A model generated the notes under the pieces. It had not been told where the DNA came from. It saw only the letters and a list, made by a program, of their open reading frames with translations, and searched no databases. Shown in pieces: positions 1 to 64,000 of a stretch of 64,000 bases of DNA. The translations under genes were made by a program, and so were the position numbers. Each line of letters begins with the position of its first letter. The first letter of the stretch is position 1. Origin of the DNA: Oceanicaulis sp. MMSF_3324 (GTDB lineage Bacteria; Pseudomonadota; Alphaproteobacteria; Caulobacterales; Maricaulaceae); assembly GCF_030733545.1 (NCBI RefSeq), contig NZ_JASHIU010000001.1:1-64000 (forward strand), in the 5' to 3' direction.

Positions 1-1
1 C

Positions 2-193
2 GGCCAGACCACCGCCCTGCCCTTTGAAAGCCGTGCGGTGCTTCTGGGCCTCGGCGGTGATCTTCATGTCACCCTGGCCAGCGGCGACAGCCTGACCCTG
101 CCCGCCCTGCGCGAGGGCGTGCTCTACCCCCTGGCCCTCACCCATATTCATGACGCCGGCACCAGCGCCGCCCAGATCACGGTGCTGGCATGA
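2..193 (+). CDS. Spike-base-like phage/GTA structural protein (3' part)
   Basis: The reading frame is open from the left edge to a TGA at 191-193, giving 63 visible residues; the start lies outside the window. The pattern (LPFESRAVLLGLGGDLHV, LASGDSLTLP, then a short beta-rich tail ending QITVLA) resembles the small spike-base family typified by Rhodobacter capsulatus rcc01079, a head-spike protein of the gene transfer agent. The stop overlaps the next start as ATGA, so the two genes are translationally coupled, as expected for a structural pair. Assignment to GTA rather than an ordinary prophage cannot be made from the fragment. Confidence 0.55.
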   Translation, partial: GQTTALPFESRAVLLGLGGDLHVTLASGDSLTLPALREGVLYPLALTHIHDAGTSAAQITVLA

Positions 194-711
194 TCGGCTT
201 CGGACCCGAGCTCGTCGGCGGCGCCCAGATCGACGGCGCCGTGCGCCTCGACGTCAACGGGCTGCGCCCCGATCTGTGGCCGCGCAATGGCGTAAGGGTT
301 GAGCCCGACCCGCTGCCCGCCCCCTTCACCCCGGCCCGGATCATCAATACGGGCGGAGAGACCTGGCATCGCTGCAATGTCGAGCTGAAACGGCCGCTAA
401 AGCTGGGCGAGACGGTCTTGATCCGCGTCCGCACGGCGGACGGGACCAGCCAGAACCGCCGCATTGGGCCCATGGGGCCGGGCAGCCTGGCGAGCCTCCT
501 GACCGGGCCGCTCTCCAATCTGAAGGTCACCCGCGAACAGATCGGCCCCCTGTCCCTCGTCTCCAACACCGCCCTGCCAGACGGCAGCGCCGATCTGGTG
601 CTGAGGTATGAGTGTCAGGCGGAGGGGGTGGAAGCAATAGCTGTTGGGCCTGAGACAAATATTATCGGAATGCACCTAATCGTGTACAATTGCACCGCCC
701 GATCCCCCTAA
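190..711 (+). CDS. Hypothetical protein coupled to spike-base gene
   Basis: This 173-aa protein has no signal peptide or membrane segment and is rich in beta-forming and glycine/proline residues (for example GGAQIDGAVRLDVNG near the N-terminus). I do not recognise its fold. The ATGA overlap with the preceding spike-base-like gene suggests it is a partner structural protein, perhaps a spike or fibre subunit, but that is inference from position only. The last 25 or so codons are clearly more AT-rich than the rest, and the following spacer is too, so the gene sits at a composition boundary. Confidence 0.6.
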   Translation: MIGFGPELVGGAQIDGAVRLDVNGLRPDLWPRNGVRVEPDPLPAPFTPARIINTGGETWHRCNVELKRPLKLGETVLIRVRTADGTSQNRRIGPMGPGSLASLLTGPLSNLKVTREQIGPLSLVSNTALPDGSADLVLRYECQAEGVEAIAVGPETNIIGMHLIVYNCTARSP

Positions 712-716
712 AATGA

Positions 717-736
717 AATTCAATCATGATTGAATT
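717..736. repeat. Perfect 20-bp palindrome
   Basis: AATTCAATCATGATTGAATT reads identically on both strands and begins 5 bp after the stop of the preceding gene, in an AT-rich spacer (712-971) that holds no other gene. There is no T-tract or GC stem as in an intrinsic terminator, so an operator or recombination-type site is more likely than a terminator. A related but interrupted CAATCA/TGATTG pair occurs at about 37273-37292. Confidence 0.7.
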
Positions 737-971
737 GCACCTGTATTGTAATTAAATAAACGCGATTATTACGATCCTATGTTAATGCAGAGCAGATTTG
801 TAATGGTATTAGAATGGCACTGTCACAGCCATAAAACACTTGGCTTGCAAGGCTGAGCAGAAACCCAGTTTGATGCTCTCAAGTAGGCTGGGTTAAAAAA
901 GGTCAGCCCAATCCTAGTAAGGGGTAGCGACGGTCTTTAATCCCGCCGCAAATCAGAAAGGCCCCGGCCTC

Positions 972-2690
972 ATGGACCATTTCAAGCGCTATTTTCCCAT
1001 TCTCGATTGGGGGCGCGACTATGACCGGCTCGCTCTGGGTGAAGACCTGACAGCAGCGGTCATCGTCACCCTTATGCTGATCCCGCAATCTCTGGCCTAT
1101 GCCATGCTGGCGGGCCTGCCGCCCGAAACAGGTCTGTACGCCTCCATCGCGCCGATCCTGCTCTATGCCGTCTTCGGCACCAGCCGGGCTTTGGCGGTGG
1201 GACCGGTCGCCGTGGTGTCGCTGTTGACCGCCTCGGCCATCGGACAAGTCGTCGAACCGGGAACCGCCAGCTATGTCGCGGCGGCGCTCACCCTGGCCGC
1301 GCTCTCCGGCGCCATCCTTCTGGGGCTCGGCCTGTTGCGTCTGGGCTTTCTGGCGAATTTTCTCAGCCACCCCGTGATCGCCGGCTTCATCACCGCCTCA
1401 GGCGTGCTGATTGCGGCGAGCCAGCTCAAACATGTCATGGGCGTGGAAGCCGAAGGTCACTCCCTGATCGAATTGGGCCTCTCCCTGGTGCAGCACGCGC
1501 CCGACACGCATGGGCCGACCCTGTTGATCGGCGGGGCGGCGGTCGCCTTCCTGTACTTTGTCCGAACCGGGCTTAACCCCCTGCTGACCCGGCTGGGCCT
1601 CCCGCCGCGTCTGGCCGGCTTCATCACCAAGGCCGGACCAGTGTTCGCGGTCATCGCTACGACCGCGCTGACCTGGGGGCTGGATCTGGAAGCGCGCGGC
1701 GTCGCGGTCGTTGGCGTCGTGCCGCAAACCCTGCCGCCCCTGACCGCGCCAGACTGGTCACCCGAGTTGATCCGCGCCCTGTTCATCCCCGCCGTGCTGA
1801 TCTCGATCATCGGCTTTGTGGAATCGGTTTCGGTCGCCAAGACCCTCGCCGCCAAGAAACGCCAGCGGATCGACGCCGATCAGGAGCTGATCGGCCTGGG
1901 CGCCGCCAATCTGGGCGCAGCCTTTACCGGCGGATATCCGGTGACAGGCGGGTTCGCGCGATCGGTGGTCAATTTCGATGCGGGCGCACGCACGCCAGCG
2001 GCCGGCGCCTTCACGGCGCTGGGGCTGGCGCTGGCGGCGCTCACCTTGACGCCGCTCATCTATTTCCTGCCCAAGGCAACCCTGGCGGCCACCATCATTG
2101 TCGCCGTACTCAGCCTTGTGGACTTCTCGATCCTCAGAGCCACCTGGCGCTATTCCACATCCGACTTCATCGCCGTGCTCGCGACCATCCTGCTGACGCT
2201 TTCGCTCGGGGTGGAAGCCGGCGTGGCGGCGGGCGTGGGCCTGTCGATCCTGCTGCACGTCACCAAGACCTTCAAACCGCATATCGCCGAAGTTGGCCGC
2301 GTGCCCGGCACCGAGCACTTTCGCAACATCCATCGCCATCAGGTGGAAACGACACCGTCTCTCCTGACGCTTCGAATTGATGAAAGCCTGTATTTCGCCA
2401 ACGCCAATTTCCTTGAGGACATGCTGCTCAAGCGCCTGAGCCAGGATGCCGAAGCCGTCCGCAATGTCGTGCTGATGTGTTCAGCGGTGAACGAGATCGA
2501 CTATTCGGCCCTTGAAACCCTCGAAGCACTCAACGCCCGCCTTGAGGACATGGGCGTGCGCCTGCATCTGTCAGAGGTGAAGGGCCCGGTCATGGACAAG
2601 CTCGAACACACCCACTTCCTCCGCGACCTGAGCGGAGAGGTCTTCCTGTCTCAGCATGACGCCTGGGCGGCGCTCGGCCGGTCAGGATAA
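972..2690 (+). CDS. SulP-family anion transporter with STAS domain
   Basis: A 572-aa inner-membrane protein with about 10-12 hydrophobic segments over residues 25-430 and a C-terminal cytoplasmic STAS domain at roughly 455-560. The SulP signature is visible near residues 39-60 (PQSLAYAMLAGLPPETGLY, then SRALAVGPVAVVSLL). Family members move sulfate, bicarbonate, or dicarboxylates with Na+ or H+. Because a full sulfate assimilation operon lies 4 kb downstream, sulfate is an attractive substrate, but SulP substrates cannot be read from sequence and bicarbonate is also common in marine alphaproteobacteria. Length is typical. It stands alone, with a 281-bp-spaced start after an AT-rich spacer. 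Confidence 0.88.
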   Translation: MDHFKRYFPILDWGRDYDRLALGEDLTAAVIVTLMLIPQSLAYAMLAGLPPETGLYASIAPILLYAVFGTSRALAVGPVAVVSLLTASAIGQVVEPGTASYVAAALTLAALSGAILLGLGLLRLGFLANFLSHPVIAGFITASGVLIAASQLKHVMGVEAEGHSLIELGLSLVQHAPDTHGPTLLIGGAAVAFLYFVRTGLNPLLTRLGLPPRLAGFITKAGPVFAVIATTALTWGLDLEARGVAVVGVVPQTLPPLTAPDWSPELIRALFIPAVLISIIGFVESVSVAKTLAAKKRQRIDADQELIGLGAANLGAAFTGGYPVTGGFARSVVNFDAGARTPAAGAFTALGLALAALTLTPLIYFLPKATLAATIIVAVLSLVDFSILRATWRYSTSDFIAVLATILLTLSLGVEAGVAAGVGLSILLHVTKTFKPHIAEVGRVPGTEHFRNIHRHQVETTPSLLTLRIDESLYFANANFLEDMLLKRLSQDAEAVRNVVLMCSAVNEIDYSALETLEALNARLEDMGVRLHLSEVKGPVMDKLEHTHFLRDLSGEVFLSQHDAWAALGRSG

Positions 2691-2817
2691 AGCGCGTCTT
2701 GCAGCTGTCGGCGCGAGACAGGTCGGGCACTCCAACAAAACATTGCAAGGCCCTGAGCGAGCTGCGATAGCTGATCCGGAATCTGATGCGGGAACGGAAT
2801 ATCGGGGAAGAGCGCAC

Positions 2818-4935
2818 ATGACCAAAGTCACGCCCGTCATTCTGTGCGGCGGCGGCGGCACGCGACTATGGCCCTTGTCCACCCCGCGCACGCCCAAACA
2901 ATTCCTGCCCCTGACCGGCCCTGTGTCCATGGTCGCGGAAACCCTGGCGCGGGTGACCGATGACGGGCTGTTCAATCCCGCCATGGCGATCGGCTCCTTC
3001 CGTCACAAGGACCAGCTCCAGGACGAGCTGCCCGACGTGAAGCTGGTCCTGGAGCCGATGGGACGCAATTCCGCGCCCGCCATCGCCGCCGCCGCCCTTC
3101 TGGCCGAGCCGGACGATATCCTGCTGATCCTGCCCGCCGACCATCACATCAAAGATGTGGCGGCCTTTCACCGTGCGATCCGCAACGCCCAGCCCGCCGC
3201 CAGCGAGGGCCAGATCGTCACCTTCGGCATCAATCCCGATTTCCCGGCCACCGGCTATGGCTATATTGAGGCCCTGCCGGCCGACAGCGCCGCCAAGCCC
3301 GTCGCGCGCTTTGTCGAGAAGCCCGACGTGGAGACCGCCCGCACCTATATCGAGACGGGACGGTTTTACTGGAACGCCGGCATCTTCATGTTCACCGGCC
3401 AGGTGATGCGTGACGCGTTGGCCAGCCATGCGCCCGACATTCTGGAAAGCGTACAGGCGGCGCTGACCGAAGACGGCCAGCTCGACCGCGCCGCCTTCGC
3501 CCGGTGCCGGTCGGAATCCATCGACTACGCCGTCATGGAAGCGGCCAACAATATCGCCGTCCTGCCGGTCTCCATGGGCTGGAGCGATGTGGGCGATTTC
3601 CGGGCCGTGCACGCCCTGCACGCAGAAGCGACCCATGACCCCAAGGTCTTGCGCGGCGCTGTGGTCGCGCCCGGTTCGGAACGGGTTTTCATCCAGTCCT
3701 CAGGCCCCAAGGTGGCCGTTCACGGGCTGGACGCCATTGCGGTCATCGCCACGCGCGATGCGGTGCTGGTCTCCAGCCTGGATGGCGCGGCGGGGATCAA
3801 ACACGCAGTTTCCGCCATCCAGACGCTGGGACAAACCCTGCTGCGCGCCGATCAACGCAAGACGCTGGGCGACTGGCTGTGGAACACGGTGATGCCCGGA
3901 TGGGCGACGCGCGCCGTCGACCCGGCTTCGGGCGGTTTTGTCGAAGGGCTCGACCTGAGCGGAGAGGCCGCGCCCGGCCTGAACCGGCGCGGACGCGTGG
4001 CGCCGCGGCAATTGTTCAGCTTCGCCCGCGCCAAGCAACTAGGCTGGAATCCGGATGGGCTCGCCGATCAGGTCATCGAGGCCGCGATCACCTTCCTCAA
4101 CGGCCCCGCTCGTGCGTCCCAGGGCGGCTGGGCGCACGGCTTTGACGCCCAGGGCAAGGTCAGCGATCCGCGCCGCGATCTGTATGACCACGCCTTCATC
4201 GCCCTGGCGGGCGCGGAACTGGCGGCGCTTGGCGATCCGCGCGGCGAAGCGCTGGCCGAGGAAGCCTTCACCGTCATCGACGACCTGTTCGCCGACGACA
4301 TTTATGGCGGCTGGGTGGATCATGAGACCGGCGGCGGCGGCAAGCTGTCCAACCCGCACATGCATCTTCTGGAAGCGAGCCTGCGTCATTACGAGGTCAT
4401 GGGCGACCCCGCCTCCGCCGCGCGCATCCAGACCATCGCCACCTTGTTCGAGCGGTTCATGTTCGCGCCGGAAACCGGCGCCGTGCTCGAACGCTTCGGG
4501 CCGGACTGGACCCGTGTGCGCGATGACCGGATCGAGCCCGGCCATTGCTATGAGTGGATCTATCTACTCAATGAAACCGATCGTCTGGTCGGTCGCGATT
4601 GCGGCAGCTGGCTGAGACGTATCTACGCCTTCGCGGAAAGTGAGGGCATACGGGACGGCCTGGCGCTCAATGTTCTGGGCAATGGCGATGTGGGCTACCG
4701 GCTCTGGCCCCAGCTGGAGCGCCTGCGCACCTATATCACCCTGGGTTCGCCCCAGGCGCCGGTGAAGGCCATGATCGACGAGATCACGGCGCGCTATCTG
4801 AAGAAAGGCCCGGCCCATGGCTGGGTGGACCGGCTGGATGCGGACTTCGAACCGGCGGTGGACCATGTCCCCGCCAGCATGGTCTATCACCTGATGACCG
4901 GCATCGCCCCGTTCGTCGCCGCCCCCCAATCGTAA
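2818..4935 (+). CDS. Sugar-1-phosphate guanylyltransferase fused to AGE-family epimerase/isomerase
   Basis: A 705-aa two-domain protein. The N-terminal nucleotidyltransferase (about 1-340) has the GGGGTRLWPL loop at 11-20, PKQFLPL at 25-31 and a FVEKPD motif, as in mannose-1-phosphate guanylyltransferases. The C-terminal half (about 360-705) matches N-acylglucosamine 2-epimerase/mannose isomerase (AGE) proteins, with SNPHMHLLEASL and GHCYEWIYLL motifs. In the usual ManC-type enzyme the second domain is a cupin mannose-6-phosphate isomerase; here an AGE barrel takes that place. Likely role: GDP-mannose (or related) supply for surface polysaccharide. The start at 2818 was chosen because GGGGAAGAG precedes it by 5 nt; an upstream in-frame start would overlap the SulP gene. 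Confidence 0.85.
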   Translation: MTKVTPVILCGGGGTRLWPLSTPRTPKQFLPLTGPVSMVAETLARVTDDGLFNPAMAIGSFRHKDQLQDELPDVKLVLEPMGRNSAPAIAAAALLAEPDDILLILPADHHIKDVAAFHRAIRNAQPAASEGQIVTFGINPDFPATGYGYIEALPADSAAKPVARFVEKPDVETARTYIETGRFYWNAGIFMFTGQVMRDALASHAPDILESVQAALTEDGQLDRAAFARCRSESIDYAVMEAANNIAVLPVSMGWSDVGDFRAVHALHAEATHDPKVLRGAVVAPGSERVFIQSSGPKVAVHGLDAIAVIATRDAVLVSSLDGAAGIKHAVSAIQTLGQTLLRADQRKTLGDWLWNTVMPGWATRAVDPASGGFVEGLDLSGEAAPGLNRRGRVAPRQLFSFARAKQLGWNPDGLADQVIEAAITFLNGPARASQGGWAHGFDAQGKVSDPRRDLYDHAFIALAGAELAALGDPRGEALAEEAFTVIDDLFADDIYGGWVDHETGGGGKLSNPHMHLLEASLRHYEVMGDPASAARIQTIATLFERFMFAPETGAVLERFGPDWTRVRDDRIEPGHCYEWIYLLNETDRLVGRDCGSWLRRIYAFAESEGIRDGLALNVLGNGDVGYRLWPQLERLRTYITLGSPQAPVKAMIDEITARYLKKGPAHGWVDRLDADFEPAVDHVPASMVYHLMTGIAPFVAAPQS

Positions 4936-4954
4936 TCAAGTCTCTGCTGTCTGC

Positions 4955-5887
4955 ATGCGCATCGCCTCCCTGCTCGCCAGCTCGACCGAGATCGTCGCCG
5001 CCCTGGGGCTGACCGATGATCTGGTCGCCGTGTCCCATTGCTGTGACTGGCCGCCTCAGGTGACAGACTTGCCCGCGCTGACGAGCGCGCTGTTTGAAGC
5101 CCAGACCGCACGCGAGATTGACGAGGCCGTCCGCGAAAAGCTCCAGGGGCAGGATGCGATCTATGCGCTCGACGCGCAGGCGCTGGCCGACCTCAAGCCC
5201 GATCTCGTGATCAGCCAGGCGCTGTGTGATGTATGCGCCGTGTCCGGCGCCGAGGTCAGCACGGTTCTGGGCAATCTCGATCCGCAGCCGACACTCGTCA
5301 ATCTCGAACCCTATTCGCTGGGCGACATCCTCGAAACCATCACCATGATCGGCGAGGCCGCCGGCGTCAGCGAGCGCGCCGCAGACCTTCGCGCCCGTCT
5401 TCAGGCCCGGATCGACGCTGTCGCCGCGCGCACACAGGCGCTCCCCGGTCCACGCCCGCGCACCGTATTGCTGGACTGGACCAACCCGCCCTTCATTGGC
5501 GGGCACTGGATGCATGAGCTTTTGACGCTGGCGGGCGCCGAGGATGCGGGCAACACTGCGGACCGTCCCAGCTGGACCACGAGCTGGAAGGAGATACACG
5601 CGATCAATCCCGAGCGTCTGGTGATCGCGCCCTGCGGCTTTCCCACCGCACGCACGCTCGACGACATTGCCGGCGATGCCGAGACGGTGACCGCGCTGCG
5701 CCAGCTGGAAGCCCAGGGCTGCCAGATCGCCGTCTTCGACGGCAACCGCCTGTTCAGCCGATCCAGCCCCGGCATCGTCAATAGCCTGGAAGCCCTGGCC
5801 CACTGGCTCTGGCCCGACCATCATCCGGCGCCGGATATCGCGTCGGAAATGGGTCCGTTTCATCCGCTGTCCGCGCTGAAAACCTGA
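4955..5887 (+). CDS. Cobalamin-binding protein (BtuF-like periplasmic-binding fold)
   Basis: A 310-aa protein of the PF01497 periplasmic-binding family: it opens MRIASLLASSTEIVAALGL and continues with DLVAVSHCCDWP, typical of cobalamin-binding BtuF relatives. No signal peptide is present, so this is probably the cytoplasmic subset seen in many alphaproteobacteria rather than a classical transporter subunit; no btuC or btuD genes adjoin. It starts 19 bp after the AGE fusion gene, on the same strand, so the two are probably co-transcribed. Its stop is contiguous with the stop of the convergent LysR gene. Confidence 0.8.
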   Translation: MRIASLLASSTEIVAALGLTDDLVAVSHCCDWPPQVTDLPALTSALFEAQTAREIDEAVREKLQGQDAIYALDAQALADLKPDLVISQALCDVCAVSGAEVSTVLGNLDPQPTLVNLEPYSLGDILETITMIGEAAGVSERAADLRARLQARIDAVAARTQALPGPRPRTVLLDWTNPPFIGGHWMHELLTLAGAEDAGNTADRPSWTTSWKEIHAINPERLVIAPCGFPTARTLDDIAGDAETVTALRQLEAQGCQIAVFDGNRLFSRSSPGIVNSLEALAHWLWPDHHPAPDIASEMGPFHPLSALKT

Positions 5888-6754
5888 TCAAAGCTCACCC
5901 GCCAGATCCTGGCGCGCCGCCGCACAAGCCTTGAGATGCTGGGCCAGGCGATTGGCGGCGGCGGAGGGGGAGCGCCCCGGGGCCGTCTGCAGAAAATACG
6001 CCTGGTCGGTCGACTGGTCCCCGTCCGGGAAGACCGGCGCGAGCCGGCCGCTGCGAATGGCGTCATAGGCCAGCGGCTTGCGCCCCAGCACGATCCCGCC
6101 CCCCTGTTCGGCCAGCGCCAGCGCCGCCAGCGAGTCCGCCACCCGCAGGCGCGGCTGCGCTTCAAGCCCATAGCCGCCCCGCGCGCTCAGCCATTGCGTC
6201 CAGCTCATTCCGCCCTGGCTGTCCTCGATCAGGGGCAGGGTTTCAAGCACATCCAGCCCTGCGTCCGGCGCCACAAGACCCGGCTGCGCCAGCGGGGTCA
6301 GCACTTCATCCATGATCCGGTCCGCGCCCGCCGTGGCGGCCGCAAGGCTTGAGCGCGTCAGGGTCAGCTCCGCCTCCTCGCCGGTCGGCACGAGCCGGAT
6401 TGCGGCATCCGTCCTGGGCAGGTCCCGGCTCAGCCAGGCGATCATCAAATCGTGATCCGCCGCCAGGGTCAGCGTGGGCGTCGCCTGTACGGCGCGCAGG
6501 GCGGCGCTCGCCTCCCCCATCAGCTCAAAGCCGCGGCGCAAGGGCTCCAGCGCTGCAGCGCCCCGTTCGGTCAGAACGAGCTTCTTGCCCTCGCGTTCAA
6601 ACAGCGCTTCGCCAATCAGGGCTTCAAGCTGGCGCACCTGCTGACCCACGGCGGCGGGGGTGACATTGAGTTCTTCCGCCGCGCCGACAAAGCCGCCCTG
6701 TCGAGCAGCAGCCTCGAAAGCACGCAGGGCATTGAGCGGAGCCAGACCGGCCAT
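5888..6754 (-). CDS. LysR-family transcriptional regulator (GcvA-like)
   Basis: A 288-aa regulator with an N-terminal winged helix-turn-helix (LNALRAFEAAARQGGFVGAAEELNVTPAAVG region, about 5-65) and a C-terminal effector domain. The LNALRAFEAAAR opening is common in the GcvA/AmpR branch. It is divergent from cysG with about 110 bp between starts, so it is a candidate regulator of the sulfate assimilation operon. That is inference: it is not an obvious CysB. It ends flush against the cobalamin-binding gene. Confidence 0.88.
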   Translation of the reverse strand: MAGLAPLNALRAFEAAARQGGFVGAAEELNVTPAAVGQQVRQLEALIGEALFEREGKKLVLTERGAAALEPLRRGFELMGEASAALRAVQATPTLTLAADHDLMIAWLSRDLPRTDAAIRLVPTGEEAELTLTRSSLAAATAGADRIMDEVLTPLAQPGLVAPDAGLDVLETLPLIEDSQGGMSWTQWLSARGGYGLEAQPRLRVADSLAALALAEQGGGIVLGRKPLAYDAIRSGRLAPVFPDGDQSTDQAYFLQTAPGRSPSAAANRLAQHLKACAAARQDLAGEL

Positions 6755-6767
6755 GGATCACCATTAA

Positions 6768-6820
6768 AAAGAATTTCTTTCTATATGGCGCAAAAATACT
6801 GATTTGTAAAAAGCTATACT
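6768..6820 (+). promoter_or_regulatory. Divergent lysR/cysG control region
   Basis: The spacer contains an odd palindrome AAAGAATTTCTTT at 6768-6780 and a good -10-like TATACT at 6815-6820, 44 bp before the cysG start. No strong -35 is seen at the ideal distance, which fits an activator-dependent promoter. Actual binding by the adjacent LysR protein is inferred. Confidence 0.45.
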
Positions 6821-6863
6821 GACAGCGAGAGTGCGGGCCGCATTACGAGAAGGCCTTAGTGTT

Positions 6864-8264
6864 ATGGATCAGTTCCTGCCCGCCATCCCCCTCAAGAACG
6901 CCCGTGTGGTCGTTCTGGGCGCCGGAGAGTCCGCATTGAACAAGCTGCGCCTGTTCCGCACCGCCCCGTGCGAGCTGGTCTGGTGCACGCTGGGCGTCTC
7001 ACCCACCCTGCCCTCAGATCTCAACCCGAACACCCGGATCGACACCCGCGCCCGCCCTCATGACGTCTTCAAGGGCGCCAAGCTGGTCTTCATCGGCGTT
7101 GAGGACGAGAAGCGCGCCATCAAGCTGGCGGCGAAAGCCCGCAAGGCCGGCGCGCTGGTGAATGTGGTCGACAATCTGCCCCTGTGCGATTTCTACACGC
7201 CCGCGCTCGTGGATCGCGGCGCGATCACCATCGCCCTGTCCTCGGGTGGCGCCGGACCGATCCTGGTGCGCGATCTTCGCAGCGCGATCGAGACCGTCAT
7301 CGCGCCGGGCATTGGCCTTCTGGCGGAAACCGCGCGCGGCCTGCGCCAGCGCGTCATGGACGCCTTCCCCAGCGTGGACGCCCGTCGCAAATACTGGGAG
7401 CGCGCCCTGCGCGGCCCCGCCGCCCAGCTGGCCGATGCCGGCGATGAAGACGGCGTACGCGCCGCCCTGATCGACGCCCTGAAAGACGACGCCCCCGCCA
7501 GCAAGGGCGTGGTGCATCTGGTCGGCGCGGGGCCGGGCGATCCCGAACTTCTGACCGTGAAGGCGGCCCGTCTGATCCGCGATGCGGATGTGATCGTGCA
7601 TGACCGCCTGGTCTCGCCCGAAATCATCGACCGCGCCCGCCGCGACGCCCATCGCATCGATGTGGGCAAGCGCCAGGGCGACCATCCCGTGCCGCAGGAG
7701 CGCATTTGCGAAATCCTGATCGAACAGGCCAAGCTGGGCCGTCGCGTGGTGCGCCTGAAAGGCGGGGACAGCTTCATCTTCGGGCGCGGCGGCGAGGAAG
7801 TGGACGCCGTGCGCGCCGCGGGCATCGAAGTGCATGTCACGCCGGGCATTTCCGCCGCTCTGGCAGCGGGCGCACAGGCGCAGATCCCGCTGACCCATCG
7901 CGACGCCGCCCAGGCGGTGACCTTCGTCACCGGGCGCCCGAAACTCGGTGGGCCGGATCTGGATTACACAGCCCTCGCCGCCTCCACCCACACCCTCGTT
8001 GTCTATATGGGCGTCGCGGTGGCCGCGACCCTGGCGCGCCGCCTGGTCGAGGCCGGCCGCTCCCCCGCCACCCCTGTGGGGATCATCGAGAACGCCAGCT
8101 TGAGCACCGAACGCCGGGTTTTCACCACGCTCGACGCTTTGGCGCACACGATCTCGTCTGAAGCCGTCAACGGCCCCGCCGTCCTCGTGATCGGCGATGT
8201 GGTCGCCCATGCGCCCGAACACCTTGCAAGCCTGAGCCAGAAAGCGCTGGAGCACGCCGCATGA
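6864..8264 (+). CDS. cysG: Siroheme synthase CysG (bifunctional/trifunctional)
   Basis: A 466-aa protein. Residues 1-110 form the NAD-binding precorrin-2 dehydrogenase/ferrochelatase domain (RVVVLGAGESALNKLRLF), and from about 215 the uroporphyrinogen-III C-methyltransferase domain begins (VHLVGAGPGDPELLTVKAARLI), with the RLKGGDSFIFGRGGEE motif further on. It converts uroporphyrinogen III to siroheme, the cofactor of the CysI encoded two genes downstream. The start at 6864 was preferred because GAAGG lies about 10 nt upstream and the protein then begins just before the Rossmann strand. Its stop overlaps the next start (ATGA). Confidence 0.95.
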   Translation: MDQFLPAIPLKNARVVVLGAGESALNKLRLFRTAPCELVWCTLGVSPTLPSDLNPNTRIDTRARPHDVFKGAKLVFIGVEDEKRAIKLAAKARKAGALVNVVDNLPLCDFYTPALVDRGAITIALSSGGAGPILVRDLRSAIETVIAPGIGLLAETARGLRQRVMDAFPSVDARRKYWERALRGPAAQLADAGDEDGVRAALIDALKDDAPASKGVVHLVGAGPGDPELLTVKAARLIRDADVIVHDRLVSPEIIDRARRDAHRIDVGKRQGDHPVPQERICEILIEQAKLGRRVVRLKGGDSFIFGRGGEEVDAVRAAGIEVHVTPGISAALAAGAQAQIPLTHRDAAQAVTFVTGRPKLGGPDLDYTALAASTHTLVVYMGVAVAATLARRLVEAGRSPATPVGIIENASLSTERRVFTTLDALAHTISSEAVNGPAVLVIGDVVAHAPEHLASLSQKALEHAA

Positions 8265-8551
8265 AAACCATCACTGCAAACCGGCTGACCGATGGCCGCG
8301 TGGTCTATCTCACGCCCGATAACCGCTGGACCGAGAACGCCGACCAGGCCATCCGCCTTGAGGATGACGCCACCGACGCCGCGCTGGATACGGCGCTGCT
8401 GGACGTGCTGACCGTGGTCGGTCCCTACCCCATCGAGATTGACGCCGACCGTGAAGGCTTTGCGCCCGCAGGCCGCAAGCATGTGCGTGAAACCATTCGC
8501 CTGACCGGCCCCAGCGCGGGCTCGACCAAGACGGGAGTCGCGCATGTATAA
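8261..8551 (+). CDS. DUF2849 protein of sulfite-reductase operon
   Basis: A 96-aa protein opening MKTITANRLTDGRVVYL, the hallmark of DUF2849 proteins, which sit between cysG and cysI in many alphaproteobacteria. Biochemical function is unknown; conserved position implies a role in sulfite reduction, perhaps cofactor delivery or partner binding. It overlaps cysG by 4 bp and cysI by 8 bp, so translation of all three is coupled. No membrane segments or metal-binding motif are visible. Confidence 0.88.
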   Translation: MKTITANRLTDGRVVYLTPDNRWTENADQAIRLEDDATDAALDTALLDVLTVVGPYPIEIDADREGFAPAGRKHVRETIRLTGPSAGSTKTGVAHV

Positions 8552-10175
8552 GTATGACGAGATCGACCGCGCGGTTCTCGACGCCCGCACGGCGGAGTTC
8601 CGCGAACAGGTCCACGCCCGTCTGTCCGGCGCCTTGAGCGAGGACGAATTCAAGCCGCTGCGCTTGATGAATGGCGTCTACTTGCAGCTGCATGCCTACA
8701 TGCTGCGCGTGGCCATTCCCTATGGCGTCCTGTCCTCGGAGCAATTGCGCTCGCTGGCCTATGTGGCGCGCACCTATGATCGCGGCTATGGCCATTTCAC
8801 CACCCGCCAGAACATCCAGTACAACTGGCCGGCGCTGGTGGATATTCCCGATGCGCTCGACCATCTGGCGGGGGTGCAGATGCACGCCATCCAGACATCG
8901 GGCAATACGATCCGCAATACCACGACCGACCCGTTCGCAGGCGCAGCCGCGGACGAGATCGCCGATCCGCGCCCCTGGTGCGAGCTGATCCGGCAATGGT
9001 CCACCACCCACCCCGAATTCACCTGGCTGCCGCGCAAGTTCAAGATCGCGGTCACCGGCTCGCCCGAAGATCGCGCCGCCATTGGCGTGCATGATATCGG
9101 CCTGCGTCTGGTGCGGAACGAAGCGGGCGAGACCGGGTTTGAAGTGCATGTGGGCGGCGGTCAGGGCCGCACGCCAATCGTCGCCAAGATCATTCGCGAC
9201 TTCCTGCCCCAGCGCGAGCTTCTGGCCTATCTGACCTCGATCCTGCGCGTCTACAATCTCGCCGGTCGCCGGGACAATATGTACAAGGCGCGCATCAAGA
9301 TCCTGGTCGACGCCATGGGTCCGGACGCGTTCCGCGATGCGGTCGAAGCCGAATATGAAGCCAGCCGCGGTCGCGCCATGACCGTGCCGGTCGAAGAGAT
9401 CGAACGCGTCAGCAGCCATTTCGCCCCGCCCGCCGAGGGCGGCGCGCTGACCGAAATCCCCACCGGGACTCAATTCGCGCGTTGGCGCGCGGTGAACGTA
9501 AAGCCGCACAAGGTGAAGAACCGGGCCGTCGTGGTGATCCCCCTCAAGGCGCCGGGCGCCACGCCGGGCGACGCCAGCGCCGAGCAGATGGACCTCATCG
9601 CCGATCTGGCAGATCGTTACGCCCTCAGCGAGATCCGCGTCAGCAAGGAGCAGAACCTGGTTCTTCCGCATGCGGACAAGGCGTCTCTGGGCGATCTGTT
9701 CCGCGCCCTCGACGAAGCCGGTCTGGCCACGCCGAATTTTGGTCGCGCCAGCGATATCGTCGCCTGCCCCGGGCTTGATTACTGCAACCTCGCCAATGCC
9801 CGCTCCATCCCGATCGCCCAGGCCATCTCGACCGGCCTGCATGAAGCGGGACTCGATGACGCGACGGGTGATCTGACCATCAAGATTTCAGGCTGCATCA
9901 ATGCCTGCGGCCACCACCATGTGGCCAATATCGGCCTTCTCGGCGTCGATAAGGCGGGCGAGGAAGTCTACCAGCTCACCCTCGGAGGCGTCGGCGATGG
10001 TCAAGCCGCCATCGGCAAGATCCTGGGCCCTGGCCTGTCCGCTGATGACGCCGTGACCGCCGTCATCGCTTGCGTTCGCGTTTACGCTGAACACGCGCAG
10101 GTGGAAGAAAGCTTCATCCAGACGCTCAACCGTCTGGGCACAGACCCGTTCAAGGAGGCCGTCTATGGCGCTTGA
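8544..10175 (+). CDS. cysI: Sulfite reductase hemoprotein (CysI-type, single chain)
   Basis: A 543-aa nitrite/sulfite reductase with duplicated ferredoxin-like and siroheme/[4Fe-4S] domains. The cluster ligands are visible as Cys408-x5-Cys414 (ACPGLDYC) and Cys451-x3-Cys455 (GCINAC). It reduces sulfite to sulfide with six electrons. No cysJ flavoprotein is nearby; the ferredoxin-NADP reductase at the end of this operon is the likely electron route, via ferredoxin. Its last 11 bp overlap the next gene. Confidence 0.93.
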   Translation: MYKYDEIDRAVLDARTAEFREQVHARLSGALSEDEFKPLRLMNGVYLQLHAYMLRVAIPYGVLSSEQLRSLAYVARTYDRGYGHFTTRQNIQYNWPALVDIPDALDHLAGVQMHAIQTSGNTIRNTTTDPFAGAAADEIADPRPWCELIRQWSTTHPEFTWLPRKFKIAVTGSPEDRAAIGVHDIGLRLVRNEAGETGFEVHVGGGQGRTPIVAKIIRDFLPQRELLAYLTSILRVYNLAGRRDNMYKARIKILVDAMGPDAFRDAVEAEYEASRGRAMTVPVEEIERVSSHFAPPAEGGALTEIPTGTQFARWRAVNVKPHKVKNRAVVVIPLKAPGATPGDASAEQMDLIADLADRYALSEIRVSKEQNLVLPHADKASLGDLFRALDEAGLATPNFGRASDIVACPGLDYCNLANARSIPIAQAISTGLHEAGLDDATGDLTIKISGCINACGHHHVANIGLLGVDKAGEEVYQLTLGGVGDGQAAIGKILGPGLSADDAVTAVIACVRVYAEHAQVEESFIQTLNRLGTDPFKEAVYGA

Positions 10176-11265
10176 TGCCCTACGCCGGATCGAATCCCAT
10201 TCCGTGGAATTGCCAGGCGACGCCGCCCCTGCCGACGCCGAAGCCGCCATTGAAGGCGCGGACCGGGTCGTGATCCGTTTCCCCACCTTCAAGGACGGGC
10301 GCGGCTTCTCGCTCGCCGCCCTCTTGCGCCGGTCCGGCTTTGACGGCGAGCTTCGCGCCGCAGGCCCGCTCCTACCCGATCAGGTCGACGACCTGTTGCG
10401 CATGGGGTTTGACGCCGTCGACATCGAACGTCCCGACGGCCCGGCCCGCAACCGCAATACCGGCGGTGCCCCCTATATCTATCAGCCCGACCCCGGCGCT
10501 GTGACCGCCCGCCCGACGGCGCTGCAAATCCGGGCGCTGGCGGCACGCAAGGCGACCGCAGAAGCGCTGGCGAAGGAGCTGGATGGCGCGACGCCTGAAG
10601 CCATCCTGATCCGCGCCGCCCAGGTCTATGGCGGCCGCATGGCCATGCTGTCCTCCTTTGGCGCGGAAGCCGCGCTCGGACTGGCGCTGGTGGCGGAGAT
10701 CGCGTCGGATACGCCGATCCTGTTTCTCGACACCGGCATGCACTTCCCCCAGACGCTGAGCTATCGCGACCGTCTGGTGAAGCATCTGGGCCTGACGAAC
10801 CTGCACATCCTCAAGCCGGACGAAGCCGAGCTTCGAAACGAGGATCCCGACAACAGGCTCTATGACCGCGATGGCGTGGCGTGCTGTGATCTGCGCAAGG
10901 TGCGCCCTCTGGGACGCGCCCTGGACCCGTTCGATGCGCTGATCACCGGGCGCAAGCGCTACCATGGCGGCCAGCGCGGCGACATTCCGGCCGTCGAGTT
11001 TGATGGCGAGCGGGTGAAGATCAATCCCTTCGCCTTTCTGAGCCCCCAGGATGTGGCCGACCGCTACAAGGCGCTCGACCTGCCTCGCCACCCGCTGGCG
11101 GAGGACGGCTACGCCTCCATCGGGTGCTGGCCCTGCACCGCGCCCGCGGACGAGCCCGGCTCGCGTGATGGTCGCTGGGCTGGCCAGGACCGGGACGAGT
11201 GCGGCATCTTTGATCCAGCTCGCGCCGAGCGCGCCAAACGCGCTGGCGCTGTCCGCCTGATCTGA
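10165..11265 (+). CDS. cysH: DUF934-CysH fusion: APS/PAPS reductase
   Basis: A 366-aa protein with two parts. Residues 1 to about 120 match the DUF934 family (RVVIRFPTFKDGRGFSLAALLRRSGFDGELRAAG), normally a separate gene between cysI and cysH. Residues 130-366 are a phosphoadenosine/adenosine phosphosulfate reductase (SSFGAEAALG, LDTGMHFPQT). Cys240-Cys241 and Cys321-x2-Cys324 are the four ligands of the APS-reductase type [4Fe-4S] cluster, and Cys346 in ECGIF is the catalytic cysteine (the motif usually ends in His). APS is therefore the probable substrate. The reading frame is continuous, so this is a real fusion in the sequence given. Confidence 0.92.
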   Translation: MALDALRRIESHSVELPGDAAPADAEAAIEGADRVVIRFPTFKDGRGFSLAALLRRSGFDGELRAAGPLLPDQVDDLLRMGFDAVDIERPDGPARNRNTGGAPYIYQPDPGAVTARPTALQIRALAARKATAEALAKELDGATPEAILIRAAQVYGGRMAMLSSFGAEAALGLALVAEIASDTPILFLDTGMHFPQTLSYRDRLVKHLGLTNLHILKPDEAELRNEDPDNRLYDRDGVACCDLRKVRPLGRALDPFDALITGRKRYHGGQRGDIPAVEFDGERVKINPFAFLSPQDVADRYKALDLPRHPLAEDGYASIGCWPCTAPADEPGSRDGRWAGQDRDECGIFDPARAERAKRAGAVRLI

Positions 11266-11291
11266 GGCGGATGGATCAAGAAGGACGCATC

Positions 11292-12299
11292 ATGAGCACA
11301 CCGATTGTCTCGCTGATCGGCGACACGCCGCTGATCCGCCTGAAGGCGGCGTCAGACGCCACGGGTTGTGAGATTTTCGGCAAGGCCGAATTTCTCAATC
11401 CCGGCGGCTCGGTCAAGGATCGCACGGCGCTCGGCCTGATCCGGGCGGCGGAAGCGGATGGCTCGCTCAAGCCCGGCGGCGTGATCGTCGAGGGCACGGC
11501 GGGCAATACCGGCATCGGTCTGGCGCTGGTCGCTGGCGCGTTGGGATACAAGGCGCTGATCGTGATGCCCCGCGGACAAAGCCCGGGCAAGCGCGAAGCC
11601 CTGATTGCGGCGGGCGCCCAGATCATCGAGGTCGACCCCGCCCCATATTCAAGCGAGCACCATTTCGTCCACGCCTCGCGCCGGATCGCCGAGAGCCTGC
11701 CCGGCGCCATCTGGGCGAACCAGTTCGACAATCCCGCCAACAAGGCCTTCCACGCCAATACGACTGGTCGGGAAATCTTCGAACAGACCGAAGGTCGCGT
11801 TGACGGTTTCATCTGCGCCGCCGGCACGGGCGGCTCGCTGGCGGGCATTGCGTCCGCCCTGCGCACCGTCAAGCCCGAGGTCCAGATCGGCCTCGCCGAC
11901 CCGGCGGGCGGCGCGCTTTATGCCTGGTTCACCGAAGGCGCGCTCAAATCCGAAGGCGGCTCGATCACCGAAGGCATTGGCGTGGGCCGGATCACGGGTC
12001 AGCTGGAAGGCCTCAGCGTCGACCACGCCTACCGGATCGAGGATTCCGAATTCCTGCCGATCCTGTTTGATCTGGTGCAGACCGAAGGCCTGTCGCTGGG
12101 CGGCTCGGCCGGGGTGAATATCGCCGGCGCCATCCGGCTGGCGAAGACCCTGGGTCCGGGCAAGACCATCGTGACCCTTCTGTGTGATTCCGGTGCGCGC
12201 TATGCCGGCAAACTCTTCAACCCTGAATTCCTGCGCGCCCGCGGGCTGCCGGTTCCGCCCTGGACGGAAGCGGACGCCGGCGCGGGCCTGAGCGCCTGA
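11292..12299 (+). CDS. cysK: Cysteine synthase family protein
   Basis: A 335-aa PLP-dependent fold-type II enzyme. Lys42 in GGSVKDRTAL is the expected Schiff-base lysine, and GTAGNTGIGLA is the substrate loop. It condenses O-acetylserine (or a related activated serine) with sulfide to make cysteine, which fits its place directly after the reductases. The loop reads TAGNTG rather than the TSGNTG of classical CysK, as in several CysK/CBS-like subfamilies, so the exact acceptor is less certain. The start at 11292 follows AGAAGGA at an 8-nt spacing; an in-frame upstream ATG lacks such a site. Confidence 0.87.
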   Translation: MSTPIVSLIGDTPLIRLKAASDATGCEIFGKAEFLNPGGSVKDRTALGLIRAAEADGSLKPGGVIVEGTAGNTGIGLALVAGALGYKALIVMPRGQSPGKREALIAAGAQIIEVDPAPYSSEHHFVHASRRIAESLPGAIWANQFDNPANKAFHANTTGREIFEQTEGRVDGFICAAGTGGSLAGIASALRTVKPEVQIGLADPAGGALYAWFTEGALKSEGGSITEGIGVGRITGQLEGLSVDHAYRIEDSEFLPILFDLVQTEGLSLGGSAGVNIAGAIRLAKTLGPGKTIVTLLCDSGARYAGKLFNPEFLRARGLPVPPWTEADAGAGLSA

Positions 12300-12310
12300 C
12301 GGAGACTCTC

Positions 12311-13126
12311 ATGCTGGATACGGCTCAAGACTTGGACGTGATTGACCAGGGCGCTTTCTTCGCCTGCAAGGTCACCGAGGTCGAACACTTCACCGACGAT
12401 CTGTTCCGCTTCCGCACGGCGCGGCCGGCGACCCTGCGCTTCCGCCCCGGCGAGTTCCTGATGATCGGGCTCGAAGGTGAGAAGAAACCGATCCTGCGCG
12501 CCTATTCGGTGGCGAGCCCCTCTTGGGACGACACGCTGGAATTTTACTCCATCAAGGTGGAGAACGGCGCGCTCACCTCGCGTCTGCGCAATATCCAGCC
12601 TGGCGACCGGGTGCTGGTCGGCCGCAAACCCACGGGCACGCTGGTCACCGATGCGCTCAAGCCCGGCAAGCGCCTCTACATGCTCTCCACCGGCACCGGG
12701 GCTGCGCCTTTCGCCAGCCTGATCCGCGAACCGGGCGTTTATGAGCAGTTTGACGAAGTGGTCTTCACCCATACCTGCCGCACCAGCCCGGAGCTGACCT
12801 ATTCGCGCGGCCTGGTGGAGGCGCTCAAGACCGATCCGCTTGTCGGCGAGGCGGCTGACGGGCGGCTGGTCTATTTTGACAGCGTCACCCGTGAGGACGG
12901 CCCGCGAAAGGGCCGGATCACGACGCTGATCGAGTCGGGCGAACTGTTCAGGATGATCGACCGGCCCGAACTGAACCCCGAAAGCGATCGGGTGATGATC
13001 TGCGGCTCCATGGCCATGCTCGAAGAGCTCAAGACCATGCTGGAAGCGCGCGGTTTCGAGGAAGGCTCGAACGCCAAGCCGGGCGATTTCGTGGTCGAGA
13101 AGGCTTTCGCCGGCGAAGGCGTCTGA
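12311..13126 (+). CDS. fpr: Ferredoxin-NADP reductase
   Basis: A 271-aa FAD protein of the bacterial FNR subclass. The FAD-binding RAYSVASPSW motif and the NADP-binding LSTGTGAAPFASLI loop are both visible, and the chain ends in VEKAF as usual for this group. It moves electrons between NADPH and ferredoxin. Being the last gene of the sulfate assimilation operon, 11 bp after cysK, it probably supplies reduced ferredoxin to CysI, which has no flavoprotein partner here. A general redox-stress role, as for Fpr elsewhere, is also possible. Confidence 0.88.
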   Translation: MLDTAQDLDVIDQGAFFACKVTEVEHFTDDLFRFRTARPATLRFRPGEFLMIGLEGEKKPILRAYSVASPSWDDTLEFYSIKVENGALTSRLRNIQPGDRVLVGRKPTGTLVTDALKPGKRLYMLSTGTGAAPFASLIREPGVYEQFDEVVFTHTCRTSPELTYSRGLVEALKTDPLVGEAADGRLVYFDSVTREDGPRKGRITTLIESGELFRMIDRPELNPESDRVMICGSMAMLEELKTMLEARGFEEGSNAKPGDFVVEKAFAGEGV

Positions 13127-13266
13127 GCGTCGACAAGGGCGCGGCCCAAGCGGTAATACGCCTCGTCCGCGCCCGTCGTTTAGGGCCTGTTAACACTTTA
13201 TTTACAACGCTGATTGGGTCTTTGTTCAGCTTTCCCTGCTATCCAGGGTGCTGATGGAGGGATGTC

Positions 13267-13551
13267 ATGCAGGCCCAACGCAAGATCGATATGACCGCAA
13301 TGTCCGCCCCGGCGCCCGCGCCAGAGGATGAGGCGCGCGTCGCTCCGCCCCCCTTCCCGACCGCTCCGGCCGGGGAAGCGAGCGCCATTCCCTCCCCGGC
13401 GCACGCCCTTCAGGAACGACTGGAATCTGCATTTGCAGACCCTGTGGTCGAAAACCGCTGGAGCCCGCGCCAGACCCTCGCCCTGCTTGTCTTCACCTGC
13501 GGCGCCTTCTGGGGCGCCGTCGTGGGCGGCGCGATCCATTTCCTGGGCTAG
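13267..13551 (+). CDS. Small tail-anchored membrane protein
   Basis: A 94-aa protein with a Pro/Ala-rich N-terminal half (about 10-50), a short helical stretch and one C-terminal transmembrane helix (about 70-92, LALLVFTCGAFWGAVVGGAI). No enzymatic motif is visible. The 140-bp spacer ahead of it has an AT-rich segment (13190-13205) resembling an alphaproteobacterial regulator site. Similar short proteins occur in related genomes, but I cannot name a function. Confidence 0.65.
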   Translation: MQAQRKIDMTAMSAPAPAPEDEARVAPPPFPTAPAGEASAIPSPAHALQERLESAFADPVVENRWSPRQTLALLVFTCGAFWGAVVGGAIHFLG

Positions 13552-13562
13552 CGCGCGGCCCG

Positions 13563-13600
13563 GGTGACAAATGTCACCTCAGCCTTGTGACGGGCGTCAC
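13563..13600. promoter_or_regulatory. Paired GTGAC/GTCAC dyads upstream of ABC-TCS operon
   Basis: Two perfect inverted repeats lie 23 bp apart, centre to centre: GGTGACAAATGTCACC at 13563-13578 and GTGACGGGCGTCAC at 13587-13600. Both share the GTGAC...GTCAC half-sites. They lie 60-100 bp before the ABC transporter start. NarL/DesR-type regulators bind such dyads, and one is encoded at the end of this operon, so autoregulation is a reasonable inference. Confidence 0.6.
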
Positions 13601-13660
13601 TCACAACACTCCATGAGATCAGGCACCCTTCCGGCCTTGATAGCCAGGCTGTGAGGGCTG

Positions 13661-14578
13661 ATGACTGCTTCCCCCGATTTTGCGCCGCCCATTCTCAAGG
13701 CGGACGCACTTACCCGACGTTTTGGCCGCAAGACAGCGCTGGACGGGATCAATCTGACCGTTTCAGACACGGGCGTTCTGGCGTTGTTGGGCCCCAATGG
13801 CGCGGGCAAGACCACGTTTGTCCAGACTGCGCTGGGCTTGGTCCGTCCCAGCCATGGCGAACTCAGGGTTCTGGGCGCCAAGCCCGGCCAACAGTCGGTC
13901 AAGACACGCATTGGCGTCATGATGCAGGATACCGATCTGGCGCACACGCTGACCGGGCGCGAATTGCTTGAGCTGTTCGCCAGCTATTACCCAGACCCGG
14001 CGGATCTTGAGGCGCTGATTGACCGTTGCGCCCTCGGCGATTTCATCAAGCGGCGCTACGGCCAGCTGTCTGGCGGCCAGAAACGCCGGATCCAGTTCGC
14101 CCTGGCGCTCGTGGGCCAGCCTGACCTTCTGTTCCTCGACGAACCCACCACCGGGCTCGACACCGAAGCGCGCCGCGCGCTTTGGGCAATCGTGCGCGAC
14201 GTCGCCGCCAATGGAACGCTGGTCGTCCTAACCACGCACTATCTGGAAGAAGCGGACGCACTGGCCGATCGGGTGATCGTGCTCAAGGACGGGCAGGTCA
14301 TCGCGGATGACACGGCTGACGGGTTGCGCACGCGCATGGGCGGCGCAGTCATCGATTGCGTCACCGGGCTGACAGATGACGCGCTCAGATCCATCGAGGG
14401 CCTGATCTCGCTCAACCGGTCGGGCCGCAAGGTCCGCTTGCAGGTCAGTGAGGCTGTCCCTGCGCTCAAATCGCTGTTCGAACTGGACCCCGATCTGTCC
14501 GATCTGGGCGTCGCCCAACCCACGCTGGAAGATGCGTTCGGCGCATTGACCCGCCCCTCCGAAAGCCAGGGAGCCTGA
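13661..14578 (+). CDS. ABC transporter ATP-binding protein (ABC-2 exporter type)
   Basis: A 305-aa ATPase of the DrrA/CcmA-like class. Walker A (GPNGAGKTT), the LSGGQKRR signature, Walker B with DEPTTGLD and the switch His (TTHYLEEA) are all in place over residues 10-230. The C-terminal extension resembles the domain found on ABC-2 export ATPases. It pairs with the permease 2 bp downstream. The substrate is unknown; linkage to a DesK/DesR-like sensor suggests a membrane-active compound or envelope stress. Confidence 0.9.
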   Translation: MTASPDFAPPILKADALTRRFGRKTALDGINLTVSDTGVLALLGPNGAGKTTFVQTALGLVRPSHGELRVLGAKPGQQSVKTRIGVMMQDTDLAHTLTGRELLELFASYYPDPADLEALIDRCALGDFIKRRYGQLSGGQKRRIQFALALVGQPDLLFLDEPTTGLDTEARRALWAIVRDVAANGTLVVLTTHYLEEADALADRVIVLKDGQVIADDTADGLRTRMGGAVIDCVTGLTDDALRSIEGLISLNRSGRKVRLQVSEAVPALKSLFELDPDLSDLGVAQPTLEDAFGALTRPSESQGA

Positions 14579-14580
14579 TC

Positions 14581-15309
14581 ATGGCGAACGCCTATCTCGC
14601 GGAAATCAAGGCCGAGATCTTCAAGCTCGCGCGCATGCCCGAATTCGCCATTCCCACGCTGATCCTGCCGGTGATGTTCTTTACCCTGTTCGGCGTCATC
14701 ATCCCCGGCAGCCGGGACAACGCCCCCTACCTGCTGTCCACATTCGGCGTCTTCGCGGTCATGGGGCCGGCCCTGTTCGGCTTCGGCGCCGGGGTCGCAC
14801 AGGAACGCGAACGCGGCTGGCTGACCCTCAAACGCGCCGTTCCGGCGCCCGCAGCCGCTTTGCTGGTGGCGAAAACCACCGCCACGATCGTGATCGCCAG
14901 CGTCTCACTAGCCGCGATCTACGCTGTGGCTGCGTTCGCTGCGGGGGTGGAGCTGCCCGCCCTGGTCTGGCTGGGCCTGCTGCTGGTCCATGTCATCTCC
15001 GCCATCCCCTTCGTCCTTCTGGGCCTGGCGCTGGGCTTTGTCTTCGGCGCCAACGCCGCCGTCGCGGTCGCCAATATCGCCTATCTGGGCATGGCGGTTC
15101 TGGGCGGGCTGTGGATGCCGATCAGCGTCTTTCCGAAAATCATGGGTCAGATCGCCCAGTTCCTGCCCAGCTATCATCTGGCTGAAATCGCCCTGGGCGT
15201 CAGCGGCGCAGCGGGCGAGAAAGCTGTTCTCGGCCATATAGTCGCGACCCTGGTCATCACGGCGATCGCCGCCGGGCTCGCTCTGCTGGCCTGGGCGCGT
15301 CAGCGCTAG
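14581..15309 (+). CDS. ABC-2 type permease
   Basis: A 242-aa protein with six predicted transmembrane segments, the last ending at LLAWARQR. The GVAQERERGWLTLKRAVPAP motif after the second helix is typical of ABC-2 permeases such as DrrB and YvfS. It begins 2 bp after the ATPase stop and must form the membrane half of the same exporter. A short spacer (15310-15389) separates it from the sensor kinase. Confidence 0.87.
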   Translation: MANAYLAEIKAEIFKLARMPEFAIPTLILPVMFFTLFGVIIPGSRDNAPYLLSTFGVFAVMGPALFGFGAGVAQERERGWLTLKRAVPAPAAALLVAKTTATIVIASVSLAAIYAVAAFAAGVELPALVWLGLLLVHVISAIPFVLLGLALGFVFGANAAVAVANIAYLGMAVLGGLWMPISVFPKIMGQIAQFLPSYHLAEIALGVSGAAGEKAVLGHIVATLVITAIAAGLALLAWARQR

Positions 15310-15389
15310 GGTCTGGCTCGCAGCGACGGAGCAGGGCAGGGTAGCGCCTGTCCTGTTATGCCCGCTCCTTTCCGGGAACCCTGATCACC

Positions 15390-16568
15390 ATGGCGTCTGA
15401 CCCCTTGTACAAACCCGACAGTCCCGCCGATGACACAGGCGCGGAAACGACGGCTCCCTCCCGGGCGCAACGCCTGCGGGGCCTGTCCGAAACGCCAGCC
15501 TTCTATCTGATCTATCTGGTCTTCTATTTCACGCCCTGGTTCTTCCAGCTGCCGGGCATGCGCGATGCGCTGATCAGCTTCGCCGCCGTGGGCAGCTTCA
15601 TCCCGGTCTATCTGTACGCCAATGCCGGCGACCCTTATCGCGAAGGGGTGAAGCCGCGCCGTGTTCTAATGGCCACCGCCTATGCCTCTTTCCTGTCGCT
15701 GGCCCTGATCCCGGTCGTGGGCATGAGCGGCAATTTCCACATATTCGCCGTCACGCTTCTGGCGGGCCTGCGGCCGCAGAAGCTGGCCCTGCTCGCCATG
15801 GCTGGCCTGAGCGCCTTCTACATGGTCGCCTCCTGGCTGCTCGATGTGACGCTCTTTGAACTGGTGCTGTCCCAGTTCATCGCCGTGATGGCGGGCATGG
15901 CGACACTGGCCGGGTATGAATCCGCCCAGCGCGTCACGGTCCGCGAACGCAATCTGCGCATGGAGGCCGAACTCGCGGCCTTGCGCGAACGCGAGCGCAT
16001 CGCCCAGGACCTGCACGATCTGCTGGGCCACACCCTGACCACCATCGCGGTCAAATCCGAGCTGGCCGCCCGCCTTCTGGATGCAGATGCGGATCGGGCG
16101 CGGTCCGAAATCATAGAGATCCGCGACGCCGCCCGCATCACCCTCAAGGATGTGCGCGCCGCCGTGGCGGGCATGCATGTCACCACCGTGCACCAGGAGC
16201 TGTCGCGCGCGCGCTCGGCCCTGTCGGCTGCGGACATCCGGCTGGTGGTCGAGGGCGAGCCGCCCGAACTGGACCAGGCCGCCCATGCGGCCCTCGGGCT
16301 GGCGCTGCGCGAAGCGATCACCAACATCATCCGCCATTCAGGTGCAGAGACCGCCCATATCCGCTTTGCGCCCGAAGGCGCCCTGATCATCGAGGATGAC
16401 GGCCAGGGCGGCGCGCTCAATGCGGGCACGGGCCTGATGGGCATGCGCCGCCGTATTGAATCCCTGGGCGGCGAAATGCAGATCGAGAGCCGGGATAGCG
16501 GCGTTCGCGTCACCTTGAGCCTGCCCCCCACCCAACCCGGCCAGGAGCGCCTGGAGACCCCTTCATGA
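15390..16568 (+). CDS. Sensor histidine kinase (DesK/LiaS type)
   Basis: A 392-aa kinase. Five or six hydrophobic segments occupy about residues 30-175, followed by a short coiled linker (VRERNLRMEAELAALRERERIAQ). The HisKA_3 phosphoacceptor motif DLHDLLGHTL follows, and the ATPase domain ends the protein (EAITNIIRHS, IEDDGQGG). There is no periplasmic sensor domain, so the signal is probably sensed in the membrane. It overlaps the response regulator start by 4 bp and belongs to the ABC transporter operon, as in systems that sense membrane state or peptide antibiotics. Confidence 0.9.
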   Translation: MASDPLYKPDSPADDTGAETTAPSRAQRLRGLSETPAFYLIYLVFYFTPWFFQLPGMRDALISFAAVGSFIPVYLYANAGDPYREGVKPRRVLMATAYASFLSLALIPVVGMSGNFHIFAVTLLAGLRPQKLALLAMAGLSAFYMVASWLLDVTLFELVLSQFIAVMAGMATLAGYESAQRVTVRERNLRMEAELAALRERERIAQDLHDLLGHTLTTIAVKSELAARLLDADADRARSEIIEIRDAARITLKDVRAAVAGMHVTTVHQELSRARSALSAADIRLVVEGEPPELDQAAHAALGLALREAITNIIRHSGAETAHIRFAPEGALIIEDDGQGGALNAGTGLMGMRRRIESLGGEMQIESRDSGVRVTLSLPPTQPGQERLETPS

Positions 16569-17167
16569 TTTCCATCGTCATCGCCGAGGACCAGTCGCTG
16601 CTGCGTGGCGCACTGGCCGCTCTTCTGACGCTTGAACCCGATATCGAATTGCTGGCGCAGGCCCAGGACGGCGAAGAGGCTGTCCGACTTGTGGGCGAGC
16701 TCAAGCCTGATGTGCTGGTCACCGATATCGAAATGCCCGGCATGACCGGCATCGAGGCGTCCGAGACCCTGCGCCAGTCGGGCAGCGACACCCGCGTGCT
16801 GATCGTGACGACCTTCGCCCGTCCCGGCTATCTGCAACGGGCGCTTCAGGCTGGCGTGCTGGGCTATGTGCTCAAGGATGCGCCCAGCGAGGAACTGGCG
16901 GACGCCGTGCGCCGGGTCGCACGCGGGCAGCGCGCCATCGCGTCGGAGCTGGCGGAAAGCGCGTGGAGCGCGCCGGTGGTGCTGACCGATCGCGAGCGCG
17001 AGATTCTGCGTCTTGTGGAAGAGGGCAAGTCCAACAAGGAAATCGCCCGCCTTCTCACCCTGTCACCGGGCACCGTCAGGAATTATCTGGCCGAGGCCAC
17101 CCAGAAGCTGGGGGCAGCCAACCGTATCGAGGCGTTCCAGATCGCCCGCGAAAACGGTTGGCTCTGA
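16565..17167 (+). CDS. Response regulator, NarL/DesR type
   Basis: A 200-aa protein. The receiver domain (1-120) carries the acidic pair EDQ and the phosphoacceptor Asp in VLVTDIEMPG. The LuxR-type helix-turn-helix (about 138-195) starts LTDREREILRLVEEGKSNKEIA. Start and stop overlap with the kinase show strict coupling. The likely targets are the dyads upstream of the ABC genes. The gene ends 16 bp before the convergent glutamate dehydrogenase stop, with no obvious intrinsic terminator between. Confidence 0.92.
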   Translation: MISIVIAEDQSLLRGALAALLTLEPDIELLAQAQDGEEAVRLVGELKPDVLVTDIEMPGMTGIEASETLRQSGSDTRVLIVTTFARPGYLQRALQAGVLGYVLKDAPSEELADAVRRVARGQRAIASELAESAWSAPVVLTDREREILRLVEEGKSNKEIARLLTLSPGTVRNYLAEATQKLGAANRIEAFQIARENGWL

Positions 17168-17183
17168 CCCTTCGGACCGGGGC

Positions 17184-20100
17184 CTAGCCCCGGTCGACAA
17201 CGGCGGCCAGCTCACGCAATTGCGTTGAGCAGATGGCCACTTTCGAGAGCGTCCAGCCGCCAGCCGAGGACACTTCCTCGAGCGCCCGGTCGGCGCGCCG
17301 GACCATGATGTCCTGGGACTCCGCCCAGGCCGCAACCACCTCTTCGGCCCAGTCCGAACCGGCGGAGGCCAGGTCCTTGGCGAGATCGGTGCGCTCGGTT
17401 TTGACGTAATCCATCATGCCTTCGCAGATGGCCTGCTGGCTTCCATACAGGTCCTCGATCAGACGGCGCATGGCCAGACGGTCCCAGTGCAGGGTCGAGG
17501 AGAGCTGATTGCCCGCCGCCCGCAGGCGGTCGAACATAAAGCGCGCGCCCACCGCGTGATACAGACGCCCCACCGCGCCCAGCGGCCAGTTGACCGCCTT
17601 GGCGAGGTCGATCACGTCCGACGACGAGGTCAGAGGACGCAAGCGCGCCACGTCACGGGCGATATCCTCGGGCGCCCCCGCCTCCACATAGGACTGGAAG
17701 CGCCGTTCAACGGCTTCACAGTCATACGGGCTGGCGATATCGGTCACGAGCGGCTTGAGCTCGTCCACGCCCGGCTGATAGGCCGCAATCACGTCCGCAA
17801 TCGGCAGGACGTCCTGACCCAGGGTCCGCCGCGACAGCCAGTAGGTCTGACGACGCAGAAGCCGGATCACCTCGTCATGAAGCGCGATCTGGACCTCGGC
17901 CGGGGCCTTGTTGTCGAGCGCATTGATCCGGTCGCTGTATTCGTTGAAGCGGAAGATGTTGCGCCCCGCCTCGAACGCCCGCGCCACGGCGGCGACGTCC
18001 GCGCTGGTGCTCTCGATGGCCCGGTTCACAAAAGTGGGGCCGCCCAGATTGATCATGTCATTGGCGAGCCGGGTCGCGATGATCTCGCGTTTCAGCCGAT
18101 GGCCCTCCATGGCGTCGGAGAACTTCTCCAGCTTGTCCGGGAAATAGGTCACCAGCGATTGCTTGAAGTGGGCGTCATCCGGCACGTCGGACTCCACCAG
18201 CTTATCAAACAGGGTGATCTTGGCGTAGCTGATCAGAACCGCGATCTCGGGACGGGTCAGGCCCAGCCCCTGGTCCTTGAGCTCCCGGATCTGGTCCGGC
18301 GCGGGCAAGCCTTCGACCTTGCGGTCCAGACGGCCATCCTGCTCCAGACGCTCCATCAGGCGCTCATGGGCGTCGAGATCCTCGACCGCGTGCTCCCGCG
18401 CGATGGTGATCGCCAGCGTCTGGTCGTAATTGTGCTCGAGAACGTGGTCCGCGACCGTGTCGGTCATCGATTCCAGCAGCGTGTTGCGGTCATCGAGCTT
18501 CATCGAGCCCTCGCGCACCATCGGGTTGAGCAGAATCTTGATGTTGACCTCGTGGTCGGAGCTGTCCACGCCCGCCGAGTTGTCGACGAAGTCCGCGTTC
18601 ACCCGGCCGCCATTGCGGGCGAATTCGATCCGCGCCGCCTGGGTCACGCCCAGATTGGCGCCCTCGCCGATGACCTTGGTGTTGAGCTCTTTCGCGTCGA
18701 TGCGCAGGGCGTCGTTCGCCTTGTCGCCCACCTGATAGTTCTGCTCGCTCGACGCCTTGATATAGGTGCCGATGCCGCCGAACCACAACAGCTCCACATC
18801 CGCTTTCAGGAGCGCGCGGATCAGGTTGGTCGCCGATGCGGCATTGCCGGTCAGACCGGTCAGCTCGCGCATTTCATCGGAGAGCTTGATGGATTTCGCA
18901 GAGCGCGGGAAGATCCCGCCGCCTTTGGAAATCAACGACTTGTCATAGTCCTGCCAGCTTGACCGCCCCTGATCAAACAGGCGCTTGCGCTCTTCCCAGG
19001 TCTTTTCAAGATCGGTCGGATTGGGATCGATGAAGATGTCGCGGTGATCAAATGCGGCCACCAGCTTGATCTGCTTGGACAGAAGCATGCCGTTGCCGAA
19101 CACGTCGCCGGACATGTCCCCGACGCCGATGACGCTGAAGGGCTCGTTCTGGATGTCCTTGCCCATTTCGCGGAAATGGCGCTGAACGCTGACCCAGCCG
19201 CCCCGGGCGGTGATGCCCATCTTCTTGTGGTCATACCCGGCTGACCCGCCCGACGCGAAGGCGTCGCCGAGCCAGAAATCGTACTCGGTCTGCGCCACGG
19301 AGTTGGCGAGGTCGGAGAAGGTGGCCGTGCCCTTGTCGGCGGCGACCACGAGATATGGATCCTCGTCATCCCAGCACACGACCTTTTCGGGCCGTTTGAC
19401 GGCGTCCTCGACCAGGTTGTCGGTGATGTCCAGAAGCCCGCGCAGGAAGGTCTTGTAGGCTTCCTGGCCCTCGGCGATCCAGGCGTCGCGATCGCCCCGA
19501 TCAGGCAATTGCTTGGGATAGAAGCCGCCCTTGGAGCCCACCGGCACGATCACGGCGTTCTTGACCTGCTGCGCCTTCACAAGGCCCAGCACCTCGGTGC
19601 GGAAGTCCTCACGACGATCCGACCAGCGCAGGCCGCCGCGTGCGACCGGGCCAAAGCGGATATGCACGCCCTCGACGCGCGGGCTCCAGACAAAGATTTC
19701 ACGATAGGGTTTGGGATCGGGCAGCTCGCGCACATCGCGGCTGGCGATCTTCATCGAGATCCAGGGCTTGGCGCGACCGTCCTCGTCGGTCTGGAAGAAG
19801 TTGGTGCGCAGCACGGCCTCGATCAGGCGCAGCATCCGGCGCAGCGCGCGGTCGTGGTCCAGGCTTTCGACCCGCTCGAGCAGGATGCGGATGGCCTTGC
19901 TGACATCCTTGGCGTGGCTCTCGCGACTTTCCTCGCCGAAATCGAGATCCGGATTGAACTTGGTGTTCACCAGCTCCAGCAGTCCACGGGCGATTTCGGG
20001 GTTCGCCGCCAGCGCCTCTTCCTGAATGGATTGCGACGGGTCGAGCCCGGTCTGCTGGCGATAGCGGGCGACCGTGCGCAGGAAGGCGGCTTCGCGCCAG

Positions 20101-22091
20101 CTGACCCCGATGCCCAGCACCAGCTTGTTGAAGCCATCATCCTCGGTCTGGCCGGCCAGCACCGCGAGCAGCGCGTCCTCGAACGCCGCCGCCTCATCAT
20201 CGATCTTGCTGGCGCCATCGCCGCTCAGGGACGCTTCGAACTCGTGCACCCAGACCGTCTCGGAGCTGTTTTCCCCATGGCGCTGGACCGGGTACCCGGC
20301 TTCGGCGAGCACATGCAGGCCCAGATTTTCCAGGACGGGCATGACGCCGGACAGCGCCACCGGCTCGCCGCAGCGATACAGCTTCACCCGCAGGCGGTTC
20401 TCGCCGTCCGTCTCGACGCGATAGGCGCGCGCCGCGGTGTCCGCCGACGATTTGACCCGCTCCATGCGGCCGATATCGGCCAGGGCGTCTTCAGGCGAGA
20501 AACGCTCGCGATACCCGGCGGAATAGCCATCGAGATAGCGCGTCACCGCCCGCCGCAGCTCGGCGTCGCCCGCATTGCGCGCAGCATTGTGCAACTCGTC
20601 TTCCCAGGTCCGCGCCAGCGCCGCGATCTCGCGGTCGAGCTCGGACGGATCGGGCTCGGGATGATTGAACGGATCAAGCCCGATGATGAAGTGGACCCGG
20701 GCCAGCGGCGCATCGCCGAATTGCGGATAGAACGCAGACAGACGACCGTTGAAGGCTTCGCGGATCTTCTCGCCCGCCAGTTCGCGCACCTTCGAATTAT
20801 AGCGGTCGCGCGGCACGAAGAGCAGGCAGGAGACAAACCGGTCAAACTGGTCGCGGCGCATGAACAGCTTGGTGCGCGGACGGTCGTGCAGATGCAGGAT
20901 GCCCAGCGAGATATCCAGCAGATCCTGTTCCTCGGTCTGGAACAGCTCGTCACGGGGATAGTTCTCGACGATATTCTGCAGCTTCTTGGCGGAGTGCGAG
21001 CCCGGCGCCTTGGCGGCCTTGTCGAGCACGCGGCGCACCTTGCGACGGATCAGCGGCACCTCGCGCGCCATCTGGTCATACGCCTCGGCGGTGAACAGGC
21101 CCACAAAGCGGGTTTCACCCACCACATTGCCGTCGGCGTCATACCGTTTGACCCCGATATAATCCATGTAGACGCGACGATGGACGCGGCTCTTCATGTT
21201 CGCCTTGGCGACGATCACCGGCGAGGGCGCGCGCATATAGGCCTCGATCGCCGGGGTCAGCATCATCGGTTCGGCGCTCTTGCGCAGCACCTTGCGCTCG
21301 GGGTCACGCAGCACGCCCCGCCCGCTTTCCGATTTGACCTCGGGCTTGTGGTCGCCCTCCATGCCCTTGTCGAAGTCGAACTGATAGGTCCGGCTGCCCA
21401 GGAAGGCGAAATGGTTGTCGCGCAACCAGCGCAGGAAGGCGACGGCCTCTTCCTGCTCTTCCTTGGAGGCGGATGTGTTGGCGTTGGTCAGATGGTCGAT
21501 CGCATCGTCCATCTCCGCGCGCATGTCGTTCCAGTCCTCGACCGCATCGCGCACATCATCGAGGGTGGCGCGCACGCCCGCTTCCAGGCGCTCGCGCACA
21601 TCATCGCTGAGCAGGTCCAGATGGACCTGGATCATGGACTCGTTCAGGCAACGCCCGCCGGACGCCACACGCTGGCCGTCATCATCCCGGCGCACCTGCA
21701 CCACGGGGTGGAACATGGCCAGGACATCCAGACCCTGGCTGGCGATCTCGCCCATGACCGAGTCCACGAGGAAGGGGCGGTCCTGGCCGATGACCTCGAG
21801 GATGTCGCGCTCCAGGCTGCGACCGTCCGCACCTTGCGCCGTGCGGACCCGGACCAGCAATTTGTCCGATCCGCGCTCTGAGCCATAGCGCCAGAACTCT
21901 TCGGCCAGGGAGATCGCATCCTGTTCGGAGATGCCGGCGAGATCATCCGCCAGCGCATCGCCCCAGAGCTGTTCCAGGAAGCTGGCGGCATCAGGCCCGC
22001 TATCGCCAAACGCCGCAGCAAAACGGCTTTGGGCGGCCTTTAAAAAGGCCTCTTTGTCATATGCGTGTCTGACGCTGACCACGGCGTTCAT
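17184..22091 (-). CDS. gdhZ: NAD-specific glutamate dehydrogenase (GDH180/large type)
   Basis: A 1635-aa protein, the usual size for the large bacterial NAD-GDH family, with long N-terminal regulatory ACT-like regions (to about 700), a central catalytic core and a C-terminal extension. Core motifs include KNAVIVPVGSKGGF, GGSAGYDHKKMGITARGGWV and GVGDMSGDVFGNG. It deaminates glutamate to 2-oxoglutarate and ammonium. In Caulobacter the homologue GdhZ also couples nutrient status to division; whether that applies here is unknown. It is the natural sink for glutamate made by the hut operon in this window. A strong inverted repeat lies 42 bp upstream. Confidence 0.95.
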   Translation of the reverse strand: MNAVVSVRHAYDKEAFLKAAQSRFAAAFGDSGPDAASFLEQLWGDALADDLAGISEQDAISLAEEFWRYGSERGSDKLLVRVRTAQGADGRSLERDILEVIGQDRPFLVDSVMGEIASQGLDVLAMFHPVVQVRRDDDGQRVASGGRCLNESMIQVHLDLLSDDVRERLEAGVRATLDDVRDAVEDWNDMRAEMDDAIDHLTNANTSASKEEQEEAVAFLRWLRDNHFAFLGSRTYQFDFDKGMEGDHKPEVKSESGRGVLRDPERKVLRKSAEPMMLTPAIEAYMRAPSPVIVAKANMKSRVHRRVYMDYIGVKRYDADGNVVGETRFVGLFTAEAYDQMAREVPLIRRKVRRVLDKAAKAPGSHSAKKLQNIVENYPRDELFQTEEQDLLDISLGILHLHDRPRTKLFMRRDQFDRFVSCLLFVPRDRYNSKVRELAGEKIREAFNGRLSAFYPQFGDAPLARVHFIIGLDPFNHPEPDPSELDREIAALARTWEDELHNAARNAGDAELRRAVTRYLDGYSAGYRERFSPEDALADIGRMERVKSSADTAARAYRVETDGENRLRVKLYRCGEPVALSGVMPVLENLGLHVLAEAGYPVQRHGENSSETVWVHEFEASLSGDGASKIDDEAAAFEDALLAVLAGQTEDDGFNKLVLGIGVSWREAAFLRTVARYRQQTGLDPSQSIQEEALAANPEIARGLLELVNTKFNPDLDFGEESRESHAKDVSKAIRILLERVESLDHDRALRRMLRLIEAVLRTNFFQTDEDGRAKPWISMKIASRDVRELPDPKPYREIFVWSPRVEGVHIRFGPVARGGLRWSDRREDFRTEVLGLVKAQQVKNAVIVPVGSKGGFYPKQLPDRGDRDAWIAEGQEAYKTFLRGLLDITDNLVEDAVKRPEKVVCWDDEDPYLVVAADKGTATFSDLANSVAQTEYDFWLGDAFASGGSAGYDHKKMGITARGGWVSVQRHFREMGKDIQNEPFSVIGVGDMSGDVFGNGMLLSKQIKLVAAFDHRDIFIDPNPTDLEKTWEERKRLFDQGRSSWQDYDKSLISKGGGIFPRSAKSIKLSDEMRELTGLTGNAASATNLIRALLKADVELLWFGGIGTYIKASSEQNYQVGDKANDALRIDAKELNTKVIGEGANLGVTQAARIEFARNGGRVNADFVDNSAGVDSSDHEVNIKILLNPMVREGSMKLDDRNTLLESMTDTVADHVLEHNYDQTLAITIAREHAVEDLDAHERLMERLEQDGRLDRKVEGLPAPDQIRELKDQGLGLTRPEIAVLISYAKITLFDKLVESDVPDDAHFKQSLVTYFPDKLEKFSDAMEGHRLKREIIATRLANDMINLGGPTFVNRAIESTSADVAAVARAFEAGRNIFRFNEYSDRINALDNKAPAEVQIALHDEVIRLLRRQTYWLSRRTLGQDVLPIADVIAAYQPGVDELKPLVTDIASPYDCEAVERRFQSYVEAGAPEDIARDVARLRPLTSSSDVIDLAKAVNWPLGAVGRLYHAVGARFMFDRLRAAGNQLSSTLHWDRLAMRRLIEDLYGSQQAICEGMMDYVKTERTDLAKDLASAGSDWAEEVVAAWAESQDIMVRRADRALEEVSSAGGWTLSKVAICSTQLRELAAVVDRG

Positions 22092-22132
22092 ATCAAGGGG
22101 CTCCTGGACGGAAAAATGGTGGACGGTGGACG

Positions 22133-22157
22133 ATGTTCATCGAATAACCATGAACAT
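22133..22157. promoter_or_regulatory. Inverted repeat upstream of gdhZ
   Basis: ATGTTCAT (22133-22140) and ATGAACAT (22150-22157) are perfect reverse complements separated by 9 bp. The site sits in the 188-bp divergent spacer, 42 bp before the glutamate dehydrogenase start and about 120 bp before the SDR start. Arm length and spacing fit a dimeric regulator site. The regulator is unknown. Confidence 0.55.
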
Positions 22158-22279
22158 ATAGCCCGCAGCCTACTCTCGCCTGCGCTGGGTTCAAGCGGTA
22201 CTGAGCGGCTAGACCTGCAATCTTGGCTGTGCTTGATTCCAGCCCAACAAAACAACAGATTTCCACATCGGAGACGACC

Positions 22280-22969
22280 ATGCCTCACGCTCTTATTACG
22301 GGCGCCAATCGCGGGCTCGGCCTTGAGCATGTCAGCCAACTTCTTAAGCGGGAATGGACGATCAGCGCCGCAGTGCGCGATCCTGAGTCCGCCGACGCCC
22401 TCAAGGCGCTCGACCCGGGCGATGGCCGCCTCGAGATTCTGCTCTATGACGCCTCGGACCTGAACGCCGCCAAGGCGCTCAAGGAAAAAGTCACCGGACC
22501 GCTGGACATCCTGTTCGCCAATGCCGGCGTGATGGGTCCGAAAGAGCAATCCTTCGGCGAGGCCGCCAATGACGGCTTCCTCGACACGTTCCGCATCAAT
22601 ACGCTGGCGCCGCTGGCGCTGGCCGAAGCCTTCGCGGACCAGGTGGCCCAAAGCCAGCTCAAGGTGATCGCGCTGCAATCGAGCCGCATGGGCTCCATCG
22701 CCGACAATGACAGCGGCGGCCGCTACGCCTATCGCGCGTCCAAGGCGGCGCTGAACGCCGTGGGCAAGTCGCTGAGCATCGATCTTCAGGACAAGGGTGT
22801 GGTCGTGCTGGTCCTGCATCCGGGCTGGGTGCGCACCGATATGGGCGGGCCGAACGGGCTGATGACGCCGAGTGAATCGGTCAGCGCCCAACTCGACCTG
22901 ATCGCGCGCGCCAATCCGGCGATGAGCGGGCGCTTCTTCCATATCAGCGGCGAGGACCTGCCCTGGTAG
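22280..22969 (+). CDS. Short-chain dehydrogenase/reductase
   Basis: A 229-aa SDR with the nucleotide-binding GANRGLGLEHV loop near the N-terminus, NAG in ILFANAGVMG, and a YRASKAALN catalytic Tyr-x3-Lys. The C-terminus (HPGWVRTDMGGPNGLMTPSES) matches the CsgA/C-factor-like SDR group. The substrate is unknown. The start at 22280 was chosen because the protein then opens directly on the Rossmann strand (MPHALITGANRG) with GGAGACGACC upstream. A strong terminator follows the stop. Confidence 0.9.
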   Translation: MPHALITGANRGLGLEHVSQLLKREWTISAAVRDPESADALKALDPGDGRLEILLYDASDLNAAKALKEKVTGPLDILFANAGVMGPKEQSFGEAANDGFLDTFRINTLAPLALAEAFADQVAQSQLKVIALQSSRMGSIADNDSGGRYAYRASKAALNAVGKSLSIDLQDKGVVVLVLHPGWVRTDMGGPNGLMTPSESVSAQLDLIARANPAMSGRFFHISGEDLPW

Positions 22970-22994
22970 GGCCACAGCCTTGAACACCGCGCAT

Positions 22995-23032
22995 CAAAAA
23001 ACCCCGCAGCCAGGCTGCGGGGTTTCTTTTTG
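22995..23032. terminator. Bidirectional intrinsic terminator
   Basis: An 11-bp perfect stem AACCCCGCAGC/GCTGCGGGGTT (23000-23010 with 23014-23024) and a 3-nt loop, with T-rich flanks on both strands (TTTCTTTTT on plus, TTTTTTG on minus). It ends the SDR gene and could equally stop transcription arriving from the minus-strand small gene at 23158-23259. Confidence 0.9.
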
Positions 23033-23037
23033 CAAGC

Positions 23038-23075
23038 GGCGCCGCCGGACGGGGACAGGCTTGTCCGGCGGCGCC
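23038..23075. repeat. 13-bp GC-rich hairpin
   Basis: GGCGCCGCCGGAC (23038-23050) pairs perfectly with GTCCGGCGGCGCC (23063-23075) around a 12-nt loop. It follows the bidirectional terminator by 5 bp and has no T-tract of its own. On the minus strand it lies between the small gene at 23158-23259 and the shared terminator, so it would be in that gene's 3' untranslated region. Confidence 0.75.
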
Positions 23076-23157
23076 TGCAGGCCTCATCGGGCAGGCTGGG
23101 GGGACGCACTCTGAGGCCTGTTCTGTTCACTGACGCGTTTCATCGAATCGCGTTCAT

Positions 23158-23259
23158 TTATCCCGTGATGTAGAGCCCCTCGCCTGAAGCGCAAGCGGCT
23201 ATGAGGCTGAGAGTCAGAAAAATACCAGTTGCGATCACCAGTGAGATGGCGCGGGTCAT
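23158..23259 (-). CDS. 33-aa lipoprotein-like small membrane protein
   Basis: A short frame encoding one hydrophobic helix (about 4-22) that ends in a lipobox-like IAAC at 20-23, leaving a very short tail CASGEGLYITG. The ATG at 23257-23259 has GAAGG 7 nt upstream on the minus strand. Independent support comes from the bidirectional terminator at 22995-23032, which would serve a convergent transcript, and from a long hairpin in the putative 5' leader (23316-23360). The signal-like N-terminus has only one basic residue, so a simple inner-membrane peptide is an alternative to a lipoprotein. I know no named family for it. Confidence 0.5.
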   Translation of the reverse strand: MTRAISLVIATGIFLTLSLIAACASGEGLYITG

Positions 23260-23315
23260 GGCTGAACCTTCTTTCTTTTCTTGTGTCCGGCTTCATGCCG
23301 GTTGGCGAAGGGCGG

Positions 23316-23360
23316 AGCCGGGCAGACGCTGAAAGACAAGGCTTTCAGCGTCTTCCGGCT
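23316..23360. repeat. Long interrupted hairpin in leader of small gene
   Basis: AGACGCTGAAAG (23324-23335) pairs perfectly with CTTTCAGCGTCT (23342-23353) over a 6-nt loop, and an outer AGCCGG/CCGGCT pair (23316-23321 with 23355-23360) extends the stem to 18 bp with a small internal loop. No T-tract adjoins on either strand. It is 57 nt upstream of the minus-strand small gene and about 180 bp upstream of the plus-strand PepSY gene. Confidence 0.75.
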
Positions 23361-23537
23361 GGGGAGAGGTCCGGTGGGGGGATCCGGCTCCGCATTCGCA
23401 ATCGAGGATATGGGGCGCACGCGACCGTTTCGCCAGACACGTCCGCTCACAGCTGTGTGAAAGATGTATTTCCGGATCGGCAATATTCCGGGGCACACTC
23501 ACCACATATCAGACTCATGGATTGGGGGAGGCTTGAG

Positions 23538-24254
23538 ATGATGGTTCTTCGCACGGCCGTAAGGGTGCACAAATGGCTGGCCCTGATCATCGGCATTCAG
23601 GTGATGATCTGGATCCTGGGCGGGCTGGTGATGAGCGCCCTGCCCATCGAGCGTGTCCGCGGCGAGCACAATATCGCCCGTCATGCGCCTCTCATGGCGG
23701 ACCCTGCCGACCTGAAATCCGTCGAGGAAGCAGCCGCGATCGCGGGTTTTGACACGCTGGAAAGCGCCGCCCTGACCCATCTTGCAGGCGCTCCGGCCTG
23801 GCGTCTGGAGAGCGCCGGTCGGACAATCGTCATCGACGCCGTCACAGGCGCGCGCCTGTCGCCGGTGGATGAAGCGCTGGCTCGCACCATCGCCCGACAC
23901 GATTTTGCGCCGGAGGCCGAAATCGAGGCCGCGCAGCTGCTCAACGATCCGCCCTCCGAATACGGGCCGGGCGGCGAAGTCTGGCAGATCCGCTTCGCCG
24001 ACGCCGACCAGACCCGTTTGTACATTGACCCCGATACCGGCGTCGTGCGGGCGCGCCGGTCCGACACCTGGCGGGTGTTCGACCTGTTCTGGCGATTGCA
24101 CGTGATGGATTATGACGACGGGGCGGACTTCAACCATCCCCTGCTCATCATCTCGGCGGCCCTCGGGCTGCTGGTGGCCCTGGCCGGTCTTGTCATCCTG
24201 TTCATCCGGATGCGGCGCAGCTGGATGATCTGGCGCGCATCGCGATCGGTCTGA
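23538..24254 (+). CDS. PepSY-domain inner-membrane protein
   Basis: A 238-aa protein with an N-terminal transmembrane helix (about 10-40, WLALIIGIQVMIWILGG), a soluble region with PepSY-like segments (WQIRFADADQTRLYIDPDTGVV), and a C-terminal helix (LLIISAALGLLVALAGLVILF). The RLHVMDYDDGADFNHPLL segment before the last helix is typical of PepSY-associated membrane proteins, some of which act in siderophore-iron reduction. Role here is not established. The start at 23538 follows GGGGGAGG at an 8-nt spacing; longer upstream frames run through the hairpin region and lack a Shine-Dalgarno site. Confidence 0.82.
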   Translation: MMVLRTAVRVHKWLALIIGIQVMIWILGGLVMSALPIERVRGEHNIARHAPLMADPADLKSVEEAAAIAGFDTLESAALTHLAGAPAWRLESAGRTIVIDAVTGARLSPVDEALARTIARHDFAPEAEIEAAQLLNDPPSEYGPGGEVWQIRFADADQTRLYIDPDTGVVRARRSDTWRVFDLFWRLHVMDYDDGADFNHPLLIISAALGLLVALAGLVILFIRMRRSWMIWRASRSV

Positions 24255-24263
24255 GAGATGGGA

Positions 24264-24348
24264 GCGGGGCGGAGCCTGTCACAGGCGGTCCAGAGGGATT
24301 GGGGGCCGTTCACCTTTGGGGGAAAGGCTGACGGATGATCCGCCCCGC
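24264..24348. ncRNA. Candidate structured RNA with multi-branch fold
   Basis: A closing stem GCGGGGCGGA (24264-24273) with TCCGCCCCGC (24339-24348), 10 perfect pairs, encloses two hairpins. The first is GCCTG-TCA-CAGGC at 24274-24286. The second is an internally looped stem, CCGT and CCTTT pairing with AAAGG and ACGG, at 24306-24334. No protein-coding gene covers the interval. I cannot match it to a known RNA family, and the strand is undetermined. Confidence 0.35.
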
Positions 24349-24400
24349 ACAGTCCATCCTGTGATCGCAGCGTCGGGGAGACGCATTCTTCAAACAGACC

Positions 24401-24464
24401 TGCCGGCCCGAGGCCGGCAACTGGGAACTTGCCCGGTCAAATCGACCGGCTGCAGGTGCAAGTT
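24401..24464. repeat. Tandem hairpins beside tRNA-Gly
   Basis: TGCCGGCC-CGA-GGCCGGCA forms a hairpin at 24401-24419. Next to it AACTTGC (24426-24432) pairs with GCAAGTT (24458-24464) around an inner hairpin CCGGTC/GACCGG (24433-24438 with 24444-24449). On the minus strand these lie just 3' of the tRNA-Gly gene, beginning about 20 nt after its CCA. Confidence 0.6.
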
Positions 24465-24484
24465 ATATTGTCGTCTGAAGAAAA

Positions 24485-24559
24485 TGGAGCGGGCGATGCG
24501 ATTCGAACGCACGACCCTCACCTTGGCAAGGTGATGCTCTACCCCTGAGCTACGCCCGC
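24485..24559 (-). tRNA. tRNA-Gly (anticodon GCC), CCA encoded
   Basis: Read on the minus strand the gene begins GCGGGCGTAGCTCAGGGGTA and shows a complete cloverleaf: 7-bp acceptor stem (GCGGGCG/CGCCCGC), D arm, anticodon stem CACCT/AGGTG around TTGCCAA with anticodon GCC at 24525-24527, and a T arm containing GTTCGAATC. The CCA end is encoded. It decodes GGC and GGU. Confidence 0.97.
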
Positions 24560-24700
24560 TCACTACCTGCGTACAGGGTCCGGCTTGCGCCGAGGCCGGG
24601 TATATCGCTCATCGCCGTTTGTTTTGCAAGCCCGTCTTGTGCAGCTTTTGCAGTGGACCTGCATCTTGCCTGAAATCCCTTGTGCTGCTGAGCTGCGCCG

Positions 24701-25222
24701 ATGATGACGACACCGCCCCCGCCTGCTCCGCCCGCTTCACGCAACGCCCTGTTCGCCTATCTCGATGCGCTCGGGATCGCCCATGAAACGCGCGACCATG
24801 CTCCGGTCTTCACCGTCGAGGAAGGCGAGGCCATCAAGCTCGACATGCCGGGCGGGCACACCAAGAACCTCTTTCTCAAGGACAAGAAGGGCGCGCTGAT
24901 CCTGATCTCGGCCCTGCAATCCACCCAGGTGGCGCTCAAGCGCCTGCACCATACGCTCGGCTGTGGCCGCCTCTCCTTTGGCAAGGCCGACCTCATGGAA
25001 GAGACGCTGGGCGTGACCCCGGGCTCGGTGACTGCCTTCGCGATCATCAATGATCCCGAACACAAGGTGCGTTTCATCCTGGATGAAGCGCTGATGGCCA
25101 ATGACATCGTCAATTTCCATCCGCTGAAAAACGACGCCACCACCGCCATCCGCTCCCAGGACCTTTTGACCTTCGTGCGGGCGTTGGGGCGTGCTCCGGA
25201 AATTGTGAAGCTTGATGAGTGA
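24701..25222 (+). CDS. YbaK/prolyl-tRNA editing domain protein
   Basis: A 173-aa free-standing editing domain of the INS superfamily. The motif [14 protein letters not shown] contains the catalytic lysine region, and the C-terminal part ([22 protein letters not shown]) matches the ProX/PrdX-like prolyl-tRNA deacylases that remove mischarged alanine from tRNA-Pro. It opens with a Pro-rich segment. The gene is 142 bp from the tRNA gene, on the opposite strand, and starts a five-gene housekeeping cluster. Confidence 0.88.
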
Positions 25223-25299
25223 GCCCGCGCGCTTGCATCCCGGCGCGCAAACGGCCACCTAGAGACCCAACGGATTATCGCCCCAGACGGGAGGCCTTT

Positions 25300-26208
25300 A
25301 TGGACATTATTGGTGCAACCGGCGCTGACGCGCCCAGCGGTGACGACCTGGTGCGCGACGGCACTGACCAGACCTTCATGGACGATGTGATCGAGCCCTC
25401 TCGCGAAGTGCCGGTTCTGGTGGACTTCTGGGCGCCGTGGTGCGGCCCGTGCCGCCAGCTGGGCCCGACCATTGAACGCGCCGTCACCAAGGCGGGCGGC
25501 AAGGTCAAGCTGGTCAAGGTCAATATCGACGAGAACCCCGGTATCGCAGGCCAGTTGCGCATCCAGTCCATCCCGGCGGTCATCGCCTTCAAGGACGGCC
25601 AGCCTGTGGACGGCTTCATGGGCGCCCTGCCCGAAAGCCAGGTCAATGACTTCATCAACCGCATGACCGGCGAAGTCTCCGAAGAAGAAGTGACCGCCCT
25701 TGTCGAGCGCGCTCAGAACGCGCTGGACCAGGGCGATTTCGGCGGCGCCGCGCAGGATTTCGCAACAGCGCTGCAAATGGACAAGGACAATGCCGACGCC
25801 ATCGCCGGCATGGCGCGCGTCTATCTGGCCAGCGGCGACCCGGTCCAGGCCAAGGCCATGCTGGACAATGTTCCCGACACCCTGAAATCGGCCCCGGCCA
25901 TCGCCGCCGTCCGGGCCTCCATGGAGCTGGCGGGCGAAGCCGAAGACGCCCCCGAAATGGACGCCGCGGAAGCCGCGGTCCAGTCGAACCCGAGCGCGCA
26001 AACCTGGTTCGAGCTGGGCCGCGCCCGTCTGGGCGCCGGCGATATGGACGGCGCGGCGGACGCACTTCTGGAATCGATCCAGCTCGACCGTGAGTATGAC
26101 GAAGCCGCGGCGCGCCAATTGCTATTGCGGGTCTTTGAATCGGCGGGCGCCGGGTCCGAGCTGGCCAAGAATGGTCGCCGTCGACTGTCGTCGATCCTGT
26201 TTTCCTGA
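25300..26208 (+). CDS. cnoX: Chaperedoxin CnoX/YbbN (thioredoxin-TPR protein)
   Basis: A 302-aa protein: an acidic N-terminal leader, a thioredoxin domain (about 25-130) and TPR-like helices to the end. The redox motif is intact CxxC (APWCGPCRQ), as in Caulobacter CnoX and unlike the SxxC of E. coli. CnoX proteins hold unfolded or oxidised clients and hand them to GroEL and DnaK. The start at 25300 follows GGGAGG and gives the normal length. The 77-bp spacer from the YbaK gene may hold a promoter. Confidence 0.88.
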   Translation: MDIIGATGADAPSGDDLVRDGTDQTFMDDVIEPSREVPVLVDFWAPWCGPCRQLGPTIERAVTKAGGKVKLVKVNIDENPGIAGQLRIQSIPAVIAFKDGQPVDGFMGALPESQVNDFINRMTGEVSEEEVTALVERAQNALDQGDFGGAAQDFATALQMDKDNADAIAGMARVYLASGDPVQAKAMLDNVPDTLKSAPAIAAVRASMELAGEAEDAPEMDAAEAAVQSNPSAQTWFELGRARLGAGDMDGAADALLESIQLDREYDEAAARQLLLRVFESAGAGSELAKNGRRRLSSILFS

Positions 26209-26286
26209 CACCGAGCGGGTCGCAGCGCTCGACTGCGGCCCGCATCGCGCTATTTCGCACCAAAGGAGCGACCCAAGAGCCCGACC

Positions 26287-26934
26287 ATGTCCGAAAGCGT
26301 CATCTTGCCCAGCGAACTTAAGCTGTTTCCGATCCGCGGCTGCATCCTGCCGCCGGGCGAACATCTGCCGCTGAATGTCTTTGAGCCGCGCTATCTGAAC
26401 ATGGTCGATGATGCTCTGGCGTCCGACCGAATCATTGGCGTCATCCAGCCCGCACCCGGCGGAACTCCGGACAAGCCTGCGCTTCAGGCGGTCGGCGGCG
26501 CGGGGCGCATTGTCAGCCATCAGGAAACCTCGGACGGACGTTATCTGATGGTGCTGGAAGGGCTGACCCGCTTTGCGGTCGAGGCGGAGCTGGACCGTCA
26601 GACCCCTTATCGTGTGGCGCGTGCCGATTATCGGCCCTACACGCAGGATCTAGTGGAAGTGCACATGCCGCCAGCCCTGGAAGTCAAAGGGCTGCTGGAC
26701 CGGCTTCACGCCTATTTCGATCTGGTGGGCATCGAGACCGACTGGCCCGCGCTTGAAAAAGCGCCGCTCTCGCTGGTCATCAACAAGACGGCCATGGCCG
26801 CGCCGTTTGACGCCGAAGCCAAGCAAAGCCTTCTGGAGGCCAGCTCGATCCCGCACCGTGCCGAGATCCTGGACCGCCTGATGCAGTACAGCCTGGACGA
26901 GGCCGCCAGCGGCTCCCAAGGCTGGACGCCCTGA
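26287..26934 (+). CDS. LON peptidase substrate-binding-domain protein
   Basis: A 215-aa protein consisting of the Lon N-terminal domain alone: LFPIRGCILPPGEHLPLNVFEPRYLNMV at 13-40, then GVIQPAP and GAGRIVSHQETSDGRYLMVLEGLTRF. There is no ATPase or protease part. Such stand-alone LON-N proteins are widespread in alphaproteobacteria next to cnoX and trm112; their function is unclear but may involve recognition of misfolded proteins. It is probably co-transcribed with cnoX (78-bp gap). Confidence 0.9.
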   Translation: MSESVILPSELKLFPIRGCILPPGEHLPLNVFEPRYLNMVDDALASDRIIGVIQPAPGGTPDKPALQAVGGAGRIVSHQETSDGRYLMVLEGLTRFAVEAELDRQTPYRVARADYRPYTQDLVEVHMPPALEVKGLLDRLHAYFDLVGIETDWPALEKAPLSLVINKTAMAAPFDAEAKQSLLEASSIPHRAEILDRLMQYSLDEAASGSQGWTP

Positions 26935-26958
26935 ACCGGTGAGCGTACTGTTTCCCAT

Positions 26959-27156
26959 ATGAGCGACGTGAACTCCGAACAAACCGCCTTGGACCCCAAA
27001 CTCCTGGAGATCTTGGTGTGCCCGGTCAGCCGTGGCCCGCTGGAATACGACCGGGAGGCGGGGGAACTCGTCTCCAAGGATGCCCGTCTGGCGTATCCGA
27101 TCCGGGAAGGCGTTCCGATCATGCTTCCTGAAGAAGCCCGCAATCTGGACGACTGA
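26959..27156 (+). CDS. Trm112-family protein
   Basis: A 65-aa protein with the Trm112/UPF0434 pattern: [19 protein letters not shown], then [20 protein letters not shown]. Only one of the usual zinc cysteines is visible, so it belongs to the zinc-less bacterial type. Trm112 proteins activate methyltransferases in eukaryotes; in bacteria the role is less clear. It lies 24 bp after the LON-N gene and 3 bp before the DUF971 gene. Confidence 0.9.
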
Positions 27157-27159
27157 GCC

Positions 27160-27516
27160 ATGAGCGATCGCCCCTGGCCCAAACGGTTGAGCTTCAAGGG
27201 CTCGGACCGCGTTCTGGATATCGCCTTCGAGGACGGGGCCCAGTTCGCCATTCCTTTTGAATTGCTGCGCGTAGAAAGCCCTTCCGCAGAAGTGCAGGGC
27301 CATGCGCCGGATCAGAAAAAGCTGGTCGCCGGCAAGTCAGGCGTCAGGGTCACCGCCGCAGATCCCGTGGGGCGTTACGCCGTGCGCCTGAGCTTTGATG
27401 ACGGCCATGACAGCGGCATCTATTCGTGGGATTACCTGCATGAGCTGGGCGAGAACGCCGACGCCATCATGCAGGCCTATCGCGAGCGGCTGAAGGCCGC
27501 CGGCCTGCCGCACTAG
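27160..27516 (+). CDS. DUF971 (GBBH-like N-terminal) domain protein
   Basis: A 118-aa protein with the family pattern WPKRLSFKGSDRVLDIAFEDG near the N-terminus, ELLRVESPSAEVQGH, and GIYSWDYLHELG near the C-terminus. This domain is the N-terminal zinc-binding part of gamma-butyrobetaine hydroxylases but occurs alone in bacteria, often near Fe-S cluster assembly or trm112 genes. Its role is unproven. Its stop overlaps the convergent gene's stop by 4 bp. Confidence 0.88.
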   Translation: MSDRPWPKRLSFKGSDRVLDIAFEDGAQFAIPFELLRVESPSAEVQGHAPDQKKLVAGKSGVRVTAADPVGRYAVRLSFDDGHDSGIYSWDYLHELGENADAIMQAYRERLKAAGLPH

Positions 27517-29234
27517 GCGGCGGTGTCCGTATCGCCCTCCGCGGGCGTCTGGGTTTCCGGCGGCGCCAGCTCGGCGAACAATTGCTGCACGGCCAGCATT
27601 TTCTGTTCCCCGCCCGGGGATGCCGCCGCCACGCGCGCTTCATCGCTTTCCATCATCCGCACCGCGCGCAATTGCGCATCCGTCCGGCATCGGCCTTCGG
27701 GCAGGACGCCAGTGGTGGACAGCTTCAACAACGCCGCCGCCCGATCCAGCACGGGGGCCTGGGAGCCCGCGACCCGGTCCATGACCTTGGTGGCGTCCAG
27801 GATCGCCAGTCCGAGATTATCGAACGCGTCGACCAGCTCTTTCTTGTCGGCCTTTGGAAAACCGCCCTTCTTGGCGCGCGCCTGCAGCCCCGTCACACGG
27901 GACAGGCGCTCCAGCGGCTGGCCGCTGCCGCGCACGAAATAGCTCACCGTCGTGTTCGCCGTCGCCTTGGCGCGGATATAGCCCGCCAGCTTCTTCTTGT
28001 TCTCCTCGCCTACCAGATGGTCCTCCATCGAGAACAGGCGTTCGATCTGGTCAACCGGCGTATGGGCGCCCGACAGCGCTTCTTCTATGGCGTCCGGCTG
28101 CAACAGGCGTGCGGAGCGGTGGGTAAAGGCTTCCACCAGGGCTTCAGGATTGAGGTTCTGTCCCGCCGACACAATGAGCCGTTGGGCCAGTTTGCGGGCC
28201 AGCTCGATCTCGGCCATCACCGAGCGCGGGCGGAAGCGTTTGGGCGCACGCAGCTTTTCCAGAATCTGCTGGGCCAGTTCGTTATGCGCGGCCGGCAAGG
28301 AAGCCGCCTTGATCTGGCTGGCGAGCCGACGGGCGGTTTCCGGCGCCCGGCTCAGGTCGGGACTGTCCGGCGCGCCCTCGTAAATCCCGGTCAGGCGCAA
28401 CACCTCGTCGCCCAGATCCACGGTATCGCCCAGCACACGACGCAGGGCGGAATCAAAGGACAGAATTTCCGCGATGAAAGCGTCGGTCTGCTTGGCCGCC
28501 AGCGCACGCGCTTCCTCGCTCTGGGGCAGGTCATCATGCATGTCGAGCAGGCGACGGACCTTTTCGCCCATGTCATAGGCTTGCGACAGTTCGTCCGCGA
28601 TCAGGCGGCGCATCTGTTTCTCAGACGTCGACTTGCTGGCGAGCAGGCTGGCGCTTTCGGAGAATGACTTGCCGCGCGGCGGCTTGCCGCCTGCCTTGGC
28701 TTCCTTGCGCGATTGTTCGATGCCGCGCTGCACGAGTTCGGTGATCAGCCGCACATAGGCGTGCACGCTGGCGTCAGAGTTCTGAGCGCGCGCAATGGCG
28801 ACTTTCTGGATGGCGTGCTGGAGGTCGGTGTCAGACCCGTCGAGCTGCTCGATCAGGTCGGGTCGGTTCAACAGTTCCATGGGGCAGACCTGGGACCGCT
28901 CCAGCCAGCCCGACAGGGCCCGGCGCACGGTGTCACGAGCCGCGGGTCCGGACAGGTCATCAGGCGTCAGGCAGGGGATGGTGGCTTCGGCAGGCTTTTC
29001 GTCACCGGTGAACTTTTCCGGGCCCACTTCGAAGATCGCGCCGCCGCGAAAGCCGCTGGATTCCGCTTCCCAGACCTCGCGCACGACCCGGATCGAGCCG
29101 CTGGAATGGTTGGCGTGCAGCTTGTTGGCCAGCGCCAGCGCGACGTTCCGATCCGGAAGCGCTTCCACCAAGGTCCAGTCAGACTTGGCGTTTTTCTTCA
29201 GAAAGACCTCGTAATGGACGTCTTCGTGCGCCAT
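27513..29234 (-). CDS. Uncharacterised 573-aa soluble protein next to chvI
   Basis: I do not recognise a characterised family. The first 75 residues form a compact domain (YEVFLKKNAKSDWTLVEALP). The rest is mostly alpha-helical with many Ala, Leu, Arg and Glu residues, a basic Gly-rich linker at about 185-200 (AKAGGKPPRGKSF), and an acidic Thr/Pro-rich tail. There is no signal peptide or transmembrane helix, so it is probably cytoplasmic. It is divergent from chvI with 146 bp between starts, which raises the possibility of shared control or a role in the ChvIG/PTS network. The long, gap-free frame and normal codon use support a real gene. Confidence 0.8.
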   Translation of the reverse strand: MAHEDVHYEVFLKKNAKSDWTLVEALPDRNVALALANKLHANHSSGSIRVVREVWEAESSGFRGGAIFEVGPEKFTGDEKPAEATIPCLTPDDLSGPAARDTVRRALSGWLERSQVCPMELLNRPDLIEQLDGSDTDLQHAIQKVAIARAQNSDASVHAYVRLITELVQRGIEQSRKEAKAGGKPPRGKSFSESASLLASKSTSEKQMRRLIADELSQAYDMGEKVRRLLDMHDDLPQSEEARALAAKQTDAFIAEILSFDSALRRVLGDTVDLGDEVLRLTGIYEGAPDSPDLSRAPETARRLASQIKAASLPAAHNELAQQILEKLRAPKRFRPRSVMAEIELARKLAQRLIVSAGQNLNPEALVEAFTHRSARLLQPDAIEEALSGAHTPVDQIERLFSMEDHLVGEENKKKLAGYIRAKATANTTVSYFVRGSGQPLERLSRVTGLQARAKKGGFPKADKKELVDAFDNLGLAILDATKVMDRVAGSQAPVLDRAAALLKLSTTGVLPEGRCRTDAQLRAVRMMESDEARVAAASPGGEQKMLAVQQLFAELAPPETQTPAEGDTDTAA

Positions 29235-29380
29235 TTCCGCCTCATTCCCCCGCAGGTTTTACAAAGTAATGCACTACCCGCCTTAACCCTAGGTAACCAT
29301 GTCTTTGCTTGATCTTGGACACCAATTAGTGTGAAGCGCTAACGACATCGGTTTCGCCGAGAGATGACAGGATACGTACG

Positions 29381-30085
29381 ATGGCGACCATCGCCCTTGT
29401 GGATGACGACGAGAACATTCTGACCTCTGTTTCCATGTTCCTGGAAAACGAGGGTTACAACGTGCGCACCTTTACAGACGGGTCCGCCGCCCTGACGCAT
29501 CTGACCGAGACGCCGCCGGACCTGGCGATCTTCGACATCAAGATGCCGCGCATGGACGGGCTGGAGCTGCTGCGTCGCGTGCGCCAGTCCTCCAACCTCC
29601 CCGTCATCTTCCTCACCTCCAAGGATGGCGAGTTCGACGAGGCGCTGGGCCTGGATCTCGGCGCGGACGACTATATCGCCAAGCCTTTCTCCCATCAGCT
29701 TCTGGCGCGCCGGATCAAGGCGGTGCTGCGCCGTGCGCAAGCCGATCCTGCAGGCGCTGAAGGCGGCGAAACCGGCGAGCACAAGGTGGTCGAGCGCGGC
29801 TCGCTGGTGCTCGACCCGAACCGTCACGCCTGCACCTGGGCGGGCAAGCCGGTGCGCCTGACCGTCACCGAATTCCTGATCCTGCATGCGCTGGCCAACC
29901 GTCCGGGCTTTGTGAAAAGCCGCGATAGCCTGATGGACGCGGCCTATGACGATCAGGTCTATGTGGATGACCGCACGATCGACAGCCACATCAAGCGCAT
30001 CCGCAAGAAATTCCGCGACGTGGACGACACGTTCGACAGCATCGAGACCCTGTATGGCGTCGGCTACCGATATAAGGAGGCTTAA
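29381..30085 (+). CDS. chvI: Response regulator ChvI
   Basis: A 234-aa OmpR/PhoB-type regulator. The receiver holds DDD at 8-10, the phosphoacceptor Asp52 in [12 protein letters not shown] and Lys in TSKDGE. The winged helix (about 135-230) includes [29 protein letters not shown] and ends in GYRYKEA. Sequence and position (chvI-chvG-EIIA-HPr-ahcY) match ChvI, the master regulator of envelope and acid stress in alphaproteobacteria. The end of the gene carries a perfect AAGGAGG Shine-Dalgarno for chvG. Confidence 0.93.
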
Positions 30086-31706
30086 GGTCGCGCGCCGCGC
30101 GACCCTGCGCCTTTCGGCTCAACTCAAGCCGCTACTCTTCACGCGCCTGGGCGCCACCATCATCCTGACCAATCTGGTGGCGCTGAGCGTTCTGATCGGC
30201 GGCATGTTCGCGATCACCGAGAACCGGCGCGGACTGGTGGACGCCAAGGTGGACTCCCTGTCCGCCCAGGCCGAGATCATCGCCAACATCATCACCGAAA
30301 CCGCCGTGTACGGCGATGCGCCCGGTCCGGAAATGGATCGCGATGCGGCGCGGGAGGTCCTGCGCCGCTTGTCAGGGCTTTACGTGCCCGACGAGACACG
30401 CGCGCTGCTGCATGCGCCTGGGCCCTTACGTATTGCGGACTCCGACCTGATCGCCGGTGAGGTCGACCAGATTCCCCTGCCCCCGATCGAGGATGAACCG
30501 CGCACCCCCATCTCGCGCGCCCAGGGCTGGGGCCATTCGCTCATGGAGCATGTGGGCGAGATCTTCCTCGCTTCTGATGAACGCGCCGCGCTGGACCGCA
30601 CCCTTTCAGATGAAGTGCGCGCCGCCTTCCAGACCGGCGAAGCGCAAACAGGCGTGCGTCGCGATCCCGATGGCGGCCGGGTGGTGTCGGTCACCATCCC
30701 CATCCAGCTCATCCAGGCCGTGGTGGGGACGATCACCTATGAATCCTATGATCTCGACGCGCTGATCGCCCAGGAACGCGCCGCCATCCTGCCCTATGTG
30801 ATCGTGGCCGCGCTTGTGACCTTCTTCATGGCGGTGGTGCTGACCGTGCAGATCGCCTGGCCGGTCCGCCGCCTCGCCGAAGCGGCGCGCGAAGTGCGGC
30901 TGGCGGGCGGGCGGCGCGTGCCTCTGCCCGACATGAAGGGCCGCAAGGACGAGATCGGCGATATGGGCCGGGCCTTCACCCAGATGACGAACGCGCTCTA
31001 TGACCGGCTGGACGCTATTGAGGCCTTCGCCGCCGATGTGGCGCACGAAATCAAGAACCCGCTCACCTCGATCCGCTCGGCGTCGGAAATCCTGCCCATG
31101 GCCAAGGATGACGCCAAGCGCGCGCGCCTGATCGAGGTCATCCAGCATGACGTCAAACGCCTGGACCGCCTGATCACGGACATCTCCAACGCCTCCCGTC
31201 TGGACGCCGAGCTGGCGCGGGAAGACCTTGAGACGATTGACCTGGTGGTCCTTCTGACCGACATCGCCAGCCTGCAGAACGATCCCGACGCCCCCGCCCC
31301 GCGCGTTCTCGTGAAGGCCGAAGGCGACCGTCACATCATTCGCGGCCATGAAAGCCCGCTCAGCCGGGTCTTCATCAATCTCATCGAGAACGCCGTCACC
31401 TTCTCGCCCGAGGCAGGCGGGGTGCGGATCATCATTGAGCGCGGTCCCGGTCAGAACCAGCAAGTGCGGATCGAGGACGACGGTCCCGGCATACCCGAAG
31501 AGAATCTCGAAGCCATTTTCGACCGCTTCCACACCCAACGTCCCAAAGGCGCCGCCTTCGGCGCCCATTCCGGTCTGGGCCTCGCCATCGCCCGTCAGAT
31601 CGTGACCGCCCATGGCGGCCAGATCCGCGCCTCCAACCGCAAGGACGCCGAAGGACGCGTTCTGGGCGCCTGTTTCACCGTCATCCTGCCCGCGCCTTCA
31701 CGCTAG
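30054..31706 (+). CDS. chvG: Sensor histidine kinase ChvG (start uncertain)
   Basis: About 550 aa. Two transmembrane helices (roughly 30-50 and 245-265) frame a periplasmic sensor domain, followed by a HAMP region, the HisKA motif [13 protein letters not shown] with the phosphorylated His near residue 331, and an ATPase domain ([27 protein letters not shown]). ChvG partners ChvI and, in rhizobia, is held off by the periplasmic inhibitor ExoR. The ATG at 30054 overlaps chvI by 32 bp and is the nearest canonical in-frame start. A perfect AAGGAGG at 30074-30080 instead points to a start near 30086-30090, where the frame has only GTC or AAG. Confidence 0.88.
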
Positions 31707-31845
31707 CGGATGTGTGGCGCGAAAACGGCGCCTGTCGTCATCATGCAGCAGACTGTTGCACACCCGACGCACAGGGCTTTCGTCCGACGCAAAACCGGGT
31801 TTACATGGACAGGAAGTTACTCCGTCTGAGGACCTGATCCACACC

Positions 31846-32250
31846 ATGATCGGCATTGTCGTCGTCACCCATGGCCGTCTCGCTGACGAACTCGTCGCCG
31901 CCACTGAACATGTGGTCGGCCCGCTTGAAGCCTGCAGCGCCATTTCCATCGGCCCGGATGATGATATGGAGCGCCGCCGCGACGATATTCGCGAAGCGGT
32001 GGAGAAAGCTGATCAGGGCGATGGCGTGATCATCCTGACCGACATGTTCGGCGGCACCCCCTCCAACCTGTCCATTTCGCTGCTGGAAAAAGGCCGGGTC
32101 GAAGTGATCGCCGGGGCCAATCTGCCCATGCTGATCAAGCTCGCCGAAGCGCGCTCGCGTCTGGACATGAACGCCCTGGCCGAAAGCGCCAGCGAGGCGG
32201 GCAAGCGCTATATCGCCGTCGCCTCCCAGATTCTGGATGGCGCCGCGTGA
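31846..32250 (+). CDS. PTS EIIA, mannose-family (Man/Ntr-linked)
   Basis: A 134-aa EIIA of the mannose family. His9 in VVVTHGRLADE is the predicted phosphorylation site, and TDMFGGTPSNLS is the conserved loop. In alphaproteobacteria this lone EIIA takes phosphate from HPr and regulates rather than transports sugars; no EIIB, EIIC or EIID is nearby. It overlaps ptsH by 4 bp. The 139 bp between chvG and this gene is where hprK is normally found, but no such frame is present. Confidence 0.9.
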   Translation: MIGIVVVTHGRLADELVAATEHVVGPLEACSAISIGPDDDMERRRDDIREAVEKADQGDGVIILTDMFGGTPSNLSISLLEKGRVEVIAGANLPMLIKLAEARSRLDMNALAESASEAGKRYIAVASQILDGAA

Positions 32251-32519
32251 ACACCGAACGCACCGTAACGATCTGCAACCAGCGCGGCTTGCATGCCCGC
32301 GCCTCTGCGAAATTCGTGGCGGAAGCCGCACGCTTTGACTCCCAGGTGAGCGTCGCCCGCGACGCCGAGGAAGTCAGTGCGGATTCCATCATGGAATTGC
32401 TGATGCTGGCCGCCGGACCGGGCGTGGTCATCACCATCAAGGCCGAAGGCGAGGACGCCGAAGAGGCCGTGGACGCGCTCAGCGCCCTGGTGGAATGCGG
32501 CTTTAACGAGAACGACTGA
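32247..32519 (+). CDS. ptsH: Phosphocarrier protein HPr
   Basis: A 90-aa HPr. His16 in QRGLHARAS is the EI-dependent phosphorylation site. Ser47 in ADSIMELL aligns with Ser46 of other HPr proteins, the target of HPr kinase/phosphorylase, so the regulatory serine is retained although hprK is not seen at this locus. Translation is coupled to the EIIA gene, and a strong terminator follows. Confidence 0.95.
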   Translation: MNTERTVTICNQRGLHARASAKFVAEAARFDSQVSVARDAEEVSADSIMELLMLAAGPGVVITIKAEGEDAEEAVDALSALVECGFNEND

Positions 32520-32545
32520 CCGAAGAACGTCATGCCTCATCAACA

Positions 32546-32576
32546 AAAACGCCGCCGGATGATCCGGCGGCGTTTT
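32546..32576. terminator. Intrinsic terminator after ptsH, bidirectional
   Basis: A 14-bp perfect stem with a TGA loop (32546-32559 with 32563-32576), flanked by A-tract and T-tract, so it works in both directions. It serves ptsH from the left and the acidic membrane protein gene from the right. The loop region reads GGATGATCC, the same core as in the ahcY terminator. Confidence 0.92.
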
Positions 32577-32599
32577 GCATTGGAACAAGGGCTTCGCGC

Positions 32600-34540
32600 C
32601 TAGACGTTCTCGTCCTCGGAACTGCGCTCGGGCGCGGGCGGCGCAGGCGGGGCCGGCGGCACGGGCGGATTCGAGAACAGAGACAGGACACGGCTCGTCA
32701 GCGGCGCACTGGGCCGTAGCTCACGCGTCTCGCGGGTCACCGGGCCGTTCGACGCCGTCACCGCGTCATCCGCAGCCGTATCCGCCTCAGCCTCAGCCTC
32801 AGCCTCAGCTTCAGCTTCAGCTTCAGCAGCCGGCATGGGCGGCGGCGAGGGCAACACAATGGCCCGGGCGGCGTAGCGCGGATCATTCTTCAGGCGTTCG
32901 GCCTCTTCCGCGTCCAGACCGGCGAGTTCCAATTCCGGCTCTTCAGGCTGGGGGTCGCTTTGCGCCTCGGCGGTGAGCGCCGGCTCCAGCTCCTCGGCGT
33001 CCTCAGATGTCAGCGCGTCCGGATCAGCATGGGTCTCGATATCGGCCTCGGACTCCGCCTCGAAGGCGACAGCTTCTTCGGCCGTCGGCTCGACTTCATC
33101 ATCCGAAGCCGCCTCGGTGGCTTCGCTTTGCGCGTCTTCCGCAACAGCCTCATCCACCGTTGTAGCGGCAGGCTCTTCCGATGGAGCCACATCCCCCGCC
33201 ATCGTCTCGGTCGCAGGCTCAGACACCGCTTCATCATCCCCGGCCTCCGGGGCGGACAGAACCGGTTCGGGGGTTTCTTCGGTCAGGACGGTATCGGCCG
33301 GCGCCGGTTCGGCGCCTTCGGCTTCCGCTTCAACCGCCTCTTCGTCCCCTTCCGTGTCTTCCAGCACGGCTTCATCGGCATCCACAGCAACGGTCTCGTC
33401 CGGTTGGACGACAGGTGCATCCGCGTCCGCGGTTGGCGCGTCTTCGGCTTCTGCCTCGGCAGAGGCAGTCTCTTCACTGTCCGTATCGGCGACGGAGGCT
33501 TGCTCGACATCGGCCGCAGCGGCTTCGCCCTCGCCCTCGCTCAAGGCAGCGCTCACCGGAACGGCGATGGCCGCCGGCGCGTCATCATTGGCTGCAGACG
33601 CGTCCGCATCTTCCGCTTCGGACTCCTCAGCGACAGGCTCGACCGCCTGTTCCGCTTCAGGGTCTTCGGCATGGGCAATGGTTTCTTCGGGCGGGTGCCG
33701 CTCGAGATGGTCCGCGAGCAGCGCGATCCGACGCTCCAGCCGGGCGGAGTCGCGCACGCGATTGATCGTCCCGCCGACCACGAAAATCAGTCCCGCCAGG
33801 CCATAGGCCAGAACGGCATAACCCGCCGCCTCCGCTTCACCACCCAGGCCCAGGGCCGCTGCGCCGACCAGGCCCACGAACAACGGCGCCCAGAGCAGGC
33901 GCCAGGAGCGCGTGGCGAACACGATCAGCGCGCCCAGCCCGCTGGCGCCATAAAACACGATGGCGTCCGCATGCTCGGCCGCCAGTGGCCCCGCCTGGGC
34001 GATCAGGCTCGATAGCGGGGCGACGCTTTCAGCGAAGCTCCAATTGCCCAGATCCGGCAAAGCGGCCAGGGCCAGTGCAAACAGGTCAAATTCGGGCGCT
34101 GCGCCGAACAGACCGGGATCGACTTCCATCAGAAAGGCGCGCAGAGCCGGCCAGACCATGACGAGGGACATCAGGGCGAACAGCAAAACAGTCAGGAACC
34201 AGTTCACGTTTCGCGCAACGCCGGCGCGAGACAAGAGCGCGCTGGCGCCGGGATGGGTGCGCGACCAGCCTTTCTGGGTGTGATTGACCAGCGCCACCGG
34301 GCGTGAGCGCTGGGCCGGGCCGGTCTGCATGCGCAGAACCGACGCCTGGTCCCCCGCCTCCAGGGCGAAATTCCGGTCCATGACGCGCACGGTGTGTTTG
34401 GCGCCGTCATAATCGGTCAGGCTGCGTTCGTCGGCGCGCGCACGCGGGTCAGACCCGCTCACTTCGCCAGAGGCGGCGTAAAAATCCAGCGTTTTACGGC
34501 CAAAATCCTGGCTCGCATAAGCGGTTGGCAAATTCGCCAT
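32600..34540 (-). CDS. Membrane protein with long acidic low-complexity tail
   Basis: A 646-aa protein of unrecognised family. Residues 1-110 are soluble and polar. Four hydrophobic helices follow (about 113-138, 205-225, 226-245 and 248-270). From about 290 to 600 the chain is dominated by Glu, Ala, Asp, Val and Thr, with an AE dipeptide run coded by seven tandem hexamers (32785-32826), and the protein ends in a Pro-rich PPAPPAP segment. The tail should be disordered and strongly negative. The start at 34540 has GAGGGGAC upstream; a longer in-frame start adds 36 atypical residues. It sits between ptsH and ahcY, on the opposite strand to both. Confidence 0.8.
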   Translation of the reverse strand: MANLPTAYASQDFGRKTLDFYAASGEVSGSDPRARADERSLTDYDGAKHTVRVMDRNFALEAGDQASVLRMQTGPAQRSRPVALVNHTQKGWSRTHPGASALLSRAGVARNVNWFLTVLLFALMSLVMVWPALRAFLMEVDPGLFGAAPEFDLFALALAALPDLGNWSFAESVAPLSSLIAQAGPLAAEHADAIVFYGASGLGALIVFATRSWRLLWAPLFVGLVGAAALGLGGEAEAAGYAVLAYGLAGLIFVVGGTINRVRDSARLERRIALLADHLERHPPEETIAHAEDPEAEQAVEPVAEESEAEDADASAANDDAPAAIAVPVSAALSEGEGEAAAADVEQASVADTDSEETASAEAEAEDAPTADADAPVVQPDETVAVDADEAVLEDTEGDEEAVEAEAEGAEPAPADTVLTEETPEPVLSAPEAGDDEAVSEPATETMAGDVAPSEEPAATTVDEAVAEDAQSEATEAASDDEVEPTAEEAVAFEAESEADIETHADPDALTSEDAEELEPALTAEAQSDPQPEEPELELAGLDAEEAERLKNDPRYAARAIVLPSPPPMPAAEAEAEAEAEAEAEADTAADDAVTASNGPVTRETRELRPSAPLTSRVLSLFSNPPVPPAPPAPPAPERSSEDENV

Positions 34541-34774
34541 TTTCAACAGTCCCCTCAGTCCGTTGCGTAGGCGCGTCGCCCCTGAGACGACGCCTGCGGC
34601 CTGGCCGCATGAGCCCATTGTACAGGCCCTCAGCAAGAACCTTACCATAAAGTTTATACAGATTTAGGACCAATTTAAGAAATAGCGCGAATTTCGGCTT
34701 GTTTTGCGATGTTCACGCGGTGCGGTTTGCCCGTTTTGGGACGCGTGTTAAGAGATGGCCCGTCTCATATGGAA

Positions 34775-34796
34775 CCGGCAGGCGTCCGCCTGCCGG
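34775..34796 (+). promoter_or_regulatory. Hairpin in ahcY leader
   Basis: CCGGCAGGC-GTCC-GCCTGCCGG forms a 9-bp stem with a tetraloop, ending 25 nt before the ahcY start and followed by an A-rich stretch. It lacks a T-tract, so it is not a standard terminator. It could modulate translation or mRNA stability. I found no match to the SAH or SAM riboswitch consensus sequences I know. Confidence 0.5.
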
Positions 34797-34821
34797 CAGT
34801 CAAAAAACAAGGCGCTCATCT

Positions 34822-36240
34822 ATGACCCTGCTCAATGCCGCCAACACCGGCGACGATCGCTATGTCAAAGACCTCTCGCTGGCTCACTGGGGCCGGCTCG
34901 AGATCGAAATGGCCGAGATTGAAATGCCCGGCCTGATGGCCCTGCGTGAAGAGTACAAAGGCAAGAAGCCGCTCGCAGGCGCGCGCATTGCAGGCTCCCT
35001 GCACATGACGATCCAGACCGCCGTTCTGATCGAAACCCTGGTGGAGCTAGGCGCGGACGTCCGCTGGGCCTCGTGCAACATCTTCTCCACCCAGGACCAC
35101 GCCGCCGCCGCCATCGCCGAGCGCGGCATTCCGGTCTTCGCCTACAAGGGCGAAACGCTGGAAGAATACTGGGAGTTCGCCGACGCCATCTTCCATTGGC
35201 CGAACGGTGAAACCGCCAACATGATCCTGGACGATGGCGGCGACGCCACCATGTATCTGCAGCTGGGCGAGAAGGCTGAAGCCGACGCCAGCGTTCTGGG
35301 CGAGCCGAAGTCGGAAGAAGAGGGCTATCTCTTCCAGACCATCAAGAAGCGCATGGAAGCCTCCCCGGGCTGGTTCGCCAAGGCCAAGGCCGCCATCAAG
35401 GGCGTCTCCGAGGAAACCACCACCGGCGTGATGCGCCTGTATCAGCTGGCCAAGCGCGGCGAGCTGGCCTTCCCGGCGATCAACGTCAACGACTCCGTGA
35501 CCAAGTCCAAGTTCGACAACCGCTATGGCTGCCGTGAAAGCCTGGTGGACGCGATCCGTCGCGGCACCGACGTGATGATGGCCGGCAAGACCGCCGTCGT
35601 CTGCGGCTATGGCGATGTGGGCAAGGGTTCGGCTGAATCCCTGCGCAATGCCGGCGCCCGCGTGTCTGTGACCGAGATCGACCCGATCTGCGCCCTGCAG
35701 GCGTCCATGGACGGTTTCGCCGTGGTCAAGCTCGAGGATGTGATCAAGGATATCGACATCGTCGTCACCGCCACCGGCAACAAGGACGTCGTCACCGTCG
35801 ACCATATGCGCGTCATGAAAAACATGGCGATCGTGTGCAATATCGGTCACTTCGACAACGAGATTCAGGTCGAGGCGCTGAAGAACTTCCAGTGGACCAA
35901 CGTCAAGCCGCAGGTCGACCTGGTGGAGTTCCCCGACGGCAACAAGATCATCCTGCTATCCGAAGGCCGCCTGGTGAATCTGGGCAACGCCAACGGCCAC
36001 CCCAGCTTCGTCATGTCCGCCAGCTTCACCAACCAGGTGCTGGCCCAGATCGAGCTGTGGACCCGCGGCGATCAGTACGAGAACCAGGTCTACATCCTGC
36101 CCAAGCATCTGGATGAAAAGGTCGCCGCCCTGCACCTGGACAAGCTGGGCGCGCAACTGAGCGAGCTGTCCGTCGAACAGGCCGACTATATCGGCGTCGA
36201 GCAGAAAGGCCCGTTCAAGGCCGAGCACTATCGCTACTAG
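34822..36240 (+). CDS. ahcY: S-adenosylhomocysteine hydrolase
   Basis: A 472-aa NAD-dependent enzyme splitting S-adenosylhomocysteine to adenosine and homocysteine. Conserved blocks include [34 protein letters not shown], the NAD-binding [15 protein letters not shown] loop, and the C-terminal PFKAEHYRY, which reaches into the neighbouring subunit. The start at 34822 gives the family's usual N-terminus ([17 protein letters not shown]); an upstream in-frame ATG would add about 40 unrelated residues. Placement after ptsH and before divL is a conserved alphaproteobacterial order. Confidence 0.97.
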
Positions 36241-36263
36241 GCGTTAGCGGCATAAGAAAAGAG

Positions 36264-36297
36264 AACCCCCGCCGGATGATCCAGCGGGGGTTTTTTC
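36264..36297. terminator. Intrinsic terminator after ahcY
   Basis: AACCCCCGC (36264-36272) pairs with GCGGGGGTT (36284-36292) and TTTTTT follows, a classic terminator for ahcY. It ends exactly at the stop of the convergent lipoprotein gene (36298-36300), and the A-rich left side makes it usable from the minus strand too. Confidence 0.92.
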
Positions 36298-36771
36298 TTA
36301 GTCGTCTCCGGCGCGGTAGGGCGTCAACGAAAAGGCAAAGCTGTATCGACAATCGGTTGCCGGCAGAGGGTCGCCCTCGCCTTCAAAACGGAAACGAGAG
36401 CGGGTCAGCGCGTCCGCCGTTGTCTTGGGCAACTCGCGATAGGCGGCATGGTCCGTATACCACATGGGGTCCACGAGCTTGATGTTCGCCGCGGTTCCAT
36501 CCGTCAGCACGCTATAGGACAGCGTGATCGGGAACTGACGTCCATTTCGCGCATAGTCATTGGAGTCCATTTGCAGAAAGGCCACAAACCGGCTTGTCCA
36601 TTGGGGAATGTGATAGACATCATATTCCCAGTCATCACAGCTGGATGTCGGCCCCTGCAGCTCGACAGGCCTGAGCGTCCCGCCATACTCCACACGATCG
36701 GAAACCGGCATTGATGCGCAGCCGGCCAGTCCCAGCATGCAGACGGCCCCCACAAACTTACGTATATTCAA
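36298..36771 (-). CDS. Lipoprotein with TonB-C-terminal-like domain
   Basis: A 157-aa protein with a signal peptide and lipobox LAGC (MNIRKFVGAVCMLGLAGCAS), so Cys18 is the likely lipidated residue. The mature part has an ITLSYSVLTDGTAANIKLVD stretch similar to the TonB/energy-transducer C-terminal fold, but lacks the usual N-terminal transmembrane anchor and Pro-rich spacer. Function unknown. It is divergent from another TonB-domain lipoprotein with 39 bp between starts. Confidence 0.72.
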   Translation of the reverse strand: MNIRKFVGAVCMLGLAGCASMPVSDRVEYGGTLRPVELQGPTSSCDDWEYDVYHIPQWTSRFVAFLQMDSNDYARNGRQFPITLSYSVLTDGTAANIKLVDPMWYTDHAAYRELPKTTADALTRSRFRFEGEGDPLPATDCRYSFAFSLTPYRAGDD

Positions 36772-36810
36772 AATTCGCCCCTCCTCTCAGGTCCATCGCA
36801 CTCTATTAAA

Positions 36811-37269
36811 ATGTCTTTGAAATTTACAGCTTTTCTTGTTTCAGGATTGTCGGCTCTCGCATTGGGGGCATGCAGCTCGAATCCCGAACTCAATCCGCTG
36901 GCGGACCCACGGCTCCAGCCTTTCGTGGCGACCTCTGACATGCCGGTGCCGCCCAATGTGGAGCGGGCCGCGAGTTCCGATCAGTGCGCGGGCGAGCCCT
37001 TGCGGGCGATCAACGCCAACCTGCCCGATTACCCCGCGCGCGGCTGGGCGCGGGGCCTGCAAGGCTGGTCCATCGTCCAGTTCGATGTCACAGAAGCCGG
37101 AGACGTGGCCAATGTCGCGATTGCACGCGGCGTGCCCGGCGGCAGCTTTGATCGAGAAGCGCGACGCGCGGTCGAGACCTGGCGGTTCGCGCCGCTCAGC
37201 CAGGGCGCCGCGCTGGAAGGCTGTGTCGTCCTGTTTGAATTCACCCAGGGCGAAGTGCGGATTCGGTGA
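36811..37269 (+). CDS. Lipoprotein with TonB C-terminal domain
   Basis: A 152-aa protein with signal peptide and lipobox LGAC (ALALGACSSNPEL). The C-terminal half matches TonB C-terminal domains: PDYPARGWARGLQGWSIVQFDVTEAGDVANV, then RRAVETWRFAPLS. A lipid anchor in place of the TonB helix means it cannot couple to ExbBD in the usual way; it may sit in the outer membrane and interact with receptors or peptidoglycan. It precedes divL by 187 bp. Confidence 0.8.
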   Translation: MSLKFTAFLVSGLSALALGACSSNPELNPLADPRLQPFVATSDMPVPPNVERAASSDQCAGEPLRAINANLPDYPARGWARGLQGWSIVQFDVTEAGDVANVAIARGVPGGSFDREARRAVETWRFAPLSQGAALEGCVVLFEFTQGEVRIR

Positions 37270-37456
37270 ATCCAATCATTCAACTTTGATTGAAATTTAA
37301 GCCTTTATTGACCTTGTCCACAGTGCAAGGCGGACAATTCAGGCTCCCGATTCCTCTGGCCATCGCGTCTGAATTCACCTTCCGGTAAGATGTGATTCGC
37401 ACGTGTGCGCGTTTTCAGCGGGATGGCGCACCAGGCAATTGGGGAAAAGGCGCGTC

Positions 37457-39913
37457 ATGACCGCAGCCGAACCGGTACAACTGGCCACACTCATCGTCAC
37501 GGGCGGCTCTGTCGCCTTCGCCCTGGCATCCTCGGTCTGGGCCTACAGATTGACAGCGGGCGCCCGCAAGGCCCGCAAGCTCTGGCGCGACCGCCTGTTG
37601 GCCGCCGAAGACCGCGCCGAGCGCCATACCAGCCTGTTCGCCGCCCATCCCGGCGTGGTCGTTGTTTGGGACATGCCGCCCCAAGCCGAGGCCGAACACT
37701 GGTCCGCGCCCAAGCTCTATGGCTCGCCCGCCGCCCTCGCCTCGCTCCTGCAATTTGCCGAATTGAGCCAGTCCGGCGGCGCCAACGGGCAGATCGCCAC
37801 CGACATTCTCGACAGCATTTCAGGGTTCAGCGCCCGTAACGCTGGCGGTGAAACGGTCAATTTCCGCGATCGCGCCCGCGCCCTGATGGCGGAGGGCCAG
37901 CCCTTCTCCCTGACCCTGACCGGCCCCTCCGGTCGTCAGATCCAGGCCGATGGACGCCCGGCCGGACGCCAGCTCGTGATCTGGCTGACCGACACCGCCC
38001 TGCGCCATTCCGACGGCGCGTCTGCAGACGAAATCAGCCATGACGACCCGATCGGCTTCATGGACATGATGGGACGCAATCCGGTCCCGGCCTGGCGCAT
38101 GGACCAGAATGGCCGGCTCAACTGGGTGAACGCAGCCTATGTCAAAGCCGTGGAAGCCTCTGACGTGGCCGACGTGCTGGACCGTCAGATCCTGCTGGAG
38201 CCGACCCTGAACGAACAGGCGCGCGACGTGCTCAATTCGGGCGATCCGCGCACCACGGCGCGCGGCGTCGTATTGGCCGGCCAGCGCCGGGTGATGTCGG
38301 TGACCAGCTATCCGGTGCAAGGCGGCGTGACCGGTTTCGCCGTGGACGCCACCGATGGCGAGGAAGCCAAGGCGGCGCTCAACCGCTTCCGCGAAGCGCA
38401 TGACCTGACGCTGAACCACATGACCGAGGCCGTGGCGATCTTTGACCGCGCCAAGAAGCTGGTCTTCTACAATCAGGCCTTCAGCCAGATGTTCAATGTG
38501 GAAGAAGCCTTCCTCAATGACCGCCCGGCCCATGGCGTGTTGCTGGACCGTCTGCGCGAGAAACGCCGCCTGCCCGAACAGGCCGATTACAGCGCTTGGC
38601 GCCAGGCCGAGCTGTCGCGCTATGAAGCCGCGCCGAACCAGGACGCCGAGCCGGATGAGCTGTGGGCGCTGCCTGATGGCCGCACCCTGCGCGTGGCGCG
38701 CCAGCGCCATCCGATGGGCGGGCTGCTGGTGATCTTCGAGGACATGACCGACCAGCTGTCCCTGCAGGCGCGCTACAACACCCAGCTCAAGGTGCAACGC
38801 GCCACGCTGGACAAGCTGCACGAAGCCGTCGCCGTGTTCGGCTCCGACGGTCGCCTGAAACTGCGCAACGCCGCGTTTGAAACCCTGTGGAAGCTCGACC
38901 CCGAGCGCCTGGACGGCGTGCATTTCGACGACATGGTCGCCTCCTGCACCCCACTTTATGACCATGAGGAAGCCTGGGGTCAGCTCAAGGCGCGGATCAC
39001 CGATCCCAGCCCGGAATCGCGCAAGGCCATGACGGGCGAGATCCGCCGTAGCGACAATTCGGTACTGACCTGGCTGACCCGCCCCCTGCCCGATGGCGCG
39101 ACGCTGATCGCCTGGGATGACATCACCGACAGCCGCCGCATTGAATCCGCCCTGCGTGACCGCGCCGAAGCGCTGGAAGCGTCCGAGCGCATCAAGACCG
39201 AGTTCGTCGAGCATGTGAGCTATCAGCTGCGCACGCCGCTGACGACGATTCACGGCTATGCCGATCTGCTCGCGGGCGGGTTCGCCGGCGATCTGTCAGA
39301 CCGCCAGAAAGAGCATATGGGCGCGATCCAGACCGCTTCGGCGCAACTGGGCAAGCTGATCGACGACATCCTCGATATCGCCGCCATTGATGCAGGCCAG
39401 CTCGAAATGGAGCTGGGCGATGTGAACCTGCACGCCCTGGCCGAGGAATCCATGGAGCTGATCGCCTCGCGCGCCGAGCATTCGGGCATCAAGCTGACGC
39501 TCAACGCCGACGAGGACGGCCCGCTGATCCGGGCGGACGGCAAGCGCCTCAAGCAGGTCGTCTACAACCTGCTCACCAACGCCATGGATCACGTCAATCC
39601 GGGCGGCGCCGTTGAAGTCGGCGCCGAAGTCGCGGGCGATGACGTGTCCTTGTGGGTGGCCGATGACGGCGTCGGCATTGCGCCGGACCGCCAGGCGACC
39701 ATTTTCGAGCGCTTCGAGCGCGGCGATGGCGGCGGCGCGGGCCTGGGCCTGGCGCTGGTCAACGACATCGTCCGCCTGCATGGCGGCTGGGTGGAGCTGG
39801 AGAGCGAGCCCGGCGAAGGCACGCGCGTGACGTGCCATCTGCCGCGCATGACCCGATCGGAAGCGGCGCCGGAACTGAACCTGCCCGGCAGCCACTCGCT
39901 GAGCGCGGAATAG
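37457..39913 (+). CDS. divL: DivL-type pseudo-histidine kinase (Tyr in H-box)
   Basis: An 818-aa protein: one N-terminal membrane helix (about 10-28), several PAS-like regions (about 45-560), a DHp helix pair and a complete ATPase domain (NLLTNAMDH, VADDGVGIAP, GAGLGLALV). In the H-box the usual His is replaced by Tyr589 (HVSYQLRTPLTTIHGY), the defining feature of DivL. In Caulobacter DivL binds phosphorylated DivK and controls the CckA kinase, and so the master cell-cycle regulator CtrA. Position after ahcY matches the conserved alphaproteobacterial order. The start at 37457 has GGGGAAAAGG upstream. Confidence 0.9.
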   Translation: MTAAEPVQLATLIVTGGSVAFALASSVWAYRLTAGARKARKLWRDRLLAAEDRAERHTSLFAAHPGVVVVWDMPPQAEAEHWSAPKLYGSPAALASLLQFAELSQSGGANGQIATDILDSISGFSARNAGGETVNFRDRARALMAEGQPFSLTLTGPSGRQIQADGRPAGRQLVIWLTDTALRHSDGASADEISHDDPIGFMDMMGRNPVPAWRMDQNGRLNWVNAAYVKAVEASDVADVLDRQILLEPTLNEQARDVLNSGDPRTTARGVVLAGQRRVMSVTSYPVQGGVTGFAVDATDGEEAKAALNRFREAHDLTLNHMTEAVAIFDRAKKLVFYNQAFSQMFNVEEAFLNDRPAHGVLLDRLREKRRLPEQADYSAWRQAELSRYEAAPNQDAEPDELWALPDGRTLRVARQRHPMGGLLVIFEDMTDQLSLQARYNTQLKVQRATLDKLHEAVAVFGSDGRLKLRNAAFETLWKLDPERLDGVHFDDMVASCTPLYDHEEAWGQLKARITDPSPESRKAMTGEIRRSDNSVLTWLTRPLPDGATLIAWDDITDSRRIESALRDRAEALEASERIKTEFVEHVSYQLRTPLTTIHGYADLLAGGFAGDLSDRQKEHMGAIQTASAQLGKLIDDILDIAAIDAGQLEMELGDVNLHALAEESMELIASRAEHSGIKLTLNADEDGPLIRADGKRLKQVVYNLLTNAMDHVNPGGAVEVGAEVAGDDVSLWVADDGVGIAPDRQATIFERFERGDGGGAGLGLALVNDIVRLHGGWVELESEPGEGTRVTCHLPRMTRSEAAPELNLPGSHSLSAE

Positions 39914-39916
39914 GCG

Positions 39917-40915
39917 TCAGGCGTTCGCCTGACGCGCCGCTTCATCGCCTTCGAGCCCGAGATCGCGGAACAGGACATTGTCCGTATTCTCATCCGGGTT
40001 CGGCGTGGTCAGAAGCTCATCGCCCACAAAGATCGAGCCTGCGCCCGCCAGGAAGCACAGCGCCTGAAGCTCGCGCGACATGGTTTCGCGACCCGCGGAC
40101 AGGCGCACCACGCTCTTGGGCATGATCAGGCGGGCCGTAGCGATCGCCCGCACGAACTCCAGCCCGTCGAGACTCTCTGAGCCTGACAGGGGCGTGCCCG
40201 CCACTTCCACCAGATGATTGACCGGAACGCTTTCAGGATGGACCGGCAGGGTCGCCAGCTCGGTGAGGAGCCCGATCCGGTCCGCCTTGCTCTCGCCCAT
40301 GCCGATAATGCCGCCGCAGCAGGTCTTCATCCCGGCCGCGCGCACCTTGGACAGGGTGTCGATCCGGTCATCCCAGGTCCGGGTGGTGATGATCTGCTTG
40401 TAGTATTCCGGCGAGGTGTCGAGATTGTGGTTGTAGTAATCAAGCCCGGCCTCGGCGAGGCGCTCGGCCTGTCCGTCGCCCAGCATGCCCAGCGTCATGC
40501 AGGTCTCAAGGCCCAGCCCTTTCACCCGACGGATCATGTCATGGATCTTCGGCTCGTCGCGTTCTTTCAGCTCGCGCCAGGCTGCCCCCATGCAGAATCG
40601 CGTGGCGCCTGAATTCTTCGCTTCGATCGCCTTTTTCTCGACCTCTTCGGGATCCATCAACTTGGACGCCTTAAGACCGGTGTCGAAATGGGCGGACTGA
40701 TTGCAATAGCCGCAGTCTTCCGCACAGCCGCCGGTCTTGATCGACAACAGGCGCGACTTCTGCACCGTGTTCGGGCGATGGACCTGACGGTGCAGGCTTT
40801 GCGCCGCAAAGATCAGATCGTTGAACGGCGCCTCATGAATGGATGCGACCTCGTCACGGGTCCAGTCATGGCGCGGCGTGGCCAGACGGTCGAGATCGTT
40901 GAGAAGTGTGGACAT
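39917..40915 (-). CDS. bioB: Biotin synthase
   Basis: A 332-aa radical SAM enzyme that inserts sulfur into dethiobiotin. The CxxxCxxC cluster motif is in [16 protein letters not shown], followed by [13 protein letters not shown] and YYNHNLDTS, all standard BioB sequence. It ends 3 bp from the convergent divL stop. The start ATG at 40913-40915 has AGAGG 7 nt upstream. No other bio genes are in the window. Confidence 0.97.
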
Positions 40916-41351
40916 GAGCGCCTCTGAGCCTTTGGAAAATCAGCCAGACGGTAGAAAGCCCCGGTCCGGGCTGCAAGCCTTCGCGCTCAGCCCGAAGCAG
41001 GCGCAACTGGCGCTTCTGGCGGTGTCGCTCGTGATATTCGGCCTGGCTCTTGCGCCTTCCGAGCCCGAACCGCCGAACCTGCTTGGCGTCGACAAACTCA
41101 AGCATGCCGGCGCTTTCTTGTTACTGACCCTGGTCGCACGGGCGGCATGGCCGATGGCGGCGCGTTGGTCGCTGGCGGTCGGACTGGCGGGGTTTGGTCT
41201 GGTGATCGAGATCGCCCAGGCGCTGAGCGGCTGGGGCCGAACCGCCTCCATCGCGGACCTGGTCGCCGATCTTGTCGGAGTCGGGCTCGGTTTCGCCCTG
41301 CTGGCCTGCATCCGAACCTTGCGCAAACCGGCCGCGTCCAACCGCTCCTGA
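40914..41351 (+). CDS. VanZ-family membrane protein
   Basis: A 145-aa protein with four predicted membrane helices and the VanZ-like pattern [25 protein letters not shown], then [26 protein letters not shown]. VanZ-like proteins confer low-level teicoplanin resistance in enterococci; in alphaproteobacteria their role is unknown. Its ATG overlaps the bioB ATG on the opposite strand by two bases (CATG), so its 5' signals must lie inside bioB. A later start cannot be excluded. Confidence 0.8.
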
Positions 41352-41360
41352 CAAAAGAAA

Positions 41361-41390
41361 ACCCCCGGCGCCAGGGCGCCGGGGGTCTTT
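41361..41390. terminator. Intrinsic terminator between VanZ and AGCS genes
   Basis: ACCCCCGGCGCC (41361-41372) pairs with GGCGCCGGGGGT (41375-41386), with AAAAGAAA upstream and TCTTT downstream. It lies between convergent genes and probably serves both. Confidence 0.88.
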
Positions 41391-41410
41391 GCTAGCGCGA
41401 CAGGTCGCCT

Positions 41411-43003
41411 CTAGCTGTCATTGCTGGACGGGTTCGATCCCTGTCCTTCTTCATCCGCCTTCTTGGTGTAGGCGATTACCACGCCGGACAACAGCAATAT
41501 GGCGATCAGGTTGGGCGCCGCCATCGCTGCGTTGGCGATGCCGCCAAACTTCCAGATGAAGTCCACCTGCTGAAGCGCGCCGAAGAACACCATCACCACC
41601 CACATCAGGCGGAACGGCTTGGTCGCCCAGTCACCGACCAGATAGGTCAGCGCCTGTTCGGCATAGTAGGACCAGCCCAGAATGGTGGTGAAGGCGAACA
41701 GGGTCAGACAGACCGCGATCAGGATGCCGCCAAACGGGATCGTGCTTTCGCGGAAGACCGCCGTGGTCACCTCGGAGGCTTCCAGCTGGGACTGCCAGGC
41801 GAAGCCGACGGTCTCGGCGCCGTTGGGATACGCGCCTTGGACCACCAGGATCACCAGCGCGGTCATCGTACAGATCACGATGGTGTCGATGAACGTGCCG
41901 AGCATGGCGATCTCGCCCTGACGCACCGGCGAGTCGGTCTTAGACGCCGCGTGGGCGATGGCCGTCGAGCCCTGACCCGCCTCGTTCGAGAACAGGCCGC
42001 GCTCCACGCCGAAGCGCAAGGCGATCATGATGGAAGACCCGACAAAACCGCCCGCTGCGGCCGATCCCGTGAAGGCATCGGTGAAGATCGTCGCGAACGC
42101 ACCCGGCAGGGCCGGCAGGTTCAATGCGAGGATGAACATGGCGCTGATCAGGTACACCACCGCCATGAACGGCACGACCTTGCCCGCGAACGAGCCGATC
42201 GACTTGATGCCGCCAATGATGACGATGAAGACCAGGATGGCCAGGATCAGGCCCGGCACCCAGTTGGCGACCATGACCGTGAAGGCTTCCGCCGGCAGTT
42301 CGAAGGTCTCGCCCATACGCTCGACCGTCACCAGCTCACCCGATTCCGCCGCCGCTGCGACGGTGCAGGCCGACGCGTAGGCATTGCCGAAATCGCCGTT
42401 CACTTCGACCGCCGTCCGGCCCACCGCAATCTGGCAGGGAATAGACTCAGAGAAGGGCGCAGAGGCTTCCGTCATCGCCTGGGTGATCGAGTTGGACTGG
42501 ATCATATTGCCCGTGGCGACAGCGGAGAACAGCGTGCCAGCGGCGAACAGAACCGCCAGGAATCCCCATTTTTTGCCCAGACCGTTCTTGATGTAATACA
42601 TCGGCCCGCCATGGACGTGCCCGTCAGGGTGGGTTTCCCGGAAGCGCACGGCCAGAGACGATTCAGCGTAAGCCGCCGCCATGCCGACCAGCGCCGTAAT
42701 CCACATCCAGAAGATGGCGCCCGGACCGCCCAGCGAGATCGCCGTGGCGACGCCCGCCAGGTTACCGGTGCCGACCTGGCCAGACAGCGCGGTGGACAGG
42801 GCCTGCCAGGGCGTGATGTCGCCCGAGCCGGCGCCGCCCTTGCGGCCCGCCCACAATTCGCCGAAGGCCGGGAACAGTCGCCGCAGCGGCCGCAGCCGCA
42901 ATCGGATCATGAAATACAGACCGGTCCCCAGCAGGAGCAGGATCATCGGTCCGCCCCAGATCGCCGCGCTGACCTGATCAACTAGCGCGTAGAATTGTTC
43001 CAT
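41411..43003 (-). CDS. Sodium:alanine/glycine symporter (AGCS family)
   Basis: A 530-aa inner-membrane transporter with about 10-11 helices. Signature regions include SGQVGTGNLAGVATAI, GPGAIFWMWITALVGMAAAYAESSLA and GVERGLFSNEAGQGSTAIAHAASKTD. The family takes up alanine, glycine or glutamine with Na+, fitting a marine lifestyle. A Cys-containing loop of about 60 residues (residues 185-245) is inserted between early helices, as in many longer AGCS members. GGGAG precedes the start. Confidence 0.93.
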   Translation of the reverse strand: MEQFYALVDQVSAAIWGGPMILLLLGTGLYFMIRLRLRPLRRLFPAFGELWAGRKGGAGSGDITPWQALSTALSGQVGTGNLAGVATAISLGGPGAIFWMWITALVGMAAAYAESSLAVRFRETHPDGHVHGGPMYYIKNGLGKKWGFLAVLFAAGTLFSAVATGNMIQSNSITQAMTEASAPFSESIPCQIAVGRTAVEVNGDFGNAYASACTVAAAAESGELVTVERMGETFELPAEAFTVMVANWVPGLILAILVFIVIIGGIKSIGSFAGKVVPFMAVVYLISAMFILALNLPALPGAFATIFTDAFTGSAAAGGFVGSSIMIALRFGVERGLFSNEAGQGSTAIAHAASKTDSPVRQGEIAMLGTFIDTIVICTMTALVILVVQGAYPNGAETVGFAWQSQLEASEVTTAVFRESTIPFGGILIAVCLTLFAFTTILGWSYYAEQALTYLVGDWATKPFRLMWVVMVFFGALQQVDFIWKFGGIANAAMAAPNLIAILLLSGVVIAYTKKADEEGQGSNPSSNDS

Positions 43004-43130
43004 TGGTGTCGCTCCCCGAACACAGAATTGTCGCAGAGATTAACGACATGCGCGCAAAATCAAAGGATTCGTTCAGTATAAGTGCGTCACAAGCGCACGG
43101 ATGTGGATTTCAGGTCGCGCCCGGACGCCC

Positions 43131-44006
43131 TCAGGCCACGCCCGGCGTCAGACGTCGCTTCAGGAAGTCGCTGAACCGTCCCTGGGTTTCCAGGGTCGCC
43201 TGCGGATCATAGCGCAAAGCAGACTCCGGATGATGATCCGGTTCGTCGAACGCGTGGGTCACGCCGCCCAGCACCGACCAACTCACGGATGCGCCGTGCT
43301 CGCGCGCCCGGCTGAAAACGACGGAAGCGTCCGCCTCGCTGGCCATGGAATCGCGCTCCACCAGCACACCCTCGATGGGGATATCAGCCAGCCAGTCATT
43401 GCGCACGGCGAGCGACGGCCCGCTCACATAGGGATAGACCAGAAACACGCCGGTCACGCCCTTGAAGGGCTGCTCGGGTGCGTCTGACAACCCGTCCGGC
43501 GGCGTCTGCATCCGCGCCAGGGTCAGCGCGTCCAGAACCGTCCAGCCGCCATGGCTCCAGCCCGCGAGCGCCAGCCGCTGCGGGTCGATCTGCTTGTCCT
43601 GACGGATCAGTTCGAGCGCCGCATACACATCCGCCGCGCGTTCACGCCCCCACAGACGATGCCCGGTGCAAACCTGGGCCAGCGCCTGTTCATAGCTGAT
43701 GGCGCGGGCGCGCAGGCTGTCCACGATGACGGCCGCAACGCCCGCCTTCACCGCAAGGGCGGCGTAGTTCTCGGTGACCTGGCGGACGCCGCCGCAGCCA
43801 TGAAACAGCAGCACGGCCGGAAAGGGACCGTCACCGGGCGGGTAGGACACCCGCACATAGGGCTCCATGAAGGCCACATGGTCTGAAAACGGTTTGCGCG
43901 CCATGTGCTGGCCGCGCAGCCTGCGATACAGGGACCAGCCGATATAAAGGGCGAAGGCGAGCACGCCCGCCCCCGCTATCGCCAGAACCCAGATCAATAC
44001 GTCCAT
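43131..44006 (-). CDS. Membrane-anchored dienelactone-hydrolase-like protein
   Basis: A 291-aa alpha/beta hydrolase with an N-terminal membrane anchor (about 3-27). LLFHGCGG provides the oxyanion region, Ser in GWSHGGW is the nucleophile and THAFDEP carries the catalytic His. Closest to the dienelactone hydrolase family. The substrate is unknown. An inverted repeat (CCGTGATGG/CCATCACGG, 44020-44057) lies between it and purH. Confidence 0.82.
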   Translation of the reverse strand: MDVLIWVLAIAGAGVLAFALYIGWSLYRRLRGQHMARKPFSDHVAFMEPYVRVSYPPGDGPFPAVLLFHGCGGVRQVTENYAALAVKAGVAAVIVDSLRARAISYEQALAQVCTGHRLWGRERAADVYAALELIRQDKQIDPQRLALAGWSHGGWTVLDALTLARMQTPPDGLSDAPEQPFKGVTGVFLVYPYVSGPSLAVRNDWLADIPIEGVLVERDSMASEADASVVFSRAREHGASVSWSVLGGVTHAFDEPDHHPESALRYDPQATLETQGRFSDFLKRRLTPGVA

Positions 44007-44078
44007 GTCACACGCCCAGCCGTGATGGTCTCGTCTTCATGACTAAGCCCATCACGGTCAGGGTCAAACACTTCCCGC

Positions 44079-45674
44079 CTAGTGGCGGAAGTGACGCATA
44101 CCGGTGAAGACCATCGCCAGGCCCGCCTCATCGGCAGCGGCGATCACGTCTTCATCGCGCACCGAGCCGCCCGGCTGGATGACGCAGCGCGCGCCCGCCT
44201 TGGCCGCTTCCAGAAGTCCGTCAGGGAACGGGAAGAACGCATCAGACGCACAGGCGGAGTTCGCCGTGCGCGGCGCGTCCCAGCCATTTTCCTTGGCGGC
44301 GTCCTCGGCCTTGCGCGCGGCGAGCCGCACGGCTTCCACGCGCGAGGTCTGGCCCATGCCGACGCCAGCGGTGGTGCCGCCCTTGGCGAAGACAATGGCG
44401 TTGGATTTGACGTGCTTGACCACGCGCCAGGCGAACATCAGATCCGCCAGCTCTTCCTCGGTCGGGGCGCGCTTGGTCACCACCTTGAGGTCGGAGGGCA
44501 GGATATGGCCGGTATCGCGTTCCTGCACCAGAAGGCCGCCGGCGACCGCCTTGGTGGTCCAGCCCGGCTGGGTCGGATCGGCCAGCGCGCCGGTCAGAAG
44601 AACGCGCACATTCTTCTTCGACGACAGGATGTCGAGCGCGGCTTCATCCGCATCCGGGGCGATGACCACCTCGGTGAAGATCTTGGTGATGGCGTCCGCC
44701 GTGCTGGCGTCCAGCGTGCGGTTGAACGCGGCGATGCCGCCAAAGGCGGAAATCGGATCCGCCGCAAAGGCGCGTTCGTAAGCGGTGGCGAGATCGTCCG
44801 CCGCCGCGGCGCCGCACGGATTGGCGTGCTTGATGATGACGGCGGCCGCGCGGTCCTCCGGGTCAAATTCGCTGACCAGTTCGAACGCCGCGTCGGCGTC
44901 GGCGATATTGTTGTAGGACAGGGCCTTGCCCTGGATCTGGCGCGCCGTGACCACGCCCGGACGCTGCTCGGCCGCTTCATAAAGCGCCGCATCCTGGTGC
45001 GGGTTCTCGCCATAGCGCAGCTTGTTCAGACGGCGGCCGCCAATGGTGAACCAGCTCTGGGCGGGTTTTTCGACTTCCGGCTCGAAGCGCGCCGCAATAG
45101 CGCTGTCATAGGCTGCAGTGCGCGCGAAAGCCTTGGCCGCCAGATGGCGACGAATGGCCAGCGTGGTCTCGCCATTGTTGGCGTCCATGGACTCCAGCAC
45201 CTTGTCGAGATCGCGCATATCGGTGCAGACGGCCACGTGGTTGTGATTCTTCGCCGCGGCGCGGATCATGGCCGGCCCGCCCACATCGATCTTCTGGATG
45301 CAGGCGTCGATATCGGCGCCGGAGCGGGCGGTTTCTTCGAACGGATACAGATTGACCACCAGCAGGTCGATCTGGGGAATGCCGTGCTCGGCCATCGCCG
45401 CCAGATCATCCTCGCGGTCACGACGGGCCAGCAGGCCGCCATGGATGCGCGGATGCAGGGTTTTCACCCGGCCATCCATCATTTCAGGATATTCGGTGAC
45501 GCTGGAGACGTCGCGCGCATCCAGTCCGGCGTCGCGCAAGGCCTGCAGCGTACCGCCTGTGGACAGAAGCTCGACGCCCGCTTCAGCCAGCTTGGCGGCG
45601 CGTTCGGCGAGACCGGTTTTATCAGAAACGGAAATCAGCGCCCGCTTGAGCGGGGCGAGGCCCGAATTATCCAT
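44079..45674 (-). CDS. purH: Bifunctional AICAR formyltransferase/IMP cyclohydrolase
   Basis: A 531-aa enzyme catalysing the last two steps of IMP synthesis. The N-terminal MGS-like cyclohydrolase domain (about 1-200) contains [19 protein letters not shown] and [16 protein letters not shown]; the C-terminal transformylase has [21 protein letters not shown] and [11 protein letters not shown] good GGGAGG Shine-Dalgarno precedes the ATG. The order rpe - heparinase-like - purH is common in alphaproteobacteria; here a sugar dehydratase gene is inserted. Confidence 0.97.
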
Positions 45675-45733
45675 GGAAACGTCCTCCCAGACGGCGCCAA
45701 CCTAACTGCGCCAGGAACGAAGACGGCCCCTTA

Positions 45734-47686
45734 TCACGCGTCACGCGCGGCGGGAAGCGTTTGACTGATCGCCGCCACGCCTTCGGGCCATCCCGCTTCG
45801 ATGACCAGTTTTAGCCGGTTCCTGACCTGATCATCATCGCGGCGCTGCGCCGCGGCGATCAACTGCTCGAGCGCGGACTCCACCCGCGCCAGATCCAGAC
45901 CGGGCGTCTGGATGCGCAACACACCCGCCGGTCCGGCGGGCGAGACCCGTTCAAAGGCGTGGGTCAGCGCTTCATGCAGCTTCTCGCCCGGGCGCATGCC
46001 GGTATAGATGATCTCAACATCGCGCTCGGGCTCCAGCCCGCGCAGGCGGATCAGCTGCCGTGCGAGGCGCGAGATCAGAACCGGCTCGCCCATGTCGAGC
46101 AGGAAGATATCGCCGCCCTCAAGACCCACGGCCCCCGCCTGGGCGCCCGCTTCCAGCACCAGCCCGGCGGCTTCCTCGACCGTCATGAAGTAGCGCGTCG
46201 TCTCTTCATGAGTGACCGTGACCGGCCCGCCCTGAGCGATCTGGCGTTCAAATAGCGGCACCACAGAGCCCGCCGAGCCCAGCACATTGCCAAAGCGCAC
46301 CGAGGCGAGCTTCATCGGCTCAACCTTGTCGGCGGCGGCGGCGAGATAAAGCTCCACCGCCCGTTTGCTGCCGCCCATGATCGAGCTGGGATCCACGGCC
46401 TTGTCCGTGGAGATCGAGACCACGGCTTCAACCCCGGCTGCGGCGGCCGCCTCGACCACATTGCGCGTGCCCATAAGGTTGGTGCGCACGGTCTCGGAGA
46501 CGTTTTCCTCCATCAGCGGCACATGCTTGAGCGCCGCCGCGTGCAGCACGACTTCGGGCTGCTCCTCCGCCATCAGGACATCCAGGCCTGCGCGGTCCTT
46601 GATATCGCCCAGAACCGACCGCCAGCTGGGGGCCTGGGGCATGGATTGAAGCACCATGTCGATTTCGTAGAGATTGGGCTCGGCGCTATCGAGCAGCACC
46701 AGCCGCTCGGGCTTCAGGCCCGCCGCCTGACGCACAAGCTCTGATCCGATCGTGCCGCCAGCGCCGGTGACCAGCACCCGCTTGCCTGCGATCAGGCGCC
46801 GGGCGCCATCGCGCGACAAGGCGCGCGGCGGGCGCGCAAGCAGGTCAGACGCTTCCACCGACGTGAAGGCCCTGACGCCATTGCCGCCGCGGGCGCGGCT
46901 CAATTGCACGCCGGTCCGTCCGGCGACGCGCGCGACTTCATTGACCAGCGCCGCATCCGGGTTGGGGTCGGCGAGCACAATCCGAACGCCGCCCTCGCCC
47001 GCCTGGCGTTTCACACGCAGCACGGCACGGGTCAGCTTGTCGGCGCCGCCTTCGATCGGCACGCCGTAAAGCGCGCGACCACCCGCCGTGCCTTCAGTCT
47101 CCACAAGGGCGCGAAAGCGAAAGCTCGGCCCTGATGCGCGGCGCAAATGCGCCTTCAGCACATCCGCCAGATGCTCGCGAGCGCCCACCAGCACCGCCAT
47201 GGGCGCGCTTTCGTCCCCGCGTTGCACCAGGGATCGCAGATCGCCCGAGCGCCAGGCGGCCGCAGCCACGCGGGGCGCCACCAGGAGCATGATCAGAAAC
47301 GGAGCGGAAATGGCGAAGGTTGAACGCGGAAAATCCTCAAGCCGGTTCATCACGAAGAATACCGGCAGGAAAATCAGATGGGACAGCAGGACCGCCTGCA
47401 CGATCGGCAACAGGTCCGGCATGGACATGTGGCGCCACAACCCGCGATGAACCCCAAGCGTCAGGAACACTGCCGCGCTGATGGGCGCAAACACCGCCGG
47501 CGCCATGTATTCAAGCGCGCCCGGCGGCACGCTGTATTCGGAAAAATGATAACGCACCATGAGGCTGGCGAACATCGCGCCCGCCGCCGCCAGGGTGTCA
47601 TAAAGCAGAACCAGACTTGTCGTCAGCGCAATCCCGCGTGCAGGCGATTTGCGCGCCTCGTCGATTTCAGTGGCGTTTTCGCTCAT
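45734..47686 (-). CDS. CapD/PglF-like NDP-sugar 4,6-dehydratase/epimerase
   Basis: A 650-aa membrane protein of the polysaccharide-biosynthesis nucleoside-diphosphate sugar epimerase family. Four N-terminal helices (about 20-140) are followed by a CoA-binding-like region, then a Rossmann SDR domain from about 295 (VLVTGAGGTIGSELVRQ) with STDKAVDPSSIMGGSKR as the catalytic stretch. It probably acts on UDP-GlcNAc for capsule, LPS or protein glycans. The start at 47686 has GGAGG 7 nt upstream; an in-frame ATG 36 nt earlier lacks a site. Confidence 0.88.
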   Translation of the reverse strand: MSENATEIDEARKSPARGIALTTSLVLLYDTLAAAGAMFASLMVRYHFSEYSVPPGALEYMAPAVFAPISAAVFLTLGVHRGLWRHMSMPDLLPIVQAVLLSHLIFLPVFFVMNRLEDFPRSTFAISAPFLIMLLVAPRVAAAAWRSGDLRSLVQRGDESAPMAVLVGAREHLADVLKAHLRRASGPSFRFRALVETEGTAGGRALYGVPIEGGADKLTRAVLRVKRQAGEGGVRIVLADPNPDAALVNEVARVAGRTGVQLSRARGGNGVRAFTSVEASDLLARPPRALSRDGARRLIAGKRVLVTGAGGTIGSELVRQAAGLKPERLVLLDSAEPNLYEIDMVLQSMPQAPSWRSVLGDIKDRAGLDVLMAEEQPEVVLHAAALKHVPLMEENVSETVRTNLMGTRNVVEAAAAAGVEAVVSISTDKAVDPSSIMGGSKRAVELYLAAAADKVEPMKLASVRFGNVLGSAGSVVPLFERQIAQGGPVTVTHEETTRYFMTVEEAAGLVLEAGAQAGAVGLEGGDIFLLDMGEPVLISRLARQLIRLRGLEPERDVEIIYTGMRPGEKLHEALTHAFERVSPAGPAGVLRIQTPGLDLARVESALEQLIAAAQRRDDDQVRNRLKLVIEAGWPEGVAAISQTLPAARDA

Positions 47687-47740
47687 GGCGCCGCCTCCCC
47701 CATGCGACCGCGTCATCGACACCGGATCCGCCCATCGTAC

Positions 47741-49489
47741 TCATCCTGCCGCACCCACGCGACCCAAGCGCTGAAACGCCCATCTGACACGGTTCGGCGG
47801 CCGTTCGCCAGCCCCGTAGGGTTCCGCCTCTCCCGATACGACCAGCTGGGTCGAACGTTCAGGCTTGCCCCCTGCCGCCAGATACACAGAGCGCTCCAGG
47901 CGCACCGGTCCCCCATCGGTCCGGAAACGCCAGCCATCACCATTACCGGCAACCAGAAGTGCACTCAAGGAATCCCTTGAGAGGGAGGCGCGCACACTGG
48001 GATGCAGATGGAAGCGGATCGAGAAGCGATAGCGCAGCTCCGGATTGGCCGGAGCGCCATCCTCGACCGGACGATACAGGCTGTCCTCACCGCGCAGATC
48101 GCCCCCGTCAGAGGCCAGGAACAGACGCCGCCGCAAGGACAGGCCGAACTCCCGGCGATAGCCCTCATGGCTGGCCTCCAGCCAGACGCCCAGGTCTTCC
48201 TCGTTCCGGCGGGCTTTCACCGGTTCGGGCCCCGCGGCCACGCGCGGCCCGAGCAGCGCCCGCGCCCAACCCTGAGCCACAAGGCGCGTGGAGGAGGTTT
48301 CTTCCAGGGTCAGCGCCGAATGCGCGGCGGTGGCGCGCACCGCCTCCCGCCAGGTGCGCGGCTGATCTTCAGACCAGCCGCAATTGACCACCAGGCGCCC
48401 GCCCGGCGCGGCGAATTCAAACGCCAGCGCGCTGGCGTGAACGTCCGCCGAATGCGACCCCGACGGCGGGCCCGCCGAATCCATGATCAGGACCGCGCCG
48501 CCCGCTTCCACGCGATTGAACCCGCTATGGGGCGCCACATTGAAGCCGCGGCCTTCCCCGCCGCCCACATGCTTGAGCGCGGTCTCGATGGCGCGAGAAT
48601 CGCCTTCATCCCCGCCGTGAAAGACGCTCAACCCGCCACTCGGGAAACGACAGAAACGAATAAAGGCCGCCGCCCGATCCATGGCGCGCGAGACTTCGGA
48701 CGACAGGGTCACGCCCCGTTCATCTGCGGCCCTATCCAGCACAACGAGAGCGATCAGAGTGTCAGCGGCGGCACAGGGATTACGGCTGGCATGGCCGCCA
48801 TCGGGCAGAATCTGGCTGGTCAGTTCCCGGTCGAGCGCGCCTTGAGCCTGGGTCTGCAGCTTGGCCGGCAAATCCAGCGTGATCGTCGCCAGTCGCAGGG
48901 TGATCGCCGCGAACAGCCGCGTCTTGTCTTGCGGCATGAGTGAGAGGCAACGCGCCAGTCGCAAGGTCTGCCGCACCGCTGATTTGAGCCGTCTGGGCGT
49001 TTCCGGATCCTCTTCGGCGAAGACCGTCTCGCTCGCCAGCAACCAGGCCCAGAGCCGCCCTTCAAGCACATGGGGCTCCCAGCTGAACCAGTTCCATTTG
49101 CCAAACCGGGCCAGCCAGTCATCGACCAGCTTGCGCGCCATCAAGGGCGCTTCGGGGTCCTCAACGGCCAGAAGGTCGGCCAGCCAGTCAAATCGGTGCA
49201 GGCGTTCGGCGAACCGCTTGGACGGAGCGGTGCAATCCCAGACGGATTGCTCCTCGGACACTTCCAGCATTTCACCCGCCAGCGCGAACCGCCCGCCCAG
49301 AAGCGCCGCGCCATGGGCCTTGTCGCCCTTGATCAAGGGCTTGGGCCGAACAGCCAGCGTCTCGGGTGCGCGCTGGCTCTGGGTCAGCATGCGATAGGGC
49401 GGCGCCGCGTTCAGAAGGTCCGACATTTCCCGGCGACCGCGCAACGCCAGGGCGGCGGCGATCTCACGGGTCCTGGGCTGGCGTTTCAT
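47741..49489 (-). CDS. Heparinase II/III family protein
   Basis: A 582-aa protein with an N-terminal alpha-helical toroid region and a C-terminal beta-sandwich containing VHASALAFEFAAPGGRLVVNCG, the heparinase II/III-like signature, and SALTLEETSSTRLVAQGW. The predicted activity is polysaccharide lyase or a related envelope function; the substrate is unknown. No clear signal peptide is visible with the chosen start. It begins 7 bp after the rpe stop, so the two are co-transcribed. Confidence 0.87.
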   Translation of the reverse strand: MKRQPRTREIAAALALRGRREMSDLLNAAPPYRMLTQSQRAPETLAVRPKPLIKGDKAHGAALLGGRFALAGEMLEVSEEQSVWDCTAPSKRFAERLHRFDWLADLLAVEDPEAPLMARKLVDDWLARFGKWNWFSWEPHVLEGRLWAWLLASETVFAEEDPETPRRLKSAVRQTLRLARCLSLMPQDKTRLFAAITLRLATITLDLPAKLQTQAQGALDRELTSQILPDGGHASRNPCAAADTLIALVVLDRAADERGVTLSSEVSRAMDRAAAFIRFCRFPSGGLSVFHGGDEGDSRAIETALKHVGGGEGRGFNVAPHSGFNRVEAGGAVLIMDSAGPPSGSHSADVHASALAFEFAAPGGRLVVNCGWSEDQPRTWREAVRATAAHSALTLEETSSTRLVAQGWARALLGPRVAAGPEPVKARRNEEDLGVWLEASHEGYRREFGLSLRRRLFLASDGGDLRGEDSLYRPVEDGAPANPELRYRFSIRFHLHPSVRASLSRDSLSALLVAGNGDGWRFRTDGGPVRLERSVYLAAGGKPERSTQLVVSGEAEPYGAGERPPNRVRWAFQRLGRVGAAG

Positions 49490-49496
49490 CAAGGTC

Positions 49497-50159
49497 TCAA
49501 GCGCCCCGCAAAGCCGCGATGTTGTCGGCATAGGCGTCAGGCCCGCCCTTGAACACCGCCGATCCCGCCACCAGCGCATCCGCTCCGGCGCTGACGCATT
49601 GCTGAGCCGTCTGCGGGTTCACCCCGCCATCCACCTCGATCAGCGTATCCAGACCCCGCCGCTCGATGGTCTTGCGCAGGGTTTCGATCTTGCGCAGTTG
49701 CGAGCTCAGGAAGCTCTGACCGCCAAAGCCGGGGTTCACGCTCATGATCAGCACGAGGTCGAGCTCGTCGAGGGCGTAATCGATCATGTCGAGCGATGAA
49801 CCGGGGTTCAACGCCGCGCCCGCCTTCACGCCATGGCTCTTGATGGACTGGACGGTGCGGTGGAAATGGGGCCCCGCCTCGGGATGGGCGGTGATCATGT
49901 CCGCGCCCGCCTCGACGAAATCGGCGATATAGGCGTCCACCGGCGAAATCATCAGGTGCACGTCAAAGGGCTGATCGGACCAGGACCGCAGGGCTTTGAC
50001 CACCGCCGGACCGATGGTGAGGTTCGGCACAAAATGCCCGTCCATCACATCGATATGAATCCAGTCGGCGCCAGCAGCGTCGATGGCTTTGACCTCGTCT
50101 CCCAGCCGGGCGAAATCAGCGGACAGAATCGAGGGTGAAATAATTGTCGAGCGAGCCAT
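49497..50159 (-). CDS. rpe: Ribulose-phosphate 3-epimerase
   Basis: A 220-aa TIM-barrel enzyme interconverting ribulose-5-phosphate and xylulose-5-phosphate. Metal and catalytic residues are visible in [45 protein letters not shown] and EVDGGVNP. Length is typical. First gene of the rpe - heparinase - capD-like - purH run on the minus strand. Confidence 0.97.
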
Positions 50160-50277
50160 GCTGATTGCGTATCAGCGGCCCGCTTTTTGAGCAAGATGCG
50201 GCGGCGGCTTTCACGCCTTTTGCGTCAGTTTATTCGGCGCTTTCAGGGACCTGCATATCTCGGTCTGATCAACGCGC

Positions 50278-51720
50278 TCAGGACCGGCCCAGCAGGATCG
50301 GGAGCAGATTGACCACGCTGCGCGGCAAGGATCCGCGATAGCTGGCCTTTTCAAGCCGCTCCAGATCATCGCGATCCAGCCAGACCCCGTTCGCCATGAC
50401 CGCTGTGGGGAACTCCACGCTGGAAATGTCGCTGAGCGGATCGCCGGACACCAGCATCAGATCCGCCCGCAGGCCGGGGACGATCATGCCGCGATCCTCC
50501 AGCCCGAAGACCATCGACGGCGTCACGGTCGCCGCCTGAAGCGCCTCGTATGGGCTCAATCCCGACTGCACGAGCAGTTCCAGCTCCCGGGTCATCGAGC
50601 GGCCGGGCAGATTGATGAAAATGCCGGCATCCGTGCCCGCGATCAGTGTAACGCCAGCCTCATGCATCAGCCCGGTGGCCTGGCGGTAGAACTGTCGACG
50701 CGCCTCTTCGCGGACCGCCGGGTCCTGGCGCGCCCAATAGTCATGCATGCCCGCATCCACGCGCATGTAAAGCGGGTTCATCGCCGCAACGCCGGGGCGT
50801 TCCAGATAGGCGCCGTCGCTTTCCGCCACGCGCACCAGATTGTCATGGGCGATCAGGGTCGGCGTCACCACCGCGCCCGTCGCCGCCATCTCGGTCGCGA
50901 GCGCTTGCATGGCCTCGGCGTTCAACCGGTCGCGCAAGCCGTGCCAGACAATGGATTCAGTGTGTTCGATGGTCACGAAGCCATCATCAAGCACATGCGT
51001 GAACGGGATCAGGAAATCGCGCTCCAGCGGAATACCGGGCTCCCGCACGCCCTCCGGCGTATGGCCGGACACCGTCATCCCCAGCGCGCCCGCCTCGTCC
51101 AATATGCCGCGATAGGCGGCCTCGGTGAGGTTGGAATAGAGCTTGAGATGCTCGAACCCTTGCGCGTGCTGGCGGCGCACGGCGGCGCGCGCGTCGTCTT
51201 CTGTCGCGACGATCACATGGTTCTGCTGAACATTGGGCCCCGGCGAGTTCAGGATCGGCCCCGTGGTCAGGAGCGTCGGACCCAACAGCGCGCCGCGCTC
51301 GATCCGGTCCGCCCAACGCAAATGCACCACCAGGCCCGAAACATTGCGCACGGTCGTCACGCCATGGGCGAGATATCCCGCAAACTCGGGCACATCCCAG
51401 ACATGCACATGAGCATCGATCAAGCCGGGCAACAGCGTCTGACCCGCGCCGTCCACAAGCAAGGCGGCTTCAACGCGCGGATCATCATCCAGCGCCCCGT
51501 GAGCCGCGATCGCCGCAATCACGCCATCAAGCACCAGAACGTCGCGATGCGCTTCCACCTCGGCGGCGCCGGGTTGCATGGACACAAGCCGGACATCCGA
51601 AATCAGGACCGCAGGCTCAACCGATGCGCCGGTCAACGCCGCAGGCCATTTAAAGAAGATCGCCCAGACGCCAAACGCCAACAACGCCAGCACAGCCAGT
51701 CCGTATCCAAGAATGCGCAT
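50278..51720 (-). CDS. Amidohydrolase-family protein with N-terminal anchor
   Basis: A 480-aa metal-dependent hydrolase. A hydrophobic N-terminal segment (MRILGYGLAVLALLAFGVW) probably anchors or exports it. Zinc ligands are apparent in GLIDAHVHVWD (HxH), a possible carboxylated Lys in HLKLYSN, later His residues (SGHTPEG, TIEHTES) and the final Asp in GTDAG. It is closest to imidazolonepropionase- or dipeptidase-like amidohydrolases of unknown substrate. It follows the cyclase gene on the same strand after a 114-bp gap and may share a transcript with it. Confidence 0.85.
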   Translation of the reverse strand: MRILGYGLAVLALLAFGVWAIFFKWPAALTGASVEPAVLISDVRLVSMQPGAAEVEAHRDVLVLDGVIAAIAAHGALDDDPRVEAALLVDGAGQTLLPGLIDAHVHVWDVPEFAGYLAHGVTTVRNVSGLVVHLRWADRIERGALLGPTLLTTGPILNSPGPNVQQNHVIVATEDDARAAVRRQHAQGFEHLKLYSNLTEAAYRGILDEAGALGMTVSGHTPEGVREPGIPLERDFLIPFTHVLDDGFVTIEHTESIVWHGLRDRLNAEAMQALATEMAATGAVVTPTLIAHDNLVRVAESDGAYLERPGVAAMNPLYMRVDAGMHDYWARQDPAVREEARRQFYRQATGLMHEAGVTLIAGTDAGIFINLPGRSMTRELELLVQSGLSPYEALQAATVTPSMVFGLEDRGMIVPGLRADLMLVSGDPLSDISSVEFPTAVMANGVWLDRDDLERLEKASYRGSLPRSVVNLLPILLGRS

Positions 51721-51834
51721 GCCATCCCCCATCGCTGGGCTCAGTCTGGATGGGCGCCGCGCCAAGGGGAAGCGCAAATCCGGACCGTGATCCAGCGATG
51801 AGGGCGGCTTCTGCGCCAGCTCAGGGCTGATGGG

Positions 51835-52827
51835 CTAGTCCCGCAAAGGGAAGGCCAGGGGCCGCATGGGCGCTGCGTCCGCCCCTCTCAGTTTCAGCCC
51901 GCCGCCCACGAAGGCGAACTGGTAAACCCCGTCCCGCGCAAGCCCTTCAAGATTGACCAGCTCGAGAATGGGCGCGCCCTGCTCGGCCAGCAGATAGGTA
52001 TGAACGGGCACGTAATTGTCCGGGTCTTCGGACGGGAACGCCTCGAAGCTGAGATTGTCCGCGCCCACGACCATGGCGCCCGCCTCCTCGATCAGATACC
52101 GCGCGGCGTCCAACCCCAGGCCGGGCGGGTTCTGCATATAGCGCTGCGCATCCTCATAGACCTGCATGCGCCCTGTCCGGATCAGCACTACATCGCTAGG
52201 TTCAAGCGTCAGCCCCTGTGCGGCGGCGGTCTCGACCAGGTCGGCGCGCGTGATGCGATAGCCATCTTCGAGCATGTCCACGCCCTTGAAGGCCGGCAGG
52301 TCCAAGAGCACGCCGCGCGCCACGATGGGCGGCAGGGCCTCAGCCCCGCCCACGCGCCAGCCGCGATCCCCCAGATGCTCGTCGGCGGAGAACCCGTTCC
52401 AGACTTCACCGTTTAGGCCGAAATGGACCAGCGCATCGATATGGGTTCCGGTATGGGTGTACATGGACACCGCCGCCCCGGTGTACCCCACATGGGTGTT
52501 CATGGCGTGGCCCACGCCAAGGGGGTCATCCACTTCAGTGCCGTGCGGGGTATGGGTCATCCACAAGCGGTAATGCGGATCGCCCGCCGCCTGCCAGCTG
52601 GGCATGCCGATGAAATACTCCACCGACAGATCATAGGGCGCGCCGCCTGAAATCCGGCCCAGGATCGCGGCCTGGCTGTCAGCGGTCATCAGGTTGAGAC
52701 GACCGATCTGATCCTCGGCGCCCCAGGGGCTGAGGCCGACCTGGGGGCGATCCGGTTCAGGTTGGGCCTGAGCCATGGGGACGCTCAGGGCGAGCGCTGC
52801 GACAGAGGCAGAGACAAGCTGTTTCAT
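51835..52827 (-). CDS. Secreted cyclase-family protein (kynurenine formamidase-like)
   Basis: A 330-aa protein with a clear signal peptide (about 1-21, ending AQAQ). The metal-binding motif HTGTHIDALVH matches the cyclase family HxGTHxDxPxH, with Ala in place of the usual Pro. Members include kynurenine formamidase and isatin hydrolase; a periplasmic hydrolase of a cyclic amide or lactone is plausible. Its ATG overlaps the flavodoxin gene's stop (ATGA), so the two are coupled. Confidence 0.85.
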   Translation of the reverse strand: MKQLVSASVAALALSVPMAQAQPEPDRPQVGLSPWGAEDQIGRLNLMTADSQAAILGRISGGAPYDLSVEYFIGMPSWQAAGDPHYRLWMTHTPHGTEVDDPLGVGHAMNTHVGYTGAAVSMYTHTGTHIDALVHFGLNGEVWNGFSADEHLGDRGWRVGGAEALPPIVARGVLLDLPAFKGVDMLEDGYRITRADLVETAAAQGLTLEPSDVVLIRTGRMQVYEDAQRYMQNPPGLGLDAARYLIEEAGAMVVGADNLSFEAFPSEDPDNYVPVHTYLLAEQGAPILELVNLEGLARDGVYQFAFVGGGLKLRGADAAPMRPLAFPLRD

Positions 52828-53432
52828 GTCGACGCCTCCTGGAGATCCGCCCCTTGCGCGCCCCGCAGGAATTGCAGCGTCAGATCCGCCACGCGCACGC
52901 CCAGACGCGCCGCCGTTTCCCGATCCGCCGGCGGCGGCGCCAGTTCCGGCCCCTCATCGTTATTGGCCTGCGCCATCACGCCAATGGATGCGCCGATCCG
53001 GTTGTAATCGTCCACGCTGCCGGTCGAGCTGTTATTGCCCGGCAACTGATCAAGGCTGACCCAGAGCATGCCGTGCTGGGCGGCGAAGGTGGACAGCTGG
53101 CTCAAGGTCGCGAACTTGTCGCCCGCCTGTGAGCTCGATACGGTGAACCCGGCCGCCAGCTTGTTCGACCAGCCGCGCGCCAGCCAGGTGGCCGAGCTCA
53201 GATCCATGAAGTGTTTGAAGGGCGCCGAAACCGCGCCCATATAGGTGGGCGAGCCAAAGATGTGGGCGTCCGCTTTGCCAAGCGTCCCCCAGTCCGCGTC
53301 CGACATCGTGGTGACATCGACCAGATCCGCACGCGCGCCGCGAACCCTGTCGACGCCCAGGGCGACAGCCTGCGCCAGCACCCGCGTATGGCCATATCCG
53401 GAGTGATAGACGATTGCGATTTGAGCCTGCAT
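52824..53432 (-). CDS. WrbA-like flavodoxin-family NAD(P)H:quinone oxidoreductase
   Basis: A 202-aa protein with the FMN phosphate loop in YHSGYGHTRVLAQAV and the flavin-contact motif FGSPTYMGAVSAPFKHFMD. It probably reduces quinones by two electrons and so avoids semiquinone radicals. It lies directly downstream of a LysR regulator gene and upstream of the secreted cyclase, with which it overlaps. An AT-rich spacer with a LysR-type box precedes it. Confidence 0.87.
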   Translation of the reverse strand: MQAQIAIVYHSGYGHTRVLAQAVALGVDRVRGARADLVDVTTMSDADWGTLGKADAHIFGSPTYMGAVSAPFKHFMDLSSATWLARGWSNKLAAGFTVSSSQAGDKFATLSQLSTFAAQHGMLWVSLDQLPGNNSSTGSVDDYNRIGASIGVMAQANNDEGPELAPPPADRETAARLGVRVADLTLQFLRGAQGADLQEAST

Positions 53433-53507
53433 GAAGGCCTCCCGTTCTGTGACGGGACAGAGCTAGGCCATTCCTAAAATGAAAATAATCGCTCTATTAT
53501 CGAATAT

Positions 53508-53530
53508 ATAATTCACTAATCGCGAATTAT
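53508..53530. promoter_or_regulatory. LysR-type box upstream of flavodoxin gene
   Basis: ATAATTC (53508-53514) and GAATTAT (53524-53530) are perfect inverted repeats with a 9-bp spacer, giving the TTC-N9-GAA (T-N11-A) form typical of LysR-family sites. It lies about 76 bp before the flavodoxin start and just after the LysR stop, in a markedly AT-rich spacer. Confidence 0.55.
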
Positions 53531-53536
53531 CTCGAC

Positions 53537-54424
53537 CTATCGATCCCGAAACGCCTCGGCCAGATGGTCGAGCAAGACGCGCAGCTTGCGCGAGACCGCA
53601 CGCTGTTCGGGATAGACCATGTACAGCGCCCGGCCCTCGATGGACCAGTCAGGCAGCAATTGCACCAGCCTCCCCTCGTCGAGCGCCTGACGCACATAGA
53701 CATGGGGGGTGACGGCGATGCCGAGCCCTTGCTCCGCCGCGCTCTTGATCGCGATGGAGCTGTTCACCCGCAAACGGGGCCGCAAATGGACCTGCACCGT
53801 CTCCTCGTCGCGCTTGAGCGTACAGGTTTCGCTGTGCTCGGCGCCGGAATAGATCAACGCGTCATGTGCGGAGAGGTCTTCGGGACGCTCCAGCGCCGGT
53901 CTTCGCGCCAGATACTCCGGAGCGGCCACGACCACCCGATCCAGGGACATCAGCTTGCGCGCCTTGAGACTGGAATCAGGCAGGTTTCCGCCCCGGATCG
54001 CAGCGTCAAAGCCCTCCCCGACCACATCCACCACCGAGTCGCTCATATGCAGATCAAGAAGGATGTCGGGATAGGTCTTGCAGAAGGACAATAGCGCTTC
54101 CTGCAAGGCGACAAGCCCCAGCGACATCGGGGCCGCCAACCTTAAGCGCCCGCGCGGGGCCGCGGTTTCAGAACGCACCTGCTCATCAGCGTCTTCCAGC
54201 GCATCCAGCACCTGCCCGACCCTTTGATAATAGGCGAGTCCCACATCGGTGAGGTGAAGCGATCGCGTGGTGCGGACAATGAGCTGGGCGCCGAGCTGGC
54301 TCTCGAGTTCCTTGATCGCCTTGCTGACCGAGGCATTGGACAGGCCCAGCTCCCGCGCCGCGGCGCTAAAGCCGTTGCAATCCACAACCTTGCGAAAAAT
54401 CTCAAGCGCGTTCAGCCGATCCAT
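53537..54424 (-). CDS. LysR-family transcriptional regulator
   Basis: A 295-aa regulator. The helix-turn-helix is in LEIFRKVVDCNGFSAAARELGLSNASVSKAIKELE and the effector domain starts near 90. The first residues (MDRLNALEIFRKV) resemble the DsdA/AaeR-like LysR branch often paired with quinone or redox genes. The start at 54424 has AAGGG upstream. It is preceded by a small exported protein gene overlapping its start by 23 bp, and followed by the flavodoxin and cyclase genes. Confidence 0.88.
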   Translation of the reverse strand: MDRLNALEIFRKVVDCNGFSAAARELGLSNASVSKAIKELESQLGAQLIVRTTRSLHLTDVGLAYYQRVGQVLDALEDADEQVRSETAAPRGRLRLAAPMSLGLVALQEALLSFCKTYPDILLDLHMSDSVVDVVGEGFDAAIRGGNLPDSSLKARKLMSLDRVVVAAPEYLARRPALERPEDLSAHDALIYSGAEHSETCTLKRDEETVQVHLRPRLRVNSSIAIKSAAEQGLGIAVTPHVYVRQALDEGRLVQLLPDWSIEGRALYMVYPEQRAVSRKLRVLLDHLAEAFRDR

Positions 54425-54617
54425 AAAGCCCTTCCCGGTCCATCCGTCCGGCCTCAGTCTGGGGCAAGTCTTCAAACGGGGAAAGCAGCCTCGGTGACAG
54501 CATCTTCGCCGAACGCTGGGACCAGGCCGGGCAAGACCACTCCTCCGGGGTCGGAACAGGCTGTGGCGCCGCGAGCAGGGACAGGCTCAGAAAGGCCGGG
54601 GCCAGACAAGGTCTCAA
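54402..54617 (-). CDS. Small exported protein with TTG start
   Basis: A 71-aa frame beginning with TTG at 54615-54617, preceded by AAGGAGGG at a 4-5 nt spacing, one of the best Shine-Dalgarno matches in the window. The first 17 residues look like a signal peptide (CLAPAFLSLSLLAAP); the mature part is polar and contains one Cys. It starts 15 bp after the DUF1772 stop and runs 23 bp into the LysR gene, a coupled arrangement. I recognise no family. Confidence 0.5.
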   Translation of the reverse strand: MRPCLAPAFLSLSLLAAPQPVPTPEEWSCPAWSQRSAKMLSPRLLSPFEDLPQTEAGRMDREGLYGSAERA

Positions 54618-54632
54618 CGCGCCCTCCTTACG

Positions 54633-55097
54633 TCAGACCAGTTGCGCGAACGCCAGCACGAACAGGCCAAAGGCCCCGATCGCCCCGACGCTACGAACAT
54701 GGTTCCAGAGCGTCCATACGCGTTGATACCGATCCCAGACCGCCGCATCCCCGCCCGACGCATCAAGCTGCTTGTTGAGCGGCACATTGCGCACCGCTGT
54801 CAGCGCGAAGACCAGCACGCCATAGATCACGGCGCCCGCCCCGATCAGACCGCGCACCTCAGCGCTCACCCCGTCCGGCGCCCAGAACGCCAGAGCGGCG
54901 GCAACCGGCGTTGTCAGCATGAAGCCGACCAGAAAGAGCGAGCGATAGATGACCTGATTGATCGCGATCATCGCCCCGGCCCCGCCGTCGGCGCGACCAA
55001 GGCCTCGCATTATGAAATCGGAGAAGGCGAGGAAGACCCCGGCGCCCAGCCCTGTCATCATGACCAGGCTCAGCACCATCATCGCATAAAGGCTCAT
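54633..55097 (-). CDS. DUF1772 membrane protein
   Basis: A 154-aa protein with four predicted helices and the pattern GAGVFLAFSDFIMRGLGR near the N-terminus and VPLNKQLD later, as in DUF1772 (anthrone-oxygenase-like) proteins. Function in bacteria is mostly unknown, though these genes often sit with NmrA-like proteins. The ATG at 55097 has GGAG 8 nt upstream; a GTG at 55106 overlapping the previous stop (GTGA) is an alternative start. Confidence 0.8.
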   Translation of the reverse strand: MSLYAMMVLSLVMMTGLGAGVFLAFSDFIMRGLGRADGGAGAMIAINQVIYRSLFLVGFMLTTPVAAALAFWAPDGVSAEVRGLIGAGAVIYGVLVFALTAVRNVPLNKQLDASGGDAAVWDRYQRVWTLWNHVRSVGAIGAFGLFVLAFAQLV

Positions 55098-55102
55098 CAC
55101 CC

Positions 55103-55975
55103 TCACTCCGCCGGTTCGGAGACCTTGAACGCGCCCGCAGCCGCGGCCCGCCGGGCGAAGGTTTCAAAATCGGTGGGCTTGCGACCCAGCGCCCGTTCCA
55201 CGCCATCACAGACATGCGCGTTGCGACCGTCAAAGACGGTGCTGAACAGGTAATCCATAAGCCAGACCACTTCGCCGGGCGCGCCCTGGGCCTTGAGCCC
55301 GTCCAGAAATGTCGTGTGAGGGATCGGGATATAAGCGATCGGCCGGCCTGCGGCCTTGGACAGGATCTCGGCCATCTCATCAAAGCCCATCAGGCGCGGC
55401 CCCGTCACCTCGTAGATTTCACCGGCATGCCCTGCCTCGGTCAGCGCCGTCGCGGCCACTTCGGCGATATCCTCGACATCAATGAAAGGCTCGCGCACAT
55501 CCGCGCCCGGCAGAGTGATCTGACCGGCCTGGACCATGTCGGCGAAGCCGCCTTCGGTGAAGTTCTGGTTGAACCAGCTTGCCCGCACCACGGTCGCTTC
55601 GAGACCGCTCTTCAGGACGATCTGTTCACAGGCCTGGGCCTCGGCCTCTCCCCGCCCCGAAAGCAGAACGAGACGCGTCACGCCCGCGGTCCTGGCGGCC
55701 TCGACAAAGCGCGTGATCAGCTCCACCGCGCCGGGCACGGCGAGATCGGGCGAATAGGCGATATAGGCCGCTTTCACATCCTTGAGCACGGCGGGCCAGG
55801 TTTGCGGCGCGTTCCAGTCAAACGGGATTTCGGCGCGGCGCGAGCCCAGCCGGATTTCATGGCCGTCTTCGGCCAAACGGGCCGCAACGCGGCTACCGGT
55901 CTTGCCCGATGCGCCCGTAACCAGAATGGGCGAGGTGCGCGTGAAGGCGCGACGAACGGACGTGAACAGACTCAT
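55103..55975 (-). CDS. NmrA-like NAD(P)-binding protein
   Basis: A 290-aa atypical SDR opening SPILVTGASGKTGSRVAARLAEDGHEIRLGSRR, with the NmrA/azoreductase-like layout but no Tyr-x3-Lys catalytic pair evident. Later motifs (VVRASWFNQNF, PFIDVEDIAEVAATALTE) are typical of the NAD(P)H quinone/azoreductase-like group. It may act as a redox sensor or reductase. The start at 55975 has AGGAG 6 nt upstream. It is divergent from a TetR gene across a palindrome-rich spacer. Confidence 0.87.
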   Translation of the reverse strand: MSLFTSVRRAFTRTSPILVTGASGKTGSRVAARLAEDGHEIRLGSRRAEIPFDWNAPQTWPAVLKDVKAAYIAYSPDLAVPGAVELITRFVEAARTAGVTRLVLLSGRGEAEAQACEQIVLKSGLEATVVRASWFNQNFTEGGFADMVQAGQITLPGADVREPFIDVEDIAEVAATALTEAGHAGEIYEVTGPRLMGFDEMAEILSKAAGRPIAYIPIPHTTFLDGLKAQGAPGEVVWLMDYLFSTVFDGRNAHVCDGVERALGRKPTDFETFARRAAAAGAFKVSEPAE

Positions 55976-55985
55976 ATCAAGCTCC

Positions 55986-56054
55986 TGACGCGTCACTTGA
56001 CGCAGTGTAAAGTTTACACGATGACAAGTGCCGATTTCTTGACATTGTGTCAAG
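55986..56054. promoter_or_regulatory. Palindrome-rich TetR/NmrA divergent operator region
   Basis: Four perfect dyads occur within 69 bp: TGACGCGTCA at 55986-55995, overlapping GCGTCA-CT-TGACGC at 55990-56003, GTGTAAA-G-TTTACAC at 56005-56019, and CTTGACA-TTG-TGTCAAG at 56038-56054. They fill the space between the NmrA-like start (55975) and the TetR start (56099). Binding by the TetR protein and mutual repression are inferred from this layout. Confidence 0.7.
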
Positions 56055-56098
56055 TCTAATCGAGCCTGATACGTATTGATCCTGACAAGGCGCTTTGA

Positions 56099-56692
56099 AT
56101 GGCCGACGCATCCGCAACCCGAACGAAAATTCTGAACGCCTGCCGCACTCTGCTGGAAAGCGACGCCGGGGCCGCCACACGGATGAGCGATGTGGCCAAG
56201 GCGGCGGGGGTCAGCCGTCAGGCGGTCTACCTGCACTTCAAGACCCGCGCCGAGCTTCTGATCGCCCTCACCCGGCATATCGACTCGGTGGAGGATGTGG
56301 ATGACAGGCTCGCCGCCAGCCGCGCCGCGACCGGTCTCGACCGACTTGACGCCTTCATCGACGCCTGGGGCGGCTATATCCCGGTCATCTATCCGGTGGG
56401 CCGCGCCCTGATGGCCATGGCGCCAGGCGATGACGCCGCCCGTCTGGCCTGGGAGGACCGCATGACCGCCATGCGCCAGGGGTGCGAGGCCGCGGTCAGG
56501 GCGCTTGAAAGCGTTGGCGCCCTCAAGGATGCGCTCACGCTCGAAACCGGAACGGATATGCTCTGGACCTTGCTCTCCGTGCGCAATTGGGAAGCCCTGG
56601 TGGAAACCTGCGGCTGGGATCAGAGCCGCTATATCACCGACATGAAAGCGTTGAGCCGGGCCTATCTATGCAAGACGGACAATCACGGATGA
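56099..56692 (+). CDS. TetR/AcrR-family transcriptional regulator
   Basis: A 197-aa repressor. The N-terminal helix-turn-helix (about 10-55) contains RTLLESDAGAATRMSDVAKAAGVSRQAVYLHFKTRAELL, standard for the family; the ligand domain follows. It is divergent from the NmrA-like operon and probably controls it and itself through the palindromes between them. Its stop overlaps the GNAT gene start (ATGA). Confidence 0.92.
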   Translation: MADASATRTKILNACRTLLESDAGAATRMSDVAKAAGVSRQAVYLHFKTRAELLIALTRHIDSVEDVDDRLAASRAATGLDRLDAFIDAWGGYIPVIYPVGRALMAMAPGDDAARLAWEDRMTAMRQGCEAAVRALESVGALKDALTLETGTDMLWTLLSVRNWEALVETCGWDQSRYITDMKALSRAYLCKTDNHG

Positions 56693-57150
56693 GGATGCAA
56701 TTTCACTTTCGCGCTGCAAGTCAGGACGATCTGGATCCGATCATTGCGCTTCTGGCCGATGACGCGTTGGGACAGACGCGGGAGCGGGTCTCGACGCCCA
56801 CCGATCCGGCGTATGTCGAGGCCTTCCAGGCGATCAGCGCGGATCCCAACCAGTTGCTCGCCGTCGTCGAGGATGAAGACGGGCTGGCCGGCTGCCTCCA
56901 GATCAGCTTCATCCCCGGGCTTTCAAGACTGGGCATGTGGCGCGGCCAGATCGAGAGCGTGCGCATCGCCCGCCGCCTTCGCGGCGCCGGGCTGGGTCGG
57001 CAGATGCTGGCATGGGCGATCGAACAATGCCGGGCGCGAGGCTGCGAGCTCGTGCAGCTGACCTCGGACAAGAGCCGGTCTGACGCCCTGCGCTTTTATG
57101 AAAGCCTGGGCTTCGTCGCCAGCCATGAAGGCTTCAAGCTAGCCCTTTGA
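56689..57150 (+). CDS. GNAT-family N-acetyltransferase
   Basis: A 153-aa acetyltransferase. The acetyl-CoA motif appears as IESVRIARRLRGAGLGRQML, followed by LVQLTSDKSRSDALRFYESLGF, a very typical GNAT C-terminus. The substrate is unknown. It is coupled to the TetR gene by a 4-bp overlap, and its last 12 bp overlap the convergent symporter gene. Confidence 0.9.
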   Translation: MRMQFHFRAASQDDLDPIIALLADDALGQTRERVSTPTDPAYVEAFQAISADPNQLLAVVEDEDGLAGCLQISFIPGLSRLGMWRGQIESVRIARRLRGAGLGRQMLAWAIEQCRARGCELVQLTSDKSRSDALRFYESLGFVASHEGFKLAL

Positions 57151-58494
57151 AGGCGTGTCCGTTTCAGGCACAGCCGCCAGCGTGTCCTGTTTCACATCGT
57201 CCAGCCAGCGATCCATCACCACGCAAGCGGTCAGATCGCCGGTGACGTTCACCGCCGTGCGGCACATGTCGAGAATCCGGTCAACGCCCAGCAGGATCGC
57301 CACGCCCGCCGCCGGAATGCCCATGCCCTGAAGGATGGTGGCCAGAATGATGATGCCGACGCCGGGGGTGGACGGACTGCCAATGCTGGCGCCCACCACC
57401 GTCACCACCAGAAGCGTGAACTGGGCAGTCGTCAGATCGACCCCGAACAGCTGGGCGATGAACAGCGCAGCCACCACCTGATACAGCGCGGTGCCATCCA
57501 TGTTCACCGTCGCCCCCAGCGGAATGACGAAACGGGCGATCGGCGGGGCCACGGCGAGCCGGTCTTCGGCCACGCGCAGCGACAGCGGCATCGTGGCCGC
57601 CGAGCTGGAGGTGGAGAAGGCCAGCAATTGCGCCTCGATCACCTTGCCGGCGAAGGCGATCGGATTGCGCCGCCCCAGTATGAAGACGATCACCCAATAG
57701 CTGACCAGCAAGGCGCCCAGACCGAGGATGACGGACAGGATGTAGGCCGACAGGCCCACCAGCGCGTCAAAGCCCGCGCGCATGACAAAGTCGGAAATCA
57801 GTCCCAGCACGGCAAACGGGGCGAGCCGCATGGCCCAGCCGACGATCTTCATCGCCACTTCCTGCACGGTCTGCAACAGACGGCTCAGCGGCTCGGACCG
57901 GTCTGGCCCGATGATCGACATCGCCACCCCGATGAACAAGGCGTAGACCACGATCTGGAGCATGTTCCCCGTCAGCATCGCGTTATCGATATTGGCGGGC
58001 ACCAGATTGGCGATCTGGTCTGGCACCGACGCCATGGCGGCCGGCGCCTCCACAAACTCTGCCCCTTCACCGCCCGTGGCAGCGGTGAAACGCGCCCCGT
58101 CGATGAACTGGCCCGGTTTTATGGTCGTTGCGACCAGCGCGCCCAGGAGCACCGCCAGGGTGGTCGTACCGATGAAATAGGGGGCAATCCGGAACCCCAC
58201 CTTGCGCAGGAAGGCCGGATCCCCGGCCGAGGTCAGCCCGAGAATGATCGAGGTGACCACCAGCGGGATCACCACCATCTGGATGACATTGAGAAAAAGC
58301 TGTCCGGGCAGGCGCAACCAGTCCGCCCAATACTCGGCGGCCTCAGGGCTTAACGAAAGCGGACCATCCGTTTGCGGCGAGAGCATGAGGCCCAGCGCGA
58401 CGCCGACCCCCATCGCCACCAGGATTTGCGCCCATAATCGGGATTCGATCAGTCCGCTGATATCGCGGACTCGCAGATTGCGCCGGACATTCAT
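57139..58494 (-). CDS. Dicarboxylate/amino acid:cation symporter (DAACS family)
   Basis: A 451-aa inner-membrane transporter of the GltP/DctA family with about eight helices and two re-entrant loops. Hallmarks are the serine-rich SSSAATMPLSL loop, VNMDGTALYQ and the GIGSPSTPGV-like GASIGSPSTPGVGI region. It takes up glutamate, aspartate or C4-dicarboxylates with Na+ or H+. It lies 69 bp downstream of hutG on the same strand; a role in glutamate handling together with hut is possible but not shown. Confidence 0.92.
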   Translation of the reverse strand: MNVRRNLRVRDISGLIESRLWAQILVAMGVGVALGLMLSPQTDGPLSLSPEAAEYWADWLRLPGQLFLNVIQMVVIPLVVTSIILGLTSAGDPAFLRKVGFRIAPYFIGTTTLAVLLGALVATTIKPGQFIDGARFTAATGGEGAEFVEAPAAMASVPDQIANLVPANIDNAMLTGNMLQIVVYALFIGVAMSIIGPDRSEPLSRLLQTVQEVAMKIVGWAMRLAPFAVLGLISDFVMRAGFDALVGLSAYILSVILGLGALLVSYWVIVFILGRRNPIAFAGKVIEAQLLAFSTSSSAATMPLSLRVAEDRLAVAPPIARFVIPLGATVNMDGTALYQVVAALFIAQLFGVDLTTAQFTLLVVTVVGASIGSPSTPGVGIIILATILQGMGIPAAGVAILLGVDRILDMCRTAVNVTGDLTACVVMDRWLDDVKQDTLAAVPETDTPSKG

Positions 58495-58563
58495 GGGCGA
58501 GCTCGCAAGACCAATATCGCCATAGAGCCGCGCCCGGCCGGACCTGACAAGACCCGAACGCGT

Positions 58564-59511
58564 CTAGGTCGGTGCGTCCGATGCGCTCATCAACACGCGC
58601 CGCGCCAGCACGGCGGCGGTCTTCGCCGTCACGCCATCGCGATCATGGGCGGGCGACAATTCCACAAGATCGGCCAAAGCCAGCTTGGTTCTTGCGCCGT
58701 CCAATGAGGTGAGGACGAAGCTCACAATCTGTTCGATCGTGGCGAAGGGCACGCCGCGGGCGGCCGGCGCGCTGACGCCCGGCGCCTGGAAATGGCTCAT
58801 CACGTCGATGTCGATGGTGAGGTAGAGATAGTCATTGCGCATCATGAGATCGGAGATGGCGGCATGGGCCGCGTGCGGATCCGCAATCAACTCATGATCG
58901 CTGACCAGGCCCACATTCCAGTCCTGCGCCCGTGTCATCAGCGCCTGGGTGTTCGCCTCCTCGGCATAACCCACGCACAGATAGTCGAACCGCTCAGGGT
59001 CCAGCGCGCGGATCTGGGCGAAGGGCGTGCCCGACGAGCCGCCCGCCTCGCCTGGAAGCCGCAGATCAAGATGAGCGTCGAGATTGAGGATGCCGATCCG
59101 CGCCTGGGGGAAGGCTTTCCTGAGCCCTGCGTATGAAGCGAAGGCGGTTTCATGCCCGCCCCCCATCACCAGAAGGCGCTCATGATCGGCAAGCGCGTCG
59201 GCAATGGCGTTCGCCAGCGTCTCCTGGCCAGCCTCCAGCGCATCCCCCTCAACTGTCACATCCCCCAGATCCGAAAACGGCGGAGCATCAACAGGCGCAG
59301 AGAGATTGGCGAGCGCCTGACGCAAGGCGGCGGGGCCGTCCTTGGCGCCGATCCGGCCTTTATTGCGTTTCACCCCCGCATCACACGCAAAGCCGATCAC
59401 GGCGCGTTTTGCGCCAGGCTGGACCCGCTGGTGCAGACGGATCGCCTCGGGCCCGTCTTCAGGGTCCACGCGTCCGGTCCAGTCCGGGGCAGGCGTGCGG
59501 GTAACGCTCAT
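58564..59511 (-). CDS. hutG: Formimidoylglutamase HutG (arginase family)
   Basis: A 315-aa ureohydrolase with the two-metal motifs GGGHETAFASY, LNLDAHLDLR and TIDIDVMSH. Family and operon position indicate hydrolysis of N-formimidoyl-glutamate to glutamate and formamide, the one-step route of enterics, rather than the HutF deiminase route of Pseudomonas. AGGAG lies 6 nt before the start. It is the last gene of the hut operon. Confidence 0.93.
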   Translation of the reverse strand: MSVTRTPAPDWTGRVDPEDGPEAIRLHQRVQPGAKRAVIGFACDAGVKRNKGRIGAKDGPAALRQALANLSAPVDAPPFSDLGDVTVEGDALEAGQETLANAIADALADHERLLVMGGGHETAFASYAGLRKAFPQARIGILNLDAHLDLRLPGEAGGSSGTPFAQIRALDPERFDYLCVGYAEEANTQALMTRAQDWNVGLVSDHELIADPHAAHAAISDLMMRNDYLYLTIDIDVMSHFQAPGVSAPAARGVPFATIEQIVSFVLTSLDGARTKLALADLVELSPAHDRDGVTAKTAAVLARRVLMSASDAPT

Positions 59512-59520
59512 GGCTGGCTC

Positions 59521-61191
59521 CTAAAGGATGCCGGGCAGGTTGAGCCCGGTCTCACGCGCGCAGTCGAGGGCGATCTCGTATCCGGCGTCCGCATGGCGCA
59601 TGACGCCGGTGGCGGGGTCATTCCACAGCACATTGGCGAGGCGCTTGTCGGCGGCCTCGCTGCCATCGCAGCAGATCACCATGCCCGAATGCTGGGAGAA
59701 ACCCATGCCCACGCCACCGCCATGGTGCAGGCTGACCCAGGTCGCGCCGCTGGCGGTATTCAGAAGCGCGTTCAGAAGCGGCCAGTCGGACACGGCGTCC
59801 GAGCCATCCTTCATGGCTTCGGTTTCGCGGTTGGGCGAGGCGACAGAGCCGGAATCAAGATGGTCCCGTCCGATCACCACCGGCGCTTTCAGCTCGCCGG
59901 TGCGGACCATTTCATTGAAGGCGAGGCCCAGGCGATGGCGCTGGCCCAGCCCTACCCAGCAGATGCGCGCGGGCAGGCCCTGAAAGCTGATGCGCTCGCG
60001 CGCCATATCGAGCCATTGATGAAGATGAGGATCATCAGGGATCAGCTCCTTCACCTTGGCGTCGGTCTTGTAGATGTCCTCAGGATCGCCCGAGAGCGCC
60101 GCCCAGCGGAACGGGCCGACGCCGCGACAAAAGAGCGGGCGAATATAGGCCGGGACGAAGCCAGGAAAGTCAAAGGCGTTGGCAACGCCCTCTTCCAGCG
60201 CCACCTGGCGGATATTGTTGCCGTAATCGAGCGTGGGCACGCCGTCAGCATGAAAGGCCAGCATGGCTTCCACATGGGTTTTCATGCTGGCGCGCGCGGC
60301 CGCCTCGACCTTTTTCGGGTCACGTTCACGCGCATCGCGCCATTGCGCCACGCTCCAGCCGGCCGGCAAATAGCCATTGACCGGGTCATGGGCGCTGGTC
60401 TGGTCGGTCAACATGTCCGGACGCACGCCGCGGGCATAGAGCTCGGGAACGATCTCGGCGGCATTGCCCAGAAGGCCCACCGATTTGGCTTCCCCCGCCT
60501 GGGTCCAGCGCTCGATCATCGCGAGCGCCTCGTCCACAGAGGTCGCTTTCTCGTCCACATAACCGGTGCGCAGGCGGAAATCGATGCGGGTCTCGTCGCA
60601 TTCGATCGCGAGACAACACGCCCCCGCCATCACGGCGGCCAGCGGCTGGGCGCCGCCCATCCCCCCGAGCCCCGCCGTCAAGATCCAGCGCCCCTTGAGG
60701 TCGCCGTCATAATGCTGGCGACCGGCCTCGACGAAGGTTTCGTACGTACCCTGAACAATGCCCTGGGTGCCGATATAGATCCACGAGCCCGCGGTCATCT
60801 GGCCGTACATGGCCAGGCCCTTCTTATCGAGCTCGTTGAAATGGTCCCAATTGGCCCAATGCGGCACCAGATTGGAGTTGGCGATCAATACGCGCGGCGC
60901 ATTCTCATGGGTGCGGAACACCCCGACCGGCTTGCCGGATTGTACGAGCAAGGTCTCGTCATCGTTGAGCTTTTTCAGGCTCTCGACGATTTTGTCAAAG
61001 CTGTTCCAATCCCGCGCCGCACGGCCAATGCCGCCATAGACCACAAGCTCGTCCGGGTTCTCGGCCACATCTGGGTGAAGATTGTTCATCAGCATACGGA
61101 GCGGCGCCTCGGTCAGCCAGGATTTGGCGTTGAGCTCGGTCCCGACCGGGGGGCGGACTTCACGGGCATTCTGACGGCGATCGGTCATCAC
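59521..61191 (-). CDS. hutU: Urocanate hydratase
   Basis: A 556-aa NAD-dependent enzyme converting urocanate to imidazolonepropionate. Typical stretches: [66 protein letters not shown] and the C-terminal [14 protein letters not shown]. Length is standard. Its 5' end overlaps hutH by 32 bp. GGAG lies 8 nt before the first of two adjacent ATG codons. Confidence 0.97.
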
Positions 61192-62716
61192 AGGCTCTCC
61201 AGTCTGACGTGTTCACCCCGGCGGCCTTGAGCAGCGCGTCGCCGCGCACGAGGCGCGCGGACGCTTCCAGATCGGGGGCGAGATAACGGTCTTGCAAAAG
61301 CGGTTTGATCTCGGCGTTGAAGACCTCGATCACTGCCCGCAGCGGGGCGCTGGTCTTCAGGGGCGCGCGGAAGCGCACGCCCTCGGCGGCGCAGAACAGC
61401 TCGATGCCGAGAATGTGGAACAGGTTTGCGGTCATCCGCATCAGGCGGCGCGCGCCATGGGCGGCCATGCTGACATGGTCTTCCTGATTGGCGGAGGTGG
61501 GCGTGGAATCCGTCGAACACGGATTGGCGAGATGCTTGTTCTCGCTCATCAACGCTGCGCTGGTCACTTCCGCGATCATGAGGCCGGAATTGAGCCCCGG
61601 ATCCGCGGCCAGGAAGGGCGGCAGGTCAAAGCTGAGCGTGGGATCAACCAGAAGCGCAATGCGCCGCTGGGCGATGGCGCCGATTTCCGACACGGCGAGC
61701 GCGATCATGTCCGCCGCGAACGCCACCGGTTCGGCATGGAAATTCCCGCCCGACACGATCACGCCCTCATCCGCGAGCACCAACGGATTGTCGGTCGCGG
61801 CGTTGGCTTCGCGTTCGAGCATGCGGGCGGCATTGTCCAGCATGTCCATCGCCGCGCCCACCACTTGGGGCTGGCAGCGCATGCAATATGGATCCTGAAC
61901 CCGCGGGTCGTCGGTGCGATGGGACTGACGGATCTCGCTGTCTTCGAGCAAGTTTCGCATCACCCGCGCCGCTGCGATCTGGCCCGGCTGGCCCCGCAGG
62001 GTATGGATTTCCTCCAGCAAGGGCGCGGTCGAGGCCATCGCCGCATCAATGCTGAGGGCACAGGTGACCAACGCCGTCCGAGCGGCCTGACGCGCTTCGA
62101 ACAGGCCCGCCAACGCGTAGGCCGTCGAGAACTGGGTGCCATTGATCAGCGCCAGCCCTTCCTTGGGGCCCAGCACCACCGGGGTCAGTCCAGCCGTCTC
62201 AAGGGCCTTGGCCCCGGACAGCACTTCACCGCGATAGCGCGCCTGCCCCTCGCCGATCATCACCGCCGCCATATGCGCGAGCGGCGCCAGATCGCCCGAC
62301 GCCCCGACCGAGCCTTGCGCCGGGACCACCGGCAGAACGCCCTTGCCCAGCATGGCTTCCAGAAGATCAATCAACTCTTCGCGCACACCCGAAGCGCCCC
62401 GGCCCAGCGAGATCAGCTTGAGGCTGATCATCAGGCGGACAATGGCGTCGGGCGTTTCTTCCCCTACCCCGCAGCAATGAGACAGGATCAGATTGCGTTG
62501 CAACGCAGCGGTGTCATCCGGCGCGATGCGGATCGAGGCGAGCTTGCCGAAGCCGGTATTGACGCCATAGACAGCCTCATCGCCCAGGGCGGCGGCTTTG
62601 ACCTGCTCGGCGGAACGGCGCACGCCCTTCCGGGCTGTGGGATCAAGGCGGATATCGCCGCCTTCACGCCAGATATGTTCAAGTTCGTTGAGTGTGACAG
62701 AACCGGGCGTCAGCAC
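61160..62716 (-). CDS. hutH: Histidine ammonia-lyase
   Basis: A 518-aa lyase removing ammonia from histidine to give urocanate. The self-formed MIO cofactor comes from Ala139-Ser140-Gly141 in [15 protein letters not shown], and [12 protein letters not shown] and NQEDHVSM are other conserved blocks. It starts with GTG (62714-62716) with GGGAGG 6 nt upstream and overlaps the hutI stop by 7 bp. The last 10 codons are shared with the start of hutU in another frame. Confidence 0.97.
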
Positions 62717-63903
62717 GCTTCGCCTCCCAGATAACGGGCATGGAGCGGGGCATCGCCCATGCGATAGGTGAGTTCAGCCGGATCGGTGACATCCCATATG
62801 GCGAGATCCGCAAGGCAGCCCGGCGCCAAGCGACCGAGATCGTCCCGCGCCAGCGCTTTTGCGGCGTTCACGGTCACGCCCTTGAGCGCCTCTTCCGGGG
62901 TCAGCCCGAAGAAGGTCGCGCTCATATTCATCGCCAGCAGGAGCGAGGTCATGGGTGAGGAGCCGGGATTGGAGTCCGTCGACACCGCCATGGGCACGCC
63001 CGCACAGCGGAAGCCCTCGATCGGCGGCTTGCGAGTTTCCTTCAGGAAGTAGAATGCGCCTGGCAGCATGACCGCCACGCTGCCCGCCTTGGCCAGGGCG
63101 GCGATATCGTCGTCCGAAATATATTCCAGATGCTCGACAGACTTGGCGCCATAGCGCGCCGCCAGCGCGGCGCCGCCCTGATCGGAGAGCTGTTCGGCAT
63201 GCAGTTTCACCGGCAGGCCCAGTTCGGTGGCCGCACCAAAGACCCGTTCGATCTGGGCAGGCGTGAAGGCGATGGATTCACAAAACCCGTCCACCATATC
63301 GACGAGCCCTTCAGAGGCGGCCTCTTTCAGGGTGGGGATGCAAACGGTGTCGATATAGGCATCCGCGTCCATGCCTTTGGGGATGGCGTGAGCGCCCAGA
63401 AAGCTCGTCACGATGCGCACCGGGCGCAGCTCGCCCAGACGACGCGAGACCCGCAATTGCTTGAGCTCGGTGTCGCGATCCAGGCCATAACCGGATTTGA
63501 TCTCGACCGTGGTGACGCCGTCCGCGATCAGGCGATCAAGACGCACCAGCGCCTGCTCTATCAACGTCGCCTCGCTGGCTTCCCGCGTGGCTGCGACGGT
63601 CGAGACGATGCCGCCGCCCGCCTTTGAGATCTCGGCATAGCTGGCGCCCGACTGGCGCATCTCGAACTCGCGCGCCCGGCTGCCGCCATAGACCAGATGA
63701 GTGTGGCAATCGATGAGGCCCGGCGTGACAAGCCGTCCGCCCAGCGATGTCGGCTCCAGAGCCTGATGGCGCGCGGGCAGATCCGATTGCGGACCGGCAT
63801 AGAGGATCTGGTCCCCCTCCAGCACCAGGGCGCCCCGAGCGATACGGCCATAGGGCGCAGGGGCGTCAAACCCGGCAAGCACAAGATCGGTCAGCAGTTT
63901 CAT
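62710..63903 (-). CDS. hutI: Imidazolonepropionase
   Basis: A 397-aa amidohydrolase opening the imidazolone ring to give formimidoylglutamate. [17 protein letters not shown] carries the HxH metal motif, and [32 protein letters not shown] and [10 protein letters not shown] are typical. The start at 63903 gives the usual N-terminus ([11 protein letters not shown]); the upstream in-frame extension runs through the operator and is unlikely to be translated. First gene of the hutI-H-U-G operon. Confidence 0.96.
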
Positions 63904-63924
63904 GGATCGCTCATTGTCAGCTTC

Positions 63925-63942
63925 AATATGTCTATACATATT
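63925..63942. promoter_or_regulatory. Putative HutC operator upstream of hutI
   Basis: AATATGT-CTAT-ACATATT is a perfect inverted repeat 22 bp before the hutI start. The core ATGTCTATACAT fits the TGT-N-TATA-CA style of GntR/HutC sites that control histidine utilisation. It also lies just upstream of a plus-strand frame entering the right edge. The match is by pattern only. Confidence 0.6.
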
Positions 63943-63958
63943 AAGGGGCGGGATCAAG

Positions 63959-64000
63959 ATGGGCTTTGCTGAAACGCGAACCCGTCATAAAAGGACGCCA
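63959..64000 (+). CDS. Possible divergent gene, 5' end only
   Basis: An ATG at 63959 opens a frame ([14 protein letters not shown]) that runs off the window. AAGGGG lies about 10 nt upstream. A hutC-type repressor, hutF or other hut gene is often divergent from hutI, but 14 residues are too few to identify it. Confidence 0.3.

Follow-up and report, generated by a model that had tools for sequence, protein, structure and literature searches.

Four described systems lie closest to the locus reported here. The VcdRP transcript of Vibrio cholerae has been shown experimentally to combine a 29-aa ORF, a C-run pairing site and a rho-independent terminator; its seed consists of four cytosines, and the peptide VcdP binds citrate synthase (PMC8672173). 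In SgrST, the base-pairing part is widely conserved, with the ORF present in only a subset of species (PMC8672173). In the alphaproteobacterial CcaF1-CcsR (CIN1) arrangement, one transcript carries a small-protein gene with sRNAs and a terminator behind it, CcaF1 being a 71-aa DUF1127 RNA-binding protein accompanied by four CcsR RNAs (PMC10253847). The Caulobacter sRNA GsrN pairs with G-rich mRNA leaders through a run of six cytosines in its 5' loop; BLASTn finds homologues of it within Caulobacteraceae alone, as a rule close to sigT/phyR and under a sigma-EcfG site (PMC5869019).

The present locus was found in Oceanicaulis sp. MMSF_3324 (Alphaproteobacteria; Maricaulaceae), in the 64,000-nt stretch of contig NZ_JASHIU010000001.1 here called the window. 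Its parts are:

23447..23460, minus strand: operator of putative promoter P1, TCACACAGCTGTGA, a TCAC-N6-GTGA palindrome (motif counts compared with shuffles)
23408..23413, minus strand: -10 element of P1, CCATAT (in relatives, separated from the operator by 32-34 nt)
23158..23259, minus strand: 33-aa ORF, predicted small single-helix membrane peptide (homologue search, conservation, codon-position test)
23168..23195, minus strand: P2, CTTG-N18-CTACAT, putative sRNA promoter in the last ORF codons (Cys23 to Tyr-Ile)
23035..23122, minus strand: structured RNA with two hairpins, putative sRNA body (R1 and R2 covariance models, compensatory changes)
23090..23109, minus strand: loop 1, GUGCGUCCCCCCAGCCUGCC, C-run nearly invariant
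23050..23059, minus strand: loop 2, CCUGUCCCCG
22999..23025, both strands: candidate bidirectional intrinsic terminator, shared with a convergent SDR gene
22280..22969, plus strand: convergent oxidoreductase of the SDR family, adjacent to the RNA in each of the 10 loci compared at first

Quite probably this is a dual regulator, combining a small membrane peptide with a trans-acting C-rich sRNA whose own promoter is nested in the ORF. As in VcdRP, a short ORF is followed by a conserved C-run site and terminator, but the peptide here is hydrophobic and the RNA consists of two covarying hairpins with C-rich loops. As in SgrS/SgrT, the RNA is more widespread than the ORF, although peptide and RNA are themselves different. 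The order of small-protein gene, sRNA and terminator is that of CIN1, but there is a single RNA, and the 33-aa hydrophobic peptide matches neither DUF1127 nor any other relevant Pfam or NCBIfam entry. The C-rich 5' loop (UGCGUCCCCCC) is reminiscent of GsrN; unlike GsrN, the RNA lies beside a gene for an SDR or an AI-2E transporter, and its putative promoter looks different. All of these are likenesses by analogy, and membership in none of the systems is claimed. What defines a dual-function RNA, a conserved ORF on the sRNA transcript, would be represented here by coding conservation, a Shine-Dalgarno (SD) sequence and a shared upstream promoter, and the C-rich loops fit trans base-pairing with mRNAs.

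The 33-codon frame (MTRAISLVIATGIFLTLSLIAACASGEGLYITG) has exactly the start and stop given in a preliminary description made from the window alone, which took it for an overlooked minus-strand gene with a good SD sequence and one hydrophobic helix. An SD-like AAGAAGG does precede the ATG, with an SD 4-mer upstream of 30 of 36 orthologues, and the gene itself is borne out by conservation. A peptide search of 61 genomes gave matches at the same location, always from Met1, in 8 of 15 Oceanicaulis genomes (its own included; E 1e-15 to 2e-3) and in two further genera; a scan of loci flanking the RNA placed the ORF beside it in 36 of 64 Maricaulaceae loci, in about ten genera. These 36 ORFs have a mean nucleotide identity of 46%, yet their length is nearly fixed (31-33 codons in 34 of them), and they share the peptide consensus M-x-[RK]-hydrophobic-S-..-A..-L[YF]I[SA]. 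The preliminary description had staked the gene on conservation of the frame among relatives and had proposed a search for bias at synonymous sites, and both are found: in codons 2-20, third codon positions show excess divergence in all four genera tested (p from 0/20000 to 63/20000) and when pooled (0/20000, p<5e-5), with pN/pS of 0.29-0.61 for codons 1-20 and synonymous differences almost saturated (pS about 0.6). Copies also occur apart from the RNA: in G081 (L225), the sole copy found lies about 72 kb away from it and still ends LYIG without a CTTG box, and G030 (L227) has a second copy elsewhere. No family member has a relevant match in Pfam or NCBIfam. From the third-position excess, near-fixed length, SD sequences and unlinked copies, we conclude that the ORF is a real, conserved and independently selected small-protein gene.

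The RNA, for its part, evidently does not need the ORF, since none adjoins it in 28 of the 64 Maricaulaceae loci or in those examined from Hyphomonadaceae and f4. Six Oceanicaulis genomes (L024, L026, L029, L033, L034, L035) keep the RNA and operator, and mostly the CTTG-N18 spacing, and are missing the hydrophobic peptide frame.

The proposal that the peptide is a lipoprotein holds up in part. IAAC in the window peptide fits the lipobox [LVI][ASTVI][GAS]C after an h-region, and 19 of the 36 orthologues carry a lipobox-like [LIVA][AST][AGS]C, at two positions: C23 in Oceanicaulis and close genera, where all eleven Oceanicaulis, g13 and g15 peptides have AAC with a hydrophobic -3 residue, and C19 in Robiginitomaculum, mostly as VTGC, ATGC or LSAC. 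SPase II might then cut before Cys23 to leave an 11-residue lipopeptide, with the RNA as its co-transcribed partner. However, 15 of the 36 have no cysteine anywhere, including all those of Maricaulis and of g7 (Hyphobacterium-type), which are of equal length. Moreover, the Oceanicaulis Cys23 codon overlaps the CTTG of the -35-like box in P2, which relatives without the ORF keep too; in Maricaulis, the CTTG found in this register is read as Ser-Trp, and g7 has CTTC there, coding for Ser. A promoter can thus account, at least partly, for the conserved lipobox cysteine of Oceanicaulis. Overall, we consider the lipopeptide rather unlikely. The C-terminal LYI is, to judge from its persistence in G081 without a CTTG box, conserved at the protein level as well.

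The preliminary description found the ORF and passed over a far more conserved element, an 88-nt structured RNA between its stop codon and the terminator. In an alignment of ten loci, the highest DNA conservation falls 3' of the stop codon. The region has a fold z of -6.9. Compensatory changes were counted at 22 of 26 base pairs, and 96.2% of alignment cells are paired (36-41% in slid-partner controls), in an alignment fitted to the covariance model and so leaning toward structure; RNAalifold nevertheless recovered both hairpins from a plain MAFFT alignment, including changes on both sides in hairpin 2. The loops (UGCGUCCCCCC and CCUGUCCCCG) are C-rich, each with a UCCCC run. A first covariance model placed the RNA in 14 of 15 Oceanicaulis genomes and 63 of 137 Maricaulaceae, as a rule in one copy per genome. 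Rebuilt from 93 sequences, the model found it in 167 of 398 genomes of the order, usually single-copy, in three families (f1; f2, with Hyphomonas and Henriciella; and f4), with no match in sampled genomes of other orders. The R2 model had none in f3, which we take to be Caulobacteraceae. At the Rfam 15 gathering threshold no sRNA family matched in the window or seven relatives; matches at E<=10 were sub-threshold hairpins, rejected as chance stem-plus-terminator similarity. The window's one gathering-level match is a tRNA gene (24488-24559, minus strand). The RNA, supported by covariation, is a previously undescribed family and the core of the locus.

Some outlying cases may be recorded here. 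G017 (L226) and G034 (L228) belong to a genus that the RNA model did not pick up and have the ORF followed by C-rich sequence. Divergent G017 keeps P1, the ORF and a two-hairpin C-rich RNA (37 bits); the G034 version is weaker and more diverged. A metagenome-assembled genome labelled Acidobacteria (L147) carries a Hyphomonadaceae-type RNA and is probably misbinned.

The convergence of the ORF on the SDR gene at a two-way terminator, described earlier, is confirmed in the letters: 22999-23025 is a perfect GC-rich stem. The terminator scan scored the plus strand, and the minus-strand tail was read directly; since the stem ends there in TTTTTT, it can be expected to terminate both strands. The hairpins end at this terminator common to the SDR gene, and so might be a mere 3'-UTR stability or termination element rather than a trans-acting sRNA. 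This is improbable: loop 1 is conserved more strongly than the stems, its C-run hardly varying; the RNA occurs without the ORF, with a promoter-like element of its own; and a separate terminator follows it in Oceanicaulis. A role as a cis leader is unlikely, because the window has no same-strand gene between the hairpins and the convergent SDR gene, and a leader-peptide or attenuator reading was rejected on the same ground. Among 71 loci, in counts that are lower bounds because some flanks are short, an SDR gene is convergent downstream in at least 27, an AI-2E family transporter gene is upstream in at least 20, and both are present in at least one. In the window, a PepSY_TM protein gene (23541-24251, plus strand) is divergent from the unit; it is probably a recent neighbour, since in the initial comparison of ten loci it recurs only in the closest relative, G007 (69% identity). 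Elsewhere in the window, a 790-codon open frame (19509-21881, plus strand) antisense to a minus-strand 1635-aa gene is a typical artefact of GC-rich DNA.

Promoters P1 and P2 are assigned from sequence. The P1 operator is present in 51 of the 64 Maricaulaceae RNA loci (mean of shuffles, 0.2). Together with C[CT]ATAT it is found in 31 of 36 loci with the ORF vs. 2 of 28 without (Fisher p 1e-10), and in 34 of 35 cases operator and YATAT are 32-34 nt apart. Operator plus CCATAT occurs in 7 of 15 Oceanicaulis genomes, with one site each at this locus; G007 has one extra site. We found no description of the TCAC-N6-GTGA motif in the literature, and inspection of P1 and P2 by eye showed no sigma-EcfG-type GGAAC-N16/17-CGTT. 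A hairpin in the 5'-UTR (23321-23356) is conserved no further than the closest relative. P2, whose CTTG overlaps the Cys23 codon and CTACAT the Tyr-Ile codons, has its exact spacing in 33 of 64 loci (shuffles, maximum 1), including 14 of the 28 without the ORF. That RNA and P2 persist in such loci might suggest that the RNA alone matters and the ORF is an incidental frame over its promoter, but this is very improbable given the third-position excess upstream of P2 in every genus tested, the unlinked ORF of G081, and the way P1 tracks the ORF.

The target search, over window start regions and for a genus-wide motif near ATG codons, singled out no target. The PepSY mRNA leader was rejected as a target of loop 2: its pairing ranks about 64th of 683 window start regions, which is unremarkable, and just one of the nine relatives in the initial comparison has PepSY next to the RNA. 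Genus-wide, CTGGGGGGA near ATG marks no widely recurring gene; one frame, presumably CoA-transferase-like, recurs in two genomes. In two genomes (L239, L249), CTGGGGGGATAC, which complements loop 1, precedes the start codon of an orthologous long frame, a possible sRNA target.

The dual-regulator reading thus starts from coding conservation, RNA structure with covariation, and conserved promoter-like elements. P1, under a factor acting at TCAC-N6-GTGA, would drive a transcript comprising the ORF, the two-hairpin RNA and the terminator. The ORF would yield a peptide that spans the inner membrane once, its N terminus inside and its conserved C-terminal LYI[SA] motif at the periplasmic face. Free sRNA would come from P2 or by processing of the P1 transcript, and the UCCCC runs of both loops could pair with G-rich, SD-like stretches of target mRNAs, leading to repression or stabilisation. 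The co-occurrence of P1 with the ORF supports such a dual locus, as does retention of all three elements in divergent G017; against it are the RNA loci that have no ORF beside them, the exact P2 spacing in only about half of the loci and the lack of a distinct candidate from the target search. It is possible, if doubtful, that the coding end of the ORF, for a membrane or lipid-anchored peptide, doubles as the sRNA promoter, with LYI and the -10 element under joint selection and both products serving one envelope pathway under one dedicated regulator.

The locus adds a new RNA family, absent from Rfam 15, for three families of one alphaproteobacterial order, relatives of Caulobacter, and with it a new peptide family. 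It suggests that 33-codon frames of the kind skipped by gene callers can mark conserved regulatory loci, and it is unusual in that a putative sRNA promoter lies within the final codons of a small-protein gene that is itself conserved. Probably it joins the known kind of dual small-protein/sRNA loci, its two outputs being a peptide and a gene-silencing RNA, and it looks like a two-output locus common to a group of aquatic bacteria.
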